From Turicibacter sanguinis (GTDB lineage Bacteria > Bacillota_I > Bacilli_A > MOL361 > Turicibacteraceae): DNA of 64,000 nt. Positions within the stretch are counted from its first letter, which is position 1, and every line of letters begins with the position of its first letter. The translations under genes and the position numbers were made by a program. Of the stretch, positions 1 through 64,000 are shown piece after piece. Below the pieces are notes generated by a model. It saw only the letters and a program-made list of their open reading frames with translations, had not been told where the DNA came from and searched no databases. Where the stretch lies: the NCBI RefSeq assembly GCF_013046825.1, contig NZ_CP053187.1, positions 1,353,501 to 1,417,500 of the forward strand, written 5' to 3'.

Positions 1-53
1 TCAGTTTGAGTCTTAAATTTCATATCAAGTTTGTATAATGTAGTTAACATTTT

Positions 54-97
54 AAAAAAATAGTCATGAGCATGAGCTTATGACTATTTTTTGTTTT
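54..97 (+). terminator. Rho-independent terminator
   Basis: A stem of about 11 bp (AATAGTCAT pairing with ATGACTATT) is followed by a T-rich run. It probably ends the transcript of a gene lying left of the window, since the next gene starts only at 138. Confidence 0.7.
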
Positions 98-137
98 TGA
101 GTCATATAGTTTAGTTATAGAGGAGGGAGATAAATCA

Positions 138-1295
138 ATGAAGATGAGAGTAAATAAAAGGTTGAATACGGTCCATCCTTCGATTATCAGGGAAATGAAG
201 AATTTAGCAGATTCCTATGATGATGTCGTTGATTTTACACTTGGGGAGCCTCATTTATTTCATGAGACGTATGAGTTAATCCGCAAGGATTTACATCGTC
301 GTTTGTTAAAAGATTCGTTAGGGTATGCGAATTTTTTTGGAGTTCCTGAGTTGAAAGAAGCACTGTTAGCATATTGTAAGGAAAAATTTCATCAAGAGTA
401 TACGATGGATGAAATGATTATTACAAACGGTGTTTCAGAATCGATTAGTGCTGTTTTGAAGGTTATTCTTGAGGAGGGGGATGAGGTAATAGTTTTTAAT
501 CCCTCATTTGTACTTTATCAAAGTAATACTGAGATGAATGGTGGTACAGTTGTTCCTTACGATATGTTATCAACAAGTATGAGAATTGAAAAAGAGAAGT
601 TATTAAGTTTGATCACAGATAAGACGAAGGCTATCATTTTAAATTCGCCTTGTAATCCAACAGGAAAGTTGATGACTGAATCAGATTTGGCATGTATTTA
701 TGAGTGCATTAAAGATAGACCGATTTTTGTGATTTCTGATGAGATTTATAGAGAGCTTTTGTTTGATAATCAAGAGTATCCATCTATTAGTCAATATCAT
801 GATTTGCGTAATCGATTGTTTGTGATGAATGGTTTATCGAAGTCTTTTGCGATGACGGGGTGGCGAGTTGGGTATGTGATGGGACCGCGTCACTATATGA
901 AATTAGTTGGGTTGGTACATCATAATATGGTAGCATCGGTTAGCACGGTTTCTCAGTATGGGGCTATCGAGGCTTTAAAGCATCCGGAGATTTTGGATAA
1001 TATTAGGTCTTATTATAAGAGAAATCGTGATTATGCATATGAGAATCTGAAGCCTTATTTTAAGAATATTGTTAGACCTGATGGAGCTTTTTATTTGTAT
1101 TTAGATGCGAGTGAGTATGGATTGTCTTCAAAGGAGTTTGCGATTAAATTATTAGAAAATGAAAAGGTGGCACTTGTTCCAGGAATCGCATTTGAGGTAG
1201 AGGATTCTGGCTATGTTCGTTTATCTTATTGTTGTGATTATAATGTTTTGAAGGAAGGGATAAGAAGAATTCAAAATTTTAGAAATATCTTGTAA
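138..1295 (+). CDS. PLP-dependent aminotransferase, class I/II
   Basis: This 385-residue protein has the full fold-type I aminotransferase pattern. The NSPCNPTGK block near residues 169-177 and SDEIYREL near 198-205 bind the cofactor. LSKSFAMTGWRVGY near 233-246 carries the lysine that forms the Schiff base with pyridoxal phosphate. Family members move amino groups between amino acids and 2-oxo acids in the cytoplasm; the substrate cannot be read from sequence, although aspartate- or aromatic-type enzymes look most alike. A good ribosome site (GAGGAGGGAG) lies just before the ATG. The gene stands alone between a terminator and a weakly separated amidase gene, so context does not narrow its role. 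Confidence 0.88.
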   Translation: MKMRVNKRLNTVHPSIIREMKNLADSYDDVVDFTLGEPHLFHETYELIRKDLHRRLLKDSLGYANFFGVPELKEALLAYCKEKFHQEYTMDEMIITNGVSESISAVLKVILEEGDEVIVFNPSFVLYQSNTEMNGGTVVPYDMLSTSMRIEKEKLLSLITDKTKAIILNSPCNPTGKLMTESDLACIYECIKDRPIFVISDEIYRELLFDNQEYPSISQYHDLRNRLFVMNGLSKSFAMTGWRVGYVMGPRHYMKLVGLVHHNMVASVSTVSQYGAIEALKHPEILDNIRSYYKRNRDYAYENLKPYFKNIVRPDGAFYLYLDASEYGLSSKEFAIKLLENEKVALVPGIAFEVEDSGYVRLSYCCDYNVLKEGIRRIQNFRNIL

Positions 1296-1413
1296 AAACA
1301 CGTATGATTTCCTTTTTTGTGATAAAATATTGTCGGACTTCATTTGATTAGGTAAGATTATTGATTTTTAGAAAACACTAATTGAAGTAAAAAAAGAGAT
1401 TGTATTTGAAAGA

Positions 1414-3327
1414 GTGAAGAGAATGACAAATTATCAATATAGAGGAAATACATATAGAAAGAAGAGAGTAGTAAAGCGAAGAAGAATTAATAAAGTACGT
1501 TTTAGTATTTTTATTTTAATTTGTTTATTGCTTATTTTGAGTTTATTCTTTGGTATAAAAGCTTTGTTAACAGATAAGGTACTGGTTCAGTTCGGGATAA
1601 CAAATGATTTAAATGAGGAAGTAGGAGCTAGTTCATTTAATTTAACGATGAGTTGGGAAGCATTAGATGTAGAGCAATATAAAGATATTGTTATTAAAGT
1701 CAATGATGAAGTGTATCAGTTAGATTCAAGTCAAACGACATTTGAAGTTGAACTTGGGCAACCTGAAACAGCATATCATATTGAGTTTAAAGCAAAGAAA
1801 AAAGGGCTAGCCTTTTCGAATACATTGAAAAAGACGATTACAACACAAAAAGATAATCAACGATTTACTCAATCGATTGAAAATTTTTTGATGGATGACA
1901 ATGGGCTGACGTTTGATCATGTTTTAAATCAACAAGAACTAAAAAGTTTAAATTTAAAATCATTAAGCTATCAATTAATTTCTTCTAAAGAAGAAGTGTT
2001 AGAATCGTTTATTCCAAAGGAAATGAATAAAGAAGGGGATACGCTTCGTATTAAAGTTGAGATTCCAATTGTATCTTTAGAGGAATATCATGCTTTATCT
2101 CTTGTTTTTAGTGGGGAACAATCAGGGGTTATTTTTACATCAACTGTTCAAGATGAAGATGCTAAAACAACACTGAATCATTCAACTCAGGGTGCCTTAA
2201 CGCCAACATTTGAAGGGAAAGATTTAATCCTAATTAATGAGCAATTAGAGCATTATGATTATGTTGAGCATAACTTTTATGCAGAGTCATTACATGTTAA
2301 GGTGAATACGCCAGCTGAAACGATTGAAACTTATCAATTAGTTAATCATGAAGGTGTAGAAGTTGTTAATGAAAAGTATGAAAGTGAGACAAATAAAGGA
2401 ATTCAGTTAGCAAATTTAGAAGCAGGGCGATATTATTTATATTTTAATAATGAACCGATTTATACACATGACAAAGTGTTTGATGAATGGTATACGATTC
2501 AAAGAGATGGCATTGCAAAGCATATCGAAGTTAAGACGTACCAAGGAATGCTAGCTATTGATGTGAAAGATGTGACTGAGTTACCAGAGGATGTCTATGA
2601 TATTTTAATAGATCCAGGGCATGGTGGATTGGATACAGGAACAGCATTCAATAATTTATTAGAAGCAGAAGAAGTACTTAAAATTGCAAACTATATTACG
2701 TCTCGTTTAGAAGATCATGGATTGAAAGTTAAGATGACGAGAACGGAAGATCTAGATCCAGCTGGAAAAGGAAACTTTGATTATAATGAATCTCCTTATT
2801 ATGAAGAGGGGCGAGTTGAACAGGCGTATCAATACCAACCTAAATACATGATTTCAAATCATTTAAATTCTTATGATAAATCATTAGAAGGGTTTGAAGT
2901 TTATACGCCAGTTTCTGCGACCAATGAATGGGGAGAACTTGTAGCTTCTGCTTTAACTGCAGCAGGTCAGGGTCCACGAGATTCAGAAAAAAGTGAGTTT
3001 AGAGTGTCAGAGGGATCTTATAAAAAGTACTATTTATGTAAAGATTCTGACTATGTAACGACATATGGTTGCCAAAATGATTATATGGATTATTTATATA
3101 TTATTCGTGAAACAGGTGGAAAAGCGACACAAGCTTCTACTTTATTAAAGTATAATGATAATTATAAAGCTATTCCAAACTATGGTCCTGAAACCATGTT
3201 AATTGAATATGCTTATATCGATAATGTGAAAGATAGCAATGAATGGAAGGCTAATTATGAGAAGTGGGGAGAAGCTGTGGTTAAAGCGACACTCCAATAT
3301 TTAAATGTCCCATACAAATCAAAATAA
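1414..3327 (+). CDS. Membrane-anchored N-acetylmuramoyl-L-alanine amidase (Amidase_3)
   Basis: This 637-residue wall hydrolase should cleave the bond between N-acetylmuramic acid and L-alanine in peptidoglycan. A very basic N-terminus precedes one hydrophobic helix (about residues 28-50), which anchors it with the bulk outside. Residues 55-390 are an unassigned extracellular region. The catalytic domain starts near residue 395 with ILIDPGHGGLDTG and continues with a zinc-ligand-type glutamate in NNLLEAEEV, SNHLNS and LIEYAYIDN, the usual zinc and acid residues of Amidase_3. An insert with two cysteines lies between the last two motifs. The start is GTG 1414; ATG 1423 in frame is an alternative, and neither has a strong ribosome site. 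Confidence 0.88.
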   Translation: MKRMTNYQYRGNTYRKKRVVKRRRINKVRFSIFILICLLLILSLFFGIKALLTDKVLVQFGITNDLNEEVGASSFNLTMSWEALDVEQYKDIVIKVNDEVYQLDSSQTTFEVELGQPETAYHIEFKAKKKGLAFSNTLKKTITTQKDNQRFTQSIENFLMDDNGLTFDHVLNQQELKSLNLKSLSYQLISSKEEVLESFIPKEMNKEGDTLRIKVEIPIVSLEEYHALSLVFSGEQSGVIFTSTVQDEDAKTTLNHSTQGALTPTFEGKDLILINEQLEHYDYVEHNFYAESLHVKVNTPAETIETYQLVNHEGVEVVNEKYESETNKGIQLANLEAGRYYLYFNNEPIYTHDKVFDEWYTIQRDGIAKHIEVKTYQGMLAIDVKDVTELPEDVYDILIDPGHGGLDTGTAFNNLLEAEEVLKIANYITSRLEDHGLKVKMTRTEDLDPAGKGNFDYNESPYYEEGRVEQAYQYQPKYMISNHLNSYDKSLEGFEVYTPVSATNEWGELVASALTAAGQGPRDSEKSEFRVSEGSYKKYYLCKDSDYVTTYGCQNDYMDYLYIIRETGGKATQASTLLKYNDNYKAIPNYGPETMLIEYAYIDNVKDSNEWKANYEKWGEAVVKATLQYLNVPYKSK

Positions 3328-3328
3328 T

Positions 3329-3366
3329 AAAAAGGGGACCTTTAGATACTGGAGGTCCCCTTTTTA
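3329..3366 (+). terminator. Rho-independent terminator of the amidase gene
   Basis: The stem AGGGGACC/GGTCCCCT lies directly after the stop codon and is followed by five T. The next 258 bases hold only AT-rich sequence and presumably the promoter of the following gene; no clear consensus was seen. Confidence 0.85.
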
Positions 3367-3624
3367 TCAAGTTAGTACTGAATAAAAATAGGATAATCAA
3401 ATGATAATTGATTATAGATTAATAAAGATTAATACGTTATTAAATATTGAGATGGTTTTATTTTCTGAACTAGTTTAAAACTTAAAAATTCTTAAGAAAA
3501 AAGAGTTTTTATGTCTAAGAGTGGTAAGCTAAAGGAACAATATAGATACAACTATTAATTTGTGCTATTATATTGATTAGTCTTTCAACTTTAATATTAC
3601 CTAAATAAAGAAGGAGAGGGAAAA

Positions 3625-4770
3625 ATGACTCGTTCAACGAAAGTATTAATATTAACAGCTCCGTTTGGAAGTGGGCATTTACAAGTTTCTAGCGCTCTAA
3701 CTGAAGAGTTTATGAAACATGAAAATGTAATTGTAGAGGAATATGATTTATATTCTGAAGAATTTCCGACTTTATCAAAAACTTTACAAAAGGCGTATTT
3801 AAAAACATATAAACCAATTGGAAAAGATCTTTATCGTATGTTATATTACGGTTCAAGCTATGCTATTCATGATTCAATTCATGCTAAAATTTTAAAACCT
3901 TATTTAGAATTCGGAATTCGCTCACTTCGCAATAAGATTAATTCGTTTAAACCTGATGCTATTATCAGTGTGTTTCCGGTAACGTCTTTATACACACTTG
4001 AAGAAAAGGGATTTAAAATTCCCATTTACACAGTTATTACTGATTATTATGCTAGCGGATTATGGTTGTATAAAGGGGCTCGTCGTCATTATGTTGCAAG
4101 TAATAAAATGGTTGCTTGGGGCGTTGCAAATGGACTTTCTCAAAACCAATTCATGTTAACAGGAATACCAATCAATTCTAAATTTTATAAAAAATATCCT
4201 AAATCTGAAATCTATGAAAAATATCAGTTAGATCCTAATAAACGAACGGTTGTCGTTTCTGCTGGAGCATACGGTGTTGTTTCTCATGTTGATGAGATTG
4301 CCACTCGTTTAGCATCACAACCGGAGATCCAAGTTGTAGTGGTTTGTGGAAACAATCATAAAATGTATGAGAAAATGATGGAAGTTAAAGCCAGTTACGC
4401 TAACTTACAAGTGTTAGGATATTGTAAAGAGATGAATGAACTCTTAGATATCGCTGATTTAATGGTGACTAAGCCGGGAGGTATTTCATTAACTGAAGCC
4501 GCGGTAAAGTCAGTCCCGGTTATTTTATATAATCCTGTTTATGGGCAAGAACTTGAAAATGCCCGTTATTTTGAAGAAAAAGGAGCATCTGTCATCGTTT
4601 CAAGTGAATCTGAGTTAATTTATCATGTACTCATTATTTTAAATGAAGAGGGAATGCTTGAAGAAATGAAACAGAATATTAACCAATTATCACGTCCTTA
4701 TTCTGCTAAGAATATTGTAGAAGATGTGTTAAAAGATAGTGAAGAATATTATGAACAACAAGTGTTATAA
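3625..4770 (+). CDS. Diacylglycerol glucosyltransferase, UgtP/MGDG-synthase family
   Basis: This 381-residue GT28-type glycosyltransferase resembles UgtP, which transfers glucose from UDP-glucose to diacylglycerol to make membrane glycolipid and the lipoteichoic acid anchor. It opens with the MGDG-synthase-like APFGSGHLQ loop (residues 12-20). The C-terminal nucleotide-sugar pocket reads TKPGGISLTEA with VILYNPVYGQELEN near residues 280-310. There is no membrane segment, so it should act peripherally on the inner leaflet. A strong AAGGAGAGGG ribosome site precedes the ATG. It overlaps recX downstream, implying cotranscription. Confidence 0.85.
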   Translation: MTRSTKVLILTAPFGSGHLQVSSALTEEFMKHENVIVEEYDLYSEEFPTLSKTLQKAYLKTYKPIGKDLYRMLYYGSSYAIHDSIHAKILKPYLEFGIRSLRNKINSFKPDAIISVFPVTSLYTLEEKGFKIPIYTVITDYYASGLWLYKGARRHYVASNKMVAWGVANGLSQNQFMLTGIPINSKFYKKYPKSEIYEKYQLDPNKRTVVVSAGAYGVVSHVDEIATRLASQPEIQVVVVCGNNHKMYEKMMEVKASYANLQVLGYCKEMNELLDIADLMVTKPGGISLTEAAVKSVPVILYNPVYGQELENARYFEEKGASVIVSSESELIYHVLIILNEEGMLEEMKQNINQLSRPYSAKNIVEDVLKDSEEYYEQQVL

Positions 4771-5569
4771 AGTTTTAAAGCTTGAGCATTTAAAAGGATT
4801 AGACTATGAAGTTACGATTTTAGATGAATCAGGATTAACTCAAGTTTTAGCGGTTCATGAAGAGATTGTTTTAAAATATCGATTAGTAGCGGGAAAGGAA
4901 TTAGATGAAGCGATTTATGAAGAGCTTCAATCGAAATTAGATTTAGGACGTGCTTATCAGTACGCCTTAAATCTTTTAAGTCGTAAATCTTATACCACTG
5001 CAGAAATTTATCAAAAACTAGAACTTAAAGAATATGAACCTTTAATGATTAAAGAGGTACTGGAGCGTTTAACGAACGTTGGATTATTAAATGATGAACA
5101 GTATGCTATATCTTATATTTCGCACCATTCGATTATGGGGAAAAAGGGTCCAGCTGGTATTTCTCAGGATCTATTGAAAAAAGGAGTTTCCTCTCGTTTA
5201 ATTGACAAGCATTTGAAATTATATGATGATGACACTCAGCTTGAAAATGCAATGAAATTAGCAAATCAGGTGCTTAAAACTAATACGAAATATGGTCCAC
5301 ATTTTATAAAGCAAAAAGTATCTCAGCATTTAATGAATAAAGGATTTAGTCGCTTTGTGATTGAGAAGGCGATTAATCAGATTGATTTTGAAGATGAAGA
5401 CTCAGATCAACGCATTTTAGTTAAAGAAATGGAAAAGTTATTTAGAAGACATCAGGCATTAAGTGGTTATGATAAGAAAGTTAAAATTGTAAATGCCCTG
5501 ATGCGTAAGGGATTTAACTATGATGATATTTCGAGTAGTTATCAACAATTAATTCAACAAGAAGAGTAA
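4751..5569 (+). CDS. recX: Regulatory protein RecX
   Basis: About 272 residues, built from repeated three-helix modules typical of RecX (for example YALNLLSRKSYTTAEI and LNDEQYAISYISHH). RecX binds RecA filaments and limits recombinase activity. The ATG at 4751 lies inside the end of the preceding glycosyltransferase gene (about 20 bases of overlap); a GTG at 4739 in the same frame is an alternative start. Neither has a strong ribosome site, which suggests translational coupling. It is somewhat longer than many RecX proteins, as is usual in Bacillota. Confidence 0.85.
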   Translation: MNNKCYKVLKLEHLKGLDYEVTILDESGLTQVLAVHEEIVLKYRLVAGKELDEAIYEELQSKLDLGRAYQYALNLLSRKSYTTAEIYQKLELKEYEPLMIKEVLERLTNVGLLNDEQYAISYISHHSIMGKKGPAGISQDLLKKGVSSRLIDKHLKLYDDDTQLENAMKLANQVLKTNTKYGPHFIKQKVSQHLMNKGFSRFVIEKAINQIDFEDEDSDQRILVKEMEKLFRRHQALSGYDKKVKIVNALMRKGFNYDDISSSYQQLIQQEE

Positions 5570-5596
5570 GGAGACTTTTTAATAGTCTCCTTTATT
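5568..5596 (+). terminator. Rho-independent terminator after recX
   Basis: AAGGAGACT pairs with AGTCTCCTT across a 7-base loop. The hairpin begins at the recX stop codon and the T-rich tail runs into the next gene's leader. Confidence 0.75.
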
Positions 5597-5614
5597 TGGT
5601 AAGAGGGATGAGTT

Positions 5615-6322
5615 ATGGCACAACCAGCATATTTAAAGGTTAAACTACTTATTGAAGAAGAAATTAAATCATTGGTACCGAATGCAATGATTCAATCAGA
5701 ACGAGATTTAGCAATGAAGTATGATGTTTCACGTATGACAGCACGAAAAGCAATTGAGGAATTAATTAAGGAAGGAAAGCTTTATCGTAAGGAAAAAGTG
5801 GGAACTTTTGTAGCAGATAATAAATTACATGAGCCTGTAGCAGAGCTTGTTGGATTTACATCAGAGATTATTAGTAAGGGAATGAAGCCACATACTAAAG
5901 TTGTTGATTATGATATTATAATTGCAGATGAACGTATTGCTCATCACTTAGAAATCAAAGTTGGGGATAAGGTGCATAGTTTGTTAAGATTGCGTATGGC
6001 AGATGATAGACCCATGACTTTAGAACATAACTATATTCCATTATCAGTGATTAAGGAGTTACCTCGCTCCGTGATTCATCGTTCGATTTATGCGTATTTA
6101 GATCAGGAGTTGAATGTTAAGATTGCGTCAGGAACACAAATGGTAACAGCGATTAAAGCTGATGAGTTGGTAGCGGGGTTACTTGAAGTTCCGTTAAATG
6201 ATCCATTGATTTATATGGAGTTGACGTCTGTTTTGATGAATGGGCAGGTTTTAGAGTTCGTTGAAACGTATGCGAATCCACAAAATTATAAGGTCATGAT
6301 TCACTCTAGAAGAAAATGGTAG
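5615..6322 (+). CDS. GntR-family transcriptional regulator (HutC/UTRA type)
   Basis: This 235-residue regulator has an N-terminal winged helix-turn-helix (about residues 5-70; SERDLAMKYDVSRMTARKAI is the recognition region). A UTRA ligand-binding domain follows (about 85-230), with LRLRMADDRPMTLEHNYIP being typical. Relatives sense small metabolites such as sugar phosphates or histidine-pathway compounds and repress nearby operons. No obvious target gene sits beside it: its neighbours are recX and the riboflavin transporter. The effector is therefore unknown. It could regulate itself or a distant operon. Confidence 0.85.
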   Translation: MAQPAYLKVKLLIEEEIKSLVPNAMIQSERDLAMKYDVSRMTARKAIEELIKEGKLYRKEKVGTFVADNKLHEPVAELVGFTSEIISKGMKPHTKVVDYDIIIADERIAHHLEIKVGDKVHSLLRLRMADDRPMTLEHNYIPLSVIKELPRSVIHRSIYAYLDQELNVKIASGTQMVTAIKADELVAGLLEVPLNDPLIYMELTSVLMNGQVLEFVETYANPQNYKVMIHSRRKW

Positions 6323-6339
6323 GTTTTGGTGCGTCTGAC

Positions 6340-6368
6340 TTGACAGTTTTAATGGAGTGGGCTACAAT
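6340..6368 (+). promoter_or_regulatory. Sigma-A promoter of the FMN riboswitch-ribU unit
   Basis: A perfect -35 TTGACA (6340-6345), a 17-base spacer and TACAAT (6363-6368) lie about 25 bases before the riboswitch aptamer. Confidence 0.88.
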
Positions 6369-6391
6369 AAGCGTGTAAATTAAAAAACTAA

Positions 6392-6503
6392 TAAATCTTC
6401 GAGGCAGGGTGAGAGTCCCTACCGGCGGTATTAGCCCGCAAGCCGAAAGGTTGATCTGGTGTGATTCCAGAGCCGACAGTGAAAGTCTGGATGGGAGAAG
6501 ATT
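6392..6503 (+). promoter_or_regulatory. FMN riboswitch (RFN element)
   Basis: The highly conserved RFN blocks are present in order: CGAGGCAGGGTGAGAGTCCC, ACCGGCGGT, AGCCCGCAAGCC and GATCTGGTGTGATTCCAG, then a GGATGGGAGAAGA end. Helix P1 is AATCTTC (6394-6400) with GAAGATT (6497-6503). FMN binding in this class shuts off flavin synthesis or uptake genes. Here the downstream gene is the riboflavin transporter, and an intrinsic terminator follows, so control is by transcription attenuation. Confidence 0.96.
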
Positions 6504-6528
6504 CGTTTTTGATATACTCTTTTTTAGA

Positions 6529-6568
6529 GATATCTCACGAAGATTTATTACGTGAGATCTTTTTTATT
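6529..6568 (+). terminator. Riboswitch-controlled terminator (FMN off-state)
   Basis: ATCTCACG (6532-6539) pairs with CGTGAGAT (6551-6558), followed by a T run. The loop carries a second copy of the P1 3' strand (CGAAGATTTA, 6538-6547). That copy is complementary over 10 bases to the P1 5' strand (6392-6401), giving an alternative antiterminator pairing. About 145 AT-rich bases then lead to ribU. Confidence 0.85.
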
Positions 6569-6712
6569 TTTATAGCTATTTTGAATAGGGATTAATAAAT
6601 ACTATTAATAGAAATTTGTTTTAGTAATAGAATTAATACTTATCTAAGGTACAACTATATTTTAAAAAGGATTTTACGAATATTTACAAATCTATCTTTA
6701 GGAGGAGAGTAT

Positions 6713-7339
6713 ATGAAAAACTCAAACAGTATTTTTAAGAACACAAAAAATTTAGTTTTACTTGGCGTTTTAGCGGCATTAGGTGCGATCTTAATGTTTA
6801 TTGAAATTCCATATCCACCGGTACCATTTTTAAAGTTTGATCTAAGTGAATTAGTCGTTTTATTAACAGTTGAAATTTTTGGTTTATGGCCAGCCATTTT
6901 ATTAGCAGCGATTAAGTCTTTAGTTCATGTGATGATAATGGGGCTTACGACTCCATATGGAATTGGTGTGATTACAGCATTTATTGCTTCAACAACGATT
7001 GCTTGTTTATATGTATTAGTTAAAAAGTATATCGATGGAGCAAGTTTCATGAAGAAAGCTCTTCGCTTTTTCTTAGTGATTGCAGGATTTAGTGCAGTTT
7101 TAACAATTTGTAACTACTTCTTTATTACGCCAATTTATTTCGGGAATTTCTGGTTTACACAGATTAGAGAGTGGACAACGTTAAGTTCATTTATTCCGGG
7201 GCTATCATTTGATTTAGGATACGGTGCAGCGATTGCATTTGTTTATATTCCATTTAATGCTTTAAAAGGATTATTAGTTTTAACGGTATATGAGATTATT
7301 GCGCCACGTTTAACTTCAGCGCTTAAAAAGATTAAATAA
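6713..7339 (+). CDS. ribU: Riboflavin ECF transporter substrate-binding component RibU
   Basis: This 208-residue integral membrane protein has five to six hydrophobic segments and the S-component pattern VLLGVLAALGAILMF near residues 12-26. It also has PVPFLKFDLSELVVLL (residues 36-51), typical of RibU. It binds riboflavin outside and delivers it through a shared energizing module (EcfA, EcfA', EcfT) that is not in this window. The FMN riboswitch immediately upstream supports the substrate. The ATG has a strong AGGAGGAGAG ribosome site. Confidence 0.93.
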   Translation: MKNSNSIFKNTKNLVLLGVLAALGAILMFIEIPYPPVPFLKFDLSELVVLLTVEIFGLWPAILLAAIKSLVHVMIMGLTTPYGIGVITAFIASTTIACLYVLVKKYIDGASFMKKALRFFLVIAGFSAVLTICNYFFITPIYFGNFWFTQIREWTTLSSFIPGLSFDLGYGAAIAFVYIPFNALKGLLVLTVYEIIAPRLTSALKKIK

Positions 7340-7353
7340 ATTGTAAACTCCGA

Positions 7354-7384
7354 GGGGAAGTCTTTAGACTTCCCCTTTTTTTTG
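7354..7384 (+). terminator. Rho-independent terminator after ribU
   Basis: GGGGAAGTCT pairs with AGACTTCCCC, with a tail of about eight T. Confidence 0.9.
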
Positions 7385-7421
7385 ATATAATTAGATTAAA
7401 TGGAAAACAAAGGGTGATTGA

Positions 7422-8600
7422 GTGAAAAAGTTTATCTATATTGTTTTTTTTATTATGGGTTCAGTGGGTTTATATCAAAATATTAATCGTTTAGATTTAT
7501 TAGAAGAAGATATTTTAAGAGTTTGGGTAAGTAGTGATGAGTTTAAAGTCTTAAGTAAATTAAATGAGCAATTTGAAGAGAATTACGGAGTGAAGATTGA
7601 GATGAAAATTATGACCTCTGAACAAGTCGTTTCTAATCTTCCATTATATGTTGGAACTCCTGATTATCCGGATGTAATTACGTTATCCCATACCTTAATT
7701 TCTCAGTTGGTTCAAATGAATGCATTGAGTCCAATTAGTGATATTTTTGAGGAATTAAATATTTTACCTGCTGTTAAATCAGGCTTTAAATTTAAAGGGG
7801 AGTATTATGGGGTACCTTATAATGCGGATACTGATATTTTATTTTATGATAAGTTGAAATTTCCAGAGGGTTTAAGCTCATTTAATGCGTTAGACGATTA
7901 TTCAGATGTATCGTTAGTTATTGATTATCAAGATATTTATCATATAACACCATTTGTGACTGGTTTTGGGGGATATACGGTTGGGATTGATAATTTTGGA
8001 GATACGAATTTTTATGATATTGGATTAAACAAAGAGGAATCTATTTTAGGCTTATCGATGATGTTACAACTATTAGAGCCAAGTGCATTTTATAATAATG
8101 AAGGGGATATTTACAAATCATTCCTTAATAGTAAAGCCAATTTAATGATTGCACCCGCTAAGTTAGTTAATTCACTAAGTGAAAGTTATGATAATTTAGG
8201 ATATCAAGCAATTCCTAATTTTAAAGAAGATGTTTTACCATATACGTATATGAAGATTGATACGTATCAATTAACGAAATATAGTCAAAATAAAGATTTA
8301 GCAAAAGAGTATTTTAGATTTTTATTAAGTGTTGATGTAGCTACTGCTCGTTATGAATATAATCGTTCCATTGCACCGGTTGATTATGAAGTCCCAATTT
8401 CACAGGATGAGTATTATACGGTTGTAAAAAAACAGTTGCATCGATCTTTACCACTGCCGAATCAGTCTGAATTTAATTATTTATATTTACCTTACAAAGA
8501 AGCCGCTAAGGAATTTGTATCAATGCCCGATCAAATTCAATCTATTTTAGATACAGCAGTTAGACAAATTGATGATCAAATTGAAAGCATCTTAAAATAG
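7422..8600 (+). CDS. Extracellular solute-binding protein, family 1 (sugar-type)
   Basis: This 392-residue protein has an N-terminal hydrophobic segment (residues 3-18). The body matches a carbohydrate ABC-transporter binding protein: LRVWVSSDEFKVLSKLNEQF near residue 32, a DVITLSHTLISQL region and GEYYGVPYNADTDILFYDK near 125-143. Such proteins capture sugars or oligosaccharides outside the cell. Two oddities stand out. There is no lipobox cysteine after the signal segment, so it is probably an uncleaved membrane-anchored form. No ABC permease genes are adjacent. The next gene is a glucosidase, which hints at an alpha-glucan substrate. Start GTG 7422 follows GGGTGATTGA, a weak ribosome site. 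Confidence 0.78.
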   Translation: MKKFIYIVFFIMGSVGLYQNINRLDLLEEDILRVWVSSDEFKVLSKLNEQFEENYGVKIEMKIMTSEQVVSNLPLYVGTPDYPDVITLSHTLISQLVQMNALSPISDIFEELNILPAVKSGFKFKGEYYGVPYNADTDILFYDKLKFPEGLSSFNALDDYSDVSLVIDYQDIYHITPFVTGFGGYTVGIDNFGDTNFYDIGLNKEESILGLSMMLQLLEPSAFYNNEGDIYKSFLNSKANLMIAPAKLVNSLSESYDNLGYQAIPNFKEDVLPYTYMKIDTYQLTKYSQNKDLAKEYFRFLLSVDVATARYEYNRSIAPVDYEVPISQDEYYTVVKKQLHRSLPLPNQSEFNYLYLPYKEAAKEFVSMPDQIQSILDTAVRQIDDQIESILK

Positions 8601-8612
8601 TTATGGCTTATT

Positions 8613-8646
8613 AGTCATCTCTTGTTTACAGGAGGTGGCTTTTTTA
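8613..8646 (+). terminator. Rho-independent terminator
   Basis: AGTCATCTC pairs with GAGGTGGCT (two G-T pairs), followed by six T. Confidence 0.78.
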
Positions 8647-8663
8647 AAAATCTGAGATCAATA

Positions 8664-8745
8664 AGTAAACGGTTTTACAATTCTTTTTAATTGAGTTTTT
8701 AAATGGCAGTATCTATAATAAAGTTAGAAATTGAATCGTTTCGAT
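8664..8745 (+). promoter_or_regulatory. Glucosidase promoter with two candidate LacI-type operators
   Basis: TTGAGT (8691-8696), a 17-base spacer and TATAAT (8714-8719) form a good sigma-A promoter. Two imperfect palindromes with a central CG flank it: GTAAACGGTTTTAC just upstream of the -35 and ATCGTTTCGAT (8735-8745) just downstream of the -10. This arrangement suits a MalR/LacI-family repressor or CcpA. No such regulator lies nearby, so the operator reading is inference. Confidence 0.55.
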
Positions 8746-8770
8746 AAGGAATGAATTTCAGGGAGGAATT

Positions 8771-10411
8771 ATGATGGAGAAAAAGTGGTGGCATAAATCA
8801 GTTGTTTATCAAATCTATCCAAGAAGCTTTAAAGATACAAGTGGAAATGGAGTAGGGGATTTAAGAGGAATTATTGAAAAATTAGATTACTTAAAAGAAT
8901 TAGGAATTGACGTGATTTGGTTATCACCGGTTTATAAATCTCCAATGGATGATAATGGATATGATATTTCTGATTATCAAGATATTGCTCCTGAATTTGG
9001 GACAATGGCAGATATGGATGAGTTGATTGAAGAAGCGAATGCTCGTGGAATCCGTATTGTTATGGATTTAGTAGTGAATCATACTTCAGATGAGCATCCA
9101 TGGTTTTTAGAAGCTAAAAAATCAAAAGATAATCCATATCGTGATTATTATATCTGGCGAGATCCTGCAGAAGATGGAGGAGTTCCGAATGATTTAGGTT
9201 CGACTTTCTCGGGGCCTGCATGGAATTATGATGAAACAACAGGTCAGTATTATTTCCATTTATTTAGTAAGCGTCAACCAGATTTAAACTGGGAAAACCC
9301 TAAAGTACAAGAAGAAGTTCATAAGATGATGAATTTCTGGTTAGAAAAAGGAATCGGTGGATTCCGTATGGATGTAATTGATTTAATTGGTAAAGAGGTA
9401 GATAAAAAAATTACAGGAAATGGACCTCGTCTACATCCATTATTACAAGAAATGAATAAAGCATCATTCGGAAACTACGATGTTTTAACGGTAGGAGAAA
9501 CATGGGGTGCAACACCTGAAATTGCAAAACTATATTCAGATCCAAAACGTCATGAGTTATCAATGGTTTTCCAATTTGAACATGCTTCAATCGATTGGCA
9601 TCCTCAAGAAGGAAAATGGCGTCCAACTCAATTTAATTTCCTTAAATTTAAACAAATTTTAAGTAAATGGCAGACATCACTTGATGGAGAAGGATGGAAT
9701 TCATTATTCTGGAACAATCATGATTTACCTCGTATTGTTTCTCGTTGGGGAAATGATAAAGAGTACCGTGTTGAAACAGCTAAAATGTTTGCTTCAATCC
9801 TACATTTAATGCAAGGAACACCATACGTATATCAAGGTGAAGAAATTGGGATGACAAATGTTCATTTTGAAAAATTAGAACAATATAATGATATTGAAAC
9901 TTTACAATTCTATCGTGATAATATCAAAAAAGGTTATACACATGAAGAAATGATGGATGCAATTTGGAAAAATGGACGTGATAATGCCCGTACACCAATG
10001 CAATGGGATAACTCAGTAAATGCAGGTTTCACAAACGCTACGCCATGGTTAGAATTAAATCCAAACTATACGGAAATTAACGTGAAAGATGCGTTAGAAA
10101 ATAAAGATTCGATTTTCCATCACTATAAAAAATTAATTAATTTACGTAAAAATACTGAATTTAGCGATGTTATTGTTTACGGTAAATATGAATTATTACT
10201 TCCAGAAGATGAGCATATTTTTGCTTATATTCGTGAAAATGAAGATAAAAAATTATTATTAGTAGCGAACTTTAGCGAAGAGACAGTAACACGTTCATTT
10301 GATGGAGAAGTGAAACAAATTATCCTATCAAACTACAAAGAATTTGATTATCAATTATCTTCTTTAGAATTAAGACCATATGAAACTGTTATTTTTGAAT
10401 TATCAAAATAA
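8771..10411 (+). CDS. GH13 alpha-glucosidase (oligo-1,6-/glucan 1,6-alpha-glucosidase type)
   Basis: This 546-residue cytoplasmic enzyme hydrolyses terminal alpha-1,6 (or related alpha) glucosidic bonds in short oligosaccharides. The (beta/alpha)8 motifs are complete: DLVVNHTSDEHPWF (residues 99-112), GGFRMDVIDLI with nucleophile Asp201, LTVGETWG with acid/base Glu243, and NNHDLPR with the transition-state Asp318. Wording such as VGETWGATPEIAKLYS and NARTPMQWD is very close to streptococcal DexB as remembered, which favours a 1,6-glucosidase over a trehalose-6-phosphate hydrolase. There is no signal peptide. The solute-binding protein upstream may feed it. Strong ribosome site GGGAGGAATT. Confidence 0.9.
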   Translation: MMEKKWWHKSVVYQIYPRSFKDTSGNGVGDLRGIIEKLDYLKELGIDVIWLSPVYKSPMDDNGYDISDYQDIAPEFGTMADMDELIEEANARGIRIVMDLVVNHTSDEHPWFLEAKKSKDNPYRDYYIWRDPAEDGGVPNDLGSTFSGPAWNYDETTGQYYFHLFSKRQPDLNWENPKVQEEVHKMMNFWLEKGIGGFRMDVIDLIGKEVDKKITGNGPRLHPLLQEMNKASFGNYDVLTVGETWGATPEIAKLYSDPKRHELSMVFQFEHASIDWHPQEGKWRPTQFNFLKFKQILSKWQTSLDGEGWNSLFWNNHDLPRIVSRWGNDKEYRVETAKMFASILHLMQGTPYVYQGEEIGMTNVHFEKLEQYNDIETLQFYRDNIKKGYTHEEMMDAIWKNGRDNARTPMQWDNSVNAGFTNATPWLELNPNYTEINVKDALENKDSIFHHYKKLINLRKNTEFSDVIVYGKYELLLPEDEHIFAYIRENEDKKLLLVANFSEETVTRSFDGEVKQIILSNYKEFDYQLSSLELRPYETVIFELSK

Positions 10412-10426
10412 TTAAAATTTTTCAAA

Positions 10427-10462
10427 GAACCTCTATTTTTAGCAAAAATAGAGGTTTTTTTT
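10427..10462 (+). terminator. Rho-independent terminator of the glucosidase gene
   Basis: A long stem AACCTCTATTTTT/AAAAATAGAGGTT with a 3-base loop and eight T. Confidence 0.9.
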
Positions 10463-10746
10463 GTATTTTCTGCTTAAAAACACAATGAAGAAAACGGATA
10501 CATAAGTAAGAGATAATAAAGTTTTAAAAATGATGTATTTCTGTAGAAAAATAGTATATTTTCTGATAAAATGTTTGATTTATAATAAAAAAGCAGGGTT
10601 TTTCACATTTAGAACACAAGTTGGACATATCTATATGAAACAATTGAATAGAACTTAAGAGAGAAGTTGAATAAAATTTTAAAAATATACTAAGTCACCA
10701 AGACGTAGGGAACTTTGTTAGAGTTTAACAAAGTATGGAGGTCGTA
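10463..10746 (+). promoter_or_regulatory. Leader of the M23 peptidase gene with a hairpin abutting the ribosome site
   Basis: Most of this AT-rich stretch holds nothing recognisable. At its end a perfect 9-bp hairpin (ACTTTGTTA 10712-10720 with TAACAAAGT 10726-10734) sits two bases before the ribosome site GGAGG (10737-10741). The ribosome site itself decides the start: ATG 10735 overlaps it, so translation must begin at 10747 or 10750. Confidence 0.55.
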
Positions 10747-12168
10747 ATGATGAAGAAAAAATTAGTTGGGGCAGTTATTGCAACGATGATGTTTGCAAAC
10801 AGTCAGCAGCAGGTAACACATGCTCAAACGGTAACCCCAAATAATCAACATGTAGTTTATCGAATTTATATAAATGATGAAGTTGTTGGATTAATCAACA
10901 ATAAAGAAGAATATGATACTTTCATTGAAAATCATATGAAAGAATTATTACAACAATATCCAGATCAAGTCATCTATGCACCGACGAATGTTCGTGTGGA
11001 GGAAGAAGTAACTTTATTACCAGTTGATTCAATTGATAATCAAGCTGTCTTATCACAAGTAGCAGAAAAAGCGGATTTTAAAACGTCAACAAATGTTGTG
11101 ACAATTGGAGAGCAAAAGTTTGCGGTAAAAGATACAGCTGTTGTTGAATCAACATTAATGGATTTAATGAAGTATTATACAGGCACTGAAAATTTAGCTA
11201 AAATTATGGATACAGAAAATCCAATTCAAGCTTTATCAGAGACGGGATCTCAATATATTGGAGCTAAAGTTGTAGAACCTGTTAAAGTTGAATCAAGTTA
11301 TGCAGCACCTGATGAGGTGTTAACAACTGACCAAATGCGTCGTATGATGTTATATGGTCAAAAGGAGCCACAACAGACTGTCACATTTGGAGAGGATTCG
11401 TCTCTTTGGTATATTGCTCGTGATTATGGTTTAACAGAGGAAGAGCTTATCCTATTAAACCCTCAGGTGGAAGGTTTAAAATGGGGTGAGTTATTAGGAA
11501 TGGAGTTAGATGTAACACCATTAAATCCAATCATCCATGTTCAAACGGAACAAGAGAAAGTTAATGTTGCACCAATTTTTTATGAAACAGAATATATTGA
11601 TGATGAGACGATGTTAAAAGGACAAACTAAGGTGACACAAACGGGTCAAAATGGTGAGTTTTTAACGCGTACCAAAGTCGAATATGTGAATGGTGAGCAA
11701 ACAAATTCAACAGTGGTTGAAGAAACTCAACTTTCAGAACCAGTTAAAGAGGTCATTATTCGAGGAACAAAGGTTGTCTCAGGAGTAGGAACTGGAAACT
11801 GGGTATGGCCAACGACATCACGTAACGTAACATGTGGTTATTTATGTTATAGCGGACATTATGCAATTGATATTTCTGCTAGTACAGGGCAATCTGTTTA
11901 TGCAGCTGATAATGGAGTTGTTGTGAGTGCAAGTTATAATGCAGCTTATGGAAATGTCATTCTAATAAATCATAAAAATGGTTATTATACACGTTATGCT
12001 CACTTAAATTCTATGAATGTTAAGGCTGGAGATATTGTGGAAGCTGGTCAATTAATTGGTGGAGCTGGAAACACTGGAAATTCGACAGGAACTCACTTAC
12101 ATTTTGAGATTCGTACGAATACAGGAAGCCAACCAAGTTATGCACCAAATCCTTTAGATTTTTATTAA
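10747..12168 (+). CDS. Secreted M23 peptidase with LysM-like and G5 domains
   Basis: About 473 residues. A signal peptide (cleavage probably after VTHA near residue 27) leads to a region of unknown fold. A LysM-like segment follows (about 215-265, with SLWYIARDYGLTEEELILLN), then a G5 domain (about 270-345, ending VIIRGTKVV), and finally a peptidase M23 domain (about 360-473). Zinc-site residues are visible in SGHYAIDIS and GTHLHFEIR. Relatives cut peptidoglycan cross-bridges or stem peptides. G5 and LysM domains bind wall glycans, so it should act in the wall. It is preceded by a hairpin leader and followed by its own terminator, so it is monocistronic. Confidence 0.87.
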   Translation: MMKKKLVGAVIATMMFANSQQQVTHAQTVTPNNQHVVYRIYINDEVVGLINNKEEYDTFIENHMKELLQQYPDQVIYAPTNVRVEEEVTLLPVDSIDNQAVLSQVAEKADFKTSTNVVTIGEQKFAVKDTAVVESTLMDLMKYYTGTENLAKIMDTENPIQALSETGSQYIGAKVVEPVKVESSYAAPDEVLTTDQMRRMMLYGQKEPQQTVTFGEDSSLWYIARDYGLTEEELILLNPQVEGLKWGELLGMELDVTPLNPIIHVQTEQEKVNVAPIFYETEYIDDETMLKGQTKVTQTGQNGEFLTRTKVEYVNGEQTNSTVVEETQLSEPVKEVIIRGTKVVSGVGTGNWVWPTTSRNVTCGYLCYSGHYAIDISASTGQSVYAADNGVVVSASYNAAYGNVILINHKNGYYTRYAHLNSMNVKAGDIVEAGQLIGGAGNTGNSTGTHLHFEIRTNTGSQPSYAPNPLDFY

Positions 12169-12188
12169 TTATTTTTTGAAAAAGCATG

Positions 12189-12236
12189 AAAACTCTAAGT
12201 GTCTACCATAATAAAGTAGATGTTTAGAGTTTTTTT
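12189..12236 (+). terminator. Rho-independent terminator
   Basis: A 16-bp stem with mismatches (ACTCTAAGTGTCTAC opposite GTAGATGTTTAGAGT) and a run of seven T. Confidence 0.85.
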
Positions 12237-12336
12237 ATAGCAAATTTATAAGAATGCTATGTATTTAAAATGTCGATTAATGATAAAAAAATAGAAGATT
12301 TAAATGTGTGGAAACTGTATAAACAAATCGAGAATA

Positions 12337-12365
12337 TTGACAAATACAAATGAAATTGATATAGT
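12337..12365 (+). promoter_or_regulatory. Sigma-A promoter of the CNNM/CorC-like gene
   Basis: TTGACA (12337-12342), a 17-base spacer and TATAGT (12360-12365). Confidence 0.82.
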
Positions 12366-12417
12366 ATTCTACATAAAAAAATTACATAATTATGAAATTA
12401 TAGGAGTGTGAATTATT

Positions 12418-13686
12418 TTGGACCCGTCCATGTATTATTTAATACTTGTTGGTATGATTATTTTATCAGCATTTTTTAGTGCCTCAGAAACTGCTTTTTC
12501 GAGTGTAAATTTGATTCGTTTACGTCAGTATGCCGATGAAGGAAGACCAGGTGCTAAAAAAGCATTAAATGTAGCTGAGCGTTTTGATGAAGTATTACTC
12601 GCTATTTTAATTGGAAATAACGTTGTTAATTTAGCATCGGCATCGATTGCAACTATTGTAGCAACCGATTTATTAGGCGCGTCAGGCGCTGCAGTTGCAA
12701 CAGGAGTTATGACGATTCTAATTATTATTTTTGGTGAGATTTTACCTAAATCTTATGCTAAGGAAAATGCTGAACGATTCTCATTGGCGATTGGTTCGAC
12801 TTACTATACTTTAATTATTATCTTGAAGCCTGTTATTAAGCTTTTTATGATTTTAAAGGATTTTGTAGCTAAGTTATACACAAAGCAAGAGGAAGAACCA
12901 TCTGTGACTGAAGATGAGTTGAACGTAATCATTGATACAATGGAGGAAGAGGGTGTATTACAGCAAGATGAAGTTGAGATGCTTCAAAGTGTTCTTGATT
13001 TAAGTGAAACTTTTGTTAAGGATATTATGACGCCTCGAGTAGATGTCACAGCTGTAAGTATTCATGATTCCAATGAAGATATAAAAAATGTTTTTCTAGA
13101 AGAGAAATATTCGCGCATTCCTGTTTACGAGGAATCGCGGGACAATATTATAGGGATTTTATATCAACGTGATTTATTTGCTGAAATTATTGAAAAAGGT
13201 TCAGTTGAAGATATAAATATTGTAGATATTATGAGAGACCCAATGTATGTTTCTTATACGATGCGTGTATCAGATTTATTAACTCGATTACAATTTGAAA
13301 AACAACACATTGCAATTGTTGCGGATGAATATGGTGGAACAGCTGGACTCGTGACTATGGAAGATGTTTTAGAAGAAGTGGTTGGGGAAATTTATGATGA
13401 ACATGATGAAGAAGAACAATTAGTTACGAAAAAAAGTGATACTTTATATGAGGCGAAAGCTGATATTGATTTAGATGAATTATTTGATATTATGGATATA
13501 GATTTAGATATTCCAGAAGATGCTTATTCTCTAGGAAGTTGGATGTATTCAAAGATTGAGGATATTCCCGATATCGGCGATATGTATCAGTATCATCACT
13601 TAGTTTTCACGATTATTGAAGTTGAAGATCGCCGTATTAAAAAAGTAAAAATAGAAGTTTTACCGGAAGTTGAAAAAGAAGAATAA
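12418..13686 (+). CDS. CNNM/hemolysin-C-family transporter (DUF21, CBS pair, CorC domain)
   Basis: This 422-residue protein begins with a CNNM/DUF21 membrane domain (about residues 1-190; FFSASETAFSSVNLIRLRQY is the family signature). Two CBS domains follow (about 200-330; MTPRVDVTAV and HIAIVADEYGGTAGLVTMED), then a CorC_HlyC C-terminal domain (about 340-420). Family members move or regulate magnesium and other divalent cations at the cytoplasmic membrane; some are linked to sodium/magnesium exchange. The start is TTG 12418, chosen because AGGAG lies 11 bases upstream and the next ATG (12430) is too far from it. It stands alone between a promoter and a terminator. Confidence 0.87.
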   Translation: MDPSMYYLILVGMIILSAFFSASETAFSSVNLIRLRQYADEGRPGAKKALNVAERFDEVLLAILIGNNVVNLASASIATIVATDLLGASGAAVATGVMTILIIIFGEILPKSYAKENAERFSLAIGSTYYTLIIILKPVIKLFMILKDFVAKLYTKQEEEPSVTEDELNVIIDTMEEEGVLQQDEVEMLQSVLDLSETFVKDIMTPRVDVTAVSIHDSNEDIKNVFLEEKYSRIPVYEESRDNIIGILYQRDLFAEIIEKGSVEDINIVDIMRDPMYVSYTMRVSDLLTRLQFEKQHIAIVADEYGGTAGLVTMEDVLEEVVGEIYDEHDEEEQLVTKKSDTLYEAKADIDLDELFDIMDIDLDIPEDAYSLGSWMYSKIEDIPDIGDMYQYHHLVFTIIEVEDRRIKKVKIEVLPEVEKEE

Positions 13687-13692
13687 ACAGAA

Positions 13693-13731
13693 AAAAACCC
13701 TTGGTTAATATGAATGAACCAAGGGTTTTTA
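13693..13731 (+). terminator. Rho-independent terminator
   Basis: AAAACCCTTGGTT pairs with AACCAAGGGTTTT (13 bp), then T. Confidence 0.9.
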
Positions 13732-13768
13732 TGTGAAAATAAGGGTAGGTAATAAAAAGGAGATTTTT

Positions 13769-15238
13769 ATGAATATTTCTGGTATAAAGTTAGGATTAAT
13801 GACATTATTTAATGTTATATTTGTCATTGTTTTTGGGTACATTTTATTAAATACAAGCATATTTCCATTTAAAATATTTAAAATAATGAATCCTGTCGTG
13901 ATTTTACTCGGAGTCATTATTGTATTAAGTGGCTTATACTTTTTAAATAAAAGACTTGAAAAGTGTAATGAGAAAAGATTAATGGTTATATCAATAGGGA
14001 GTTTTATTATTTTAATTATATTACAGTTTTTCTTTGCACGTTATTTTACAGTTAATCCAACATGGGATTTTGGAAAAGTGTATGATGAGGCGTATGATTT
14101 ATCGATTCAGTTTCGACAAATAGATCAGTATTTTTATTTCTACTGCCCTAATAACCTTCCAATCTTGTTATTAGTAACAGGGTTGTTTAAGATATTTAGG
14201 TTTATGGGATTTACTGATCTGTTAAAGCCGTTAATAGTGGTGAATTTAAGTATTGTATTTTTATCGGTATGGATTATGTATTTGTTTATTAAAGAAATGT
14301 ATGGCTTACAACGAGCTACTTTATTTAGCATTTTATCTATTTTAATTACACCATTTTATACATATACTACTATTGTGTACACCGATACCTTAGGCATGAT
14401 TTTACCTATTTTATCACTTTATTTGTATGCAAAGATTTATCGTTCTCCTAAAAAAGAAATAGGATTGTTAGTAACTTTAGGATTAGTACTAGGTCTTGGA
14501 GGCCTTTTGAAGACGCATGCTTTAGTTGTTTTGGTGGCTATTTTAATTCATTATTTCTTAACGAGAAAAGACGGATTCATTAGATTAAGTGCACCGCTCA
14601 TTTTAATGGTATTAGTGACGATGATGAGTTATAAACTCGCCATAAAACCGTTGATTCCTGTTGCATCGAGTGAAGTAGGATTTCCAAAGACACATTGGGT
14701 GATGATGGGACTTAAAGGATTAGGTGGATATGATGATGAGGATACGAATATGACGCGATTTTTAAAAGATAGTGGTTGGTCAAATGATGAGATTCAAGCA
14801 CAACACATTCGTCTAATGAAGGAACGATTAGAAGCTTTTGGAGTGGGTGGATTTATCAACCATTTGAATTCTAAGTTGAATTTTACGTGGTCAGATGGAA
14901 CATATTTTGCTCCAGAGAAATTAAAGCGTGAGCCAATTGTTACAAATAATTATCAAGATTATATTTTTGGGGATAAAAACCTACCATACTTATATTTAAG
15001 TCAAATGGTTCATGTTGTAATTTTATTTTTAATGTGGTTAAGTAGTATCCGTATTTTAAAAGATAAACTATGTTTTGAAAGTGTTATGACGATATCGGTA
15101 TTTGGAGTGATGTTATTTCTATTAATTTGGGAAACTCGCTCTAGGTATCTAATGATTTATTTACCGGTCTTTGTTGTATTAGCCAGTTATGGATTTGGTG
15201 AGTTTACACAGATGATTCAAAAAATAAAGCGTCAATAA
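13769..15238 (+). CDS. Polytopic GT-C-type glycosyltransferase (GT39-like)
   Basis: About 489 residues with ten or more membrane helices. An extracellular loop after an early helix (FTVNPTWDFGKVYDEAYDL) contains the acidic residues expected of GT-C enzymes. These use polyprenyl-phosphate sugars and act on the outer face. The next gene encodes a GtrB/DPM-like synthase, so the two probably form a donor/transferase pair that decorates a wall polymer or surface protein. The ATG at 13769 follows AAAAAGGAG and is preferred over an upstream in-frame ATG at 13733 that overlaps the terminator. The acceptor is unknown. Confidence 0.72.
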   Translation: MNISGIKLGLMTLFNVIFVIVFGYILLNTSIFPFKIFKIMNPVVILLGVIIVLSGLYFLNKRLEKCNEKRLMVISIGSFIILIILQFFFARYFTVNPTWDFGKVYDEAYDLSIQFRQIDQYFYFYCPNNLPILLLVTGLFKIFRFMGFTDLLKPLIVVNLSIVFLSVWIMYLFIKEMYGLQRATLFSILSILITPFYTYTTIVYTDTLGMILPILSLYLYAKIYRSPKKEIGLLVTLGLVLGLGGLLKTHALVVLVAILIHYFLTRKDGFIRLSAPLILMVLVTMMSYKLAIKPLIPVASSEVGFPKTHWVMMGLKGLGGYDDEDTNMTRFLKDSGWSNDEIQAQHIRLMKERLEAFGVGGFINHLNSKLNFTWSDGTYFAPEKLKREPIVTNNYQDYIFGDKNLPYLYLSQMVHVVILFLMWLSSIRILKDKLCFESVMTISVFGVMLFLLIWETRSRYLMIYLPVFVVLASYGFGEFTQMIQKIKRQ

Positions 15239-15292
15239 ATTTGTAAATTTATGATATAATTAAGTATCAAATTATTTTAGGTGGTGGACTTA

Positions 15293-16243
15293 ATGGGGAA
15301 GCTGATTTCCATTATTGTACCGTGTTACAATGAACAAGAAACAGTTGAACGTTTTTATGAAGAAATTATAAAAGTAACGAATGAAATTAATGGATATGAA
15401 TTTGAATTTGTTTATGTGAATGATGGTTCAAAAGATCAGACAGTCCCATTAATTAAAGCGTTGCGTGAAAAAGATGAGCGTGTTTGCTTAATTGATTTTT
15501 CTCGTAACTTTGGAAAAGAAGCAGCGATGCTTGCAGGAATGGAATATGCTCGTGGAGAAGCCGTCGTTATTATGGATGTTGATTTACAGGATCCACCGGA
15601 GCTTTTACCTAAAATGGTTAAGCTTTACGAAGATGGATATGAAAATATTTATACACGACGTCGTAATCGTGATGGAGAGCCACCTATTCGTAGTTTCTTT
15701 GCCAATATGTTTTATAAAGTGATTAATCGCATGAGTGACGTTGAAATCATTGACGGAGCTCGTGATTATCGTTTGTTAAGTCGTCGTGCAGTTGATGATT
15801 TAATTAGTTTAAAAGAGTCAAATCGTTTCTCAAAAGGATTATTCCAATGGGTTGGATATCAATCGATTTGTCTAGAGTTTGATCACGTTGAACGTGTTGC
15901 GGGTGAAACAAAGTGGAGTTTCATGAAACTTGTTAACTATGCAATTGAAGGAATCACAGCATTTTCAAATGCGCCTCTTCGTTTTGCAACTTATACAGGA
16001 GTTTTAGTGGCGTTTGTGGCATTTGCATATTTACTATACATTTTCTTTAATACAGCGATCAATGGAAACCCAACGGCAGGTTGGTCATCAATGGTTTGTA
16101 TCATGTTATTCTTAGGAGGAGTACAGTTAATCTTCTTAGGAGTCATTGGAGAGTATATTGGTCGCATTTATAATGAGGTTAAGGGACGTCCTAATTATAT
16201 TGTGAAAGATTATTTTGGTGAGAAAAAAGAACTTGAAGATTAA
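15293..16243 (+). CDS. GtrB/DPM1-like undecaprenyl-phosphate glycosyltransferase (GT2)
   Basis: This 316-residue enzyme should transfer a sugar from a nucleotide to undecaprenyl phosphate at the inner leaflet. The GT2 domain (about residues 1-225) contains IIVPCYNEQETVE, VNDGSKDQT, the metal-binding DVDLQDPPE and ARDYRLLSRRAV. Two C-terminal membrane helices (about 230-300) are typical of GtrB/CsbB/YkcC. The start ATG 15293 is favoured because AGGTGG lies just upstream; GTG 15281 lies inside that ribosome site. It follows a GT-C protein by about 50 bases with a TATAAT in between, so a separate weak promoter is possible. Confidence 0.87.
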   Translation: MGKLISIIVPCYNEQETVERFYEEIIKVTNEINGYEFEFVYVNDGSKDQTVPLIKALREKDERVCLIDFSRNFGKEAAMLAGMEYARGEAVVIMDVDLQDPPELLPKMVKLYEDGYENIYTRRRNRDGEPPIRSFFANMFYKVINRMSDVEIIDGARDYRLLSRRAVDDLISLKESNRFSKGLFQWVGYQSICLEFDHVERVAGETKWSFMKLVNYAIEGITAFSNAPLRFATYTGVLVAFVAFAYLLYIFFNTAINGNPTAGWSSMVCIMLFLGGVQLIFLGVIGEYIGRIYNEVKGRPNYIVKDYFGEKKELED

Positions 16244-16264
16244 TTCTTCAAGTTCTTTTCTTTT
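16226..16264 (+). terminator. Rho-independent terminator overlapping the GT2 stop
   Basis: GAACTTGAAGA pairs with TCTTCAAGTTC; the 5' arm lies in the last codons of the preceding gene. Confidence 0.82.
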
Positions 16265-16309
16265 ATATGGTAAAATAATGTTAATAAATGGGTGAAGTGA
16301 GGGATATTA

Positions 16310-17491
16310 GTGACGGTAGTTTATATTTTATTAATTGTGGTTATTTTTTTATTACTGTTAATTTTAATCAGACAAAATTTATATACAAGAAGTCGTCAAA
16401 ATCCACAGTTAGATTTGCAGGTGAAACAATTGCTTGAGGAGCAACAACGAATGGAGAAGCGACTTCAGGATGCTAATTTTCAGTTAAGTGGGAGTTTTAA
16501 TCAGGCGAATGAGCGAGTGCTTGAGCGTTATGGACAGTTTGAGCGGGTGATGCGAGATCAATTGAATCAGCATACGTCTTTGGTGAATCAACAATTACAG
16601 AGTGATTTTTCGAAGTTAAATGAACGGATTGAGTTTAATTTGCTGCGTATTAATGATAAGGTAAATGAGAGGCTAGATCAGTCATTTAATAAGACGAATG
16701 AGACATTTCAAAATATTTTGGTTCGTTTAGCAAAGATTGATGAAGCACAGAAAAAGATTGAAAGTTTATCAACGGACATTGTATCACTACAAAATCTGTT
16801 ATCAGATAAAAAAAGTCGAGGAACGTTTGGTGAGGTGCAACTTTATCAAATTATGGCAGCTGTTTTCGGTGAAAAGAATGATCGTATTTATGAAACTCAG
16901 TATAAGTTATCAAATGGAACTATTGTAGATGCCATGCTTCATGCTCCACTTCCAATGGGGGATTTACCGATTGACTCGAAGTTTCCACTTGAAAATTATC
17001 AACGTATGATGGATCGAACTTTAGGGGAGGTAGAGCGTCAACTAGCAGAGAAACAGTTCAAACAAGATGTTAAGAAACATATTGATGATATTTTCAATAA
17101 ATATGTGACACCGCAGGAAACTTCAGATCAGGCTGTGATGTTTTTACCAGCAGAGGCAATTTTTGCTGAGATTAATGCCTATCACCCAGATTTAGTAGCT
17201 TATTCGCAACGTAAAAGAGTATGGCTTGTGTCACCTACAACTTTTATGTCAACACTGACAACGATTCAAGTGATTTTAAATAATTTAGAACGGGATCAAC
17301 ATGCTTTAATTATTCAACAGGAGTTGAATAAATTAGGGGATGAATTCAAGCGTTATAAAGAGCGATGGGATAAGTTGAGTAAGCATATTGATAGTGTGTC
17401 GAAAGATGTTAAAGAAATCCATATTACAACTGAGAAAATTGGGACTCGCTTCGATGCTATTTCAAATGTTGAACTTGATTTTACAGAATAA
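16310..17491 (+). CDS. rmuC: DNA recombination protein RmuC
   Basis: This 393-residue protein has an N-terminal membrane helix (about residues 2-20), a long predicted coiled coil (about 30-165) and the RmuC nuclease-like core (about 170-340). Core motifs are RGTFGEVQLYQIM, PIDSKFPLENYQRM and VWLVSPTTFMSTLTTIQ. RmuC limits DNA inversions and genome rearrangement; the exact reaction is not established, but the core resembles PD-(D/E)XK nucleases. GTG start 16310 follows GAGGGA. The single-gene unit has its stop close to the SAM riboswitch promoter. Confidence 0.9.
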   Translation: MTVVYILLIVVIFLLLLILIRQNLYTRSRQNPQLDLQVKQLLEEQQRMEKRLQDANFQLSGSFNQANERVLERYGQFERVMRDQLNQHTSLVNQQLQSDFSKLNERIEFNLLRINDKVNERLDQSFNKTNETFQNILVRLAKIDEAQKKIESLSTDIVSLQNLLSDKKSRGTFGEVQLYQIMAAVFGEKNDRIYETQYKLSNGTIVDAMLHAPLPMGDLPIDSKFPLENYQRMMDRTLGEVERQLAEKQFKQDVKKHIDDIFNKYVTPQETSDQAVMFLPAEAIFAEINAYHPDLVAYSQRKRVWLVSPTTFMSTLTTIQVILNNLERDQHALIIQQELNKLGDEFKRYKERWDKLSKHIDSVSKDVKEIHITTEKIGTRFDAISNVELDFTE

Positions 17492-17502
17492 GTCGCTAAT
17501 AT

Positions 17503-17531
17503 TTGACAAATAAATAAAAAGGCTTTATAAT
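17503..17531 (+). promoter_or_regulatory. Sigma-A promoter of the SAM riboswitch-metK unit
   Basis: Perfect TTGACA (17503-17508), 17-base spacer, perfect TATAAT (17526-17531). Confidence 0.93.
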
Positions 17532-17568
17532 AGATAAGAATTAAATTTAATAAAATTACAATAATATA

Positions 17569-17669
17569 CTCTTATTAAGAGCGATGGAGGCATAGGGGCC
17601 TATGAAGTCGCGGCAACCTCTGAAATTGAAAGGTGCCGACCCAAGCGAGTTTAACTCGAGCAATAAGAG
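17569..17669 (+). promoter_or_regulatory. SAM-I (S-box) riboswitch
   Basis: P1 is CTCTTATT (17569-17576) with AATAAGAG (17662-17669). The conserved S-box core AGAGCGATGGAGG, GGCAACCTCTGAAA, AAGGTGCCGACCCAAGCGAG and the closing AGCAATAAGAG are all present. SAM binding in this class switches off methionine/SAM genes, and metK lies downstream. Confidence 0.96.
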
Positions 17670-17689
17670 GGTTTGAATCTACCTATTCA

Positions 17690-17715
17690 AGTCCGCTTAT
17701 AGCGGGCTTTTTTTG
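17690..17715 (+). terminator. SAM riboswitch-controlled terminator
   Basis: AGTCCGCT (17690-17697) pairs with AGCGGGCT (17701-17708) and is followed by seven T, so SAM should end transcription here. Confidence 0.9.
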
Positions 17716-17720
17716 TTAGC

Positions 17721-17871
17721 TCATCTTTCCGGCTTTGTCGGAATAGATGAACTATACATCTGCGTTTTTTGCAGATGTTATCCATTAGTGCTATTAGTGT
17801 GTATTCACTGTATTTGTGAATACACATAAAATCTATAATTAGACAAACTTTACATCGCGAAGGCGATGTAA
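17721..17871 (+). other. Array of four strong hairpins in the metK leader
   Basis: Four separate hairpins follow each other between the riboswitch terminator and metK. Their positions are 17721-17750 (TCATCT/AGATGA plus TTCCG/CGGAA), 17756-17778 (ACATCTGC/GCAGATGT), 17798-17826 (11 bp, TGTGTATTCAC/GTGAATACACA) and 17850-17871 (9 bp, TTACATCGC/GCGATGTAA with a GAAG loop). None has a T tail, so they are not simple terminators. No reading frame of interest crosses them. The remaining leader to 18010 is AT-rich, with one weak GTTAATT/AATTAAC hairpin near 17920. Confidence 0.7.
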
Positions 17872-18010
17872 CAACCATTGTTAGAATATAATTTAGTGGA
17901 AAATAGGATTAGATTCAAGTTAATTGCAAAAATTAACGGCCCGAAGCATGATTTTATATCTAAAGCTTAATAATATAGAGTATTAATGTGAATTGAAGGA
18001 GGATATTATA

Positions 18011-19201
18011 GTGTCAGAACGTCGTTTATTTACATCAGAATCAGTAACAGAAGGTCATCCAGATAAAATTGCTGATCAGATTTCAGATTCAATTTTAGAT
18101 GCGATCTTAGCCAAAGATCCAATGGCACGTGTTGCTTGTGAAACATCGGTAACAACTGGATTAGTGTTAGTGTTTGGGGAAATTACAACGTCTTCGTATG
18201 TTGATATTCAAAAAACAGTCCGTGAAACAATTCGTCAAATTGGTTATGATCGTGCAAAATATGGATTTGACGCAGATACATGTGCTGTGTTAACTGCAAT
18301 TGACGAACAATCGGCTGATATTGCGATGGGTGTTGACCAAGCGTTAGAAGCTCGTACTGGTTCAATGAGTGATGAAGAAATCGAAGCAATCGGAGCAGGA
18401 GACCAAGGTTTAATGTTCGGGTTTGCTACAAATGAAACAGAAGAATTTATGCCATTACCAATCTCGTTAGCTCATAAATTAGCACGTCGTTTAACTGAAG
18501 TTCGTAAAAATGGAACATTAGACTATTTACGTCCAGATGGAAAAACTCAAGTAACAGTTGAATATGATGAAGCTTTAAAACCAGTAGCTATTGATACTGT
18601 ATTATTATCGACTCAACATTCACCAGAAGTAACTCATGAGCAAATCGAAGCAGATATCAAAAAATATGTATTTGATGAAGTATTACCACAAGAATTAGTA
18701 ACTGAAAATACTCGTTATTTAGTTAATCCAACAGGACGTTTTGTAATCGGTGGACCTCATGGAGATGCAGGATTAACAGGACGTAAAATTATTGTTGATA
18801 CTTACGGAGGATATGCCCGTCATGGTGGTGGAGCATTCTCAGGTAAAGATGCAACAAAAGTAGACCGCTCTGCTGCATATGCTGCACGTTATGTGGCGAA
18901 GAACTTAGTTGCTGCAGGGTATGCAGATAAAATTGAGATTCAATTATCATATGCAATTGGAGTCGCACAGCCTACTTCAATTATGGTTGATACATTCGGT
19001 ACAGGGAAAACTACGAATGCTAAAATCGTCGAAGTAATTCGTCAAAACTTTGATTTACGCCCAGCGGGAATCATTCAAATGTTAGATTTAAGACGCCCAA
19101 TCTATAAACAAACAGCTGCATATGGACATTTCGGACGTACTGATGTAGATTTACCATGGGAACGCTTAGATAAAGTAGAAGCGTTAAAAGCTTCACTTTA
19201 A
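18011..19201 (+). CDS. metK: S-adenosylmethionine synthetase
   Basis: This 396-residue enzyme makes S-adenosylmethionine from methionine and ATP in the cytoplasm. All three domains are recognisable: [19 protein letters not shown] near the N-terminus, [13 protein letters not shown] (the GAGDQG motif) near residue 115, and the phosphate-loop GGGAFSGKD near 265-273. The start is GTG 18011 because AAGGAGG lies eight bases upstream; the upstream TTG at 17993 overlaps that ribosome site. It is controlled by the SAM riboswitch about 340 bases upstream, giving feedback by its own product. Confidence 0.97.
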
Positions 19202-19224
19202 TATTAAATAGATGTATAATAATA

Positions 19225-19256
19225 GCCTGATTTTTTTACAAAAAATCAGGTTTTTA
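19225..19256 (+). terminator. Rho-independent terminator of metK
   Basis: CCTGATTTTTT pairs with AAAAAATCAGG, followed by five T. Confidence 0.87.
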
Positions 19257-19323
19257 TTATGTGAGAGAGTGCTATAATATACTATGCTATAAAACTTTAA
19301 ATTTTTGAAAGGAAGTGCCTAGT

Positions 19324-20214
19324 GTGCTAAAAAAACTGTTACTTATAATCAATCCGACGTCAGGTCGTGGGATGATCAAGGATTACCTTTTATCGATTGT
19401 CACTCAGTTTAGTTTAGCTGGATATGAAGTGACAGTTTATCCAACGAAAGCTAAGCATGATGCTGTGAGTAAAATGAAAGTCGCTCGAAGTTATGATTTG
19501 GTTATCGCAAGTGGTGGGGATGGAACGTTGAACGAAGTAATCACTGGCTTAATTGAAGCAAATGGGAATACTCCGATTGGTTATATTCCAACAGGGACAA
19601 CTAATGATTTTGCATCAACACTTGGTATTCCTAAAAATGTTCCAAAAGCACTTGAACTCTGTTTAAATGGGAAACCAATGCCAATTGATATCGGGATGTT
19701 TAATGAGCGTTATTTTATGTATGTTGCTGCATTTGGGGCTTTTACAGACGTAGCTTATGAAACACCACAACCGCGCAAAAATATGCTCGGGGGACTTGCT
19801 TATTTAATTGAAGGATTAATGAAACTTCCAACGATTCAATCTTATCAGTGTAAAATTTATCATCGTGAGGGTTTTATTGAGGGAGATTATATTTTTGGAA
19901 TGATTTCAAATTCGGATTCTGTAGCAGGGATTAAAAATGCATTTGGAAATCAAGCGGATTTAAATGATGGACTATTTGAGGTAACATTAATTCGAGCTCC
20001 TAAAAATTTGATTGATATTCATCGTATTTTAACCGACTTTTTAAATCGAACATATGATCCTGAATACGTGGTAACATTTAAAACAGATCGAATTACAGTT
20101 GAGAGTGAACAGGACGTGAAATGGACGCTTGATGGTGAAGATGGTGGAAGTATGAAACATGCTACCATTAAAAGTCTTCAACGACGTGTTCAGATTTTAA
20201 GTAAAGGTGAATAA
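19324..20214 (+). CDS. Diacylglycerol kinase, DgkB/YegS family
   Basis: This 296-residue soluble lipid kinase phosphorylates diacylglycerol to phosphatidic acid, recycling the diacylglycerol left by lipoteichoic acid synthesis. The catalytic domain opens with LLIINPTSGRG and has the nucleotide-binding ASGGDGTLNEVITGL (about residues 60-75) and GYIPTGTTNDFASTLGIP (about 84-101). A C-terminal beta domain includes VKWTLDGEDGG. The GTG at 19324 is preferred since AGGAAG lies eight bases before it, whereas the GTG at 19315 touches that site. DgkB in Bacillus works with UgtP-type lipid metabolism, and a UgtP homologue lies at 3.6 kb. Confidence 0.88.
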   Translation: MLKKLLLIINPTSGRGMIKDYLLSIVTQFSLAGYEVTVYPTKAKHDAVSKMKVARSYDLVIASGGDGTLNEVITGLIEANGNTPIGYIPTGTTNDFASTLGIPKNVPKALELCLNGKPMPIDIGMFNERYFMYVAAFGAFTDVAYETPQPRKNMLGGLAYLIEGLMKLPTIQSYQCKIYHREGFIEGDYIFGMISNSDSVAGIKNAFGNQADLNDGLFEVTLIRAPKNLIDIHRILTDFLNRTYDPEYVVTFKTDRITVESEQDVKWTLDGEDGGSMKHATIKSLQRRVQILSKGE

Positions 20215-20248
20215 AAAAAGAATTCAAGTATACTTGAATTCTTTTTTT
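20213..20248 (+). terminator. Rho-independent terminator, near-perfect palindrome
   Basis: AAAGAATTCAAG pairs with CTTGAATTCTTT around TATA. The flanking A and T runs make it able to work on both strands. Confidence 0.85.
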
Positions 20249-20309
20249 ATTACTAAATTTCTTATTATATACAAAAGAGTGTCAAAATATTCTTTTTATC
20301 TATGTTTTA

Positions 20310-20338
20310 ATGACAAAAATGTATAAATTATTTATAAT
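20310..20338 (+). promoter_or_regulatory. Candidate sigma-A promoter of the first glucosaminidase gene
   Basis: ATGACA (20310-20315; five of six -35 bases), 17-base spacer, perfect TATAAT (20333-20338). Confidence 0.65.
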
Positions 20339-20373
20339 TAAAGGAGCTATGTATTGGAGAAGGAGTTGTGAAA

Positions 20374-23300
20374 ATGAATCGAAAGCGGGGCAAGAAGGAA
20401 GTCTTAAAGGGAACATTAGCAATCGGATTATTAATAAATCAGTTTAGTAGCTTTGGGGCGATTGTTAATGCTACGGTATATGAGTCAGAAGTAGAAAATA
20501 ATTCAGATATTGTTCAAGAATCAATTGATTCAAGTCAAGACGATCTACCAGATTTAGATGGAAACTTATCTAATGAAAGTACTGAAAATGAAGAGATTCA
20601 GAATCCGGGGGACGGTTTACCTGAAGAAATTCCAAATGACGAAGAATTCGGAGAAACTGAAGATGTAGAATTAGAGATTCCTAAAGTAGAAGAAGATTTA
20701 GATAGCGCTGATGGATCAGAAGAAAGCAAGAGTCCAGAAGAGCAAATTGAGGAAGAATTACTTGAAGAAACTGCTTCAATTAATTTAGAAGATGATGGTT
20801 TATTCTCCATTGAAAGTCGAAGTTCTGGAAGTGGATTAGTTCAGCTATGGCAAGTTGTTCCTGATGGACAGCAATCAAAAGAAGGTAAGACTACTTCAGA
20901 AATTATGAAGGCATTACAATGTAAGCCCAATCATAATTTATATCCATCTGGTGGACAATCTGAACATAATACATATGTAAACTCTTGTTATGTAGATGAT
21001 GCGTTATATTTAGGAGAAGATACGAATTATTATTATATTTATTTATCTGGATATGAAGGGAAGGTTCCTAAATCTGAATCTCATTGGTTTGAATTAGATT
21101 TAAATAATGATGGGACAAAGGTAAAGTATGAAATTCAGACAGTTGCTTATTATATTCCAGGCGGAACAACAATGTATAGTTTACAAGAAAAAACTGAACC
21201 ATTAGATGTTCCAGAGTTGAATTATTATGATCAATACTTAGATAAATATAATGATATAAATGAACGAGGAATTACTACTTTTAGTACGTCAACAGTTCAA
21301 TCACCATCTTATTATGCCAATGAAAATGGAACGTTAGTTCATTATCTAACGAGTAATGTAACAAAGGCTAATAGTTATTCAAAAGTGATTGTTGGAAAAG
21401 CACCATCTTGGATGAGTTCTAATGTTAAATATTATAGTTATGATGGAATTTATTTTTATACAAACTGGCGTAACATTAAGGTTAATGGTCAAGGTGCTGT
21501 AAATCAATCAAATCCATTTTATAATTATTATCAATATCTACCAGTTAGGTCGAAATCAAATTATTCAGCTAATATTTTTGATAATTATACAAATTCGAAT
21601 GGTGGAGCAGGTGGAAAGTTAGTCAATACAGGCCAATACTTCTATGCTGTTCAAGATAAGTATGGGATTAATGGTGCCTTACAGTACGCTATGGGAATTC
21701 ATGAAAGTGGATGGGGAAAAAGTAGTTTAAGTATTGATAAGAATAACTTATTTGGGATGAATGCGACAGATAATAATCCTTACGGCAATGGAACGAGCTT
21801 CCCATCTGTTGAAGCAGGAATCAATTATCATGCTGACCGTTACCTATCATGGGGATATACAGATCCGGTTGATGATTGGAGATATATGGGGTCTCATGTC
21901 GGAAATAAAGGAAGCGGGATGAATGTTAGGTATGCATCCGATCCATTCTGGGGAGAAAAAATTGCTGGTTGGTATTATCGTTTTGATAGTGCCAGTGGAT
22001 TAAAGGATTATGATTATTATACAATTGGAATTAAACAATCTAATGCAGTTGTAGATGTTAAGAGCCAGGCTAATTCAAGTTCATCTACTTTATATCAGAC
22101 TAAAAATAAAAAAAGTAATATAAAAATATATAATTATCCATTTTTAATTATTGGACAATTGGGAGAATTTTATAAGATTCAGACAGATACTCCAATAGTT
22201 AATGGAGTTCCGAAATTTAATGCTCAATATATTTATGATTTATCAGTAGGATATATTGATAACACATCCATTCTAATTACTACGAATGGATCTTATGAAG
22301 AATATGGTGCTCTACAAAATCATATTGACCAGGCAAGCATTGATTCCAACGGGTTGTATTTATATGGTTGGGGATATGTTGAAGGAATGAATATGAGTAA
22401 TGATTGGGAGATAGAAAAAAATATAGTTATTAAGGATGAGACAGGAACAGAAGTGGTTCGTCAAACAGTTGAAGATATATATAATTTAGATTTTGCACAA
22501 GGGTTTAATGGACCGTATGAATACGCAAGATATGGAACATTTCTTCCAATTTTAAATTTAGAACCAGGATTATATAATTTTGATATTGAGATACTGAAAT
22601 CGGAAAATGGAAAAAGATCATGGGTTAGAAGCAATTATAAATTAGATACAGGATATGTGCAAATAGGTGGAAAAAAATATAGATTCTACAATGAAGTTGA
22701 GAGTGGACCAGTTAAACTTGAGATAATTGAAGGTGCCTTACAAAATCATATCGACCAGGCAAGCATTGATTCCAACGGGTTGTATTTATATGGTTGGGGA
22801 TATGTTGAAGGAATGAATATGAGTAATGATTGGGAGATAGAAAAAAATATAGTTATTAAGGATGAGACAGGAACAGAAGTAGTTCGTCAAACGGTTGAAG
22901 ATATATATAATTTAGATTTTGCACAGGGGTTTAATGGACCATATGAATATGCAAGATATGGAACATTTCTTCCAATTTTGGATTTAGAACCGGGATTATA
23001 TAATTTTGATATTGAAATAATCAAACCAGGATATGGAAGAAGAGCGTGGGTTAGAAGCAATTATAAATTAGATACAGGATATGTGCAAATAGGTGGAAAA
23101 AAATATAGATTCTACAATGAAGTTGAGAGTGGACCAGTTAAACTTGAGATAATTGAAGGTGCCTTACAAAATCATATCGACCAGGCAAGCATTGATTCCA
23201 ATGGGTTGTATTTATATGGTTGGGGATATGTTGAAGGAATGAATATGAGTAATGATTGGGAGATAGAAAAAAATATAGTTATTAAGGATGAGACAGGAAC

Positions 23301-23586
23301 AGAAGTAGTTCGTCAAACAGTTGAAGATATATATAATTTAGATTTTGCACAAGGGTTTAATGGACCATATGAATATGCAAGATATGGAACATTTCTTCCA
23401 ATTTTGGATTTAGAACCGGGATTATATAATTTTGATATTGAAATAATCAAACCAGGATATGGAAGAAGAGCGTGGGTTAGAAGCAATTATAAATTAGATA
23501 CAGGATATGTACAAATAGGTGACAAGAAGTATAGATTATATAATGAAGTGGAGTATGGTCCGGTACATCTTAGAATAATTTATTAA
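20374..23586 (+). CDS. Large secreted glucosaminidase (GH73-like) with three C-terminal 142-residue repeats
   Basis: About 1070 residues. A signal peptide (residues 1-35) is followed by a highly acidic, Ser/Glu/Asp-rich linker (about 40-145). Next is a domain shared with the protein encoded at 46.5 kb (NHNLYPSGGQ, TYVNSCYVDDAL, IYLSGYEGKV). The glucosaminidase domain spans about 420-545, with the likely catalytic glutamate near 444 in AMGIHESGWGKSS and conserved NNLFGMNATDNNPYGN. GH73 enzymes cut GlcNAc-MurNAc bonds in peptidoglycan. An SH3-like region leads into three tandem repeats (645-786, 787-928, 929-1070) that end exactly at the stop codon. The ATG at 20374 is eight bases after AAGGAG. 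It opens the surface-glycan region. Confidence 0.85.
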   Translation: MNRKRGKKEVLKGTLAIGLLINQFSSFGAIVNATVYESEVENNSDIVQESIDSSQDDLPDLDGNLSNESTENEEIQNPGDGLPEEIPNDEEFGETEDVELEIPKVEEDLDSADGSEESKSPEEQIEEELLEETASINLEDDGLFSIESRSSGSGLVQLWQVVPDGQQSKEGKTTSEIMKALQCKPNHNLYPSGGQSEHNTYVNSCYVDDALYLGEDTNYYYIYLSGYEGKVPKSESHWFELDLNNDGTKVKYEIQTVAYYIPGGTTMYSLQEKTEPLDVPELNYYDQYLDKYNDINERGITTFSTSTVQSPSYYANENGTLVHYLTSNVTKANSYSKVIVGKAPSWMSSNVKYYSYDGIYFYTNWRNIKVNGQGAVNQSNPFYNYYQYLPVRSKSNYSANIFDNYTNSNGGAGGKLVNTGQYFYAVQDKYGINGALQYAMGIHESGWGKSSLSIDKNNLFGMNATDNNPYGNGTSFPSVEAGINYHADRYLSWGYTDPVDDWRYMGSHVGNKGSGMNVRYASDPFWGEKIAGWYYRFDSASGLKDYDYYTIGIKQSNAVVDVKSQANSSSSTLYQTKNKKSNIKIYNYPFLIIGQLGEFYKIQTDTPIVNGVPKFNAQYIYDLSVGYIDNTSILITTNGSYEEYGALQNHIDQASIDSNGLYLYGWGYVEGMNMSNDWEIEKNIVIKDETGTEVVRQTVEDIYNLDFAQGFNGPYEYARYGTFLPILNLEPGLYNFDIEILKSENGKRSWVRSNYKLDTGYVQIGGKKYRFYNEVESGPVKLEIIEGALQNHIDQASIDSNGLYLYGWGYVEGMNMSNDWEIEKNIVIKDETGTEVVRQTVEDIYNLDFAQGFNGPYEYARYGTFLPILDLEPGLYNFDIEIIKPGYGRRAWVRSNYKLDTGYVQIGGKKYRFYNEVESGPVKLEIIEGALQNHIDQASIDSNGLYLYGWGYVEGMNMSNDWEIEKNIVIKDETGTEVVRQTVEDIYNLDFAQGFNGPYEYARYGTFLPILDLEPGLYNFDIEIIKPGYGRRAWVRSNYKLDTGYVQIGDKKYRLYNEVEYGPVHLRIIY
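22306..23583 (+). repeat. Three tandem 426-bp in-frame repeats
   Basis: Units start at 22306, 22732 and 23158, each 426 bp (142 codons), nearly identical at DNA level with mostly silent differences. Each unit begins GALQNHIDQASIDSNGLYLY. Units 2 and 3 share EIIKPGYGRRAW where unit 1 has EILKSENGKRSW. Unit 3 diverges only in its last 20 or so codons. Confidence 0.95.
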
Positions 23587-23602
23587 AAATTGAGGTGAGA
23601 TT

Positions 23603-24736
23603 TTGAATATTGGGTTTCTGACAAATGATATTACAGGAATAGGTGGGTCAAAAAAAGTTACATGTTTATTGGCAAATGAAATGGCGAAAAATAATACTGT
23701 AAAAATTATATCTCTCTTTAGAAGCGGAAATATTGAATTTGATTTAGATAGTAACATAGAGATAGAATACTTATATAATAAGGAAATAAAGCTATATGAA
23801 CTATCTACTTATAAGAAGATGGTACAAAGTAAACAATATAAAGAAGTATTCGCTCTATTTCTAAATCTTTTTTACATTAGTTTTACAATAGCGTTTAAAT
23901 TTATTAAAGTTAGAAAATTAACAAAAGAACTTAATAAAATTATTATCCCAGAAATTTATGGATTATTATTCACACCTATTTTTAATAAAAAACAAGAAGT
24001 GATTGTACATTTACATCATACTTATGAATATATAATTAAAAATAAAGTTAATAAGTTTATGCTACTTAATTATAAAAATAAAATACACACGCTGGTAGTT
24101 TTAACGGATAAGGATAAAGAAAACTTTTCTAAATATAAATTTAATTCCATAACTAGAATATATAATCCAATTAATGGATCTAAAATAAAAAGGGATTTCA
24201 TTGATAATAGGATAATATTTATCGGAAGACTAGATTTTATTAAAGGCATAGATTATTTAAAGGAAATTATTCTTTCTTTAAGAGTAGATTTTATTCTTGA
24301 AGTATATGGTGAAGGTCCTTTGAGGCAAGACTTAGAGCAATTTGTTGTACAGAATAAACTTCAAGATAAGGTTAAAATTAAAGGGTTTATTCAAGATATT
24401 CCGGGTGTTTTAAAAGGGGCAAATTGTTTATTAAATACTTCTCGTCATGAGGGGTTACCAATGACTTTCTTAGAGGCTTTTCAATGTGAAGTACCAATAG
24501 TAGCCTCTGAATCATTTCCAGCAATAAAAGAAATTATTCAGGACGGAATTAATGGTTATGTGTATAAACAAGAAGATATTAAAAATTGTATAGATAAAAT
24601 AGAAATGTTAATTAATGATAAAAATTTAAATAATAAATTGGGAAAAGGTAGTGGGGAATGTTATGAAAATTTTGAAATGCAATGTATTATTAAGCAGTGG
24701 AATTTAATTTTAGAGAAGAGGATGTCAATGTGGTAG
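23603..24736 (+). CDS. Glycosyltransferase family 4 (GT-B)
   Basis: This 377-residue enzyme has a GT4 layout. The N-terminal acceptor domain begins NIGFLTNDITGIGGSKKVT. The C-terminal donor domain has FIGRLDFIKGIDYL near residue 210, VYGEGPLRQDLEQF and the sugar-nucleotide motif TSRHEGLPMTFLEAF near 280-294. It adds a sugar to a lipid-linked or polymer intermediate inside the cell; the specific sugar is unknown. Start TTG 23603 follows GAGGTGAG. It starts a tightly spaced, very AT-rich operon of glycan genes (many ATA and AGA codons), unlike the core genes to its left, which suggests horizontal acquisition. Confidence 0.85.
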   Translation: MNIGFLTNDITGIGGSKKVTCLLANEMAKNNTVKIISLFRSGNIEFDLDSNIEIEYLYNKEIKLYELSTYKKMVQSKQYKEVFALFLNLFYISFTIAFKFIKVRKLTKELNKIIIPEIYGLLFTPIFNKKQEVIVHLHHTYEYIIKNKVNKFMLLNYKNKIHTLVVLTDKDKENFSKYKFNSITRIYNPINGSKIKRDFIDNRIIFIGRLDFIKGIDYLKEIILSLRVDFILEVYGEGPLRQDLEQFVVQNKLQDKVKIKGFIQDIPGVLKGANCLLNTSRHEGLPMTFLEAFQCEVPIVASESFPAIKEIIQDGINGYVYKQEDIKNCIDKIEMLINDKNLNNKLGKGSGECYENFEMQCIIKQWNLILEKRMSMW

Positions 24737-25698
24737 ATGTTAGTGTAGTAGTACCTATTTATAATGTAGAAAAATATTTAGAAAAATGTTTAGATTCATT
24801 GTGCCAACAAACTTTTAAAAATTTCGAAGTAATATGTGTGAATGATGGTTCTTTAGATAAATCTGAAGAAATAATCGATAAGTATATTAAACTAAATGCT
24901 AGTATGTTTAAAAAAGTTAATAAGGTTAATGGAGGATTAAGTGATGCAAGAAATGTAGGATTAGAGCATTGTGAAGGCCAGTATGTAATGTTTCTCGATA
25001 GTGATGATTGGATTGAAAAGGAATGCATAGAGCATATGCTTGAATTATTATTAGAAACAAATAGTGATGCCGTAGTCTGTGGAATTAATAATATTACTTT
25101 ATCAGGAAATATCCTAGATAAATGTTGTTTATTTGAAAAAAATATTGTAACCAAAGAAGAACTATTACTTCAATCAAATTCAGCAGCTAATATATTGTTT
25201 AAGCGAAATCTTTTTGAAGAAATTAGATTTCCATTAAATAAATGGTTTGAAGATTTAGCCACTGTTCCTCTCGTTTTATCAAAATGTAATAAAATTGCAG
25301 CAGTAGATGAGTGTTATTATAATTATTTGTATAGGCCTAATTCAATTACTAAAACATATAATAATAAGATATTAGATATATTAGATGCTTTTAATAATAT
25401 CTTAAAAGTAAATGAATATGATGAAAAATTTATAACAGAATTGTATAGTAGACATTTATATTATACTTTAATTAGGGTCTCAAATATAAAAGATGAAAAT
25501 ATAAAACTAAGTATATATGATAAATTACAGTGTTTTACTGAGAAAAATTTCTCTAAAGATTATTTATCTAAAATGTATTTAGGGGTGAATCAATTAGTAG
25601 TAAATCATCTATTTTTATCAAAAAAATATAAAATGTTAAATATACTTTTATATCTAGAGTGGAGAATGAAAAATTTACAAATTAAAATTAAAAGTTAA
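24730..25698 (+). CDS. Glycosyltransferase family 2
   Basis: About 322 residues, GT-A fold. It starts VDVSVVVPIYNVEKYLEKCL and contains CVNDGSLDKS, GGLSDARNVGLEHCEG and the metal-binding MFLDSDDWIE, all near the N-terminus. It transfers a sugar from a nucleotide donor during surface polysaccharide assembly. The start is GTG 24730, eight bases after GAAGAGG; it overlaps the stop of the preceding GT4 gene, so the two should be translationally coupled. It is paralogous to the next gene, and the two probably add successive residues. Confidence 0.86.
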   Translation: MVDVSVVVPIYNVEKYLEKCLDSLCQQTFKNFEVICVNDGSLDKSEEIIDKYIKLNASMFKKVNKVNGGLSDARNVGLEHCEGQYVMFLDSDDWIEKECIEHMLELLLETNSDAVVCGINNITLSGNILDKCCLFEKNIVTKEELLLQSNSAANILFKRNLFEEIRFPLNKWFEDLATVPLVLSKCNKIAAVDECYYNYLYRPNSITKTYNNKILDILDAFNNILKVNEYDEKFITELYSRHLYYTLIRVSNIKDENIKLSIYDKLQCFTEKNFSKDYLSKMYLGVNQLVVNHLFLSKKYKMLNILLYLEWRMKNLQIKIKS

Positions 25699-25707
25699 GG
25701 TGATAAA

Positions 25708-26724
25708 ATGGGTTTAGTGTCTATAATAGTTCCAATTTATAATGTAGAAAACTATTTGTTCCGATGTTTAGATAGTATAGTCTCTCAAACGTATCAAAAT
25801 ATAGAGCTTATATGTGTAAATGATGGATCAACAGACAACTCTCAATTAATAGTAGATGAGTATAAATGTAAATTTCCGAATAAAATAAAATCTATTATTA
25901 AAGCAAATGGTGGATTAGGGGATGCACGAAATAGAGGTTTGCTTGAAGCTGCAGGGGATTATGTCATGTTCATAGATAGTGATGATTGGATTGAAAAAAA
26001 TACAATTGAAATAATGATAGAAAATGCTATTAAAAATCAATCTGACATTGTTATTTGTGGCCTAAGAAGGATAACTGAGAATAATAAAGTATTATCTCAA
26101 GAACAATGTAAGCTAAATAAAGAATATAATAGTGAAGAAGCCTTGGTAAATCTAGCGCCAGCAGCCTGGAATAAATTGTATAGGCGAAGTCTATTCATTG
26201 AAAATAACATTATGTATCCAATAAATGTGTGGTATGAAGATTTACCAACTACTTCAAAGTTATTTATGTGCTCTAAAAAGATTACTACTACAAATGATAT
26301 TTTAATTAACTATCTTCAGAGAAGTAATTCAATTATTTATAGTTATGATTCTAGAGCAAGAGATATATTTAAAGTTTTAGAAGATATTAGAACTTTTAAT
26401 CCTGAAAAAACGAAAATATATCAAAATGAAATAGAATATTTATTCATAATTCATATTATATTTGCCCATTTATTTAGATCCACTATTTTAGAGAATAATG
26501 ATTTAAAACAAGAAATTAAATACTGTAAAGATTTTATTGAAAAAAAATATCCAAGATATTTTAAAAATAAATATTTAGATATTAGATATAAAAATAATAA
26601 TTCATTGATTAAAAAAATAGTAATGAATATAGGGATATTAGCATTTAAATATAATTTATATTTTCCATTACTTCAAATATATAAATTTATAAATAAGATA
26701 ATTCCTATTCAATTTAAATGGTAA
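25708..26724 (+). CDS. Glycosyltransferase family 2
   Basis: This 338-residue GT-A enzyme is similar in layout to its upstream neighbour: LVSIIVPIYNVENYLFRCLD, CVNDGSTDNS, GGLGDARNRGLLEAAGDYV and MFIDSDDWIEK. The C-terminal half is rich in basic and aromatic residues and lacks clear membrane helices. It is expected to act at the inner face of the membrane in repeat-unit assembly. It is ten bases downstream of the previous gene with the ribosome site AAGGTG. The donor sugar cannot be read from sequence. Confidence 0.86.
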   Translation: MGLVSIIVPIYNVENYLFRCLDSIVSQTYQNIELICVNDGSTDNSQLIVDEYKCKFPNKIKSIIKANGGLGDARNRGLLEAAGDYVMFIDSDDWIEKNTIEIMIENAIKNQSDIVICGLRRITENNKVLSQEQCKLNKEYNSEEALVNLAPAAWNKLYRRSLFIENNIMYPINVWYEDLPTTSKLFMCSKKITTTNDILINYLQRSNSIIYSYDSRARDIFKVLEDIRTFNPEKTKIYQNEIEYLFIIHIIFAHLFRSTILENNDLKQEIKYCKDFIEKKYPRYFKNKYLDIRYKNNNSLIKKIVMNIGILAFKYNLYFPLLQIYKFINKIIPIQFKW

Positions 26725-26739
26725 AAGAGAAGTGATAGG

Positions 26740-28239
26740 ATGAAGTTAAAAAATTCTTTCTTTTTAATGTTAATTTCAATATTGGGTATTTTAATAGGAT
26801 TTTTTAGAGATTTAGTATTATCTAATCAATATGGAGCAAGTGATAGTAGTGATATATATTTAATGCTATTGAATATTCCCATTATTATTTTTGCTACAAT
26901 TGGTGCAGCCATTAATACTACTTATATTCCCTTATATAGTGAGATTAGTTATACTTGTACCGAAGAGCAGTCATTAAAGTTTACAAATAAGGTAATGAAT
27001 ATAATTTTAATATTATGTATGAGTTTGATAATTATTTTCTTAATTAATGCGGAGATATTAGTAAAATTTTTTGCTATGGGGTTTTCAGGACAAAAACTTG
27101 AACTTTCTATTAGATTAACTAGGATAATTATTATCAGTTTGATATTTATTGGTCCCAATTATTTATTAACAGCATTTTTAAATTTAAAAAATATTTTTAT
27201 TATACCTACTATAGTTCCCATAATAACTAATGTATTAATAATTATATTAATAATATTTAGTAAGGGGAATTTGAATTTCTTAGTTACAGGAACTGTTTTT
27301 TCTTACGCTGTACAAATCATTATCTTATACTATTATAGTAGCAAGAATAAGTATCAATTTTATTTGGATTTGAAATTAAAAGATGATAATATAAAAAGAA
27401 TGACTTTACTCGTAATCCCTGTATTAATAGGTACGGCAGTAGCCCAACTAAACGAAGTTATAGATAGATCATTAGCTTCTACACTTGGTGAGGGGATATT
27501 ATCTTGTTTTACTTATTCTAATAGAATTAGTTCAAGTCTACAAATATTGTTTGTTACTTCTGTGATCACATTAATATATCCGAAAATGAATTTATTATAT
27601 TCAAGTAAAAAAATAGAAGAGTTTAAAGAATTAGTTATTGGAACTATGAAATTTATAATTATACTAATTTTACCTTTAGCATCAATAATATATGTATTCT
27701 CAGAGGAGATAGTTTTTATATTATTTGAAAGAGGAACATTCTCTAGAGAAGCTACATTAATTACAAGTGATATATTAAAAATATATATTATAGGAGTTGT
27801 TTTTTGGACATTACGAGAAATTCTAGTGAGAGCATTATATTCCTTAAATAATACAATAATTGCAACAATTAATAGTGTGATTGCTATTTTTATAAATATT
27901 ATATTAAATTTAATGTTAATTAATATTTATGGATATAAGGGATTGGCATTTGCAAGTACAATTACAGCTTTTATAGCTTGCATTTTATTAGGGCGAAGTT
28001 TGAAAAAAAAGATTAGCTCTTTTATAAAATCTAAAGATGCTCTTGAAGTATTAAAAATAATCATTATTGTAGTCCTAATGATACTATTTATAAAACTTAT
28101 TTATTATTATTTAGAAGTTATCAATGTAAATATCTTTGTTAATTTATGTATTTCTAATAGTTTAGGTTTAGGCATATACTTAATCAGTGTATATAAATTT
28201 AATTTATTAAAGATAGAAGATATTTTTAAAACGGAGTAA
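26740..28239 (+). CDS. MurJ/MviN-family lipid-linked oligosaccharide flippase
   Basis: This 499-residue protein has about 13-14 membrane helices. The N-terminus matches the MurJ/MviN fold of the MOP superfamily (GFFRDLVLSNQYGASDSSDIY, NIPIIIFATIGAAINTTYIP). It most likely flips the undecaprenyl-linked glycan made by the neighbouring transferases to the outer face, the job of Wzx in other loci. It could also be an accessory MurJ paralogue for lipid II. The position directly after three glycosyltransferases favours a glycan role. The IS30 element downstream lies just beyond its stop. Confidence 0.82.
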   Translation: MKLKNSFFLMLISILGILIGFFRDLVLSNQYGASDSSDIYLMLLNIPIIIFATIGAAINTTYIPLYSEISYTCTEEQSLKFTNKVMNIILILCMSLIIIFLINAEILVKFFAMGFSGQKLELSIRLTRIIIISLIFIGPNYLLTAFLNLKNIFIIPTIVPIITNVLIIILIIFSKGNLNFLVTGTVFSYAVQIIILYYYSSKNKYQFYLDLKLKDDNIKRMTLLVIPVLIGTAVAQLNEVIDRSLASTLGEGILSCFTYSNRISSSLQILFVTSVITLIYPKMNLLYSSKKIEEFKELVIGTMKFIIILILPLASIIYVFSEEIVFILFERGTFSREATLITSDILKIYIIGVVFWTLREILVRALYSLNNTIIATINSVIAIFINIILNLMLINIYGYKGLAFASTITAFIACILLGRSLKKKISSFIKSKDALEVLKIIIIVVLMILFIKLIYYYLEVINVNIFVNLCISNSLGLGIYLISVYKFNLLKIEDIFKTE

Positions 28240-28258
28240 TTATTTTTCTATATGATAG

Positions 28259-29305
28259 ATTGTAATATTAAGTGCGACACAAAAAAAAACTCATAAATAG
28301 GATCTTTGTTATAGAATGAAGTTACCACACAAAATTCTTAACAAGGAGATCTATTTATGAGTTATAAACATCTTAACACATTTGAGCGCACACGTATAGA
28401 AGTTCTTTCAAAAATGGGCTATTCAACGAGACAAATCGCTCAACAACTAAATCGCCATCATTCAACGATTGCTCGTGAACTGAAACGAAATACTCAAAAG
28501 ACGTATCAGGCTGAGTTAGCAGAAGAATTAGCTGGACAACGTCGATTAAGTTGTCGTTGTCCAGAGAAGAAATCTGAACAAGTCATTCAGACCATCCAAC
28601 ATTATTTAAAGTTAACCTGGTCGCCTGAACAAATTTCTAATACCGTTTTAAAGGGTGTTCTTTCATTTAAAACCATTTATCGTTGGATTTATGATGAAAC
28701 CATTTTGTTAGGAGATTTAAGTTGTTTAAGACAAAAAGGAAAGCGACGAAAACCACGAGAAACACGCGGACGATTTAACATTGGAACGTCGATTCATCAA
28801 CGTCCCAAAGAAGTAAAAAGACGTGAAACGTTTGGGCACTGGGAATTAGATACGGTTGTTTCAAGTCGTGGAAAGAGTAAAGGTTGCTTGGCGACCTTTG
28901 TTGAACGTCAAACACGTTTTTATGTGGCCATTAAAATAGAAAATCGCTCAGCAACAGAAATGTACCGAGCGATTAGTGAGTTATATAAACTCTTTCCTAA
29001 AGACACCTTTAAAACTTATACGGTTGATCGAGGAAAAGAGTTTGCTTGTTATTCCAAAGTAGAAGCTGATTTAAAGGTTCCTGTTTACTTCGCAGATGCC
29101 TATTCGTCTTGGCAAAGAGGAAGTAATGAAAATGCCAATGGTCTTCTTCGAGAGTTTTTCCCGAAGAAGACAGATTTAGCACGAGTCAGTGACGAAGAGA
29201 TTAATGAGGCACTCTGCCTCATTAATCATCGACCACGAAAATGTTTAGGGTGGAAAACTTCATTCGAGCTATTTCATGAGAAACTGTCGCATTTGTATTG
29301 ACAAT
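28259..29305 (+). mobile_element. IS30-family insertion sequence
   Basis: About 1.05 kb with one intact transposase gene. Imperfect terminal inverted repeats read ATTGTAATATTAAGTGCGAC at the left and, inverted, ATTGTCAATACAAATGCGAC at the right. It sits between the flippase gene and a hairpin at 29344-29378, so it may have separated the flippase from its terminator. No convincing target duplication was seen, so the exact ends are uncertain by a few bases. Confidence 0.82.
28357..29301 (+). CDS. IS30-family transposase
   Basis: This 314-residue enzyme is full length. The N-terminal helix-turn-helix reads LNTFERTRIEVLSKMGYSTR and HHSTIARELKRN. The DDE core shows HWELDTVV (first Asp), the second Asp in YTVDRGKEF, and NENANGLLREFFPKKTD with the catalytic Glu. 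It cuts and joins IS ends. The reading frame is intact, so this is one of only two IS copies in the window likely to be active. Ribosome site AAGGAG precedes the ATG. Confidence 0.93.
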   Translation: MSYKHLNTFERTRIEVLSKMGYSTRQIAQQLNRHHSTIARELKRNTQKTYQAELAEELAGQRRLSCRCPEKKSEQVIQTIQHYLKLTWSPEQISNTVLKGVLSFKTIYRWIYDETILLGDLSCLRQKGKRRKPRETRGRFNIGTSIHQRPKEVKRRETFGHWELDTVVSSRGKSKGCLATFVERQTRFYVAIKIENRSATEMYRAISELYKLFPKDTFKTYTVDRGKEFACYSKVEADLKVPVYFADAYSSWQRGSNENANGLLREFFPKKTDLARVSDEEINEALCLINHRPRKCLGWKTSFELFHEKLSHLY

Positions 29306-29343
29306 TCGTCATATGTAAAATTTTCAAATATAGATTTTTATTT

Positions 29344-29378
29344 AAAATCTCTATCTATATTAATAGGATAGGGATTTT
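29344..29378 (+). terminator. Terminator-like hairpin
   Basis: AAAATCTCTATC pairs (one bulge) with GGATAGGGATTTT. It lies between the IS30 and the next glycan gene and may be the original terminator of the 23.6-28.2 kb operon. Confidence 0.55.
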
Positions 29379-29471
29379 AAATTTATATTTTCTAGTAGTG
29401 TTTTAGGGTAAGATTTTGTAAATTAAATAAAGGCTTTTTATATTAAGAATTATTTGTGAAAGAGGGATTTT

Positions 29472-31475
29472 ATGATAAAAAGTTTTTTGTTCTGTTTAGT
29501 ATGGATATATTACACATTTAATTTAGGATATTTAATAAATCAAAAAATCAATAATTTAAATATTTTCTCTAACTTTATTACTGGATTTATTACGTTATTT
29601 TCTTTCTTATATATTAGTAGTATTCCATTTATTTTATTTAAATTCACATATAAATGGTATTTAATAATACATATATTACTATTATGTGTTTCTATTTTTT
29701 ATATGATAAAAGGCAAAGTTTATAAATATTCGTATAAAAAAGCTCTTAATCCATATTTCTTAATCATCTGTTTAATATTGTCTGCTTTCTATATGTTTAT
29801 CGACAATAATCTGGGAGGAGACATTCAATATTACTTTTCTTCAGTAGCTCAAAATAAAATAAATATTTCGGGTATTTATAATTTTGAGGTATGGAGCGGT
29901 ACACAACCCTATGAAAAATGGATTTGGTACAGGATGATACCATTTGAATTAATTCAATCTTTTATAAGTTCAATATCATTTATATCTCCTAATACTACTA
30001 TAATTTGGACATTTCCGTTTTTCTTTGTATATTCGTTTATAGCTATCAATTACGAAATAATTAAATTATTAATTTCCTCTAATGTAAAAAGATATATACC
30101 ATATTTATATTTATTTATGTTGTTAGTCGTGTTCTTTTTGACAGGATATTCATCATTAGGATATCATCCCTATGGAGTAGAATGTTTTTTATTATTACCA
30201 TTCAGTGGAATATCATATCTCTTATATTTATTTATACCAATATTTTTTTTATTTGTTTATAAATTATTTAGTGATAATTATAAAGATAGTGGGCTGAAAA
30301 TTATAATTATTTGTTTAGGATTTACTGCTATCTGTTTTTCAAGCACAGGATTATTTTTGTTTACGTTATTTATTATTACATTATTCTTTTTAACTATTAT
30401 TTGTTTTGACAATAAGCATAAAAGAGATAAGACTATTAAAATATTGTACTGTGGTTTTCTCCCGATGATAATTTATCTATTATTAACTTTTTTGTCATTA
30501 AAAAATATATTTTTTAGTAGTTTATTATTTATATTAATTATTATCTATGTATTATTATATTGTTTTATTGATAAAATATTAGTCATATTTAACTCCAAAA
30601 AAATAAACAGAGTTTATTTTATGATTTTTTTAATATTTATTTATAGTGCTTCGATTCTTATAAGAAAATTCTCATATGAGGGAGCAGTACCTTTCAGGGA
30701 TTTTATTGACGGATTTAAAAATGATTTTTTATCTAATGATAGTTTGATAGTTATTTTTATTTTTTGTATAATTCACATTATTTTAAATAAGGAAGTAGTA
30801 TTAGAAAAAAAAATATTTTATGTATATTTTAATTTTGTTTATATATTATTATTTTTGAACCCTATATCTGGAATTTTTGTTTCTAAATATATAACAAGTG
30901 ATGGAGTTTATTGGAGATTATTTTATGGGATAAATGTCATATACTTGTTAATATATTTATTTGAACTATTTCGTGAAAAAGAAAAAGAAAATATAACGGG
31001 ACTAGCCATTATATTTATAATTACTTTAAGGTTAATTCAAAGTTTTGCATCACCAGTCGATGATTACTATTGGATTAAAATAAAACCTTTATCAGAATAT
31101 AATTATAGTTATAAATTTGACCAAGAAAAATATGAAATTTATACATATCTTGCTAATAAAGGAAATTGTACTATTCTCACTGAATCAGAATTATATAGAA
31201 AAGGTTTAAGGGGAATTGCTCCTAATGTTGTATTATTTACTACTGTTTATGATGATAGAAGTGAAAATATTAATAATAATATTAACATAGAAGTGAAACG
31301 ATATTTTATGGAGACTTTAGAGAATAGGGAAATAAATATCAAAGCGTTCTATACTAAACTTAAGAAATACCAGATAGATTATGTAATAGTCAATAAAAAA
31401 GATATAGATATTAATCCTTTATATTATAATCTAGATAAAGAATTCAATAATTATTATGTATTAGAAGTTAAGTAA
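29472..31475 (+). CDS. Large polytopic membrane protein of a glycan locus (GT-C-like or polymerase)
   Basis: This 667-residue protein has about 14-16 hydrophobic segments and a soluble C-terminal tail of roughly 130 residues (about 535-667). A hydrophilic loop after the fourth helix holds NNLGGDIQYYFSSVAQ. A short acidic loop of this kind is typical of GT-C glycosyltransferases, which use polyprenyl-phosphate sugars outside the membrane. It could instead be the repeat-unit polymerase of the locus, which is otherwise not apparent. Composition is extremely AT-rich and Ile/Phe/Tyr-rich. It follows an IS30 and a terminator-like hairpin, so it probably starts a second transcript of the locus. I do not recognise a named family. 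Confidence 0.6.
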   Translation: MIKSFLFCLVWIYYTFNLGYLINQKINNLNIFSNFITGFITLFSFLYISSIPFILFKFTYKWYLIIHILLLCVSIFYMIKGKVYKYSYKKALNPYFLIICLILSAFYMFIDNNLGGDIQYYFSSVAQNKINISGIYNFEVWSGTQPYEKWIWYRMIPFELIQSFISSISFISPNTTIIWTFPFFFVYSFIAINYEIIKLLISSNVKRYIPYLYLFMLLVVFFLTGYSSLGYHPYGVECFLLLPFSGISYLLYLFIPIFFLFVYKLFSDNYKDSGLKIIIICLGFTAICFSSTGLFLFTLFIITLFFLTIICFDNKHKRDKTIKILYCGFLPMIIYLLLTFLSLKNIFFSSLLFILIIIYVLLYCFIDKILVIFNSKKINRVYFMIFLIFIYSASILIRKFSYEGAVPFRDFIDGFKNDFLSNDSLIVIFIFCIIHIILNKEVVLEKKIFYVYFNFVYILLFLNPISGIFVSKYITSDGVYWRLFYGINVIYLLIYLFELFREKEKENITGLAIIFIITLRLIQSFASPVDDYYWIKIKPLSEYNYSYKFDQEKYEIYTYLANKGNCTILTESELYRKGLRGIAPNVVLFTTVYDDRSENINNNINIEVKRYFMETLENREINIKAFYTKLKKYQIDYVIVNKKDIDINPLYYNLDKEFNNYYVLEVK

Positions 31476-31492
31476 TATAGAAAGGGGTAAAT

Positions 31493-32356
31493 ATGAGAAA
31501 TTTTAGAATGGCTTATTTGATTCTTGCTCACAAAAACAGTACTCAAATTAATATGTTAATAGATGCGTTAACACACGATAAGATAGATATATTTATTCAT
31601 TTAGATTTAAAATCTACTATTAAAGATGAGATTCGACAATGTGAAAATATTTATTTTGTTGAAAATAGAACAGATGTAGAATGGGGAACTGTAAGTCAAG
31701 TATATGCAATGTTAAATTCATTGCAGGTTATATACAACACTAATAAGAAGTATGACTATATTCATTTAATTAGTGGTCAAGATTTTCCCTTAAATAAGGC
31801 AGAAGATATTATAACTTTCTTCTACCTTAATAATGGAAAGCAATTTTTAAATATGTGGGAAGCAAGTGGTTTTTGGTATTCACGAGTGGCGGTATACTAT
31901 CCAAAAATCCTGTTAATAAATAATAGTATTGTAAAAATTATTAGAGGTATCTACTCTCGAATAATAATGCTAATACCAATTTTACATCGGAATTATAAGT
32001 TTTTAGGGGATTTATATATAGGTTCCCAGTGGTTTTCAATTACAGGAGAATGTTTGACATATATACTAGATTATGTAGAAAATAATCCACAAGTTCTTGA
32101 ATTTTATAAAAATTCCTTATGTCCAGATGAATTAATAATTAATACTATTGTAGCAAATTCTCCTTTTAAAAAAGATATTATAAATGATAATTTGAGATAT
32201 ATAGATTGGAGTGAAGGAAAGGACTCTCCTAAGATTTTAACAAAAGATGATTTAGATAAAATCTTAGGTAGTAGAAAGCTTTTTGGTCGTAAATTTGATA
32301 TATCTAAAGATAGAGAAGTAATTGAATATTTATTAAAATATCGTAAGGAAGATTAA
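31493..32356 (+). CDS. Core-2/I-branching-type beta-1,6-GlcNAc transferase (GT14)
   Basis: This 287-residue enzyme has the GT14 pattern: MAYLILAHKNSTQINMLIDAL at the N-terminus, DIFIHLDLKS near residue 30, VEWGTVSQVYAML near 62 and YIHLISGQDFPL near 87-98. GSQWFSITGECLTYIL near 178-193 and CPDELIINTIVANSP near 210-224 follow. Such enzymes add branching GlcNAc or xylose residues; bacterial members sit in capsule and exopolysaccharide loci. It has no signal peptide. It lies 17 bases after the polytopic protein and 3 bases before the DUF1919 gene, so cotranscription is likely. Confidence 0.85.
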   Translation: MRNFRMAYLILAHKNSTQINMLIDALTHDKIDIFIHLDLKSTIKDEIRQCENIYFVENRTDVEWGTVSQVYAMLNSLQVIYNTNKKYDYIHLISGQDFPLNKAEDIITFFYLNNGKQFLNMWEASGFWYSRVAVYYPKILLINNSIVKIIRGIYSRIIMLIPILHRNYKFLGDLYIGSQWFSITGECLTYILDYVENNPQVLEFYKNSLCPDELIINTIVANSPFKKDIINDNLRYIDWSEGKDSPKILTKDDLDKILGSRKLFGRKFDISKDREVIEYLLKYRKED

Positions 32357-32359
32357 GAT

Positions 32360-32968
32360 ATGAATATTTTGAAAATTTTTAAAAAGAATTCTCCGAAATT
32401 ATATAATAATAATTTCACGATTGTTAGTAATAATTGTTGGGGAGGTTTTATATATAAAAGATTTAAATTACAATATAATTCTCCCTTTATAGGTCTATTT
32501 ATCTTTGCTCCAGATTATATTTATCTATTAAAAAATTTTAATAATATTATAAATAATGATATTAGGCCTGTACAACCTCAAGAATCTAGATATTATGAGC
32601 AGCTAAAAAAGTATAGGATTTTAGATAAATATCCTATTGGAAAGTTGGATGATAATGTTGAAATACATTTTCTACATTATAAAACATTTAATGAAGCCAA
32701 GGAAAAGTGGGATAGAAGAGTAAAAAGAATAAATTTTCAAAACTTGTTAATAAAATACAGCGATAAGGATTTATCTAATGACGATTTAATAAATGAATTT
32801 GATAAACTTGATTTTGAGTATAAAATAGCTTTTTGTGCAAAAGAATTTCCTAAACTAAAATCAGTGATTTATGTAGAAAAATATAAAAATAAAGGATATG
32901 TAGAAAATGAATGGAAATATTATGACAAATATATAGATATTATTTCTATTCTGAATTCAATGATTTAG
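32360..32968 (+). CDS. DUF1919-family exopolysaccharide-locus protein
   Basis: This 202-residue protein matches the DUF1919 pattern found in polysaccharide loci: TIVSNNCWGGFIYKRF near residue 21, YNSPFIGLFIFAPDYIYLLKNF near 40-61, YPIGKLDDNVEIHFLHYKT near 93-111 and AKEKWDRRVKRIN near 115-127. It has no membrane helix or signal peptide. The biochemical role of the family is not firmly known to me; some members are annotated as acetyl- or glycosyltransferases. It ends the 29.4-33.0 kb transcript. The following 206 bases hold an AT-rich promoter region with no clear consensus. Confidence 0.72.
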   Translation: MNILKIFKKNSPKLYNNNFTIVSNNCWGGFIYKRFKLQYNSPFIGLFIFAPDYIYLLKNFNNIINNDIRPVQPQESRYYEQLKKYRILDKYPIGKLDDNVEIHFLHYKTFNEAKEKWDRRVKRINFQNLLIKYSDKDLSNDDLINEFDKLDFEYKIAFCAKEFPKLKSVIYVEKYKNKGYVENEWKYYDKYIDIISILNSMI

Positions 32969-33174
32969 TGATAAAGCGATTTTTAATATTAAATATGTTT
33001 TTAAAAACTTATGTCTTGTTTATAATTTAGAATTTGTTTGTACAATTTAGGATTTTAACTAATAATTACATAATTATTCTACCCATACTATTTTGTGAAA
33101 AATATTAATACTATAGTAAAATTAATGTAAATATGTTAAAATTAATGTTGAATAATGTTGGATAGGGTGGTAAA

Positions 33175-33858
33175 ATGAAAACTTTAATTATTATACCTGC
33201 TTATAATGAAGAGAAGAATATTGAACGGGTAGTAAATATGTTGATAGAAAACTATCCACAGTATGATTATGTGGTAGTTAACGATTGTTCTAAAGATAAT
33301 ACTAGAGCTGTATGTATAAAAAATAATTATAATTTAATTGATCTACCAGTTAATTTGGGGTTATCGGGAGCTGTTCAGGCAGGATATAAATATGCATATA
33401 AGCATGGGTATGATGTAGCAATTCAATACGATGGGGACGGACAACATAGACCAGAGTATATTGACAAGTTAATTGTAGCTATTAAAAATGGAGCCGATAT
33501 TGCTATTGGTTCGAGATTTGTTACTGAACCAAAACCTCTATCGATGAGGATGATTGGATCAAGATTAATCTCATTTATGATTAAGATGGTTACGGGGATT
33601 GAGATTAAAGATCCTACAAGTGGTATGAGAGCAATTGATAGTAAGTTAATTAAAGAATTTGCTTTTAATATGAATTATCCTCCAGAACCTGATACAATTG
33701 CATATCAGATTAAAAAAGGTGCTACGATTAAAGAAGTACAAGTTGAGATGGATGAAAGAATAGAAGGAGAAAGTTATTTAAACTGGGCAAATAGTATAAG
33801 ATATATGGCTAGAATGCTAATTAGTATTGTATTTGTACAGAATTTTAGAGGTAGGTAG
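33175..33858 (+). CDS. GacI-like GT2 (probable undecaprenyl-phosphate sugar synthase)
   Basis: This 227-residue soluble GT2 protein has LIIIPAYNEEKNIERVV, VVNDCSKDNT, LPVNLGLSGAVQAGYKYA, the metal site QYDGDGQHRPEYI (about residues 83-95) and DPTSGMRAI. Unlike GtrB it lacks its own membrane helices. The next gene encodes a DUF2304 membrane protein, the same arrangement as GacI-GacJ of group A Streptococcus. There GacI makes GlcNAc-phosphate-undecaprenol and GacJ boosts its activity. By analogy, this pair should make a lipid-phosphate sugar for side-chain addition. The sugar is not certain. Confidence 0.8.
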   Translation: MKTLIIIPAYNEEKNIERVVNMLIENYPQYDYVVVNDCSKDNTRAVCIKNNYNLIDLPVNLGLSGAVQAGYKYAYKHGYDVAIQYDGDGQHRPEYIDKLIVAIKNGADIAIGSRFVTEPKPLSMRMIGSRLISFMIKMVTGIEIKDPTSGMRAIDSKLIKEFAFNMNYPPEPDTIAYQIKKGATIKEVQVEMDERIEGESYLNWANSIRYMARMLISIVFVQNFRGR

Positions 33859-33861
33859 ATT

Positions 33862-34236
33862 ATGTTTAATGAACAGTTTCTTAATATAAAATTACAGATA
33901 ATATTAATGATGGGGTGTTTTTTTACTTATTGGTATATTCTTAGAAAAGTTAAAAAATCTAATGTTAGAATAGAAGATATTATAATTTGGATAATTGGAG
34001 TAATTATATTATTTATTTTTAGTATAGTACCAGCAATCCCTTTTTCTTTAGCTAATTTATTAGGGTTTGAGTCCACAGTAAATATTATTTTCTTTTTGGT
34101 TATTTTCTTTTTGTTTATAATGACGTTTTTATTAACGATCCGTTTAAGTCAAACTCAGGAAAAACTGAAGGAGTTAACTCATAAAATTGCAATTGAAAAT
34201 TCTCAGGTACAAAAAGAAATGGAGGATATACAATGA
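33862..34236 (+). CDS. GacJ-like DUF2304 membrane protein
   Basis: This 124-residue protein has three membrane helices (about residues 10-25, 36-58 and 66-92) and a C-terminal amphipathic helix (TQEKLKELTHKIAIENSQVQ), the usual DUF2304 plan. In group A Streptococcus the equivalent GacJ binds and stimulates the GT2 enzyme GacI. The gene is three bases after the GT2 gene and its TGA overlaps the galE start (ATGA), indicating one operon. The function here is inferred from that arrangement. Confidence 0.78.
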   Translation: MFNEQFLNIKLQIILMMGCFFTYWYILRKVKKSNVRIEDIIIWIIGVIILFIFSIVPAIPFSLANLLGFESTVNIIFFLVIFFLFIMTFLLTIRLSQTQEKLKELTHKIAIENSQVQKEMEDIQ

Positions 34237-35252
34237 AAGTATTAGTAACTGGAGGAGCTGGATACATTGGACGAACAGTTGTATCAGCACTTGAAGAAAA
34301 TGGGCACATCCCAATTATTTTAGATTCATTAGTGACAGGGCGTCTTGAATATACGGAAGGAAAAATCTTCTATAAAGGAGATATCGCGGATCGTGATATT
34401 TTGGCGCAAATTTTTAAAGATCACCCAGAAATTAAACATTGTATTCACTTTGCAGCTTTAATTGTCGTGCCGGATTCGGTAGCTAATCCTTATGAATATT
34501 ACACAGAAAATGTTGCAAAATCACTAGATTTATTTAAAAATTTAAATGAGTTTGGATGTAAAAATGTTATCTTCTCATCATCAGCATCAGTTTATGATGT
34601 AGTGGAAGGATTCAAAGTAACAGAATCAGCGCCATTAAAACCATCAAGCCCTTATGCGCGCACAAAATTTATGATGGAAATGGTGTTAGAAGACTTCTGT
34701 CGTGCGTATGGAATGCACGGAATTGCACTTCGTTACTTTAATCCAATCGGGGCAGATCCAAAATTACGTTCAGGAGCACATGTTCAATTTCCTTCACACG
34801 TGTTAGCGAAATTATTAGAAGCGGCATCAAGTGAAGACGCATTATTTAATATCACAGGTGTTAACTGGCCAACACGTGATGGATCAGGAATCCGTGACTA
34901 TATCCATGTCTGGGATTTAGCGATGGCACACGTTAAAGCGGTTGAAAACTTTGATCAAGCATTCGCTAAATCAGAAAATCCAGAAGAATCATACTTAGTG
35001 ATTAATATTGGAACAGGAAACGGGGTAACGGTTAAAGAACTAGTTTCAATTTTTGAAGGGGTCTTAGGCCGTCCTGTCAATAAGGCGGAAACAGAAGCAC
35101 GCCCTGGAGATGTGGCAGGTGCTTATGCAAGCTGTGACCGTGCTAAAAACTTAATTGGTTGGGAAGCACAGTACTCAATTGAAGATGGAATTCGCGATGC
35201 CTTCCGTTGGGATGAAATCCGTGAAACAATTTTAAATTACGAGAATAGTTAG
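34233..35252 (+). CDS. galE: UDP-glucose 4-epimerase
   Basis: This 339-residue short-chain dehydrogenase interconverts UDP-glucose and UDP-galactose (some members also UDP-GlcNAc/GalNAc), supplying sugar donors to the locus. It shows the NAD-binding VTGGAGYIGRTVV at the N-terminus, HFAALIVVPDSVANP near 72-86, the catalytic serine in SSSASVYDV near 115-123 and the YARTK pair Tyr141/Lys145. Base composition and codon use shift abruptly from the AT-rich genes before it to core-like usage here. galE may therefore be the native edge against which the foreign block was placed. ATGA overlap with the DUF2304 gene. Confidence 0.93.
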   Translation: MKVLVTGGAGYIGRTVVSALEENGHIPIILDSLVTGRLEYTEGKIFYKGDIADRDILAQIFKDHPEIKHCIHFAALIVVPDSVANPYEYYTENVAKSLDLFKNLNEFGCKNVIFSSSASVYDVVEGFKVTESAPLKPSSPYARTKFMMEMVLEDFCRAYGMHGIALRYFNPIGADPKLRSGAHVQFPSHVLAKLLEAASSEDALFNITGVNWPTRDGSGIRDYIHVWDLAMAHVKAVENFDQAFAKSENPEESYLVINIGTGNGVTVKELVSIFEGVLGRPVNKAETEARPGDVAGAYASCDRAKNLIGWEAQYSIEDGIRDAFRWDEIRETILNYENS

Positions 35253-35764
35253 TATTATTTTTTGGGGGAGTGAGGTTATAGAAAGAAGATGAAAACAGGA
35301 AAAAGAAACTCTAATTTTGAGCTTTTAAGGATAATAGCTATGGTAATGATAGTATCATTACATACTTTAGGCCATGGTGGTGGATTAAACAATACAACTG
35401 TAAATTCCATCAATTTTATATTTAATCATATACTTGAGTCACTTTCTATTGTAGCTGTTAACATATTTATTTTAATTAGTGGTTATTTTGGAATTAAATC
35501 GTATTCAAGTGTTAAAAGTAAAATTAGTCTATTATATAAACAAATGATTTTTTATTCTATTATAATTGGATTTATATTTATTGTTTTTGATAAAAATTTA
35601 TCTAGTATTAATATAATTCAAATGTTATTCCCTATTTCAACACAATTGTGGTGGTTTATGTCATTAAATATTGTTTTATTAATCTTATTGGTGCTAGTAT
35701 AGTCATATGGACACATTTAAGTTAAGTCGTTACAATAGACTTAATAATTAAAGGATGTGTCGAT

Positions 35765-36025
35765 ATGAAAAAATATAATTCTGAATTTAAATCAATGATT
35801 GTTGAACTTTATAAAACTGGGCGTTCAGTTAAAGATCTAAGTCGTGAATATGGTGTTTCAGAAGTAACAATTTACAAATGGATTAAACAGATTTCTCCAA
35901 TTGCCTCAATAGATGATACAGAGATTACCCTAGAGGACATTAAACGTATGAAGCAAGAAATGTTACGTTTACAAGAGGAGAATGAGATTTTAAAAAAGGC
36001 TATGACCATATTCGCGAGAAGGTAA
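35765..36025 (+). CDS. IS3-family transposase OrfA
   Basis: This 86-residue DNA-binding subunit has a helix-turn-helix (FKSMIVELYKTGRSVKDLSR, then YGVSEVTIYKWIK) and a C-terminal leucine-zipper-like helix (IKRMKQEMLRLQEENEILKK). It is normally fused to OrfB by -1 ribosomal frameshifting at 35992-35998 and binds the IS ends. Confidence 0.92.
   Translation: MKKYNSEFKSMIVELYKTGRSVKDLSREYGVSEVTIYKWIKQISPIASIDDTEITLEDIKRMKQEMLRLQEENEILKKAMTIFARR
35992..35998 (+). promoter_or_regulatory. Programmed -1 frameshift site (A6G)
   Basis: The heptamer AAAAAAG is phased A-AAA-AAG in the orfA frame, the standard IS3-family slippery sequence. Slipping there continues from 35998 into the orfB frame without a stop and would give an OrfAB transposase of about 379 residues. 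Confidence 0.85.
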
Positions 36026-36093
36026 GCCAATCTGAATTATGTCACTTTATCGAGCAACACCGAGAAGAATACGATATTAAACAACTTTGTAAG

Positions 36094-36903
36094 GTGTTAT
36101 ATGTTCCAAGAAGTACCTATTATCAATCTAAGCATCAAACGGAATCTAAATGGAAGTACGAGAACGAACAATTGCTTAAACGTATTAAGGAAATTTATTT
36201 TGAAAGTAAGCGTCGATATGGTGCTATTAAGATACACCGTCAGTTGATTAAAGAAGGATTATCTGTTAGCTTAAAGCGTGTCCAACGATTAATGAAATCA
36301 GCAGGCTTAGCTTCTATTATTCAAAAGAAATATACCCCTTATAAGCAATCTAAAGAACTTGTTTTAGAACGTGAAAACATTCTAGAACAGGATTTTTCGA
36401 CCAACTCAATTAACCAAAAATGGGTATCGGATATTACTTATATTCACGTTCAAGAAGAAGGTTGGTGCTACCTAGCATCAGTCATGGATTTACATTCTAA
36501 AAAAATTATTGGTTATCACTTTTCTAAACAAATGACAACGGATATTATCGTCAAAGCTTTAAAGAATGCTTATTTTTCTCAAAAACCTAAAGGTGAGATT
36601 ATTCTCCATACTGATTTAGGATCGCAGTATACCAGCCAAGAGTTTAAAGACTTAACTTTAGACTTTAACATCATCCAGTCTTTTAGTCGTAAAGGATGTC
36701 CTTACGATAATGCTTGTATCGAATCTTTCCATGCCACTCTAAAGAAAGAAGAAGTGTATCAAACAACATATGTTACATTTGAACAGGCTAGAATCGCTTT
36801 GTTTCAATATATAGAGGGCTGGTACAATCGAAAACGAATGCATGGATCGATTAATTATTTAACACCTGAAGAATGTGAGCAACTTGCTCGACAAGTGGCT
36901 TAA
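36094..36903 (+). CDS. IS3-family transposase OrfB (DDE integrase core)
   Basis: This 269-residue frame shows the IS3 catalytic core: KWVSDITYIHVQEEGWCYLA (first Asp), ILHTDLGSQYTSQEF (second Asp) and CPYDNACIESFHATLKKEEV with the catalytic Glu. The preceding YVPRSTYYQS and RRYGAIKIHRQLIKEG form the HTH_21 region. The true product is probably the OrfAB fusion, since the open frame extends upstream to the A6G site at 35992. It cuts and joins the IS ends via a circular intermediate in this family. Confidence 0.92.
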   Translation: MLYVPRSTYYQSKHQTESKWKYENEQLLKRIKEIYFESKRRYGAIKIHRQLIKEGLSVSLKRVQRLMKSAGLASIIQKKYTPYKQSKELVLERENILEQDFSTNSINQKWVSDITYIHVQEEGWCYLASVMDLHSKKIIGYHFSKQMTTDIIVKALKNAYFSQKPKGEIILHTDLGSQYTSQEFKDLTLDFNIIQSFSRKGCPYDNACIESFHATLKKEEVYQTTYVTFEQARIALFQYIEGWYNRKRMHGSINYLTPEECEQLARQVA

Positions 36904-38551
36904 AAACTTAACTTTTTTGTGTCCAAAATATTGACTTAGATCCATATCTCCATATATTAATAAATTTATTCTTAATTTAACGATAGAAGAATTTAAAAAA
37001 TTATTAAAAATATTAATTTTAATATTTGTTATATGGCCATCTATATTAGGTATATTTACACCAGTTGATATATCAGGTGGGTATAGTCTTTATCAATTTG
37101 TTTTTATGTATATGGTAGGAGCATACATACGTGTTAAATATGAAAACGAAAAATTTTCTTGTATAAATAGTTTTGTAATTTATTTATTGACTTCACTAAC
37201 TCTAGCCACAATGAATATAGTTGTTTCTAAAATTGTAGGCTACAATTTTGGAGTATACGCATATAATTTTATTTTAATATTTATCTCATCTATCTCCTTA
37301 TTTTTAACATTTAAAGATTTTAATTTAAAATATAATAAAATAATTAACAATATTGCTACTTTAACTCTTGGGGTATATTTAATTCATGATCACCCACTAG
37401 TTAGAAGTTGGATTTATCAGTTTTTCAATATAGCTAATTCAATTAATACACGTTATTACATTATAAAGATTGTGTTAATAGTTAGTATTATTTTTATAAG
37501 CTGTTGTTTGATAGAAGTAATTCGAAAAAAAATATTTTCTTATTTTAAAAAAATATAAACTTTACATTAGAATAAACTCGCAGATAACACTTTTATTTAA
37601 TATGTGAATTTCCTCTTGTCAAGGAGAGAGAAAAAGACAAAAAATTATGTTGCTTAGGATGATTTGGATAATTTAGGATTTTTGTCGCATAGTATTGCTG
37701 ATTAAATTGTGACTTATTACAATAGATGATTTCAAGTTAAATCCTAATAGATAAGCTGTCAAGATTTTTCTTATATAAATGAAAATCAATTGCTATTCTG
37801 TAGTGAATCCCAAAAGTTGAACTTAATATTATGCAGCTAAGTGGCTGGTATGAATTTGGTATTTGACTGGACTCATACCAGCCAATTTTCTTTTAATTCG
37901 TTTATGATTACAGTAGTATATATAGTTTTCAATTGCTTCTTTTGACTTCTTATAGGTTTTAAATGTCTTTCCATAGTACATTTCTTGTTTAAGGATTCCA
38001 AAGAAGTTTTCCATCAGTGAATGATCTAAACAATTTCCCTTTTCGTGATATGCTTTGGAAAGTTTGATGTGTCTTTAATGTTTTAACTCATTTTTGATGT
38101 TGATACTGGCAATCTTGATCGGAATGAAGGATTGTCCTATATTTTGCTTGTTTGAAAATAGGTAGGACTTGATTCGGGGATTTCATGACAATCTTTAAGT
38201 CAGGTTTATGATTCATTGAATAGGATAAAATTCGACCTGTTGCCATGTTCATGAGTGGACTTAAATATAATTTCTTTACTTACTTTGTTTTAAATCCAGT
38301 CACATCCGTTGTGAGTTTCTAATAAGGGGGATTAAATCGGCGGTTAATTCGATTCTTAGCCACTGTTCCAAAAGTTCTTTTATATGAGTGATATTTACGT
38401 GATTTATGACTAAACTTAACGGAAATAATTAAAAGATTTTTCATTAGGTGATACAATTTCTTATAGTTAACCTGATGACCTCGATGATGAAGCTTATTTG
38501 TGATTCAACGATAACCATCATTCTCATCATTTTTGGATTGTCAACACTAAA

Positions 38552-39452
38552 CTAAACAACTTTTTTAAGGGTATTTTGACGATATTCAACTGGGGATAAA
38601 TATCCCAGTGAAGAGTGGATCCTATGATTGTTATACCAGTTAACGTAGTCGGCAAATTCATAACCTAGTTGTTCTTGGGTTTCAAATATCTGATGGTTTA
38701 CAAATTCTGTTTTGATTACTTTATAGGTCGCTTCTGCAACAGCGTTGTCATAGGGACATCCCTTCATACTTAAAGAGCGTTTAATTTCAAATACCTCTAA
38801 AATCTCATCAATGATTTTATTCTTAAATTCGTTACCTCGATCCTTGTGGAAAATCTTGATTTGACTTAGGTTAGTTTGGACTGTACTGAACGCCTTCTTA
38901 ACTAATTCTGCATCCTTATTAGGCCCAGAGCTATAACCGATAATTTCACGATTAAACAGGTCTACAAGCACACAAAGATAGTGCCAGCGATTTTTTACAC
39001 GAACGTAAGTTAAATCACTGACAACAACGTTTAAATGTGGTTGTTCATCAAAGTTACGATCCACGATATTTTCAGTGTTATCTTCGTTACATTTAGCTGT
39101 ATGCGGCTTAAATTGAGCAACGGTATAATTCGATACAAGGCCTTCTTGTTTCATGATACGACTAATACGACGACGTGAAACTTGTTGTCCCATCTTTTTT
39201 TAACTCTTGCTTAATTTTTCGAGTCCCGTAATTATTTCGGCTTCGACGAAAAATCTCAATGATATCAGTAACCAGTTGAGTTTCATCTTTCTTCGGTTTA
39301 GACTCATAATAATAAGTGCTACGAGGCACATTAAGGACTTTGCACATCGCTGAAACTGAATATTTGTGTGTATTGTTTTTAATCACATTTATCTTCGTCC
39401 TAAGATCAGCGCGGCTTGCTTCAGCGTGCTCCTTGCGGGTATAAAATATCAT
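38552..39452 (-). pseudogene. IS3-C orfB, frameshifted in an A7 run
   Basis: The N-terminal part (39162-39452) holds KYSVSAMCKVLNVPRSTYYY and RNNYGTRKIKQELKK. The catalytic part (38552-39193) holds VVVSDLTYVRVKNRWHYLCV, IFHKDRGNEFKNK and CPYDNAVAEATYKVIKTEF, i.e. the DDE residues. The two frames meet at a run of seven A (39195-39201 on this strand). One A fewer would read KIKQELKKMGQQVSRRRISR continuously. A recent homopolymer slip is therefore the likely lesion; a sequencing error there is also possible. Confidence 0.85.
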
Positions 39453-39705
39453 TTTCCATTTCCAATTGCTTAACTTTTTTACGAAGTTGGATTAACTCCT
39501 GTTCTTCTTCTGAGCGGTTATCTTTCTCCTTAAAAGAACCTGTAGAAGTTGACTGTTTAATCCATTTATCGAGTAAAGACGATGAGATATCGTATTCACG
39601 AACAATATCACATTTACGTTTCCCATTTAAATAAAGCTGGACTAATTGGTTTTTAAATTCATCTGTATACGTACGGCGTGGTCTACGAGTTTTAGTTTGG
39701 GTCAT
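39421..39705 (-). pseudogene. IS3-C orfA with a 20-bp insertion
   Basis: The 94-residue frame begins with the helix-turn-helix TYTDEFKNQLVQLYLNGKRK and has a coiled coil (LIQLRKKVKQLEMENDI). After ENDIL the usual continuation KQAALILGRR is present in the DNA but displaced by 20 extra bases (39422-39441), which shift the frame and end the protein early as YPQGAR. Confidence 0.75.
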
Positions 39706-40349
39706 GTTAAAGCTCCTTTAGATTGATATTATTTATAATTCTACATGACCTTAAAAAAACTGTCTAATTAATTGTAACCTATCCATTTTCTTTAAAAATA
39801 GTTAAAATGAGGTCTTCAAGTTCTTAATCTGGATTACCTTGCGCCATCTATTTAACCCAGTAATAATAAGTTGACTTAGGGAATTTTATGACTTTAAAAA
39901 TATTGGACCAATTAAACTCATCTGTTAACTCTTCGATGATTTTTGATTTGATTGTTTGATTCCATGGTGTAATTCCATGGGCGTGACACTTTTTTTAGTA
40001 TTCAATTTCGATTCTTAATAATTTATTTTCTTATTCTAATTGTTGTTCTCGTGTTAAATCTTTTGTTTCTATAGTTGAGTTTAATTTTGTTATATTATTT
40101 TGAGGCCTTCCTTTTAATATAAATAAAGCCTCAATACCGTCCTTTAAAACTTTTGCATTCCAATTCATAATCGTTCTTATATTTGATATTCCAAAATGAA
40201 TAGCAGTTTGACTATATGAAGCACCTGTTGTTTTCATATAGTTTAATACATTTAATTTAAATTCTGGACTATATTTAGTCATAGAAAAAACACCAAAAAT
40301 ATTAGATTTTTTAGGTCTCTCTTTTAAGTGGTATTTTTGTAAGGGAGTT

Positions 40350-41300
40350 GAGTTTTGAATCATGAAAATACGTGATTTAAAGTGATAAAAACTACAATAT
40401 CCAAAATCGATTCGTTTAATAACTTTGATTTCTTCAATAAGACCATTGTATAGGGACATCGAATGATGGATATAATAAGAATAGTTTTTAAATATTTTAA
40501 AATTTGTTTGAAGAGTGAACAGTAAATCTTGATCAAAGCATAAGTTGCTTTTAATTGAGATAATAAATTAAGGAGAAAATTTAGAATATCTATTTTGCGC
40601 ATAGGTTGTTTAGTGCACTAGGTAAAGGGATAAGTGATTGTATGATGAGTGTGGATGGTTTTAAAAATAATGGTGGGGATAGTTTGAATTTATATGCATG
40701 CTTTTTAATATTCTTTATCAATCGAATGTATGTTTTATTGATTGAACGAGGGGGATGTTGAAAAAGGTGGAACCTAGAAAGGAGAATTTTAGCGTGAGGA
40801 AAAAGTTCCTTTATTAGGTTCATATAAAAGGGGGGGATCAATGACAATGTGTTTGATACGCGAACGTGCCTCTTTAGAATAGCGATTAAAATAAGGCTCG
40901 AGTAAGAGTAAGCGACATCAATAATATTGATAATTTGGTTGGTATTAGCGTCGTAAAAGATGAAAGATATATATTCTTTGGAAGACTTACTGATTTAAAT
41001 TTATCAAAGTAAAATCTTTCAAGAGATAATTGAAGTTCAAAGATTGAGATTCGTAAAAAGATGATATAGGTGACGCTCAAATGAGAGGATTAATGACGAC
41101 ATGTAATATCTATTCCAGAGAATTTATTTTGATTTTCTAAATTTATCACATATTTTGTAGTGTAAGAGATGTAGCAGTTTTGACAATGAGTTGGTAGGTA
41201 CGAGAGAATTTCTTTAAAAGCAATTCACACCATTGTCTCTGAGATAACCTTTCTGGAAGTTAATGTTTTTATATTTAATATTTTTCTAGTAATATAAATT
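40350..41300 (-). pseudogene. ISL3 element A transposase, heavily decayed
   Basis: Minus-strand fragments match the intact parts of the neighbouring ISL3 transposase: ELFPHAKILLSRFHLFQHPP, the MRKIDILNFLLNLLSQLKAT segment and IKVIKRIDFGYCSFYH. Many frameshifts and stops separate them. The C-terminus is cut where the nested IS3-B begins. Confidence 0.8.
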
Positions 41301-41397
41301 AAAAAATGAATGAGACATCAAATCTATCCTTTCAATGTTTCTTTTGAGTGTTAACATTGTAACAGGATAGAGATTTGATGTCTCTTTTTGGTACTAT

Positions 41398-41447
41398 AAA
41401 ACTCGTAGGAAATACACCATTATTTGTGTGTAGATTCTACGAGTTTT
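41398..41447. repeat. 11-bp inverted repeat between two ISL3 copies
   Basis: AAAACTCGTAG (41398-41408) is matched by CTACGAGTTTT (41437-41447). It lies at the junction of the ISL3 A remnant and the left target duplication of ISL3 B and may be a remnant terminator or IS end. Confidence 0.6.
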
Positions 41448-41452
41448 ATTTT

Positions 41453-42984
41453 GGTTCTTTGTCAAATAGTGTTGCTGATTAATTTGTGACCTATTACAAT
41501 GAAAAATTAAATTGAAATCCTAGTGGCTATGCTGCTAGGATTTTTGTTTTAGGTTTTGTTAGATTTTGAATCATGAGAATACGAGATTTAATTACCCTAC
41601 TAGTGGAGGAAACATGCTTCGCATGGCAGGTGACCCAATGATAGAAACTGCGATAGCCAAAGGCAATACGCTTAATGACTTTAATTTTATTATTAATTCC
41701 TTCAATAGGACCATTGGTATACGGAGTTGTTAGTGTGTGTTCAATATAAGATTGATAAGTTTTAAAGGTTTGAAAAGCTGTTTGAAGTTCAGGAGAAATA
41801 AGAGGGTGTTCTGCTTGAATTAAGTCATTTAATCGTTCTAAGTTTTTAGTTTGAAGAGTGAAAAGTAAGTCTTGATAAAGATCATAAGTCGCTTTTAGTT
41901 CTGGGGATAAATCAAGGAGGAAATTTAAGATATCTATTTCACGCATCGGTTATTTGAAACAGTAAAACGAATGATAAGTTGTGGTATTGAGCAATGTATG
42001 AGACTTCAAGAACAAGCGCCAGTAACGTTTAAACTTACGACCATGCTTTTTGAACTTCTTCATTAATCGGATTCGAGTTTTATTCAGTGCACGAGAGAGA
42101 TGTTGAACGAGATGGAATTTATCAATGATAATTTGGGCATGAGGAAAAAGATCCTTAATCAAGCTAATGTAAGGAGCGTACATATCAATCACAATATTTT
42201 TTACGCGAGTACGTGCTTCCTTTGTATATCGTTTAAAATAAGCTTGAAGGGAGCTTAAACGACGATCTTCAATGATATCGATGATTTGTTTGGAGTCAGC
42301 ATCACAAAAGATAAAAGACATATGACACTCAGCAGACTTAACTGATTTAAATTCATCAAAACAAAGATTTTCAGGTAAATAATTAAAGTTTAGGGTTTGA
42401 GATTCATAAAAGCTATGGATGATACGATTGACAGTTGAATGAGAGACCTGATGACGATGAGCGATATCACATTCAGAGATTTTATTTTGAGCCTCTAAAG
42501 CAATGGCATATTTCATGTTATAAGAAATATAACAGTTCTTTTCAACGATTGAAGTTTTTAGTGTAAAGGTAGATTGGCAATGCCCACAATAATAACGCTG
42601 TTTCTTTAACTCTAAATAGGTATCATGGAGTGAGACTTTTGGAATAACAATTCGAGAAGTTTTAAATCCATGCTTCTTAAATTTTGAATCAAATAGAGTT
42701 CCGCATTTTTGACAATGAGTCGGTTGATACGAGAGGATTCCTTTAAAAATAAAGCTAGTAATTCCGTTTAATTTAACTTCTTCAAGCGAATCTTCAAGGA
42801 ACGTAATGTTTTTATCTTTAATATTTAAAAGTTTTCTAGTAAAATATGAGTGAGACATCAAATCTTATCCTTTCAATATTGTTTTAGCCGATAACATTGT
42901 AACAGGATTGAGACTTGAGGTCTCTTTTTTTTGATGCCATGAAAAAAGTGCTGCTTAATCAGCAACACCAAATATTATAGAACC
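41453..42984 (-). mobile_element. ISL3-family element B with 8-bp target duplication
   Basis: 1532 bp. The left end reads GGTTCTTTGTCAAATAGTGT then TGCTGATTAA; the right end, inverted, reads GGTTCTATAATATTTGGTGT then TGCTGATTAA. Flanking 8-bp direct repeats TTTATTTT lie at 41445-41452 and 42985-42992, the usual ISL3 duplication length (though AT-rich). Confidence 0.88.
41527..42861 (-). pseudogene. ISL3-family transposase with one in-frame stop
   Basis: The frame from 42861 to 41527 is continuous except for a TAA at 41950-41952. The N-terminus has zinc-finger cysteines (CQKCG and CGHCQ, about residues 55-105), then HQVSHSTVNRIIHSFYES and the DDE-type core CFDEFKSVKS, NIVIDMYAPYISLIKDLFPH and IDKFHLVQH. 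The end, after the stop, carries TTPYTNGPIEGINNKIKVIK. The single nonsense codon removes the last third, so it should be inactive unless read through. Confidence 0.9.
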
Positions 42985-43010
42985 TTTATTTTTTATGATT
43001 AATAGGTGAT

Positions 43011-43185
43011 GGGGTAACGGAGCTCTTTTAGGGTTTTAACATCCGCAACAAAAAGTGTTACCCCACTCTATTCATTTAACATTCGATTAAGCAAGTTGGT
43101 ACTAAGCTGCCGTGTAACGAACCAAAATGAGAAGAATGAACAGAGATGGGAACCTATCATAAAAAAGTAAGGAGAGGAGAAGTGG
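43011..43185 (+). ncRNA. Candidate IS110 bridge RNA region
   Basis: The non-coding leader before the transposase frame contains an 8-bp stem GGGGTAAC (43011-43018)/GTTACCCC (43057-43064) enclosing a 38-base internal region. A second possible fold follows around GCAAGTTGGTACTAAGCTGC. Recent work shows that IS110-group elements encode a bridge RNA in the leader whose internal loops specify target and donor DNA. The assignment here rests on position and fold only. Confidence 0.45.
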
Positions 43186-43189
43186 ATGA

Positions 43190-44380
43190 ATGATTTCAAT
43201 TGGAATTGATGTATCTAAACGAAAAAGTACAGTGGCTATGATCAATGTCATGGGTAAAATCTTATAGACACCTTTCGATATTGAACATTCACAAAATGAA
43301 ATTCAGAACTTGCTTGAGTTAATTAAAGATTATCCTAAAGAACAAGTTCGATTCATTATGGAGGCGACTGGCATCTATCATTTAGGATTAGTCAACGAGC
43401 TTCAAAAACAGGGTTATTTTGTACATGTTGCAAATCCCTTATTGATAAAAAAATATTTTGATGCTGAAATTCGAAAAGGAAAAACAGATCGAAAAGATGC
43501 GCTAAAAATTTCTCGTTATGGAACAGAAAAGTGGTGGCTTTTACAGGAGCATTCAAAGGCTGATCAGATCTATCAAGATTTACAGTTTTTATCGAGAGAA
43601 TATAATTCATTTATGGCGAGTAAGATTAAATTAAAAGTTCAGTTATCTAATTTAATAGAACTTAGTTTTCCAGGACTTGAGAAAATTCTAAAAGGTCATT
43701 ATTTTGGGCTATTATTAGATTTCTATGAGTTATAACCTTGTGCTTCAATGGTTCGACAGGTTAGTGAAAAGAAGTTTTCGAATCAGTTTATTAAAATGGC
43801 CATAAAAAAAGGACACCGTAAAGGGGCCCAGATCGCACAGAAAGTCTATCGACTTGCTCATGAGTGCGTCACGTTTGAACCGAGTCAAAAGGTTGCAGCC
43901 CTCTCGGTTAAACACTGCGTCAGTCTACTTCGTTCAACAGAACAAGCGACTGACAGTATTATAACACAAATGGATGAGTTAACGAAAGAACTTCCTGAAT
44001 ACGAAATCATTAAAAAAATGAAAGGTGTCGGCGATAAGTTAGCACCACGTTTAATCGCAGAAATAGGTGATGTGAGACGATTTAAAAATTCAAAAAGTTT
44101 AATTGCTTATGCAGGGATTGATGCACCACCTTATCAATCAGGACAATTCGAAGCAATGAATCGCCACATCTCTAAACGAGGTTCGAGAAGTTTGAGGAAG
44201 TGTGGTTATGAAGTGATGATGGCTGTAAAATCATCGAAACCAAAAGAAGATAATGCCGTTTATGAAGATATGCTCAAAAAAGAAGCAGAAGGTAAAAATA
44301 AGAAGTTAGTAAAGATTGCAGGACTGAATAAATTTTTAAGAATTTATTACGCTCGAGTCATAGAAGTCTATCGGGCGTAG
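43190..44380 (+). pseudogene. IS110-family transposase with two in-frame stops
   Basis: From ATG 43190 the frame is continuous for 396 codons except for TAG at 43265-43267 and TAA at 43733-43735. The DEDD nuclease domain shows SIGIDVSKRKSTVAM, FIMEATGIYHLGLV and KTDRKDALKISRYG. The C-terminal transposase_20 domain shows IIKKMKGVGDKLAPRLIAEI and AYAGIDAPPYQSGQFEA with the serine-containing HISKRGSRSLRKC. Two nonsense codons and no frameshift point to recent inactivation. Confidence 0.9.
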
Positions 44381-44740
44381 AAATCATTTTTTCTATTTAT
44401 ATCCAATAAAAGACACTAAGATAGTGTCTTTTCGTCGTACCCAATATTTTGATTAATCTAAAATAAATTTTTATCATTTTACACTTGATTTATGTTAGCA
44501 AGTTTTTGTTACATGAAAAAAGGTATTGCTTAGTCAGTAATATAAATGTTAAATTAAGAAGCTCATCTTCTATAATAATAGTTTGAGTATGATTAATAAC
44601 TTCTGCCAAATTAGATTTATAAGAGAATGTTATAAATGGTTTTGATAAAATTTTGATAGTGTTCGTCGTCTCTATTTTCCTGCCATCATTATAAATTACT
44701 TTAAAGTAATTTACTATAAATATATAAAATCTTAGTAAAG

Positions 44741-45737
44741 TGGATCTAGGTAAATATTTTGGACACAAAAAAGTTAAGTTTTTAAAGTCTTGGTTGGTAT
44801 ACTGTGTCCCTAAATCAGTATGAAGTATAACCTTGTCTTTGGGTCTTTGAGAAAAATAAGCATTCTTTAAACCTTGAACAATAAGGTCTTTTGTCATTTG
44901 CTTAGAAAAATGATAACCAATAATTTTCTTTGAATGTAAATCCATTACTGAAGCTAAGTAGCACCAACCTTCTTTGTGGACGTAAATATAAGTAATATCG
45001 GATACCCATTTTTGATTAATTGAAGTCGTCGAACAATCCTGTTCTAGAATGTTATGACGTTGTAAACCAAATTCCTTAGCTTGTTTATACGGGGGATATT
45101 TCTTTTGAATAATCGAAGCTAAACCGCTTTATTTCATTAATCTCTGAACACGTTTCAAGCTAACAGAGAATCCTTCTTTAATCAATTGACGGTGTACTCT
45201 AATAGGACCATATCGACGGCTACTTTCAAAATAAATCTTCTTAATTCATTCAAGTAGTTGGTGATTTTCACGTTTTCACTTAGATCCAGTTTGATACTTC
45301 TATTGATAATAAATGCTTCTTGGGACACTTAAGATCTCAAAAGGTTACTTAATATCATGTTCTTGATGATGTTGATTAATAAACTGACATAATTCAGATT
45401 GAGTTACTTTCTCGCCAATATGGTCATAGCCTTTTTTAAGATTTCATTTTCCTCTTGTAGACGTAACATCTCTTGTTTCATACGCTTAATCTACTCAAGT
45501 GTGATGCCAGTCTCATCTATTGAGGTAATAGGAGAAATTTGTTTAATCCATTTATAGATAGTGACCTCTGATAAACCATATTCACGACTAAGTTCTAAGA
45601 CTCTCCGTCCAGTTTTATAAAGTTCAACAACCATAGATTTAAATTCAGCATTATATTTTTTCATACATACACATCCTTTTATTAAGTCTATTGTAACGAC
45701 TTAACTTAAGTGTGTCCATAAAACTATACTAGCACCA
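44741..45737 (-). mobile_element. Decayed copy of the IS3 element (copy 2), internally deleted
   Basis: Both ends match copy 1 at 35689 (TGGATCTAGG at 44741; inverted TGGTGCTAG at 45737), and a 3-bp direct repeat AAG flanks it (44738-44740, 45738-45740). At 997 bp it lacks about 260 bp relative to copy 1, mostly the end of orfB. Confidence 0.88.
44785..45664 (-). pseudogene. Transposase remnant of IS3 copy 2
   Basis: Minus strand; orfA starts at 45664. orfB fragments match copy 1 (SVMDLHSKKIIGYHFSKQMT, VILHTDLGTQYTNQDFKN), then the frame runs straight into the IS end, so the catalytic-Glu region is deleted. Several stops and frameshifts lie upstream. Confidence 0.85.
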
Positions 45738-45767
45738 AAGTTTAAGAATGAATTCGAAGATAAGATG

Positions 45768-46406
45768 TTAAGGTGTTTCAAAATCATCCAAAGTAAAATG
45801 TTTTTCTAAAGCGAATTCATTGTTATTTTTCAGAGATTTTTCTCTATAGTTATGAATGAGGATTCTAATAAATCTAAAAAAACACACCATCATATAGATT
45901 CCTAGACAAAACGTGATTCCTGTGACTAATCCTAAAACATCTATTCCAAAGTCACTAATTTGCCCTGAACGTCCATCTACAAATAATTGGTGAACTTCAT
46001 CTGTGAAGGAGAAAAATGCTCCTACATAAAGAGTAATGATAAATGCTTTATAGAAGTTAAATGCATAAGTGAAGACTCCCATAGAAGCAATCCCAAGACT
46101 CATATAAATTCCAAAGTGGGCCCATTTTCGAATAATGACATTCCAATTACTATAGGTTGAAAATAAAAGGGGATATAACTCTTCTAGATTCAACATATAT
46201 AAAACTTTGATAACAAGTTGATCCCAATAATGAAGTAATTGACCTAAAAATTCAAATCTCCTTAAAAATAAATAGAGGCTATTTGATAATGAGCCTGATT
46301 GAGATCCACTTTGAGCTGATAAATTGAAGATTAAGCGCATTACGCTAAAAACTAAAATGATTCCAACGAATACAAGTAACAACTTTTTTAATTTGTCTCT
46401 TTTCAT
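45768..46406 (-). CDS. VanZ-family membrane protein
   Basis: This 212-residue protein has four to five membrane helices. The VanZ signature is clear: MRLIFNLSAQSGSQSGSLS near residue 22, IRKWAHFGIYMSLGIASMG near 90-108, FFSFTDEVHQLFVDGRSGQI near 131-150 and SDFGIDVLGLVTG. VanZ proteins give low-level teicoplanin resistance in some settings; many homologues have unknown roles in the envelope. It is transcribed opposite to its neighbours and divergent from the second glucosaminidase. The ribosome site GGGGAGGAAT precedes the ATG. Confidence 0.88.
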   Translation of the reverse strand: MKRDKLKKLLLVFVGIILVFSVMRLIFNLSAQSGSQSGSLSNSLYLFLRRFEFLGQLLHYWDQLVIKVLYMLNLEELYPLLFSTYSNWNVIIRKWAHFGIYMSLGIASMGVFTYAFNFYKAFIITLYVGAFFSFTDEVHQLFVDGRSGQISDFGIDVLGLVTGITFCLGIYMMVCFFRFIRILIHNYREKSLKNNNEFALEKHFTLDDFETP

Positions 46407-46553
46407 TAAGTATTCCTCCCCTAATAAATCTCTTTAATTATACAATAATGGTCGGAATAATTTGCTAAAATTTGATAATTAAATATTATTTAGACTAATG
46501 AAATTAGTTAAAGCTGCTATAATAAAAGAATAATATATTGTTTTAGGAGCGGG

Positions 46554-48788
46554 ATGATGAAAAAAATATTCATTATAGGGTTGATATTGGTTTTTAGTAT
46601 ATTGAAGGATCAGGATGAAATTTTAGCAGAAACTAATTATCAGCCTAACTTAACAGTAGATGAAGTAGTAAAAAGACTTGAAAGTTATACGCCTAGCGGA
46701 TTAACCAATTATCATCAGGTAATTGATCAGTTATTTTCTCTTGAATCTTTGATGGATTTATTTAGTCCGTATTATTATTACAGTATTAATACAGTCTCTA
46801 GTAGTGCAAAAGAAACCACTCGTATGAAAACGGTGAGTACTTATTGTGATCCTTATTTTTATGAGGTTGCAATGTCTAGGTCTGATGGAACATTTGAACA
46901 TGTTGCTTGTGTTGAAACGTTTGATGAAGCGAAGCAGGTTAAGGAACGTGTGGGAAACTTAGTGTTTGAGGATGTTCCGGTTGTTTTAAATGATGGAATG
47001 ATTGTGATGTCATTTACTCCTGCTATTATTCAGTTTAAAACGACGTCTTGTGGTGCGAATCATAATTTAAAAAGTCGTGCTGGTTCGAATGCTAAGCAAG
47101 ATACTTATATTAATGCGTGTTATATTGATGATGCTTTTTTGCTTGATGAATCACAGGATGATTTCCAGGTTTATATGTCTGGATATGATGGATGGATTTC
47201 AAGACATGTGCTGTATGATGCACCAAGTGGTAGCGAAACGTGGGTAAATATTGTTCCTAGCAATCAGGTTCAAAACGTTTCTTATTATGAAGTGATGGGG
47301 GAGGACTTAGTTCATCATATTTCTAAGGATGTGCGTGATGAATTAGCCTCGTCATCAGTCATTATTGGGAAAGCACCTGATTTTATGGTTGAGAATCAGA
47401 AGTATTATAGTTATGATGGCAACTATTTTTATGATGATTGGACTAAGATTACAGCTGATAAGCAGTATGCTTTGAATTTGGATGATCCTTATTATAATTA
47501 TTTTCAGTATCTACCTTATCGTTCAAAAACTAATTATAGCTTTGATGAGTTAAATATCTATTTAAATGAACTTGGTTATACGTTAAAACCGACTAGCTAT
47601 CCTGCAAATACTAACGAAAGTCAGTTAGTTGGTGAGGGTGAAAGTTTTATTGCAGCCCAAGAAGAGTTTGGAATCAATGGTGGTCTTGAATTTTCAATGG
47701 CGCTTCATGAAAGTGGTCAAGGTCGAAGTAAGATTTCAATTGAAAAGAATAATACGTTTGGAATGAATGCAACGGATAACAATCCTTATGGAAATGCAAC
47801 GATGTTCACGAGTGTACGAAATGGAGTCTATTATCACGCGCAGCGTTATATGTCTTGGGGATACACAGATGCGCTTGATGATTTTAGATATTTTGGTGCC
47901 CATGTTGGAAACAAGGCAAGTGGTATGAATGTGAAGTATGCTTCTGATCCGTATTGGGGTGAAAAAATTGCAGGTTGGTATTATCGTATGGATAAAGCGC
48001 TAGGTGGCAAAGATTATAATTACTATCAACTTGCTATTAAGCTGGATAATGAAATGATTCCAGTTTTATCGGACGACGATAAGACGGTGTACTTAACAGC
48101 CAACGGTAAAAGTAATTTACCGATTTCTAATTATCCTTTCCTAGTGTTAGAGAGAGGTGATGAATTACTGAAAATTCAAAGTGACATGGCGATTGAACCT
48201 AGTACGCAGCAAGCTTTGATTAATTCAAACTATGTATTTAAAGATAGCGCAGGATATGTGGATAGTAATGATCTTTTATTAGTGAATGAGACCACTATCA
48301 ATAATCCCACTCAAATTTTGACTTATTTAAATTTAGGAATCGGTGACTCTCTTCCAATTCGTTCAGCTTTAGAAAGTTTAGGATATCATTTTGAGGCAGT
48401 TGAAATTGATTGTTCGATTGATGGGGTGATAGAAATTGGGCCAAGCTCTATCACTGCTTTGAATCCAGGACTTGTACAGGTTAGTATTTTACACGATGGA
48501 GAGATTATTAGAAGTTTTGATATTCGTGTTAGCATTCCTGTAGAATCAGTGGAAATTTTAAATCATAGCAAAGCTTTAAAAGTTGGAAAAACGATGCAGT
48601 TAGAATTCGGAGTGACACCAAGCAATGCAAGTAATCAACAGGTCATGTGGATTTCTAGTGATGATCAGGTTGCTACAGTTGATCAAAATGGATTTGTACA
48701 AGGCGTATCACCTGGGGATGTGACAATAACGTTGTTAAGTGATGATAGTGGGGTTAAGAGTGAAATCAAGATTCAAATTAAAGAATAA
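46554..48788 (+). CDS. Secreted glucosaminidase (GH73-like) with a C-terminal Ig-like (Big_2) domain
   Basis: This 744-residue paralogue of the 20.4-kb protein has a signal peptide (residues 1-24). A shared N-terminal domain follows (about 155-225: SCGANHNLKSRAGSN, TYINACYIDDAFLL, YMSGYDGWI). The glucosaminidase domain spans about 360-480, with the likely catalytic Glu386 in ALHESGQGRSK and NNTFGMNATDNNPYGNATMF. The final ~85 residues form a bacterial Ig-like domain (VESVEILNHSKALKVGKTM, ISSDDQVATVDQNGFVQGV). It replaces the acidic linker and 142-residue repeats of its paralogue with this single domain. It should cut peptidoglycan glycan strands. Ribosome site TAGGAG precedes ATG 46554. Confidence 0.86.
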   Translation: MMKKIFIIGLILVFSILKDQDEILAETNYQPNLTVDEVVKRLESYTPSGLTNYHQVIDQLFSLESLMDLFSPYYYYSINTVSSSAKETTRMKTVSTYCDPYFYEVAMSRSDGTFEHVACVETFDEAKQVKERVGNLVFEDVPVVLNDGMIVMSFTPAIIQFKTTSCGANHNLKSRAGSNAKQDTYINACYIDDAFLLDESQDDFQVYMSGYDGWISRHVLYDAPSGSETWVNIVPSNQVQNVSYYEVMGEDLVHHISKDVRDELASSSVIIGKAPDFMVENQKYYSYDGNYFYDDWTKITADKQYALNLDDPYYNYFQYLPYRSKTNYSFDELNIYLNELGYTLKPTSYPANTNESQLVGEGESFIAAQEEFGINGGLEFSMALHESGQGRSKISIEKNNTFGMNATDNNPYGNATMFTSVRNGVYYHAQRYMSWGYTDALDDFRYFGAHVGNKASGMNVKYASDPYWGEKIAGWYYRMDKALGGKDYNYYQLAIKLDNEMIPVLSDDDKTVYLTANGKSNLPISNYPFLVLERGDELLKIQSDMAIEPSTQQALINSNYVFKDSAGYVDSNDLLLVNETTINNPTQILTYLNLGIGDSLPIRSALESLGYHFEAVEIDCSIDGVIEIGPSSITALNPGLVQVSILHDGEIIRSFDIRVSIPVESVEILNHSKALKVGKTMQLEFGVTPSNASNQQVMWISSDDQVATVDQNGFVQGVSPGDVTITLLSDDSGVKSEIKIQIKE

Positions 48789-49195
48789 TATATTGAAAAG
48801 CGACCAATATAAGTCCAGATAAGTTTTTCACACTTGGAAAACTTTTAACTGGACTATAGTGACACCTAAGGATCAAAAAGATTTCAGTACTGAGACTCAT
48901 TTATAATAGTGAAATATATTTCTGTTTGTATATAGAATAAAAAATTATAACAAACATTAATCCCTATGGAAGATTTAAGATTTTGGCTCTGTTAGACGAA
49001 AATGTTGTTTTTAATACTTCATTCGCTTAAAGCAAAGATCACCTTTAAAAATTCTTAGTTAAAATCATTGCTATTAAGCATTTTTACCCACCAACAAAAT
49101 TGTCTAACACAGCGAAGATTTTTAAAAAAATGGGGATAAAATAGAGATTAATTGGGAATCATAAAGTGGAAAACTCATTTGAGGGAGCTATGTTT
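48789..49195. other. Intergenic region containing a MITE-like palindromic element
   Basis: Only one feature is recognisable: a roughly 130-bp stretch (48985-49115) bounded by inverted repeats. GGCTCTGTTAGAC (48985-48997) faces GTCTAACACAGC (49102-49113). Such ends occur on IS elements and their non-coding derivatives; no transposase is encoded inside. The rest is AT-rich with no gene seen. Confidence 0.6.
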
Positions 49196-49561
49196 ATGGT
49201 CGTTATTGTATTTTTGATTTTATCTATTTTAATTTTGTTTTTATTTTTTGTGAATAAAATTCGTGTGACACAAATTAATCCATCTAATTTATTTAATTGG
49301 ATGAAGTGGTATGCTTTATTTTTAGTTGTTTATTATGTTCTATCTTCTAATCAATATTATATTGATGGGATGAAGCAACCCTTTATGGATATCATTAATC
49401 TAAGTGTCTTAATCATTATTTCGTTTGGAATGATACTGTATGTTCAACAATATTGTATTGAAAAAGAACGAGAGCAAAAACTTAAAGAATTGGCAGTAGC
49501 TTATGCTTTGATGGAAAATGAACTTCGTCAAAAGGAAGCTGATTCTATTAATAAAAATTAA
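49196..49561 (+). CDS. Small membrane protein of unknown function (DUF2304-like plan)
   Basis: About 121 residues with three hydrophobic segments (VIVFLILSILILFLFFV, WYALFLVVYYVLS, IINLSVLIIISFGMILYV) and a charged C-terminal helix (KEREQKLKELAVAYALMENE). The ATG at 49196 is preferred since GAGGGAG lies eight bases upstream; ATG 49190 and GTG 49166 are in frame. The plan, three helices plus a coiled tail, resembles the GacJ-like protein at 33.9 kb, but sequence similarity is weak and no GT2 partner is adjacent. No function is assigned. Confidence 0.6.
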   Translation: MVVIVFLILSILILFLFFVNKIRVTQINPSNLFNWMKWYALFLVVYYVLSSNQYYIDGMKQPFMDIINLSVLIIISFGMILYVQQYCIEKEREQKLKELAVAYALMENELRQKEADSINKN

Positions 49562-49589
49562 GAAGATAGTTTAAAACTATCTTTTTTTA
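49562..49589 (+). terminator. Rho-independent terminator
   Basis: AGATAGTTT pairs with AAACTATCT, followed by seven T. Confidence 0.8.
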
Positions 49590-49628
49590 GTTATATAATA
49601 AGTATTATGACAACTTGGAGGAGAAATC

Positions 49629-50288
49629 ATGACTACAATTAAAATAGATCAACAATTAAAAGAAAAAGTTCCGGGATATTGTTTAGCGGTTATGTCATTT
49701 GAAATGACGGTTAAACCAACAGATGACGCATTAAAGAATGAAATGTTAGAGATGGAAAAAGACGTGATGAATCGATTAACTCTTGAAACGTTATTAAAAG
49801 AACCACGTATTGCTGCAGCTCGTAGTGGGTATAAGGCATTAGGTAAGGACCCATCACGTTATCGTTTATCAACTGAAGCACTTCTTCGCCGTTTAATTAA
49901 AGGAAGTGGTCTATATTTTGTAAATAATGCAGTTGATATCGGAAATGTTTTATCTGTTAAAACTCAAAGAAGTGTCGCAGTTCTTGACCTTGATAAAATT
50001 CAAGGAGATGTGCTGATTCGTATAGGAAAAGATGAGGCTTACGAAGGGATTGGCCGTGGCCAAATTAATATCGAAAATATTCCAGTCTATTGTGATGAGA
50101 TAGGACCTTTTGGGACTCCGACATCTGATACGCCAAGAACTCGTATTACGGAAGAGACGAAAAAGATTTTATTATTTATTACATCGTTTAATGGAACTGA
50201 TGGATTGGAAGAAGATGCGAAGTTGGCACAGGATTTATTTACTAAGTATGGCGAAATGATGAATTTATCAATGGATTTAGTGGAATAA
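49629..50288 (+). CDS. Free-standing B3/4 tRNA-editing-domain protein
   Basis: This 219-residue protein matches the B3/4 domain of phenylalanyl-tRNA synthetase beta subunits: YKALGKDPSRYRLSTEALLRR near residue 68, YFVNNAVDIGNVLSVKT near 97-113, EAYEGIGRGQINIENIPVYC near 137-156 and TSDTPRTRIT. In the synthetase this domain hydrolyses misacylated tRNA; free-standing copies are widespread with uncertain substrates. It has no catalytic synthetase core and no membrane segment. It sits directly upstream of glnS (about 90 bases), making a translation-quality role plausible. Strong ribosome site TTGGAGGAG. Confidence 0.82.
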   Translation: MTTIKIDQQLKEKVPGYCLAVMSFEMTVKPTDDALKNEMLEMEKDVMNRLTLETLLKEPRIAAARSGYKALGKDPSRYRLSTEALLRRLIKGSGLYFVNNAVDIGNVLSVKTQRSVAVLDLDKIQGDVLIRIGKDEAYEGIGRGQINIENIPVYCDEIGPFGTPTSDTPRTRITEETKKILLFITSFNGTDGLEEDAKLAQDLFTKYGEMMNLSMDLVE

Positions 50289-50379
50289 TGATACTATCTA
50301 AAGTAGACTTATGATATAATCTAGAAATGGATTTTTATTTTATAAAAAGGAAATTTTTGAATCTTAGCGAGGTGTTTTT

Positions 50380-52032
50380 ATGGAAATGGTCAATGAAAAT
50401 TCAAACTTCATTAAGACGATTATGAAAGAGGATTTAGAAAGTGGTAAACATAAAGAGATTATTACACGTTTCCCACCAGAACCAAATGGTTACTTACATA
50501 TCGGACATGCGAAAGCGATTTTAACAAATTATTTATTAGCTAAAGAATTTGGCGGAAAAATGAACCTTCGTTTTGATGATACAAATCCTGTAAAAGAAGA
50601 TGAAGAATATGTTCAAGGAATTATTAACGATATTAAATGGTTAGGTGTAGAGTATAACCAATTATTATTCGCTTCTGATACTTTTGATAAAATGTATGAA
50701 CATGCAATCGATTTAATCAAAAAAGGTAAAGCTTACGTTGATGATCAAACTCCTGAACAAATGCGTGAAAATCGTGGAACATTAACTCAACCAGGAGTTG
50801 AATCTCCATACCGTAATCGTACAGTAGAAGAGAATCTAGAGTTATTTGAAAATATGAAAAATGGTCTTTATCCAGATGGTTCTCGTGTACTTCGTGCAAA
50901 AATTGATATGGCTTCACCTAATATGAACTTACGTGACCCTGCTTTATATCGTATTTTACATACAGAGCATCATAATACAGGTAATAAGTGGTGCATTTAC
51001 CCAATGTATGACTATGCTCATCCACTTGAAGATGCATTTGAAGGAATTACTCACTCTTTATGTTCATTAGAATATGAGGATCACCGTCCACTTTATGATT
51101 GGGTAATTGAAAATTGCGAAACAGAAGCTAAACCTCGCCAAATTGAATTCGCTCGTTTAAACATGAAAAATACAATCATGTCAAAACGTTATTTAAAACA
51201 ATTAGTTGATGAAGGGATTGTTTGTGGATGGGATGATCCACGTATGCCAACAGTTGCAGGACTTCGTCGTCGTGGATATACAGCAGAAGCTATTACCAAC
51301 TTCATTCAAGAAGCGGGATTATCTAAAGCGGTTAGTACAATTGATCCACAAATGTTAGAACACTTCATCCGTGAAGATTTAAAATTAAAAGCGCCTCGTA
51401 CAATGGCAGTGTTAAAACCTTTAAAAGTTGTAATTACAAACTATCCAGAAGGACAAGTTGAATATCTAGACGCTGAGATTAATCCAGAAGTTCCTGAAAT
51501 GGGAATGCGTAAAATTCCATTCTCTCGTGAAATTTATATTGAACAAGAAGACTTCATGGAAAATCCAGTTCCTAAATACTTCCGTTTATTCCCTGGAAAT
51601 GAGGTTCGTTTAAAACACGCTTACTTCATCAAGTGTACAGATGTGATTAAAGACGAAGAAGGTAATATCACTGAAATTCATGCGACATATGATCCAGAAA
51701 CAAAATCAGGATCAGGATTCACAGGACGTAAAGTAAAAGGAACAATTCACTGGGTAGATGCAACACACAACATCCCAGCAGACTTCCATTTATACGAACC
51801 ATTATTAATCGAAAATGAAGAAACAGAAGGATTACCATTCTTAGAGCGCATCAATAAAAACTCTGAAAAAATCGTACAAGGATTCGTAGAAGAAAACATG
51901 AAAGATGTAAAAGGACACGACAAATTCCAATTCTTCCGCCATGGATACTTCAACGTGGATCCAATCCGCACAAAAGACGGAAAACTATCATTCAACCGAA
52001 TCGTATCATTAAAATCAAGTTTTAAATTATAA
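50380..52032 (+). CDS. glnS: Glutaminyl-tRNA synthetase
   Basis: This 550-residue class I synthetase charges tRNA-Gln with glutamine in the cytoplasm. It has the HIGH-type motif [17 protein letters not shown] near residues 28-44, [14 protein letters not shown] near 65-78, the KMSKS-type [16 protein letters not shown] near 263-278 and two C-terminal anticodon-binding beta-barrels (about 340-545; [22 protein letters not shown]). Direct charging is notable because many Bacillota instead use Glu-tRNA-Gln amidation. The RBS GCGAGGTG lies before ATG 50380. It is followed by tandem terminators. Confidence 0.95.
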
Positions 52033-52077
52033 AGCTGTGGCAGTGGACTTACCGCCTGTAATTAAGCTTTTTATATA

Positions 52078-52110
52078 GAAAACACGCTCTACATGAGCGT
52101 GTTTTCTTTT
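52078..52110 (+). terminator. First terminator after glnS
   Basis: AAAACACGCTC pairs with GAGCGTGTTTT, with a T-rich tail. Confidence 0.85.
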
Positions 52111-52165
52111 AGACGAAGTCTCTATTGTTGGACAGGTATCGAAGCCCACAGCTAAGTTTATATAA

Positions 52166-52194
52166 GGCCACGTTCATTGAACGTGGTTTTTTTT
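52166..52194 (+). terminator. Second terminator after glnS
   Basis: CCACGTTC pairs with GAACGTGG across ATT, then eight T. An 8-bp inverted repeat (AGCTGTGG 52033-52040, CCACAGCT 52146-52153) brackets the first terminator. Confidence 0.85.
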
Positions 52195-52933
52195 CTAAAG
52201 TGCTTAATCACTGATGGGGAGGGCCCATTATGTGAAGTATTAATCTTTATCTTTAATGATGTGTATGAAAAACACAGAGGGTGAATAAAACTGTAGAGGT
52301 TCCTCAATGATTGTCGAAGATAATCTACTACTTAATGGTCAGGGGAATTAGCATTTGGTCGAGGTCTAAAATCTTAGAATTCGTGTCGTCAATTCTAAGA
52401 TTTGCATTATTCTAGTTGAGCTTTTTTATTAGGGGGGAAGTTTATAGGAAATACGAGTTTTAAAAGTTAAGATCACGTATAAAATAAGTGTTTTTTTAAA
52501 ATTTAAATAAGTATAAATTTATCAATGTTTGGATGTGAATCTAATTTATCAAAAGTTGAATAAGGAATCTGAAATAACTGTAAAATAATAAATATGTCTC
52601 TTTTCTAAATTTATTCTCAAAAAATGGCTGAACTTGAACATTTGTTTGTTTAATTTGATAGCTAAAATTGTTATAATAAAACAGAATGTCTTTAAATATG
52701 AAATAATTGAAATTTTTATATATAAGACTAAATAATTTTTAGAAGGTTAAAAAATTTTTACTTCTGCTTACTAACGGAGGATCATTCTTTGATGTAGGGA
52801 ATTTATTCCTAGCAGTTGGGGAATGTGTTATCACACACTTAAATCCCTTAGACTATAGGACGTCTTACTATGAAAGCTAAGACTGAGTATAAAAATGTTA
52901 AAAAATTATATGTTTGAATATAGAGGTGAAATG
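52195..52933. other. Long non-coding region upstream of pcrA
   Basis: No gene is recognisable over about 740 bases. It holds a perfect 13-bp hairpin (AAATCTTAGAATT 52369-52381 with AATTCTAAGATTT 52391-52403) without a T tail. Just before pcrA lies a folded leader with TAGGGAAT/ATTCCTA (from 52795) and a GGG...GTGT/ACAC...CCC hairpin near 52818-52848. A strong ribosome-like site (ACGGAGG, 52774-52780) precedes an ATG-TAG minimal frame at 52791. I could not assign the leader to a known riboswitch. Confidence 0.45.
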
Positions 52934-55159
52934 ATGAATCATTTATTACAGAATATGAATCCACAGCAAAAACAGGCAATTGAGACAACTGAAGGTCCAT
53001 TACTTGTTATGGCAGGAGCTGGTTCAGGAAAGACACGTGTTTTAACGCATCGTATTGCTTATTTAATGTCTGAAAAATTAGTAGCTCCGTATAATATTTT
53101 AGCAATTACGTTTACGAATAAAGCTGCACGTGAAATGAAAGAGCGTGTGGAAAAACTAATTGGTGATCGTGGAAAAGATGTTTGGATTTCAACATTCCAC
53201 TCGATGTGTGTACGTATTTTACGTCGCGATATCGATTTAATTGGATATGATTTAAACTTTGGAATTTTAGATGATACAGATCAATTAAGTGTCATTAAAA
53301 CAGTTATGGAAGAATTAAACTTAGATCCAAAACGCCAGTCGCCTAAATACTTTTTAAATCAAATTAGTAATGCGAAGAATGAACTAAAAACACCTCGTGA
53401 TTTACGTAAGGAATTTGAAAATGAAGATGTTATTCGTGTTTATGAAAAATATCAACAAGTATTATTTAAAAATAACCGTGTTGACTTTGATGATTTATTA
53501 ATGTTAACTGTTCATTTATTTGAAAGAGAGCCTGAAGTTTTAGCATTCTATCAAAACAAATTCCAATATATCCATATCGATGAGTATCAAGATACAAATA
53601 ATGCTCAATATACCATCGTTAAGATGTTAGCTAAAAAGTTTAGAAATATTTGCGTTGTAGGAGACTCTGATCAGTCAATTTATAGTTGGCGTGGAGCGAA
53701 TATTGAAAATATTTTATCATTTGAACATGATTATCCTGATGCAACAGTTGTTCTACTTGAGCAAAACTATCGTTCAAAACAAATGATTTTAAACGCAGCT
53801 AATGATGTTATTAAAAATAATAGTGGACGTCGTGATAAAAAATTATGGTCTGATCGTGGTGTTGGTGATGTTATTGAATATTACCGTGCAACAGATGGTG
53901 ATGTAGAAGCGACTTATGTAGCAGACAAAATCTCTTATATGCACCGAGATGCACATGAATACCATGAGTTTGCTGTATTATATCGAACAAACTCTCAATC
54001 ACGTGCGATTGAACAGGCGCTACTTCGTCAAAATATTCCTTATCGTTTAGTTGGTGGACAAAGTTTCTTCAAACGTAAAGAGATTAAAGATTTAATGGCC
54101 TATCTGCGATTAATTTTAAATCCTGATGATGATTTATCATTTGCACGCGTCGTTAATGAACCAAAGCGTGGAATTGGGGCAACGTCTGTGGATAAACTTA
54201 AAGTTTTTGCAGCTGAGTCTGAACTATCATGTATGGCAAGTATCCAAGATGCAACAGGTGTTATTCCTAAAGCAACATTAAATAAAATGATGGATTTTAA
54301 AACAATGATTTATATGATGCGTATGGAAATGGACACGTATTCAATGGTTGAATTAATTGATATGGTTCTTGAGCGTACAGGTTATTTACAAATGTTAAAA
54401 GATGAAAAAACAATTGAAGCAGATAGCCGTATTGATAACTTAGAAGAGTTTAAATCGATGGCAGGTCACTTTGAGGAGCAAGAATTAGATTTAATTTTAG
54501 CCGAAGAAGAAAGTGAAGAACGTGCTGAAGATTTACCAACATCAGTTAAATTAACGATTTTATTAAATGATTTAATGTTACAAACGGATGTTGAAACGGA
54601 AGAAGAATCAAATGAATCAAAAGTAACACTTATGACCATTCATGCTGCAAAGGGTCTTGAGTTCCCTGTTGTTTTCCTTTGCGGATTTGAAGATGGCGTC
54701 TTCCCACTACGTTCTGCGATTGAAGAAGGGGCCGATGAATTAGAGGAGGAGCGTCGATTAGCTTATGTGGCGATTACGCGTGCGGAAGATATTTTAATTA
54801 TTACAAACGCACAAAGTCGCTATCAGTATGGAAATCGTACAGCGAATCCAGAGTCAATGTTTATTCGTGAAATTAGTGAAGAGTATTTAAATAAAACAGG
54901 CGTTCAATCACGCCCACGTCCTTCATTTAGTTTAAGTGAAGTATTAGAGCCTAAAAAAGAAGAGCCGAAGCGTAACATTAAAACTATTAGCTTAAACAAT
55001 AATGCCTCTTGGAATAGTGGCGATAAAGTGGAACATGAATCATTCGGTGAAGGCGTTGTCGTAGGAGTTAAAGGAGAAGTCGTTTCAATTGCTTTTAGTG
55101 CTCCGCACGGCATTAAAAAGTTGATGGGATCACATCCTGCTTTGAAAAAACGTTCTTAA
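52934..55159 (+). CDS. pcrA: ATP-dependent DNA helicase PcrA (UvrD/Rep family)
   Basis: This 741-residue SF1A helicase moves 3' to 5' along DNA in repair and plasmid replication and clears RecA or transcription complexes. Motifs in order: Q motif MNPQQKQAIE, Walker A AGAGSGKTR (about residues 27-35), ITFTNKAAREMKERV, IHIDEYQDTNNAQY (DExx box), VGDSDQSIYSWRGA, LEQNYRSKQ, HAAKGLEFPVVFLCGFEDGV-type motif V and VAITRAEDIL. A Tudor-like C-terminal end (WNSGDKVEHESFGEGVVVGV) binds RNA polymerase in relatives. ATG 52934 is chosen because AGAGGTG lies just upstream. It starts the pcrA-ligA-camS operon. Confidence 0.96.
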   Translation: MNHLLQNMNPQQKQAIETTEGPLLVMAGAGSGKTRVLTHRIAYLMSEKLVAPYNILAITFTNKAAREMKERVEKLIGDRGKDVWISTFHSMCVRILRRDIDLIGYDLNFGILDDTDQLSVIKTVMEELNLDPKRQSPKYFLNQISNAKNELKTPRDLRKEFENEDVIRVYEKYQQVLFKNNRVDFDDLLMLTVHLFEREPEVLAFYQNKFQYIHIDEYQDTNNAQYTIVKMLAKKFRNICVVGDSDQSIYSWRGANIENILSFEHDYPDATVVLLEQNYRSKQMILNAANDVIKNNSGRRDKKLWSDRGVGDVIEYYRATDGDVEATYVADKISYMHRDAHEYHEFAVLYRTNSQSRAIEQALLRQNIPYRLVGGQSFFKRKEIKDLMAYLRLILNPDDDLSFARVVNEPKRGIGATSVDKLKVFAAESELSCMASIQDATGVIPKATLNKMMDFKTMIYMMRMEMDTYSMVELIDMVLERTGYLQMLKDEKTIEADSRIDNLEEFKSMAGHFEEQELDLILAEEESEERAEDLPTSVKLTILLNDLMLQTDVETEEESNESKVTLMTIHAAKGLEFPVVFLCGFEDGVFPLRSAIEEGADELEEERRLAYVAITRAEDILIITNAQSRYQYGNRTANPESMFIREISEEYLNKTGVQSRPRPSFSLSEVLEPKKEEPKRNIKTISLNNNASWNSGDKVEHESFGEGVVVGVKGEVVSIAFSAPHGIKKLMGSHPALKKRS

Positions 55160-55181
55160 TGAGTCATGATTAAACATATAA

Positions 55182-57203
<2,022 letters not shown>

Positions 57204-57215
57204 GAGGGGCTAAAA

Positions 57216-58397
57216 ATGAAAAAAATTTATTTAAGATTTTTAAGTGTTTTTGTACTTAGTATACTATTAGTTGCCTGTTCAAAACCTCCAGTTCCAGCAG
57301 TACAAGAGGAGAATATTTCGCAAGTGGCTCCAACCAAACAAACATTATCTAATGATGCGACAGAACAGTACTATCGTACGATTATTCCATATGTTTCAAG
57401 TCCAACTCGTGGATTAGTTTACTCTTATTTAGCTAATAAATATGATATTGAAGAGATGGAGCTTTCGTTAATGCGTTATTCTCAGTCTTATTTCAATACG
57501 AATGAAGTTTATTTCCAAGAGGGACAGTATTTAACAAAACCTGTTGTGAAACAAATGTTAGCAAAGAAAAAAACGCAAGCAGAGTTAGAGCAAGCGTTAG
57601 CTGAAGATGATGAATATGTTGATTTAGGCTTAAATCCTTCAACTGATGAGACAATTGAAATTAATGGTCTGACCATAAATCCTGTTTATTTATCATATTT
57701 ACTAGAACAAGATTATGTTGTACTCGAGGGTGATCAAACAACGTTAAAAGGTGTTTCAATTGGACTGGCGTTAAATCCTTATCAAACATGGAAAAATGAA
57801 GAATTAGGATATACACAAACCGTTGTCCTAGAAGAAGAAGAACTAATTGCAAAAGGAAAAGAGATTGCTCAACATGCCATTGATATTTTGAGAACTCAAG
57901 AAGGTTTTGAAAATGTTGATATCATGGTCGGATTGTATGTTCTACAAGAACAAAGTGCAGTCGTTCCAGGGCGTATGGTAGCTAAAACATTAGTTTCATC
58001 AGGCTCAAGTAAAATTAAAAACTGGGATAGTGTTAATGAACAATACTATTTATTACCAGATAGTAAAATTCAAGAAATTGATTATGAATTATCTGAACAG
58101 TTTGTCAAGTTCAAAGATACAATCAAAGAATATTATCCTCACTATTATGGAGTAATCGGAGTCGCTCATTATGTTGATAATAAGCTAGATAATTTAGAGA
58201 TTACTGTCAATATTGATTTTTATGGATTAGCTGAAAAGCTATCATTCCATCAGTTGTTAGCACAGTTAATGAATGAGACATTCTCTAATTATTATGATAT
58301 TACAGTCGTAGTGCGTTCAACTGAAGAAATTTTCGGAATTTTAACCCGTAATGCTAATGAAAAAGATATAGACGTAAATTTAATTAATTGGGAGTAA
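57216..58397 (+). CDS. camS: CamS-family sex-pheromone lipoprotein
   Basis: This 393-residue lipoprotein has a signal peptide ending in the lipobox LLVAC (Cys21), so it should be lipid-anchored outside the membrane. The body matches CamS: NDATEQYYRTIIPYVSSPTR near residue 45, RGLVYSYLANKYDIEEMELS, MRYSQSYFNTNEVYFQEGQY and KTLVSSGSSKIKNW near 262. In enterococci and staphylococci the cleaved signal peptide of CamS gives the cAM373 pheromone; the mature protein's role is unclear. It follows ligA by 12 bases, the conserved pcrA-ligA-camS arrangement. Ribosome site TAGGAGGGG. Confidence 0.88.
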   Translation: MKKIYLRFLSVFVLSILLVACSKPPVPAVQEENISQVAPTKQTLSNDATEQYYRTIIPYVSSPTRGLVYSYLANKYDIEEMELSLMRYSQSYFNTNEVYFQEGQYLTKPVVKQMLAKKKTQAELEQALAEDDEYVDLGLNPSTDETIEINGLTINPVYLSYLLEQDYVVLEGDQTTLKGVSIGLALNPYQTWKNEELGYTQTVVLEEEELIAKGKEIAQHAIDILRTQEGFENVDIMVGLYVLQEQSAVVPGRMVAKTLVSSGSSKIKNWDSVNEQYYLLPDSKIQEIDYELSEQFVKFKDTIKEYYPHYYGVIGVAHYVDNKLDNLEITVNIDFYGLAEKLSFHQLLAQLMNETFSNYYDITVVVRSTEEIFGILTRNANEKDIDVNLINWE

Positions 58398-58492
58398 GAA
58401 GATCTAACAGAAGAATGTATACTAATTCATAAAATGAGAATTTTATTTTTATTTCTATTAGAGAGATTGAGTAAATGAAATAGAGGGATGAA

Positions 58493-60364
58493 ATGAAACG
58501 ATTAATTTGGCGCTTGACTATGACTTTTTGGGCTTTGTTCGTCGTCGTAGTTTGTGCTTTTTGTGTCAATTTTTATTTAAATTATGAAAAAAGTTATTCA
58601 CAGAAATTATTAGAAATCGATCGTAACTTAAATACTATTGGTGAGGAAATTAATGATACCTTAACCAAATATACGAATTTAACATTGTCAGTTGGAAGTG
58701 TAATTGAGGGGTTTTATGAGAGTTCGTATCAGGTATATCAAACTTTGCCAGATTATCAGATTAATATGATCTTGCAAGAAATAGAAGAATCTAATACAAA
58801 AATTTTAACAGACGATAACGTGTTAAGATTAGCTTATCTCCAAACCTTTAAACAGTTGGATATTATTTTGTCAGATTTACAGGAAATGTATATGGAACAA
58901 TATAATCTTTGCGATTTTGAATTAGTACCTTATTCTAATTCATATCAATTAGAAGATGAGTTAAAGACGATTGATTATATAGATAAAATAGAGTTGACAA
59001 ATGGTGTGACTATATTAGAGATTGACAAGGATAATCAACGTCTTGGAAGGACTTATAAAGAAATCCACTACAAGGGAAATCCTATTGGATATATCATGTT
59101 AGAGTATTTGGCTCATTATGTAGATATTCCGCTAATTTCGACAATGGATAATATTATTTATTACATCGGAAATAATGTTTATATTCAAAGTGATAGTGCT
59201 GATTTAGAGATGGTTGAAGAGTTATCTACCGATAATATCGAGCTAGTTATCAGAGAGTTAACAAATAAGGGGTATTATGTGAGTCGCTTTAGTCCAGCAG
59301 ATGAAATTGTTAAAATGGTTCATTTTTATTCAACAGCTGAACTACAGGAAATGGTATTAAGTCAAACGATTAGTTTATTTGAGTTTAGTACTATTTTATT
59401 GATTATTTCATTCTTATTTGTATCCTATTTACTTTTTATCGTGATCATTAGACCTTGTTATTTATTAGTTGACTATGTAAGACGATGTGGAGAAGGAGAT
59501 TATACAATTCCACCTGGTATTAACTCGAGTTGGCGTTTTTCATTTGTAAGAATTAGAAATGCTTATTTAGAGAATGAACGTTTATTAGCCGTAAAAGATA
59601 ATCAAAGTCAGGAACTTGAGTATGCTTGGAAAAAAGCATTAGTTGCTAATCAGGCTAAGACACATTTCTTAGCAAAAGTATCACATGAATTGAAAACACC
59701 ATTAAATGCGATAAAAGGATATATTCAGTTATTAAAATTAAGTATTGATAATCCAAAACAGTTAAGACAAATTGAAATAATTGATCATTCAAGTGATTTA
59801 TTATTAAAACAAGTCGATGAATTATTAGACTTCTCTGTAATAGAGGATGGAAAGGTGAAATTAGAAATTGATACAATCGACTTATTCCACACGGCACATG
59901 TGATTGAAGAATTATTTATTATTAATACGAGTAAGAAAAGTCTTGATTATGTCGTAAATATCGATGAACAAATTCCTTCTGTTTTATATGGTGATGAAGC
60001 AAGGATTAAACAAATTATTATTAATTTGATGTCAAATGCTTTAAAATTCACAGAGCATGGCAAAATAGAAGTTAGTTTTGATTTAGATTATCAAACAGAA
60101 AATGAAGTTTACTTGAGTATACGAGTTAAAGATACTGGGAAAGGAATTGCTGAAAATAAGTTAAATTCTATTTTTGATTCCTTTACACAAGAAAATAACT
60201 CTATTTCTAGACAGTTTGGTGGTACAGGGCTTGGATTAAGTATTTCAAAACGATTAGCTGAAGTAATGGGAGGGAATCTGATTGTAGAGAGTAAAGTGAA
60301 TGTTGGTTCAACATTTACACTGTTTTTACCTTTATCAAAAATTCCAATCATTATCGAAGATTAA
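58493..60364 (+). CDS. Membrane sensor histidine kinase (orphan)
   Basis: This 623-residue kinase has a membrane helix at residues about 4-29, a long extracellular sensor region (about 30-290) and a second helix (about 295-320). A linker follows, then HisKA with the phosphorylated His near 398 in KVSHELKTPLNAIKGYIQLL. The ATPase domain has NLMSNALKFTEHG (N box), DTGKGIAENKL (G1) and GGTGLGLSISKRL (G2). It should autophosphorylate in response to an outside signal. No response regulator is adjacent: camS lies before it and uvrA after it. The partner must therefore lie elsewhere. The sensor region has no domain that I recognise. Confidence 0.88.
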   Translation: MKRLIWRLTMTFWALFVVVVCAFCVNFYLNYEKSYSQKLLEIDRNLNTIGEEINDTLTKYTNLTLSVGSVIEGFYESSYQVYQTLPDYQINMILQEIEESNTKILTDDNVLRLAYLQTFKQLDIILSDLQEMYMEQYNLCDFELVPYSNSYQLEDELKTIDYIDKIELTNGVTILEIDKDNQRLGRTYKEIHYKGNPIGYIMLEYLAHYVDIPLISTMDNIIYYIGNNVYIQSDSADLEMVEELSTDNIELVIRELTNKGYYVSRFSPADEIVKMVHFYSTAELQEMVLSQTISLFEFSTILLIISFLFVSYLLFIVIIRPCYLLVDYVRRCGEGDYTIPPGINSSWRFSFVRIRNAYLENERLLAVKDNQSQELEYAWKKALVANQAKTHFLAKVSHELKTPLNAIKGYIQLLKLSIDNPKQLRQIEIIDHSSDLLLKQVDELLDFSVIEDGKVKLEIDTIDLFHTAHVIEELFIINTSKKSLDYVVNIDEQIPSVLYGDEARIKQIIINLMSNALKFTEHGKIEVSFDLDYQTENEVYLSIRVKDTGKGIAENKLNSIFDSFTQENNSISRQFGGTGLGLSISKRLAEVMGGNLIVESKVNVGSTFTLFLPLSKIPIIIED

Positions 60365-60437
60365 ATGCTGAATATGGTTTTAAAAATTATGAAAAACATT
60401 TTTGTTTAGATATAGAAAGAATGAGGTGAATCTCATC

Positions 60438-63272
60438 ATGAATGATAAAATTATCGTAAAAGGTGCTAGAGAACAAAACTTGAAAAATATAGATGTTGAA
60501 ATTCCACGTAATCAGTTAGTTGTTTTAACTGGTTTATCAGGTTCTGGTAAATCATCACTTGCCTTTGAAACGATTTACGCAGAAGGTCAACGCCGATATG
60601 TGGAAAGTTTATCGGCTTATGCCCGTCAGTTTTTAGGCAATATGGAAAAGCCAGATGTAGACTCTATTGAGGGATTATCTCCAGCTATTTCGATTGATCA
60701 AAAAACAACAAATCGTAATCCTCGTTCAACAGTAGGAACAGTTACAGAAATTTATGATTATTTGCGCCTACTATTTGCTCGTATTGGAAAACCTGTGTGT
60801 CCCGTTCATGGTGTAGAAATTAAAGCTCAATCAGTTGAACAAATGGTTGATCGTCTATATGAATACCCAGAACGTACAAGAATGCAAATTTTAGCTCCCA
60901 TGATTGTAGGTAAAAAAGGAACACATGTTAAAGTGTTTGAACAGTTAAAAAAAGATGGTTATGTTCGCGTCCGTGTTGATGGTGAAATGAGAGATTTAGA
61001 TGATGAAATCGAGTTAAATAAAAATAAAAAGCACACAATTGAAGTCGTTGTTGATCGTATTGCAATAAAACCAGATTCAAGTGCTCGTTTGGCAGATTCA
61101 TTAGAGACTGCTTTAAAACTTGGAGCAGGAAAAGTATTAATCGATGTGATAGGAGAAGAAGAGTTAGTATTTAGTGAACACTTTTCTTGTCCTTATTGTG
61201 ATTTCTCTGTTGGTGAATTAGAGCCTCGTATGTTTTCATTTAACTCCCCATTTGGAGCATGTCCAGAATGTAGTGGTCTTGGTGTTCAGAAAAAAATTGA
61301 TGTGGACTTATTAATTCCAGATCCAAAATTATCAATCGCACAAGGTGCTATTCGAGGATGGGAAAAGGAAGAAAATTATGCCCGTAAAATGCTAGATAAC
61401 GTTTGTCGCCATTATGGAATTGATTTGGATAAACCATTCGAAGAGTTAACAGATAAAGAAAAACAAATTATTTTATATGGAACGACAGAACCGATTCATT
61501 TTTTATTAGAATCTGAGAGTGGGATAAAGCAAGAAAAATTTGATACTTATGAAGGTGTTGTTAATAATCTAGAACGTCGCTATATGGAAACTAATTCATC
61601 ATTTATGCGCGAATGGATTGAAGGCTTTATGTCTGAATTAAAATGTAAAAAGTGTCAGGGTAAACGTTTATCGCAGCAAGCTTTATCTGTTTTAATTGAT
61701 GGAAAAAATATTAATGATTTTACTGATCTTTCAATTCAAGAAGCATTAGATTTTATTGAAAACTTAAATTTAAATGATAAAGATAGATTAATTGCAAATT
61801 TAATTTTGAAAGAGATTACAGAACGATTAAGCTTTTTAGTTAATGTTGGATTAGATTATTTAACATTAAGTCGTTCAGCAGGATCATTATCAGGAGGAGA
61901 AGCACAACGTATTCGTTTGGCAACGCAAATTGGTTCACGTTTATCAGGTGTTTTATACGTGTTAGATGAACCTTCAATCGGATTACATCAGCGTGATAAT
62001 GACCGTTTAATTGAAACATTAAAATCGATGCGAGATTTGGGAAATACGTTAATTGTGGTTGAACATGACGAAGATACAATGATGGCATGCGATTATTTAA
62101 TCGATATTGGTCCTGGTGCAGGGATTCATGGTGGAGAGATTGTAGCCGCAGGTACCCCTGATGAAGTGATGAAGAATGATAAATCTATTACAGGACAATA
62201 CTTAAGTGGAAAGAAACAGATTTTCCTTCCAAAAGAACGTCGAAAAGGAAATGGGAATTTTATTGAAGTCAAAGGTGCTTCTGAAAATAATTTAAAAAAT
62301 ATTAACCTTTCAATTCCAATGGGTGTTATGAATGTTGTAACTGGAGTATCAGGGTCGGGGAAATCAACGTTAATTAATGATATCTTATATAAATCAATTG
62401 CGACAAAATTATATCGTATGAAAGATAAGCCTGGCGCTCATAAAGAGATAAAAGGACTCGAATTTATTGAAAAAATTATTGATATTGATCAATCTCCTAT
62501 TGGGAGAACGCCACGTTCTAATCCAGCAACGTATACGGGTGTGTTTGATGATATTCGAGATTTATTTGCGGCAACAAATGAAGCAAAAGTTCGAGGTTAT
62601 CAAAAAGGACGTTTCTCTTTTAATGTGAAAGGTGGCCGTTGTGAAGCCTGTCGTGGCGATGGTTTACTAAAAATTGAGATGCACTTCTTGCCAGATGTTT
62701 ATGTTCCTTGTGAAGTTTGTCATGGTAAACGATATAATCGTGAAACTTTGAGTGTCACGTATCGAGGGAAAAATATTGCCGATGTTTTAGAGATGACAGT
62801 CGAAGATGCGTATCATTTCTTTGAACATCATCCCAAAATTGCTCGTAAATTGAAAACCTTATGCGATGTTGGATTAGGATATTTACAATTAGGACAACCA
62901 GCCTCTACTTTATCAGGAGGAGAAGCACAACGTGTTAAATTAGCATCAGAGCTTCATCGTCGTATAACAGATAAAACGGTATATATATTGGATGAACCAA
63001 CAACCGGATTACATGTAGATGATGTCAGACGATTATTAAAGGTTCTTGAGAGAATGGTTGATGAAGGAGCTACTATTGTTATTATTGAACATAATTTAGA
63101 TGTGATTAAGATGGCAGATTATATTATTGATTTAGGTCCTGAAGGTGGTAATCGTGGAGGAACGATTGTTGCTAAAGGAACGCCAGAAGAAGTTGCTAAT
63201 GTAGAGGGGTCTTATACCGGTAAGTATTTGAAAAAAGTTTTAGAGCGAGATCGTCTAAGACAAAATAGATAG
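60438..63272 (+). CDS. uvrA: Excinuclease ABC subunit A
   Basis: This 944-residue nucleotide-excision-repair protein finds DNA damage and loads UvrB. Two ABC ATPase modules are clear: Walker [13 protein letters not shown] near residue 31 and [13 protein letters not shown] near 637. Each has a signature ([12 protein letters not shown]-like and [11 protein letters not shown]) and Walker B ([26 protein letters not shown]). Zinc modules read [16 protein letters not shown]...CPEC and [20 protein letters not shown]...CEVC. ATG 60438 is used because GAGGTG lies upstream; the in-frame ATG at 60402 has no ribosome site. uvrB is not in this window. Confidence 0.97.
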
Positions 63273-63277
63273 AAAAT

Positions 63278-63320
63278 AAAAGAGAGCTTTTTCTTAAGGA
63301 AGAGGCTCTCTTTGTTTTTT
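63278..63320 (+). terminator. Rho-independent terminator of uvrA
   Basis: AAAGAGAGC pairs with GCTCTCTTT across a long loop, followed by a T-rich tail. Confidence 0.8.
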
Positions 63321-63482
63321 TAATTCATCTTAAAACGGTCGATAATGCGCATTTCAGACAAAGTGTTCTAGAAAAATCAGGAAAATCATCGAAAAACGAA
63401 CGAAATGTGTCCGAATCACTATACTTTTATGTTCTTTTTGTATAAAAAATGTATTAAACAAGAATTAGAAGCGGTGATAGTG

Positions 63483-63512
63483 TTGACCTTTTTTTTGACC
63501 TCGTGCTATGAT
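63483..63512 (+). promoter_or_regulatory. Sigma-A promoter of the YabE/Rpf-like gene
   Basis: TTGACC (63483-63488), 18-base spacer, TATGAT (63507-63512). A second TTGACC lies at 63495 but is too close to act as its -35. Confidence 0.68.
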
Positions 63513-63564
63513 AGGCGAGTCGTAAGCTCACGCTAGAAAGATTACTTGCTTGTTTATCGGACGT

Positions 63565-63640
63565 AAAGAAGGAGGTGAACTGTTGCTAAAATGAGCTTGG
63601 TGAATGATTATTCACTATAGTGTTTTAGGCAACAGGCGCA
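63565..63640 (+). promoter_or_regulatory. Structured leader with a strong ribosome site before a 3-codon frame
   Basis: AAGGAGGTGA (about 63569-63578) is followed at normal spacing by TTG CTA AAA TGA, a minimal frame. A long stem GTTGCTAAAA/TTTTAGGCAAC encloses a perfect GTGAAT...ATTCAC hairpin before the real gene, which has only a weak ribosome site. Confidence 0.5.
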
Positions 63641-63644
63641 TGAG

Positions 63645-64000
63645 ATGAAACGAGACCTAATTGCATTTATTACAGCTTTATGCGTAATAGTGGTTGGTAT
63701 CTACGCCGTCATGCAATCCAACTTGAAGGAAGTAAACATCAATGATAATGGAGAGCTAAGTACATTCACAACATATCAGCAAACCGTGGATGAGTTCTTA
63801 AAGGAACAAAAAATCAGAGTTGGAAATTTTGATGATATGAACGTGAGTTTTGATGATCGCGTTTATGATGGTATGGAAATTGATATTACAAGAGCACAAC
63901 CTGTCGTAATTAACGATGGGGGAATTAAAACTCTTGTTATGACAACGGAACCGACTGTCGATGATGTATTAAAAGCTCGTAGTATCGAGCTAAGTACAAA
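63645..64000 (+). CDS. YabE/Rpf-like wall protein, DUF348 repeats (5' part, cut by window edge)
   Basis: The visible 118 codons encode a short cytoplasmic start, one membrane helix or uncleaved signal (LIAFITALCVIVVGIYAVMQ, residues 5-24) and two DUF348 (ubiquitin-like) repeats. The first is around TTYQQTVDEFLKEQKIRVGN, followed by DDRVYDGMEIDITRAQPVVI; the second begins TTEPTVDDVLKARSIELS. This opening is typical of YabE and RpfB-type proteins, which usually continue with G5 and 3D (lytic transglycosylase-like) domains that lie beyond the window. The first ATG after an in-frame TAG at 63618 is taken as start. Confidence 0.8.
   Translation, partial: MKRDLIAFITALCVIVVGIYAVMQSNLKEVNINDNGELSTFTTYQQTVDEFLKEQKIRVGNFDDMNVSFDDRVYDGMEIDITRAQPVVINDGGIKTLVMTTEPTVDDVLKARSIELST

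Follow-up and report, generated by a model that had tools for sequence, protein, structure and literature searches.

Tandem Ig-like repeats with a predicted teichoic-acid-enzyme fold in a GH73 wall hydrolase of Turicibacter sanguinis: a putative surface-polymer anchor

The 64,000-nucleotide stretch of the Turicibacter sanguinis genome analysed here (the window; contig NZ_CP053187.1) contains a wall hydrolase gene ending in three tandem repeats and followed, after only 16 bases, by a glycosyltransferase gene (Table 1). The designation as a wall hydrolase, already made in the original prediction, is borne out by a Pfam match to PF01832 over residues 423-539 of the listed open reading frame (64.2 bits against a cut-off of 30.2); judged from its sequence, the product is a GH73 N-acetylglucosaminidase, with predicted cleavage between GlcNAc and MurNAc. 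The listed frame opens at GTG 20368, but the likely start is instead ATG 20374, because the motif AAGGAG lies eight bases ahead of it, and the product would then count 1070 residues. Pfam finds no wall-binding module outside the tail of the hydrolase, the choline-binding families PF01473, PF19085 and PF19127 give no match at E<=1 anywhere in the protein, and neither an LPXTG motif nor a membrane segment follows repeat unit 3. Promoter-like sites number 73 against 65 expected, one of them (20310-20338, 11/12) lying just upstream of the hydrolase gene, and a single terminator-like site lies on the minus strand.

Table 1. Features of the hydrolase locus, in coordinates of the window
Feature	Coordinates	Strand	Basis or remark
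GH73 N-acetylglucosaminidase gene with C-terminal repeat array	20374..23586	+	PF01832 match; start by AAGGAG
Probable signal peptide (MNRKRGKKEVLKGTLAIGLLINQFSSFGAIVNA)	20374..20472	+	translation inspected by eye
Conserved catalytic region including GH73 domain	21295..22263	+	67-82% identity, four congeneric orthologues
Repeat unit 1 (a-x), 142-aa Ig-like beta-sandwich	22306..22731	+	self-comparison, fold model
Repeat unit 2 (b-x)	22732..23157	+	self-comparison
Repeat unit 3 (b-y), last codon abuts TAA 23584-23586	23158..23583	+	self-comparison
Recently duplicated 426-bp segment (x-b)(x-b)	22621..23472	+	unit positions 316-426 then 1-315, twice
Glycosyltransferase (Glycos_transf_1) gene	23603..24736	+	opens surface-glycan gene run to about 37.6 kb

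As originally described, the array (22306-23583) runs up to the stop codon in three near-identical units, each exactly 426 bp (142 aa) long; the best self match within the gene at a shift of 426 bases reaches 423 of 426 bases, whereas five codon shuffles gave 148-160. DNA identity amounts to 95.1% between units 1 and 2, 90.6% between units 1 and 3 and 94.6% between units 2 and 3. The differences had been called mostly silent, which holds for the majority of changed codons but not for nearly all, since 7 of 18 (units 1-2), 13 of 31 (units 1-3) and 6 of 17 (units 2-3) change the residue. The segment said to be common to units 2 and 3 was found at unit positions 1-315, and in addition units 1 and 2 have an identical tail (positions 316-426), which differs at 20 bases in unit 3. 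Given this pattern of agreement, a two-unit array grew to three units through one recent 426-bp duplication, whose two copies show three base differences, all synonymous; the stepwise duplication first proposed is thus narrowed to a single event with its junction somewhere within unit positions 316-353. In the one genome of the species examined, that of the window, no further copies of the repeat were found.

Between units 1 and 2, positions 1-315 give a pS of 0.22 and a pN of 0.03, values that point to coding constraint on the repeat units, with no sign of diversifying selection. These values bear on the idea that the tail is an adhesin for host glycans or mucus, whose exposed copy number would vary under host selection: the protein is secreted, repeated and recently duplicated, all of which would suit such a role, but the constraint just described, down to a most recent pair of copies that differ by silent changes only, and the presence of related domains on proteins that make and export glycan make it a very improbable one.

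Copy number, originally predicted to vary between strains, differs across species of the genus: the tails of the orthologues carry 3, 4, 6 and 6 units, the three congeneric counterparts of the window gene having either 4 units related to its own or 6 that belong to another Ig-like type. The two six-unit tails, in G004 and G001, each consist of six Big_7 (PF17957) stretches in tail position, a family that Pfam does not list in the window hydrolase, and an hhalign comparison of the window repeat with these Big_7 repeats returned probabilities of 26% and 6%. The closest pair in the catalytic region, G000 and G004 (82.4%), has unlike tail types. This does not call for repeated tail swapping within the genus, because support in the catalytic-region tree is low (37 and 72) and G004 is united with G001 in the GlnRS tree (94), so that one change of tail type can explain all of the observations.

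Beyond the genus, we considered the best 80 of 166 GH73 relatives, among which no congener is named and from which records near the window may be absent. Only one of these 80 has tail repeats that are 90% or more identical in DNA, and 11 have any detected DNA repeat of at least 150 bp; near-identical arrays are therefore not required for the enzyme class, and the array might be thought a neutral by-product of repeat recombination with a functionally meaningless copy number. Against this, arrays of 3-6 units, drawn from two domain types, are present in 4/4 orthologues found in the genus, and each unit keeps its coding constraint, which leaves neutrality quite unlikely. Pfam was used to scan 73 of the 80 tails, namely those of at least 60 aa (the seven left out are shorter), five of the 80 frames reaching the end of the available DNA. 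Dedicated wall anchors occupy the slot in part of the 73 (choline-binding repeats PF19127 in 8, CWB2 in 8, ChW in 7 and SLH in 1), while the commonest tail families, Dockerin_1 (23) and Big_3 (14), are no wall anchors.

Structure prediction of one unit, which the original prediction had called for, produced a confident model (pLDDT 88.3, pTM 0.84). Its best fold match is residues 351-489 of TarS (Z 12.7, 2.6 A, 126 aligned), followed by RmlT (Z 12.2, 3.1 A, 130 aligned) and by the N-domains of TarL (8v33; Z 11.1, 2.7 A, 114 aligned) and TarK (8v34; Z 9.2); the next fold after this type is CBM21 (Z 8.0), and the carbohydrate-binding domain of Wzt (PF14524) matches at Z 6.7 (3.2 A, 95 aligned), a value that the tool classes as 'possibly common arrangement'. 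Foldseek searches with the same model returned RmlT in all of the first 19 rows. As a control, the Ig-like (type-B) repeat that a sister orthologue has in this slot was compared in the same way; its nearest neighbours are different, and TarS, RmlT, TarL and TarK are all missing from its top 50, although the absence of TarS, RmlT and Wzt from that list is no proof of a different fold. On the predicted model, then, the repeat has the accessory-domain fold of TarS C1, RmlT and the TarL N-domain, fold alone not amounting to common descent. The domain had at first been described as unrecognised, and this stands insofar as the repeat has no Pfam match above cut-off (four weak hits, DUF4823, Cas9_PI_C, HTH_CHD1_Hrp3 and DUF440, lie at E 0.016-0.15), but a fold can now be assigned to it.

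At the level of sequence, profiles A1, A3 and A5 (7, 25 and 39 members, A5 omitting one of 15 newly extracted segments, the short L050 copy) matched none of TarS, RmlT and TarL among PDB sequences at E<=10, yielding scattered unrelated matches only, so the tie to these proteins is one of fold. PF14524 (Wzt_C) gave no match on the repeat at E<=1, and an NCBIfam candidate, 'IgG-blocking protein M', was discarded at 18.3 bits against a cut-off of 140. A phage, plasmid or viral origin was likewise rejected for want of any good sign: a tblastn search of 50,697 phage and 72,556 plasmid records with one unit as query gave nothing at E<=0.1, IMG/VR contained no relative that profile A1 could find, and a BFVD fold search returned nothing at E<=0.001, its row 10 being an Enterococcus phage endolysin (E 0.012, TMq 0.52); a fold in common with some endolysins is conceivable.

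The resemblance to TarS also raises the possibility that the repeats chiefly oligomerise the enzyme or act as a spacer, with no glycan held. Tandem Ig-like domains are frequent as spacers, Big_7 repeats occupy the same slot in the G004 and G001 orthologues, and Big_3 does so in 14 of the 73 relatives. Oligomerisation is an alternative because the closest fold belongs to a trimer-forming region, C1 and C2 of TarS being described as building the trimer interface (PMC5156392). Yet related domains sit on an exporter and on glycan-handling polymerases, dedicated wall anchors fill the slot in some relatives, and the hydrolase has, by Pfam, no other wall-binding module than its tail might provide; we accordingly consider oligomerisation or spacing unlikely.

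A first scan of genome contigs with a single unit as query found nothing; by profile search, the module is present at E<=1e-6 in 33 of 395 genomes of the bacterial class. In 23 of these 33 it lies on a GH73 protein and in 6 only on other proteins, three of these 6 genomes (one genus) having it on an apparently secreted protein in no evident glycan-gene setting; the remaining four (G089, G151, G302 and G348) fall outside the GH73 tally, their sequence stretches being too short. A TarL-type polymerase in G006 carries the module at the N-terminus (profile A3, E 4e-10); the rest of this protein matches NCBIfam TarL at E 1.8e-123, under the model's cut-off, in an alignment that begins at residue 177, past the module, which is thus not matched to TarL by sequence, and its neighbours are D-ribitol-5-phosphate and glycerol-3-phosphate cytidylyltransferases, both above cut-off. 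The ATPase of an ABC polysaccharide exporter in G023 bears the module at its C-terminus (profile A1, E 1.7e-9), where PF14524 is not listed, and an Amidase_3 (wall amidase) protein with the module is encoded on the same contig. In a distant GH73 protein of G023, a PEGA (PF08308) assignment was dismissed, since no single stretch passes alone (28.1 bits in total, cut-off 20.8). A fusion in G005 places the module between GT2 and Glyphos_transf domains (profile A5, E 2.5e-6). The match to a small protein of G004 is weak (E 2e-4 before it joined the profile) and comes from a search that also gave E 0.0035 for an apparent DNA primase.

In the window the hydrolase gene adjoins surface-glycan genes; the orthologue in G001 sits between a GT2 gene and a flippase, and that in G003 is next to a protein of the sulfatase family that weakly resembles LtaS. 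PF04464 is present in 8 of 25 module genomes, while among the other 271 genomes the count is 34 (Fisher p 0.014), in a test that takes its 296 genomes to be G000-G295, no higher handle being listed, and in which G006 counts itself, its own polymerase carrying the module. Of 17 GH73 loci with a module tail, 2 have PF04464-like neighbours, as does 1 of the 74 others (p 0.09, with differing flank lengths), and the module occurs in 2 of 30 PF04464 loci examined (L036 and L127-L155). Co-occurrence and neighbours are no more than suggestive of a teichoic-acid ligand, and because 17 of the 25 module genomes, that of G003 included, have no PF04464 at E<=1e-20, teichoic acid made by PF04464 proteins cannot be the general ligand.

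Since the module resembles accessory parts of enzymes that make teichoic acids, the repeats are probably an adjustable surface-polymer anchor. We regard it as reasonably probable that the tail holds the hydrolase non-covalently to a glycopolymer of its own surface, the ligand being putative. The repeat would be an Ig-like domain of the carbohydrate-binding-module type, used by teichoic-acid enzymes as an accessory; tandem copies would keep the secreted hydrolase on its own wall glycopolymer; the strength of anchoring would follow copy number, as with the choline-binding repeats of pneumococcal LytB; and unequal recombination inside the gene would expand the copies. Glycan binding, an anionic or secondary wall polymer of the cell itself as the ligand, and tuning of avidity by copy number are all inferred. 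The earlier suggestion of a wall- or ligand-binding tail is favoured by the fold, by the company of the domain and, in part, by the tail slot, the binding itself being putative. More tentatively, and with somewhat less than even confidence, we propose that the accessory domain with which teichoic-acid-type synthases and exporters hold their polymer was recruited extracellularly as a tandem wall-anchor repeat on peptidoglycan hydrolases. It would form a new class of repeat for binding wall glycopolymers, not yet a Pfam family, through which the proteins that build, export and cut a single wall would all read one polymer, and its copy number would serve as an adjustable dial.

Most of what is known about targeting in Gram-positive hydrolases concerns choline-binding repeats, LysM, SH3b, CWB2, ChW and SLH domains. 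If our proposal is true, the synthesis of wall polymers and their recognition would be joined through one domain, whether a hydrolase recognises the polymer of its own locus would become testable with single units, and a purified binder would be at hand for the wall polymers of this class of bacteria, about which little is known.

Several known systems invite comparison. The repeats of pneumococcal LytB, whose number is reported to differ from strain to strain, recognise teichoic-acid choline (PMC4633669); like LytB, the window protein is a secreted GH73 glucosaminidase with a tandem-repeat, here putative, wall-binding domain, but the short beta-solenoid units on the N-terminal side of LytB have 142-aa Ig-like domains at the C-terminus as their counterpart. 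The analogy is not a simple one, since the repeat domain is said to direct LytB to the poles independently of choline (PMC4633669). In TarS, C1 spans residues 353-495 and is described as part of a stack of carbohydrate-binding modules to which the teichoic acid polymer may bind (PMC5156392). The window repeat equals TarS C1 and RmlT in predicted fold and size (Z 12.7 and 12.2), but no sequence similarity to PDB chains is detected, and whereas in those glycosyltransferases the domain is an accessory one that serves trimerisation, here it is repeated in tandem on a secreted hydrolase. The N-domains of TarL and TarK match in fold, and the TarL-type polymerase of G006 carries the module N-terminally by profile, but in TarL and TarK the domain is a single copy on a polymerase, as opposed to tandem copies on a hydrolase. 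Finally, the Wzt domain of O-antigen exporters, described as recognising the polymer cap (PMC9445017), is a beta-sandwich with a weak fold match to the repeat; PF14524 matches neither the repeat nor the C-terminus of the G023 exporter ATPase, but it is at that C-terminus that the module type of the window is found on an exporter.

The repeats stand as foreseen from the sequence: three near-identical 426-bp units, sharing 90.6-95.1% of their bases, run up to the stop codon and make up the last 426 residues of a secreted protein. The predicted identity of that protein as a wall hydrolase also holds, its middle part being a GH73 N-acetylglucosaminidase domain (PF01832, 64.2 bits against a cut-off of 30.2). 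When the gene is matched to itself at a shift of 426 bases, up to 423 of 426 bases agree; after codon shuffling of this gene, done five times, the figure is 148-160. Translation likely starts at the ATG at 20374, downstream of AAGGAG, and the translated sequence shows no sortase motif or membrane segment after unit 3.

Features of the repeat-bearing gene, its surroundings and related loci (window positions unless a locus is named)
Feature	Position	Strand	Remarks
Repeat unit 1	22306-22731	+	exactly 426 bp, tandem
Repeat unit 2	22732-23157	+	exactly 426 bp, tandem
Repeat unit 3	23158-23583	+	exactly 426 bp, tandem
Stop codon TAA	23584	+	directly after unit 3
dagK-vanZ interval	20215-45767		25,553 bases, against 169 in congener G004; hydrolase, glycan genes, many insertion-sequence remains
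Acyltransferase gene	35289-37558		PF01757 start 35289-35702, end 37106-37558
rve-type transposase	36094-36903		between the two PF01757 parts
Transposase cluster	38552-44945		genes or gene fragments; several families, among them rve, ISL3 and IS110
Second GH73 hydrolase	46554-48788	+	744 aa, Big_2 tail
Orthologue in congener G001	L020 5806-7749		six Big_7 units
GT2-module-Glyphos_transf fusion (G005)	L160 12877-16392		one 1172-aa frame; E 2.5e-6; outside the 33 genomes
Apparently secreted module proteins, 404-427 aa, one genus	L196 5983-7197; L197 5444-6724; L198 5446-6657		single module near N-terminus

The history of the array can be read from its 42 variable positions, of which 19 set unit 1 apart from units 2 and 3, all within unit positions 6-315, 21 mark off unit 3 against the other two (all but one of these in 354-426), and two distinguish unit 2. 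Sites that single out unit 1 or unit 3, 40 in all, fall into four runs, a number as low as this being reached in none of 200,000 permutations. Denoting the variants of unit positions 1-315 as a and b, and those of 316-426 as x and y, the simplest history is that an array of two units, a-x and b-y, underwent a single tandem duplication of the 426-bp segment x-b, yielding a-x, b-x and b-y with the junction in unit positions 316-353. The original prediction of stepwise duplication was right in outline, but overlooked the tail common to units 1 and 2. The two x-b copies differ at three bases, all synonymous, while the older pair a/b shows pS of about 0.2 and pN of 0.03 and the pair x/y pS of 0.45 and pN of 0.12. 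The array is therefore coding sequence that is under constraint and has been lengthened recently.

No further copy of the repeat was detected at E<=10 in the organism's own genome (one contig, 3.0 Mb), and the hydrolase itself was found in four of the five genomes of the genus, this one included, the fifth being 85% complete in 140 contigs. The catalytic regions of the four orthologues are 67-82% identical, but their tails differ: that of G003 carries four units akin to ours (35-46% identity), whereas those of G004 and G001 are built, six units apiece, from a shorter repeat that is Ig-like and assigned by Pfam to Big_7 (PF17957). The closest units within one array reach a DNA identity of up to 83% in G003, 99.4% in G004 and 100% in G001, so that expansion of tail repeats is a habit of the genus. 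In G001 the six units alternate between two types, with DNA-identical pairs 2=4 and 3=5, which points to a very recent duplication of a two-unit super-repeat. A catalytic-region scan of genome contigs returned 166 GH73 relatives, 80 of which were kept; among these 80, tail repeats that reach 90% DNA identity occur in a single one, 11 have any detected DNA repeat of at least 150 bp and six have tails matching our repeat family. In the 73 tails extending at least 60 residues past the catalytic region, Pfam (E<=0.001) found Dockerin_1 in 23, Big_3 in 14, Choline_bind_3 in eight, CWB2 in eight, ChW in seven and SLH in one. Our repeat hence occupies a slot held by known wall anchors in part of the relatives, although the commonest tail, dockerin, is no known wall anchor; a rival explanation is that the repeats serve as a spacer.

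No Pfam or NCBIfam family matched the repeats at cut-off, weak matches lying below it. Unit 1, modelled in AlphaFold2 with seven sequences, gave a confident structure (pLDDT 88.3, pTM 0.84) that is all-beta save for one short helix, and its best solved counterpart is TarS 351-489 (Z 12.7, 2.6 A, 126 aligned), followed by RmlT (Z 12.2) and the N-terminal domains of TarL (Z 11.1) and TarK (Z 9.2), each of these enzymes serving to make or decorate wall teichoic acid. A CBM21 is the next fold (Z 8.0), the carbohydrate-binding domain of Wzt scores Z 6.7, and Foldseek rows 1-19 are all RmlT. As a control, the G004 Big_7 repeat from the same slot (pLDDT 93.6) has different nearest neighbours, with TarS, RmlT and TarL absent from its top 50. 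According to PMC5156392, the C1 domain of TarS (353-495) has an immunoglobulin-like carbohydrate-binding-module fold, may bind the teichoic acid polymer and forms part of a trimer, which is where the rival reading of the repeats as oligomerisation domains finds its place.

Profiles of the module, grown from seven units to 39 members, recovered it in eight of 395 class genomes (E<=1e-5) and finally in 33 (E<=1e-6): on a GH73 protein in 23, only on other proteins in six and not assignable to either in four. The non-GH73 carriers are mostly telling. In G023 the module ends the ATPase of an ABC polysaccharide exporter, on a contig that also encodes a module-bearing Amidase_3 protein, and a four-unit GH73 protein is directly followed by Glyphos_transf and cytidylyltransferase genes; in G006 it begins a TarL-type polymerase adjoining ribitol-5-phosphate and glycerol-3-phosphate cytidylyltransferases; in G112 it ends an apparent multi-span membrane protein with no Pfam or NCBIfam match, in a cluster that includes LicD; and in G004 a small membrane-anchored protein bearing it adjoins GT2 and YfhO. 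The G005 fusion was found by a profile lacking that protein, and the G006 (E 4e-10) and G004 (weak, E 2e-4) proteins by one predating their inclusion; the latter search also matched an apparent DNA primase at E 0.0035, so matches near 1e-3 are noise. A glycan context is not evident for the apparently secreted proteins of G304 and of one genus (G356, G368, G391), the neighbours at L196-L198 reading as housekeeping genes. That the repeats bind a host glycan is a further rival.

The hydrolase gene lies 16 bases ahead of a glycosyltransferase that opens a surface-glycan run (Glycos_transf_1, MurJ-like flippase, Branch, DUF1919, GT2, epimerase, acyltransferase), and the contrasting dagK-vanZ distances mark hydrolase and glycan genes as a block that G004 lacks at this position. 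The orthologue that G004 does have is located elsewhere, about 3 to 5 kb from an ABC exporter that carries a Wzt_C domain. The G001 orthologue is flanked by GT2 and a flippase, and that of G003 adjoins a sulfatase-family protein with weak, sub-cut-off similarity to LtaS. The acyltransferase gene appears split, and transposase genes or fragments cluster downstream of the glycan genes. The second GH73 hydrolase of the window is a paralogue, its G004 orthologue directly following metK-dagK-vanZ.

Most likely, the exported GH73 protein would be tethered by its three repeat domains to a glycopolymer of its own wall and, by analogy with LytB in cell separation, would most likely cut peptidoglycan locally. 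Since a PF04464 polymerase (E<=1e-20) is absent from 17 of 25 module-bearing genomes, 'teichoic acid' should here be read as 'secondary wall polymer'. Open-access titles and abstract openings on Turicibacter wall hydrolases and glycans, and on wall- or teichoic-acid-binding hydrolase repeats, gave no report of this domain among the matches listed, which, for open-access literature, is weak evidence. Our repeat resembles the accessory domain of TarS and TarL in predicted fold, whereas module profiles matched none of the PDB sequences of TarS, RmlT and TarL, so the tie rests on fold. In PMC4633669, the choline-binding domain of LytB recognises teichoic-acid choline and is essential for hydrolysis, and its repeat number differs between strains, although its localisation at the poles is described there as independent of choline; our tail, not itself choline-binding by Pfam, may work alike.
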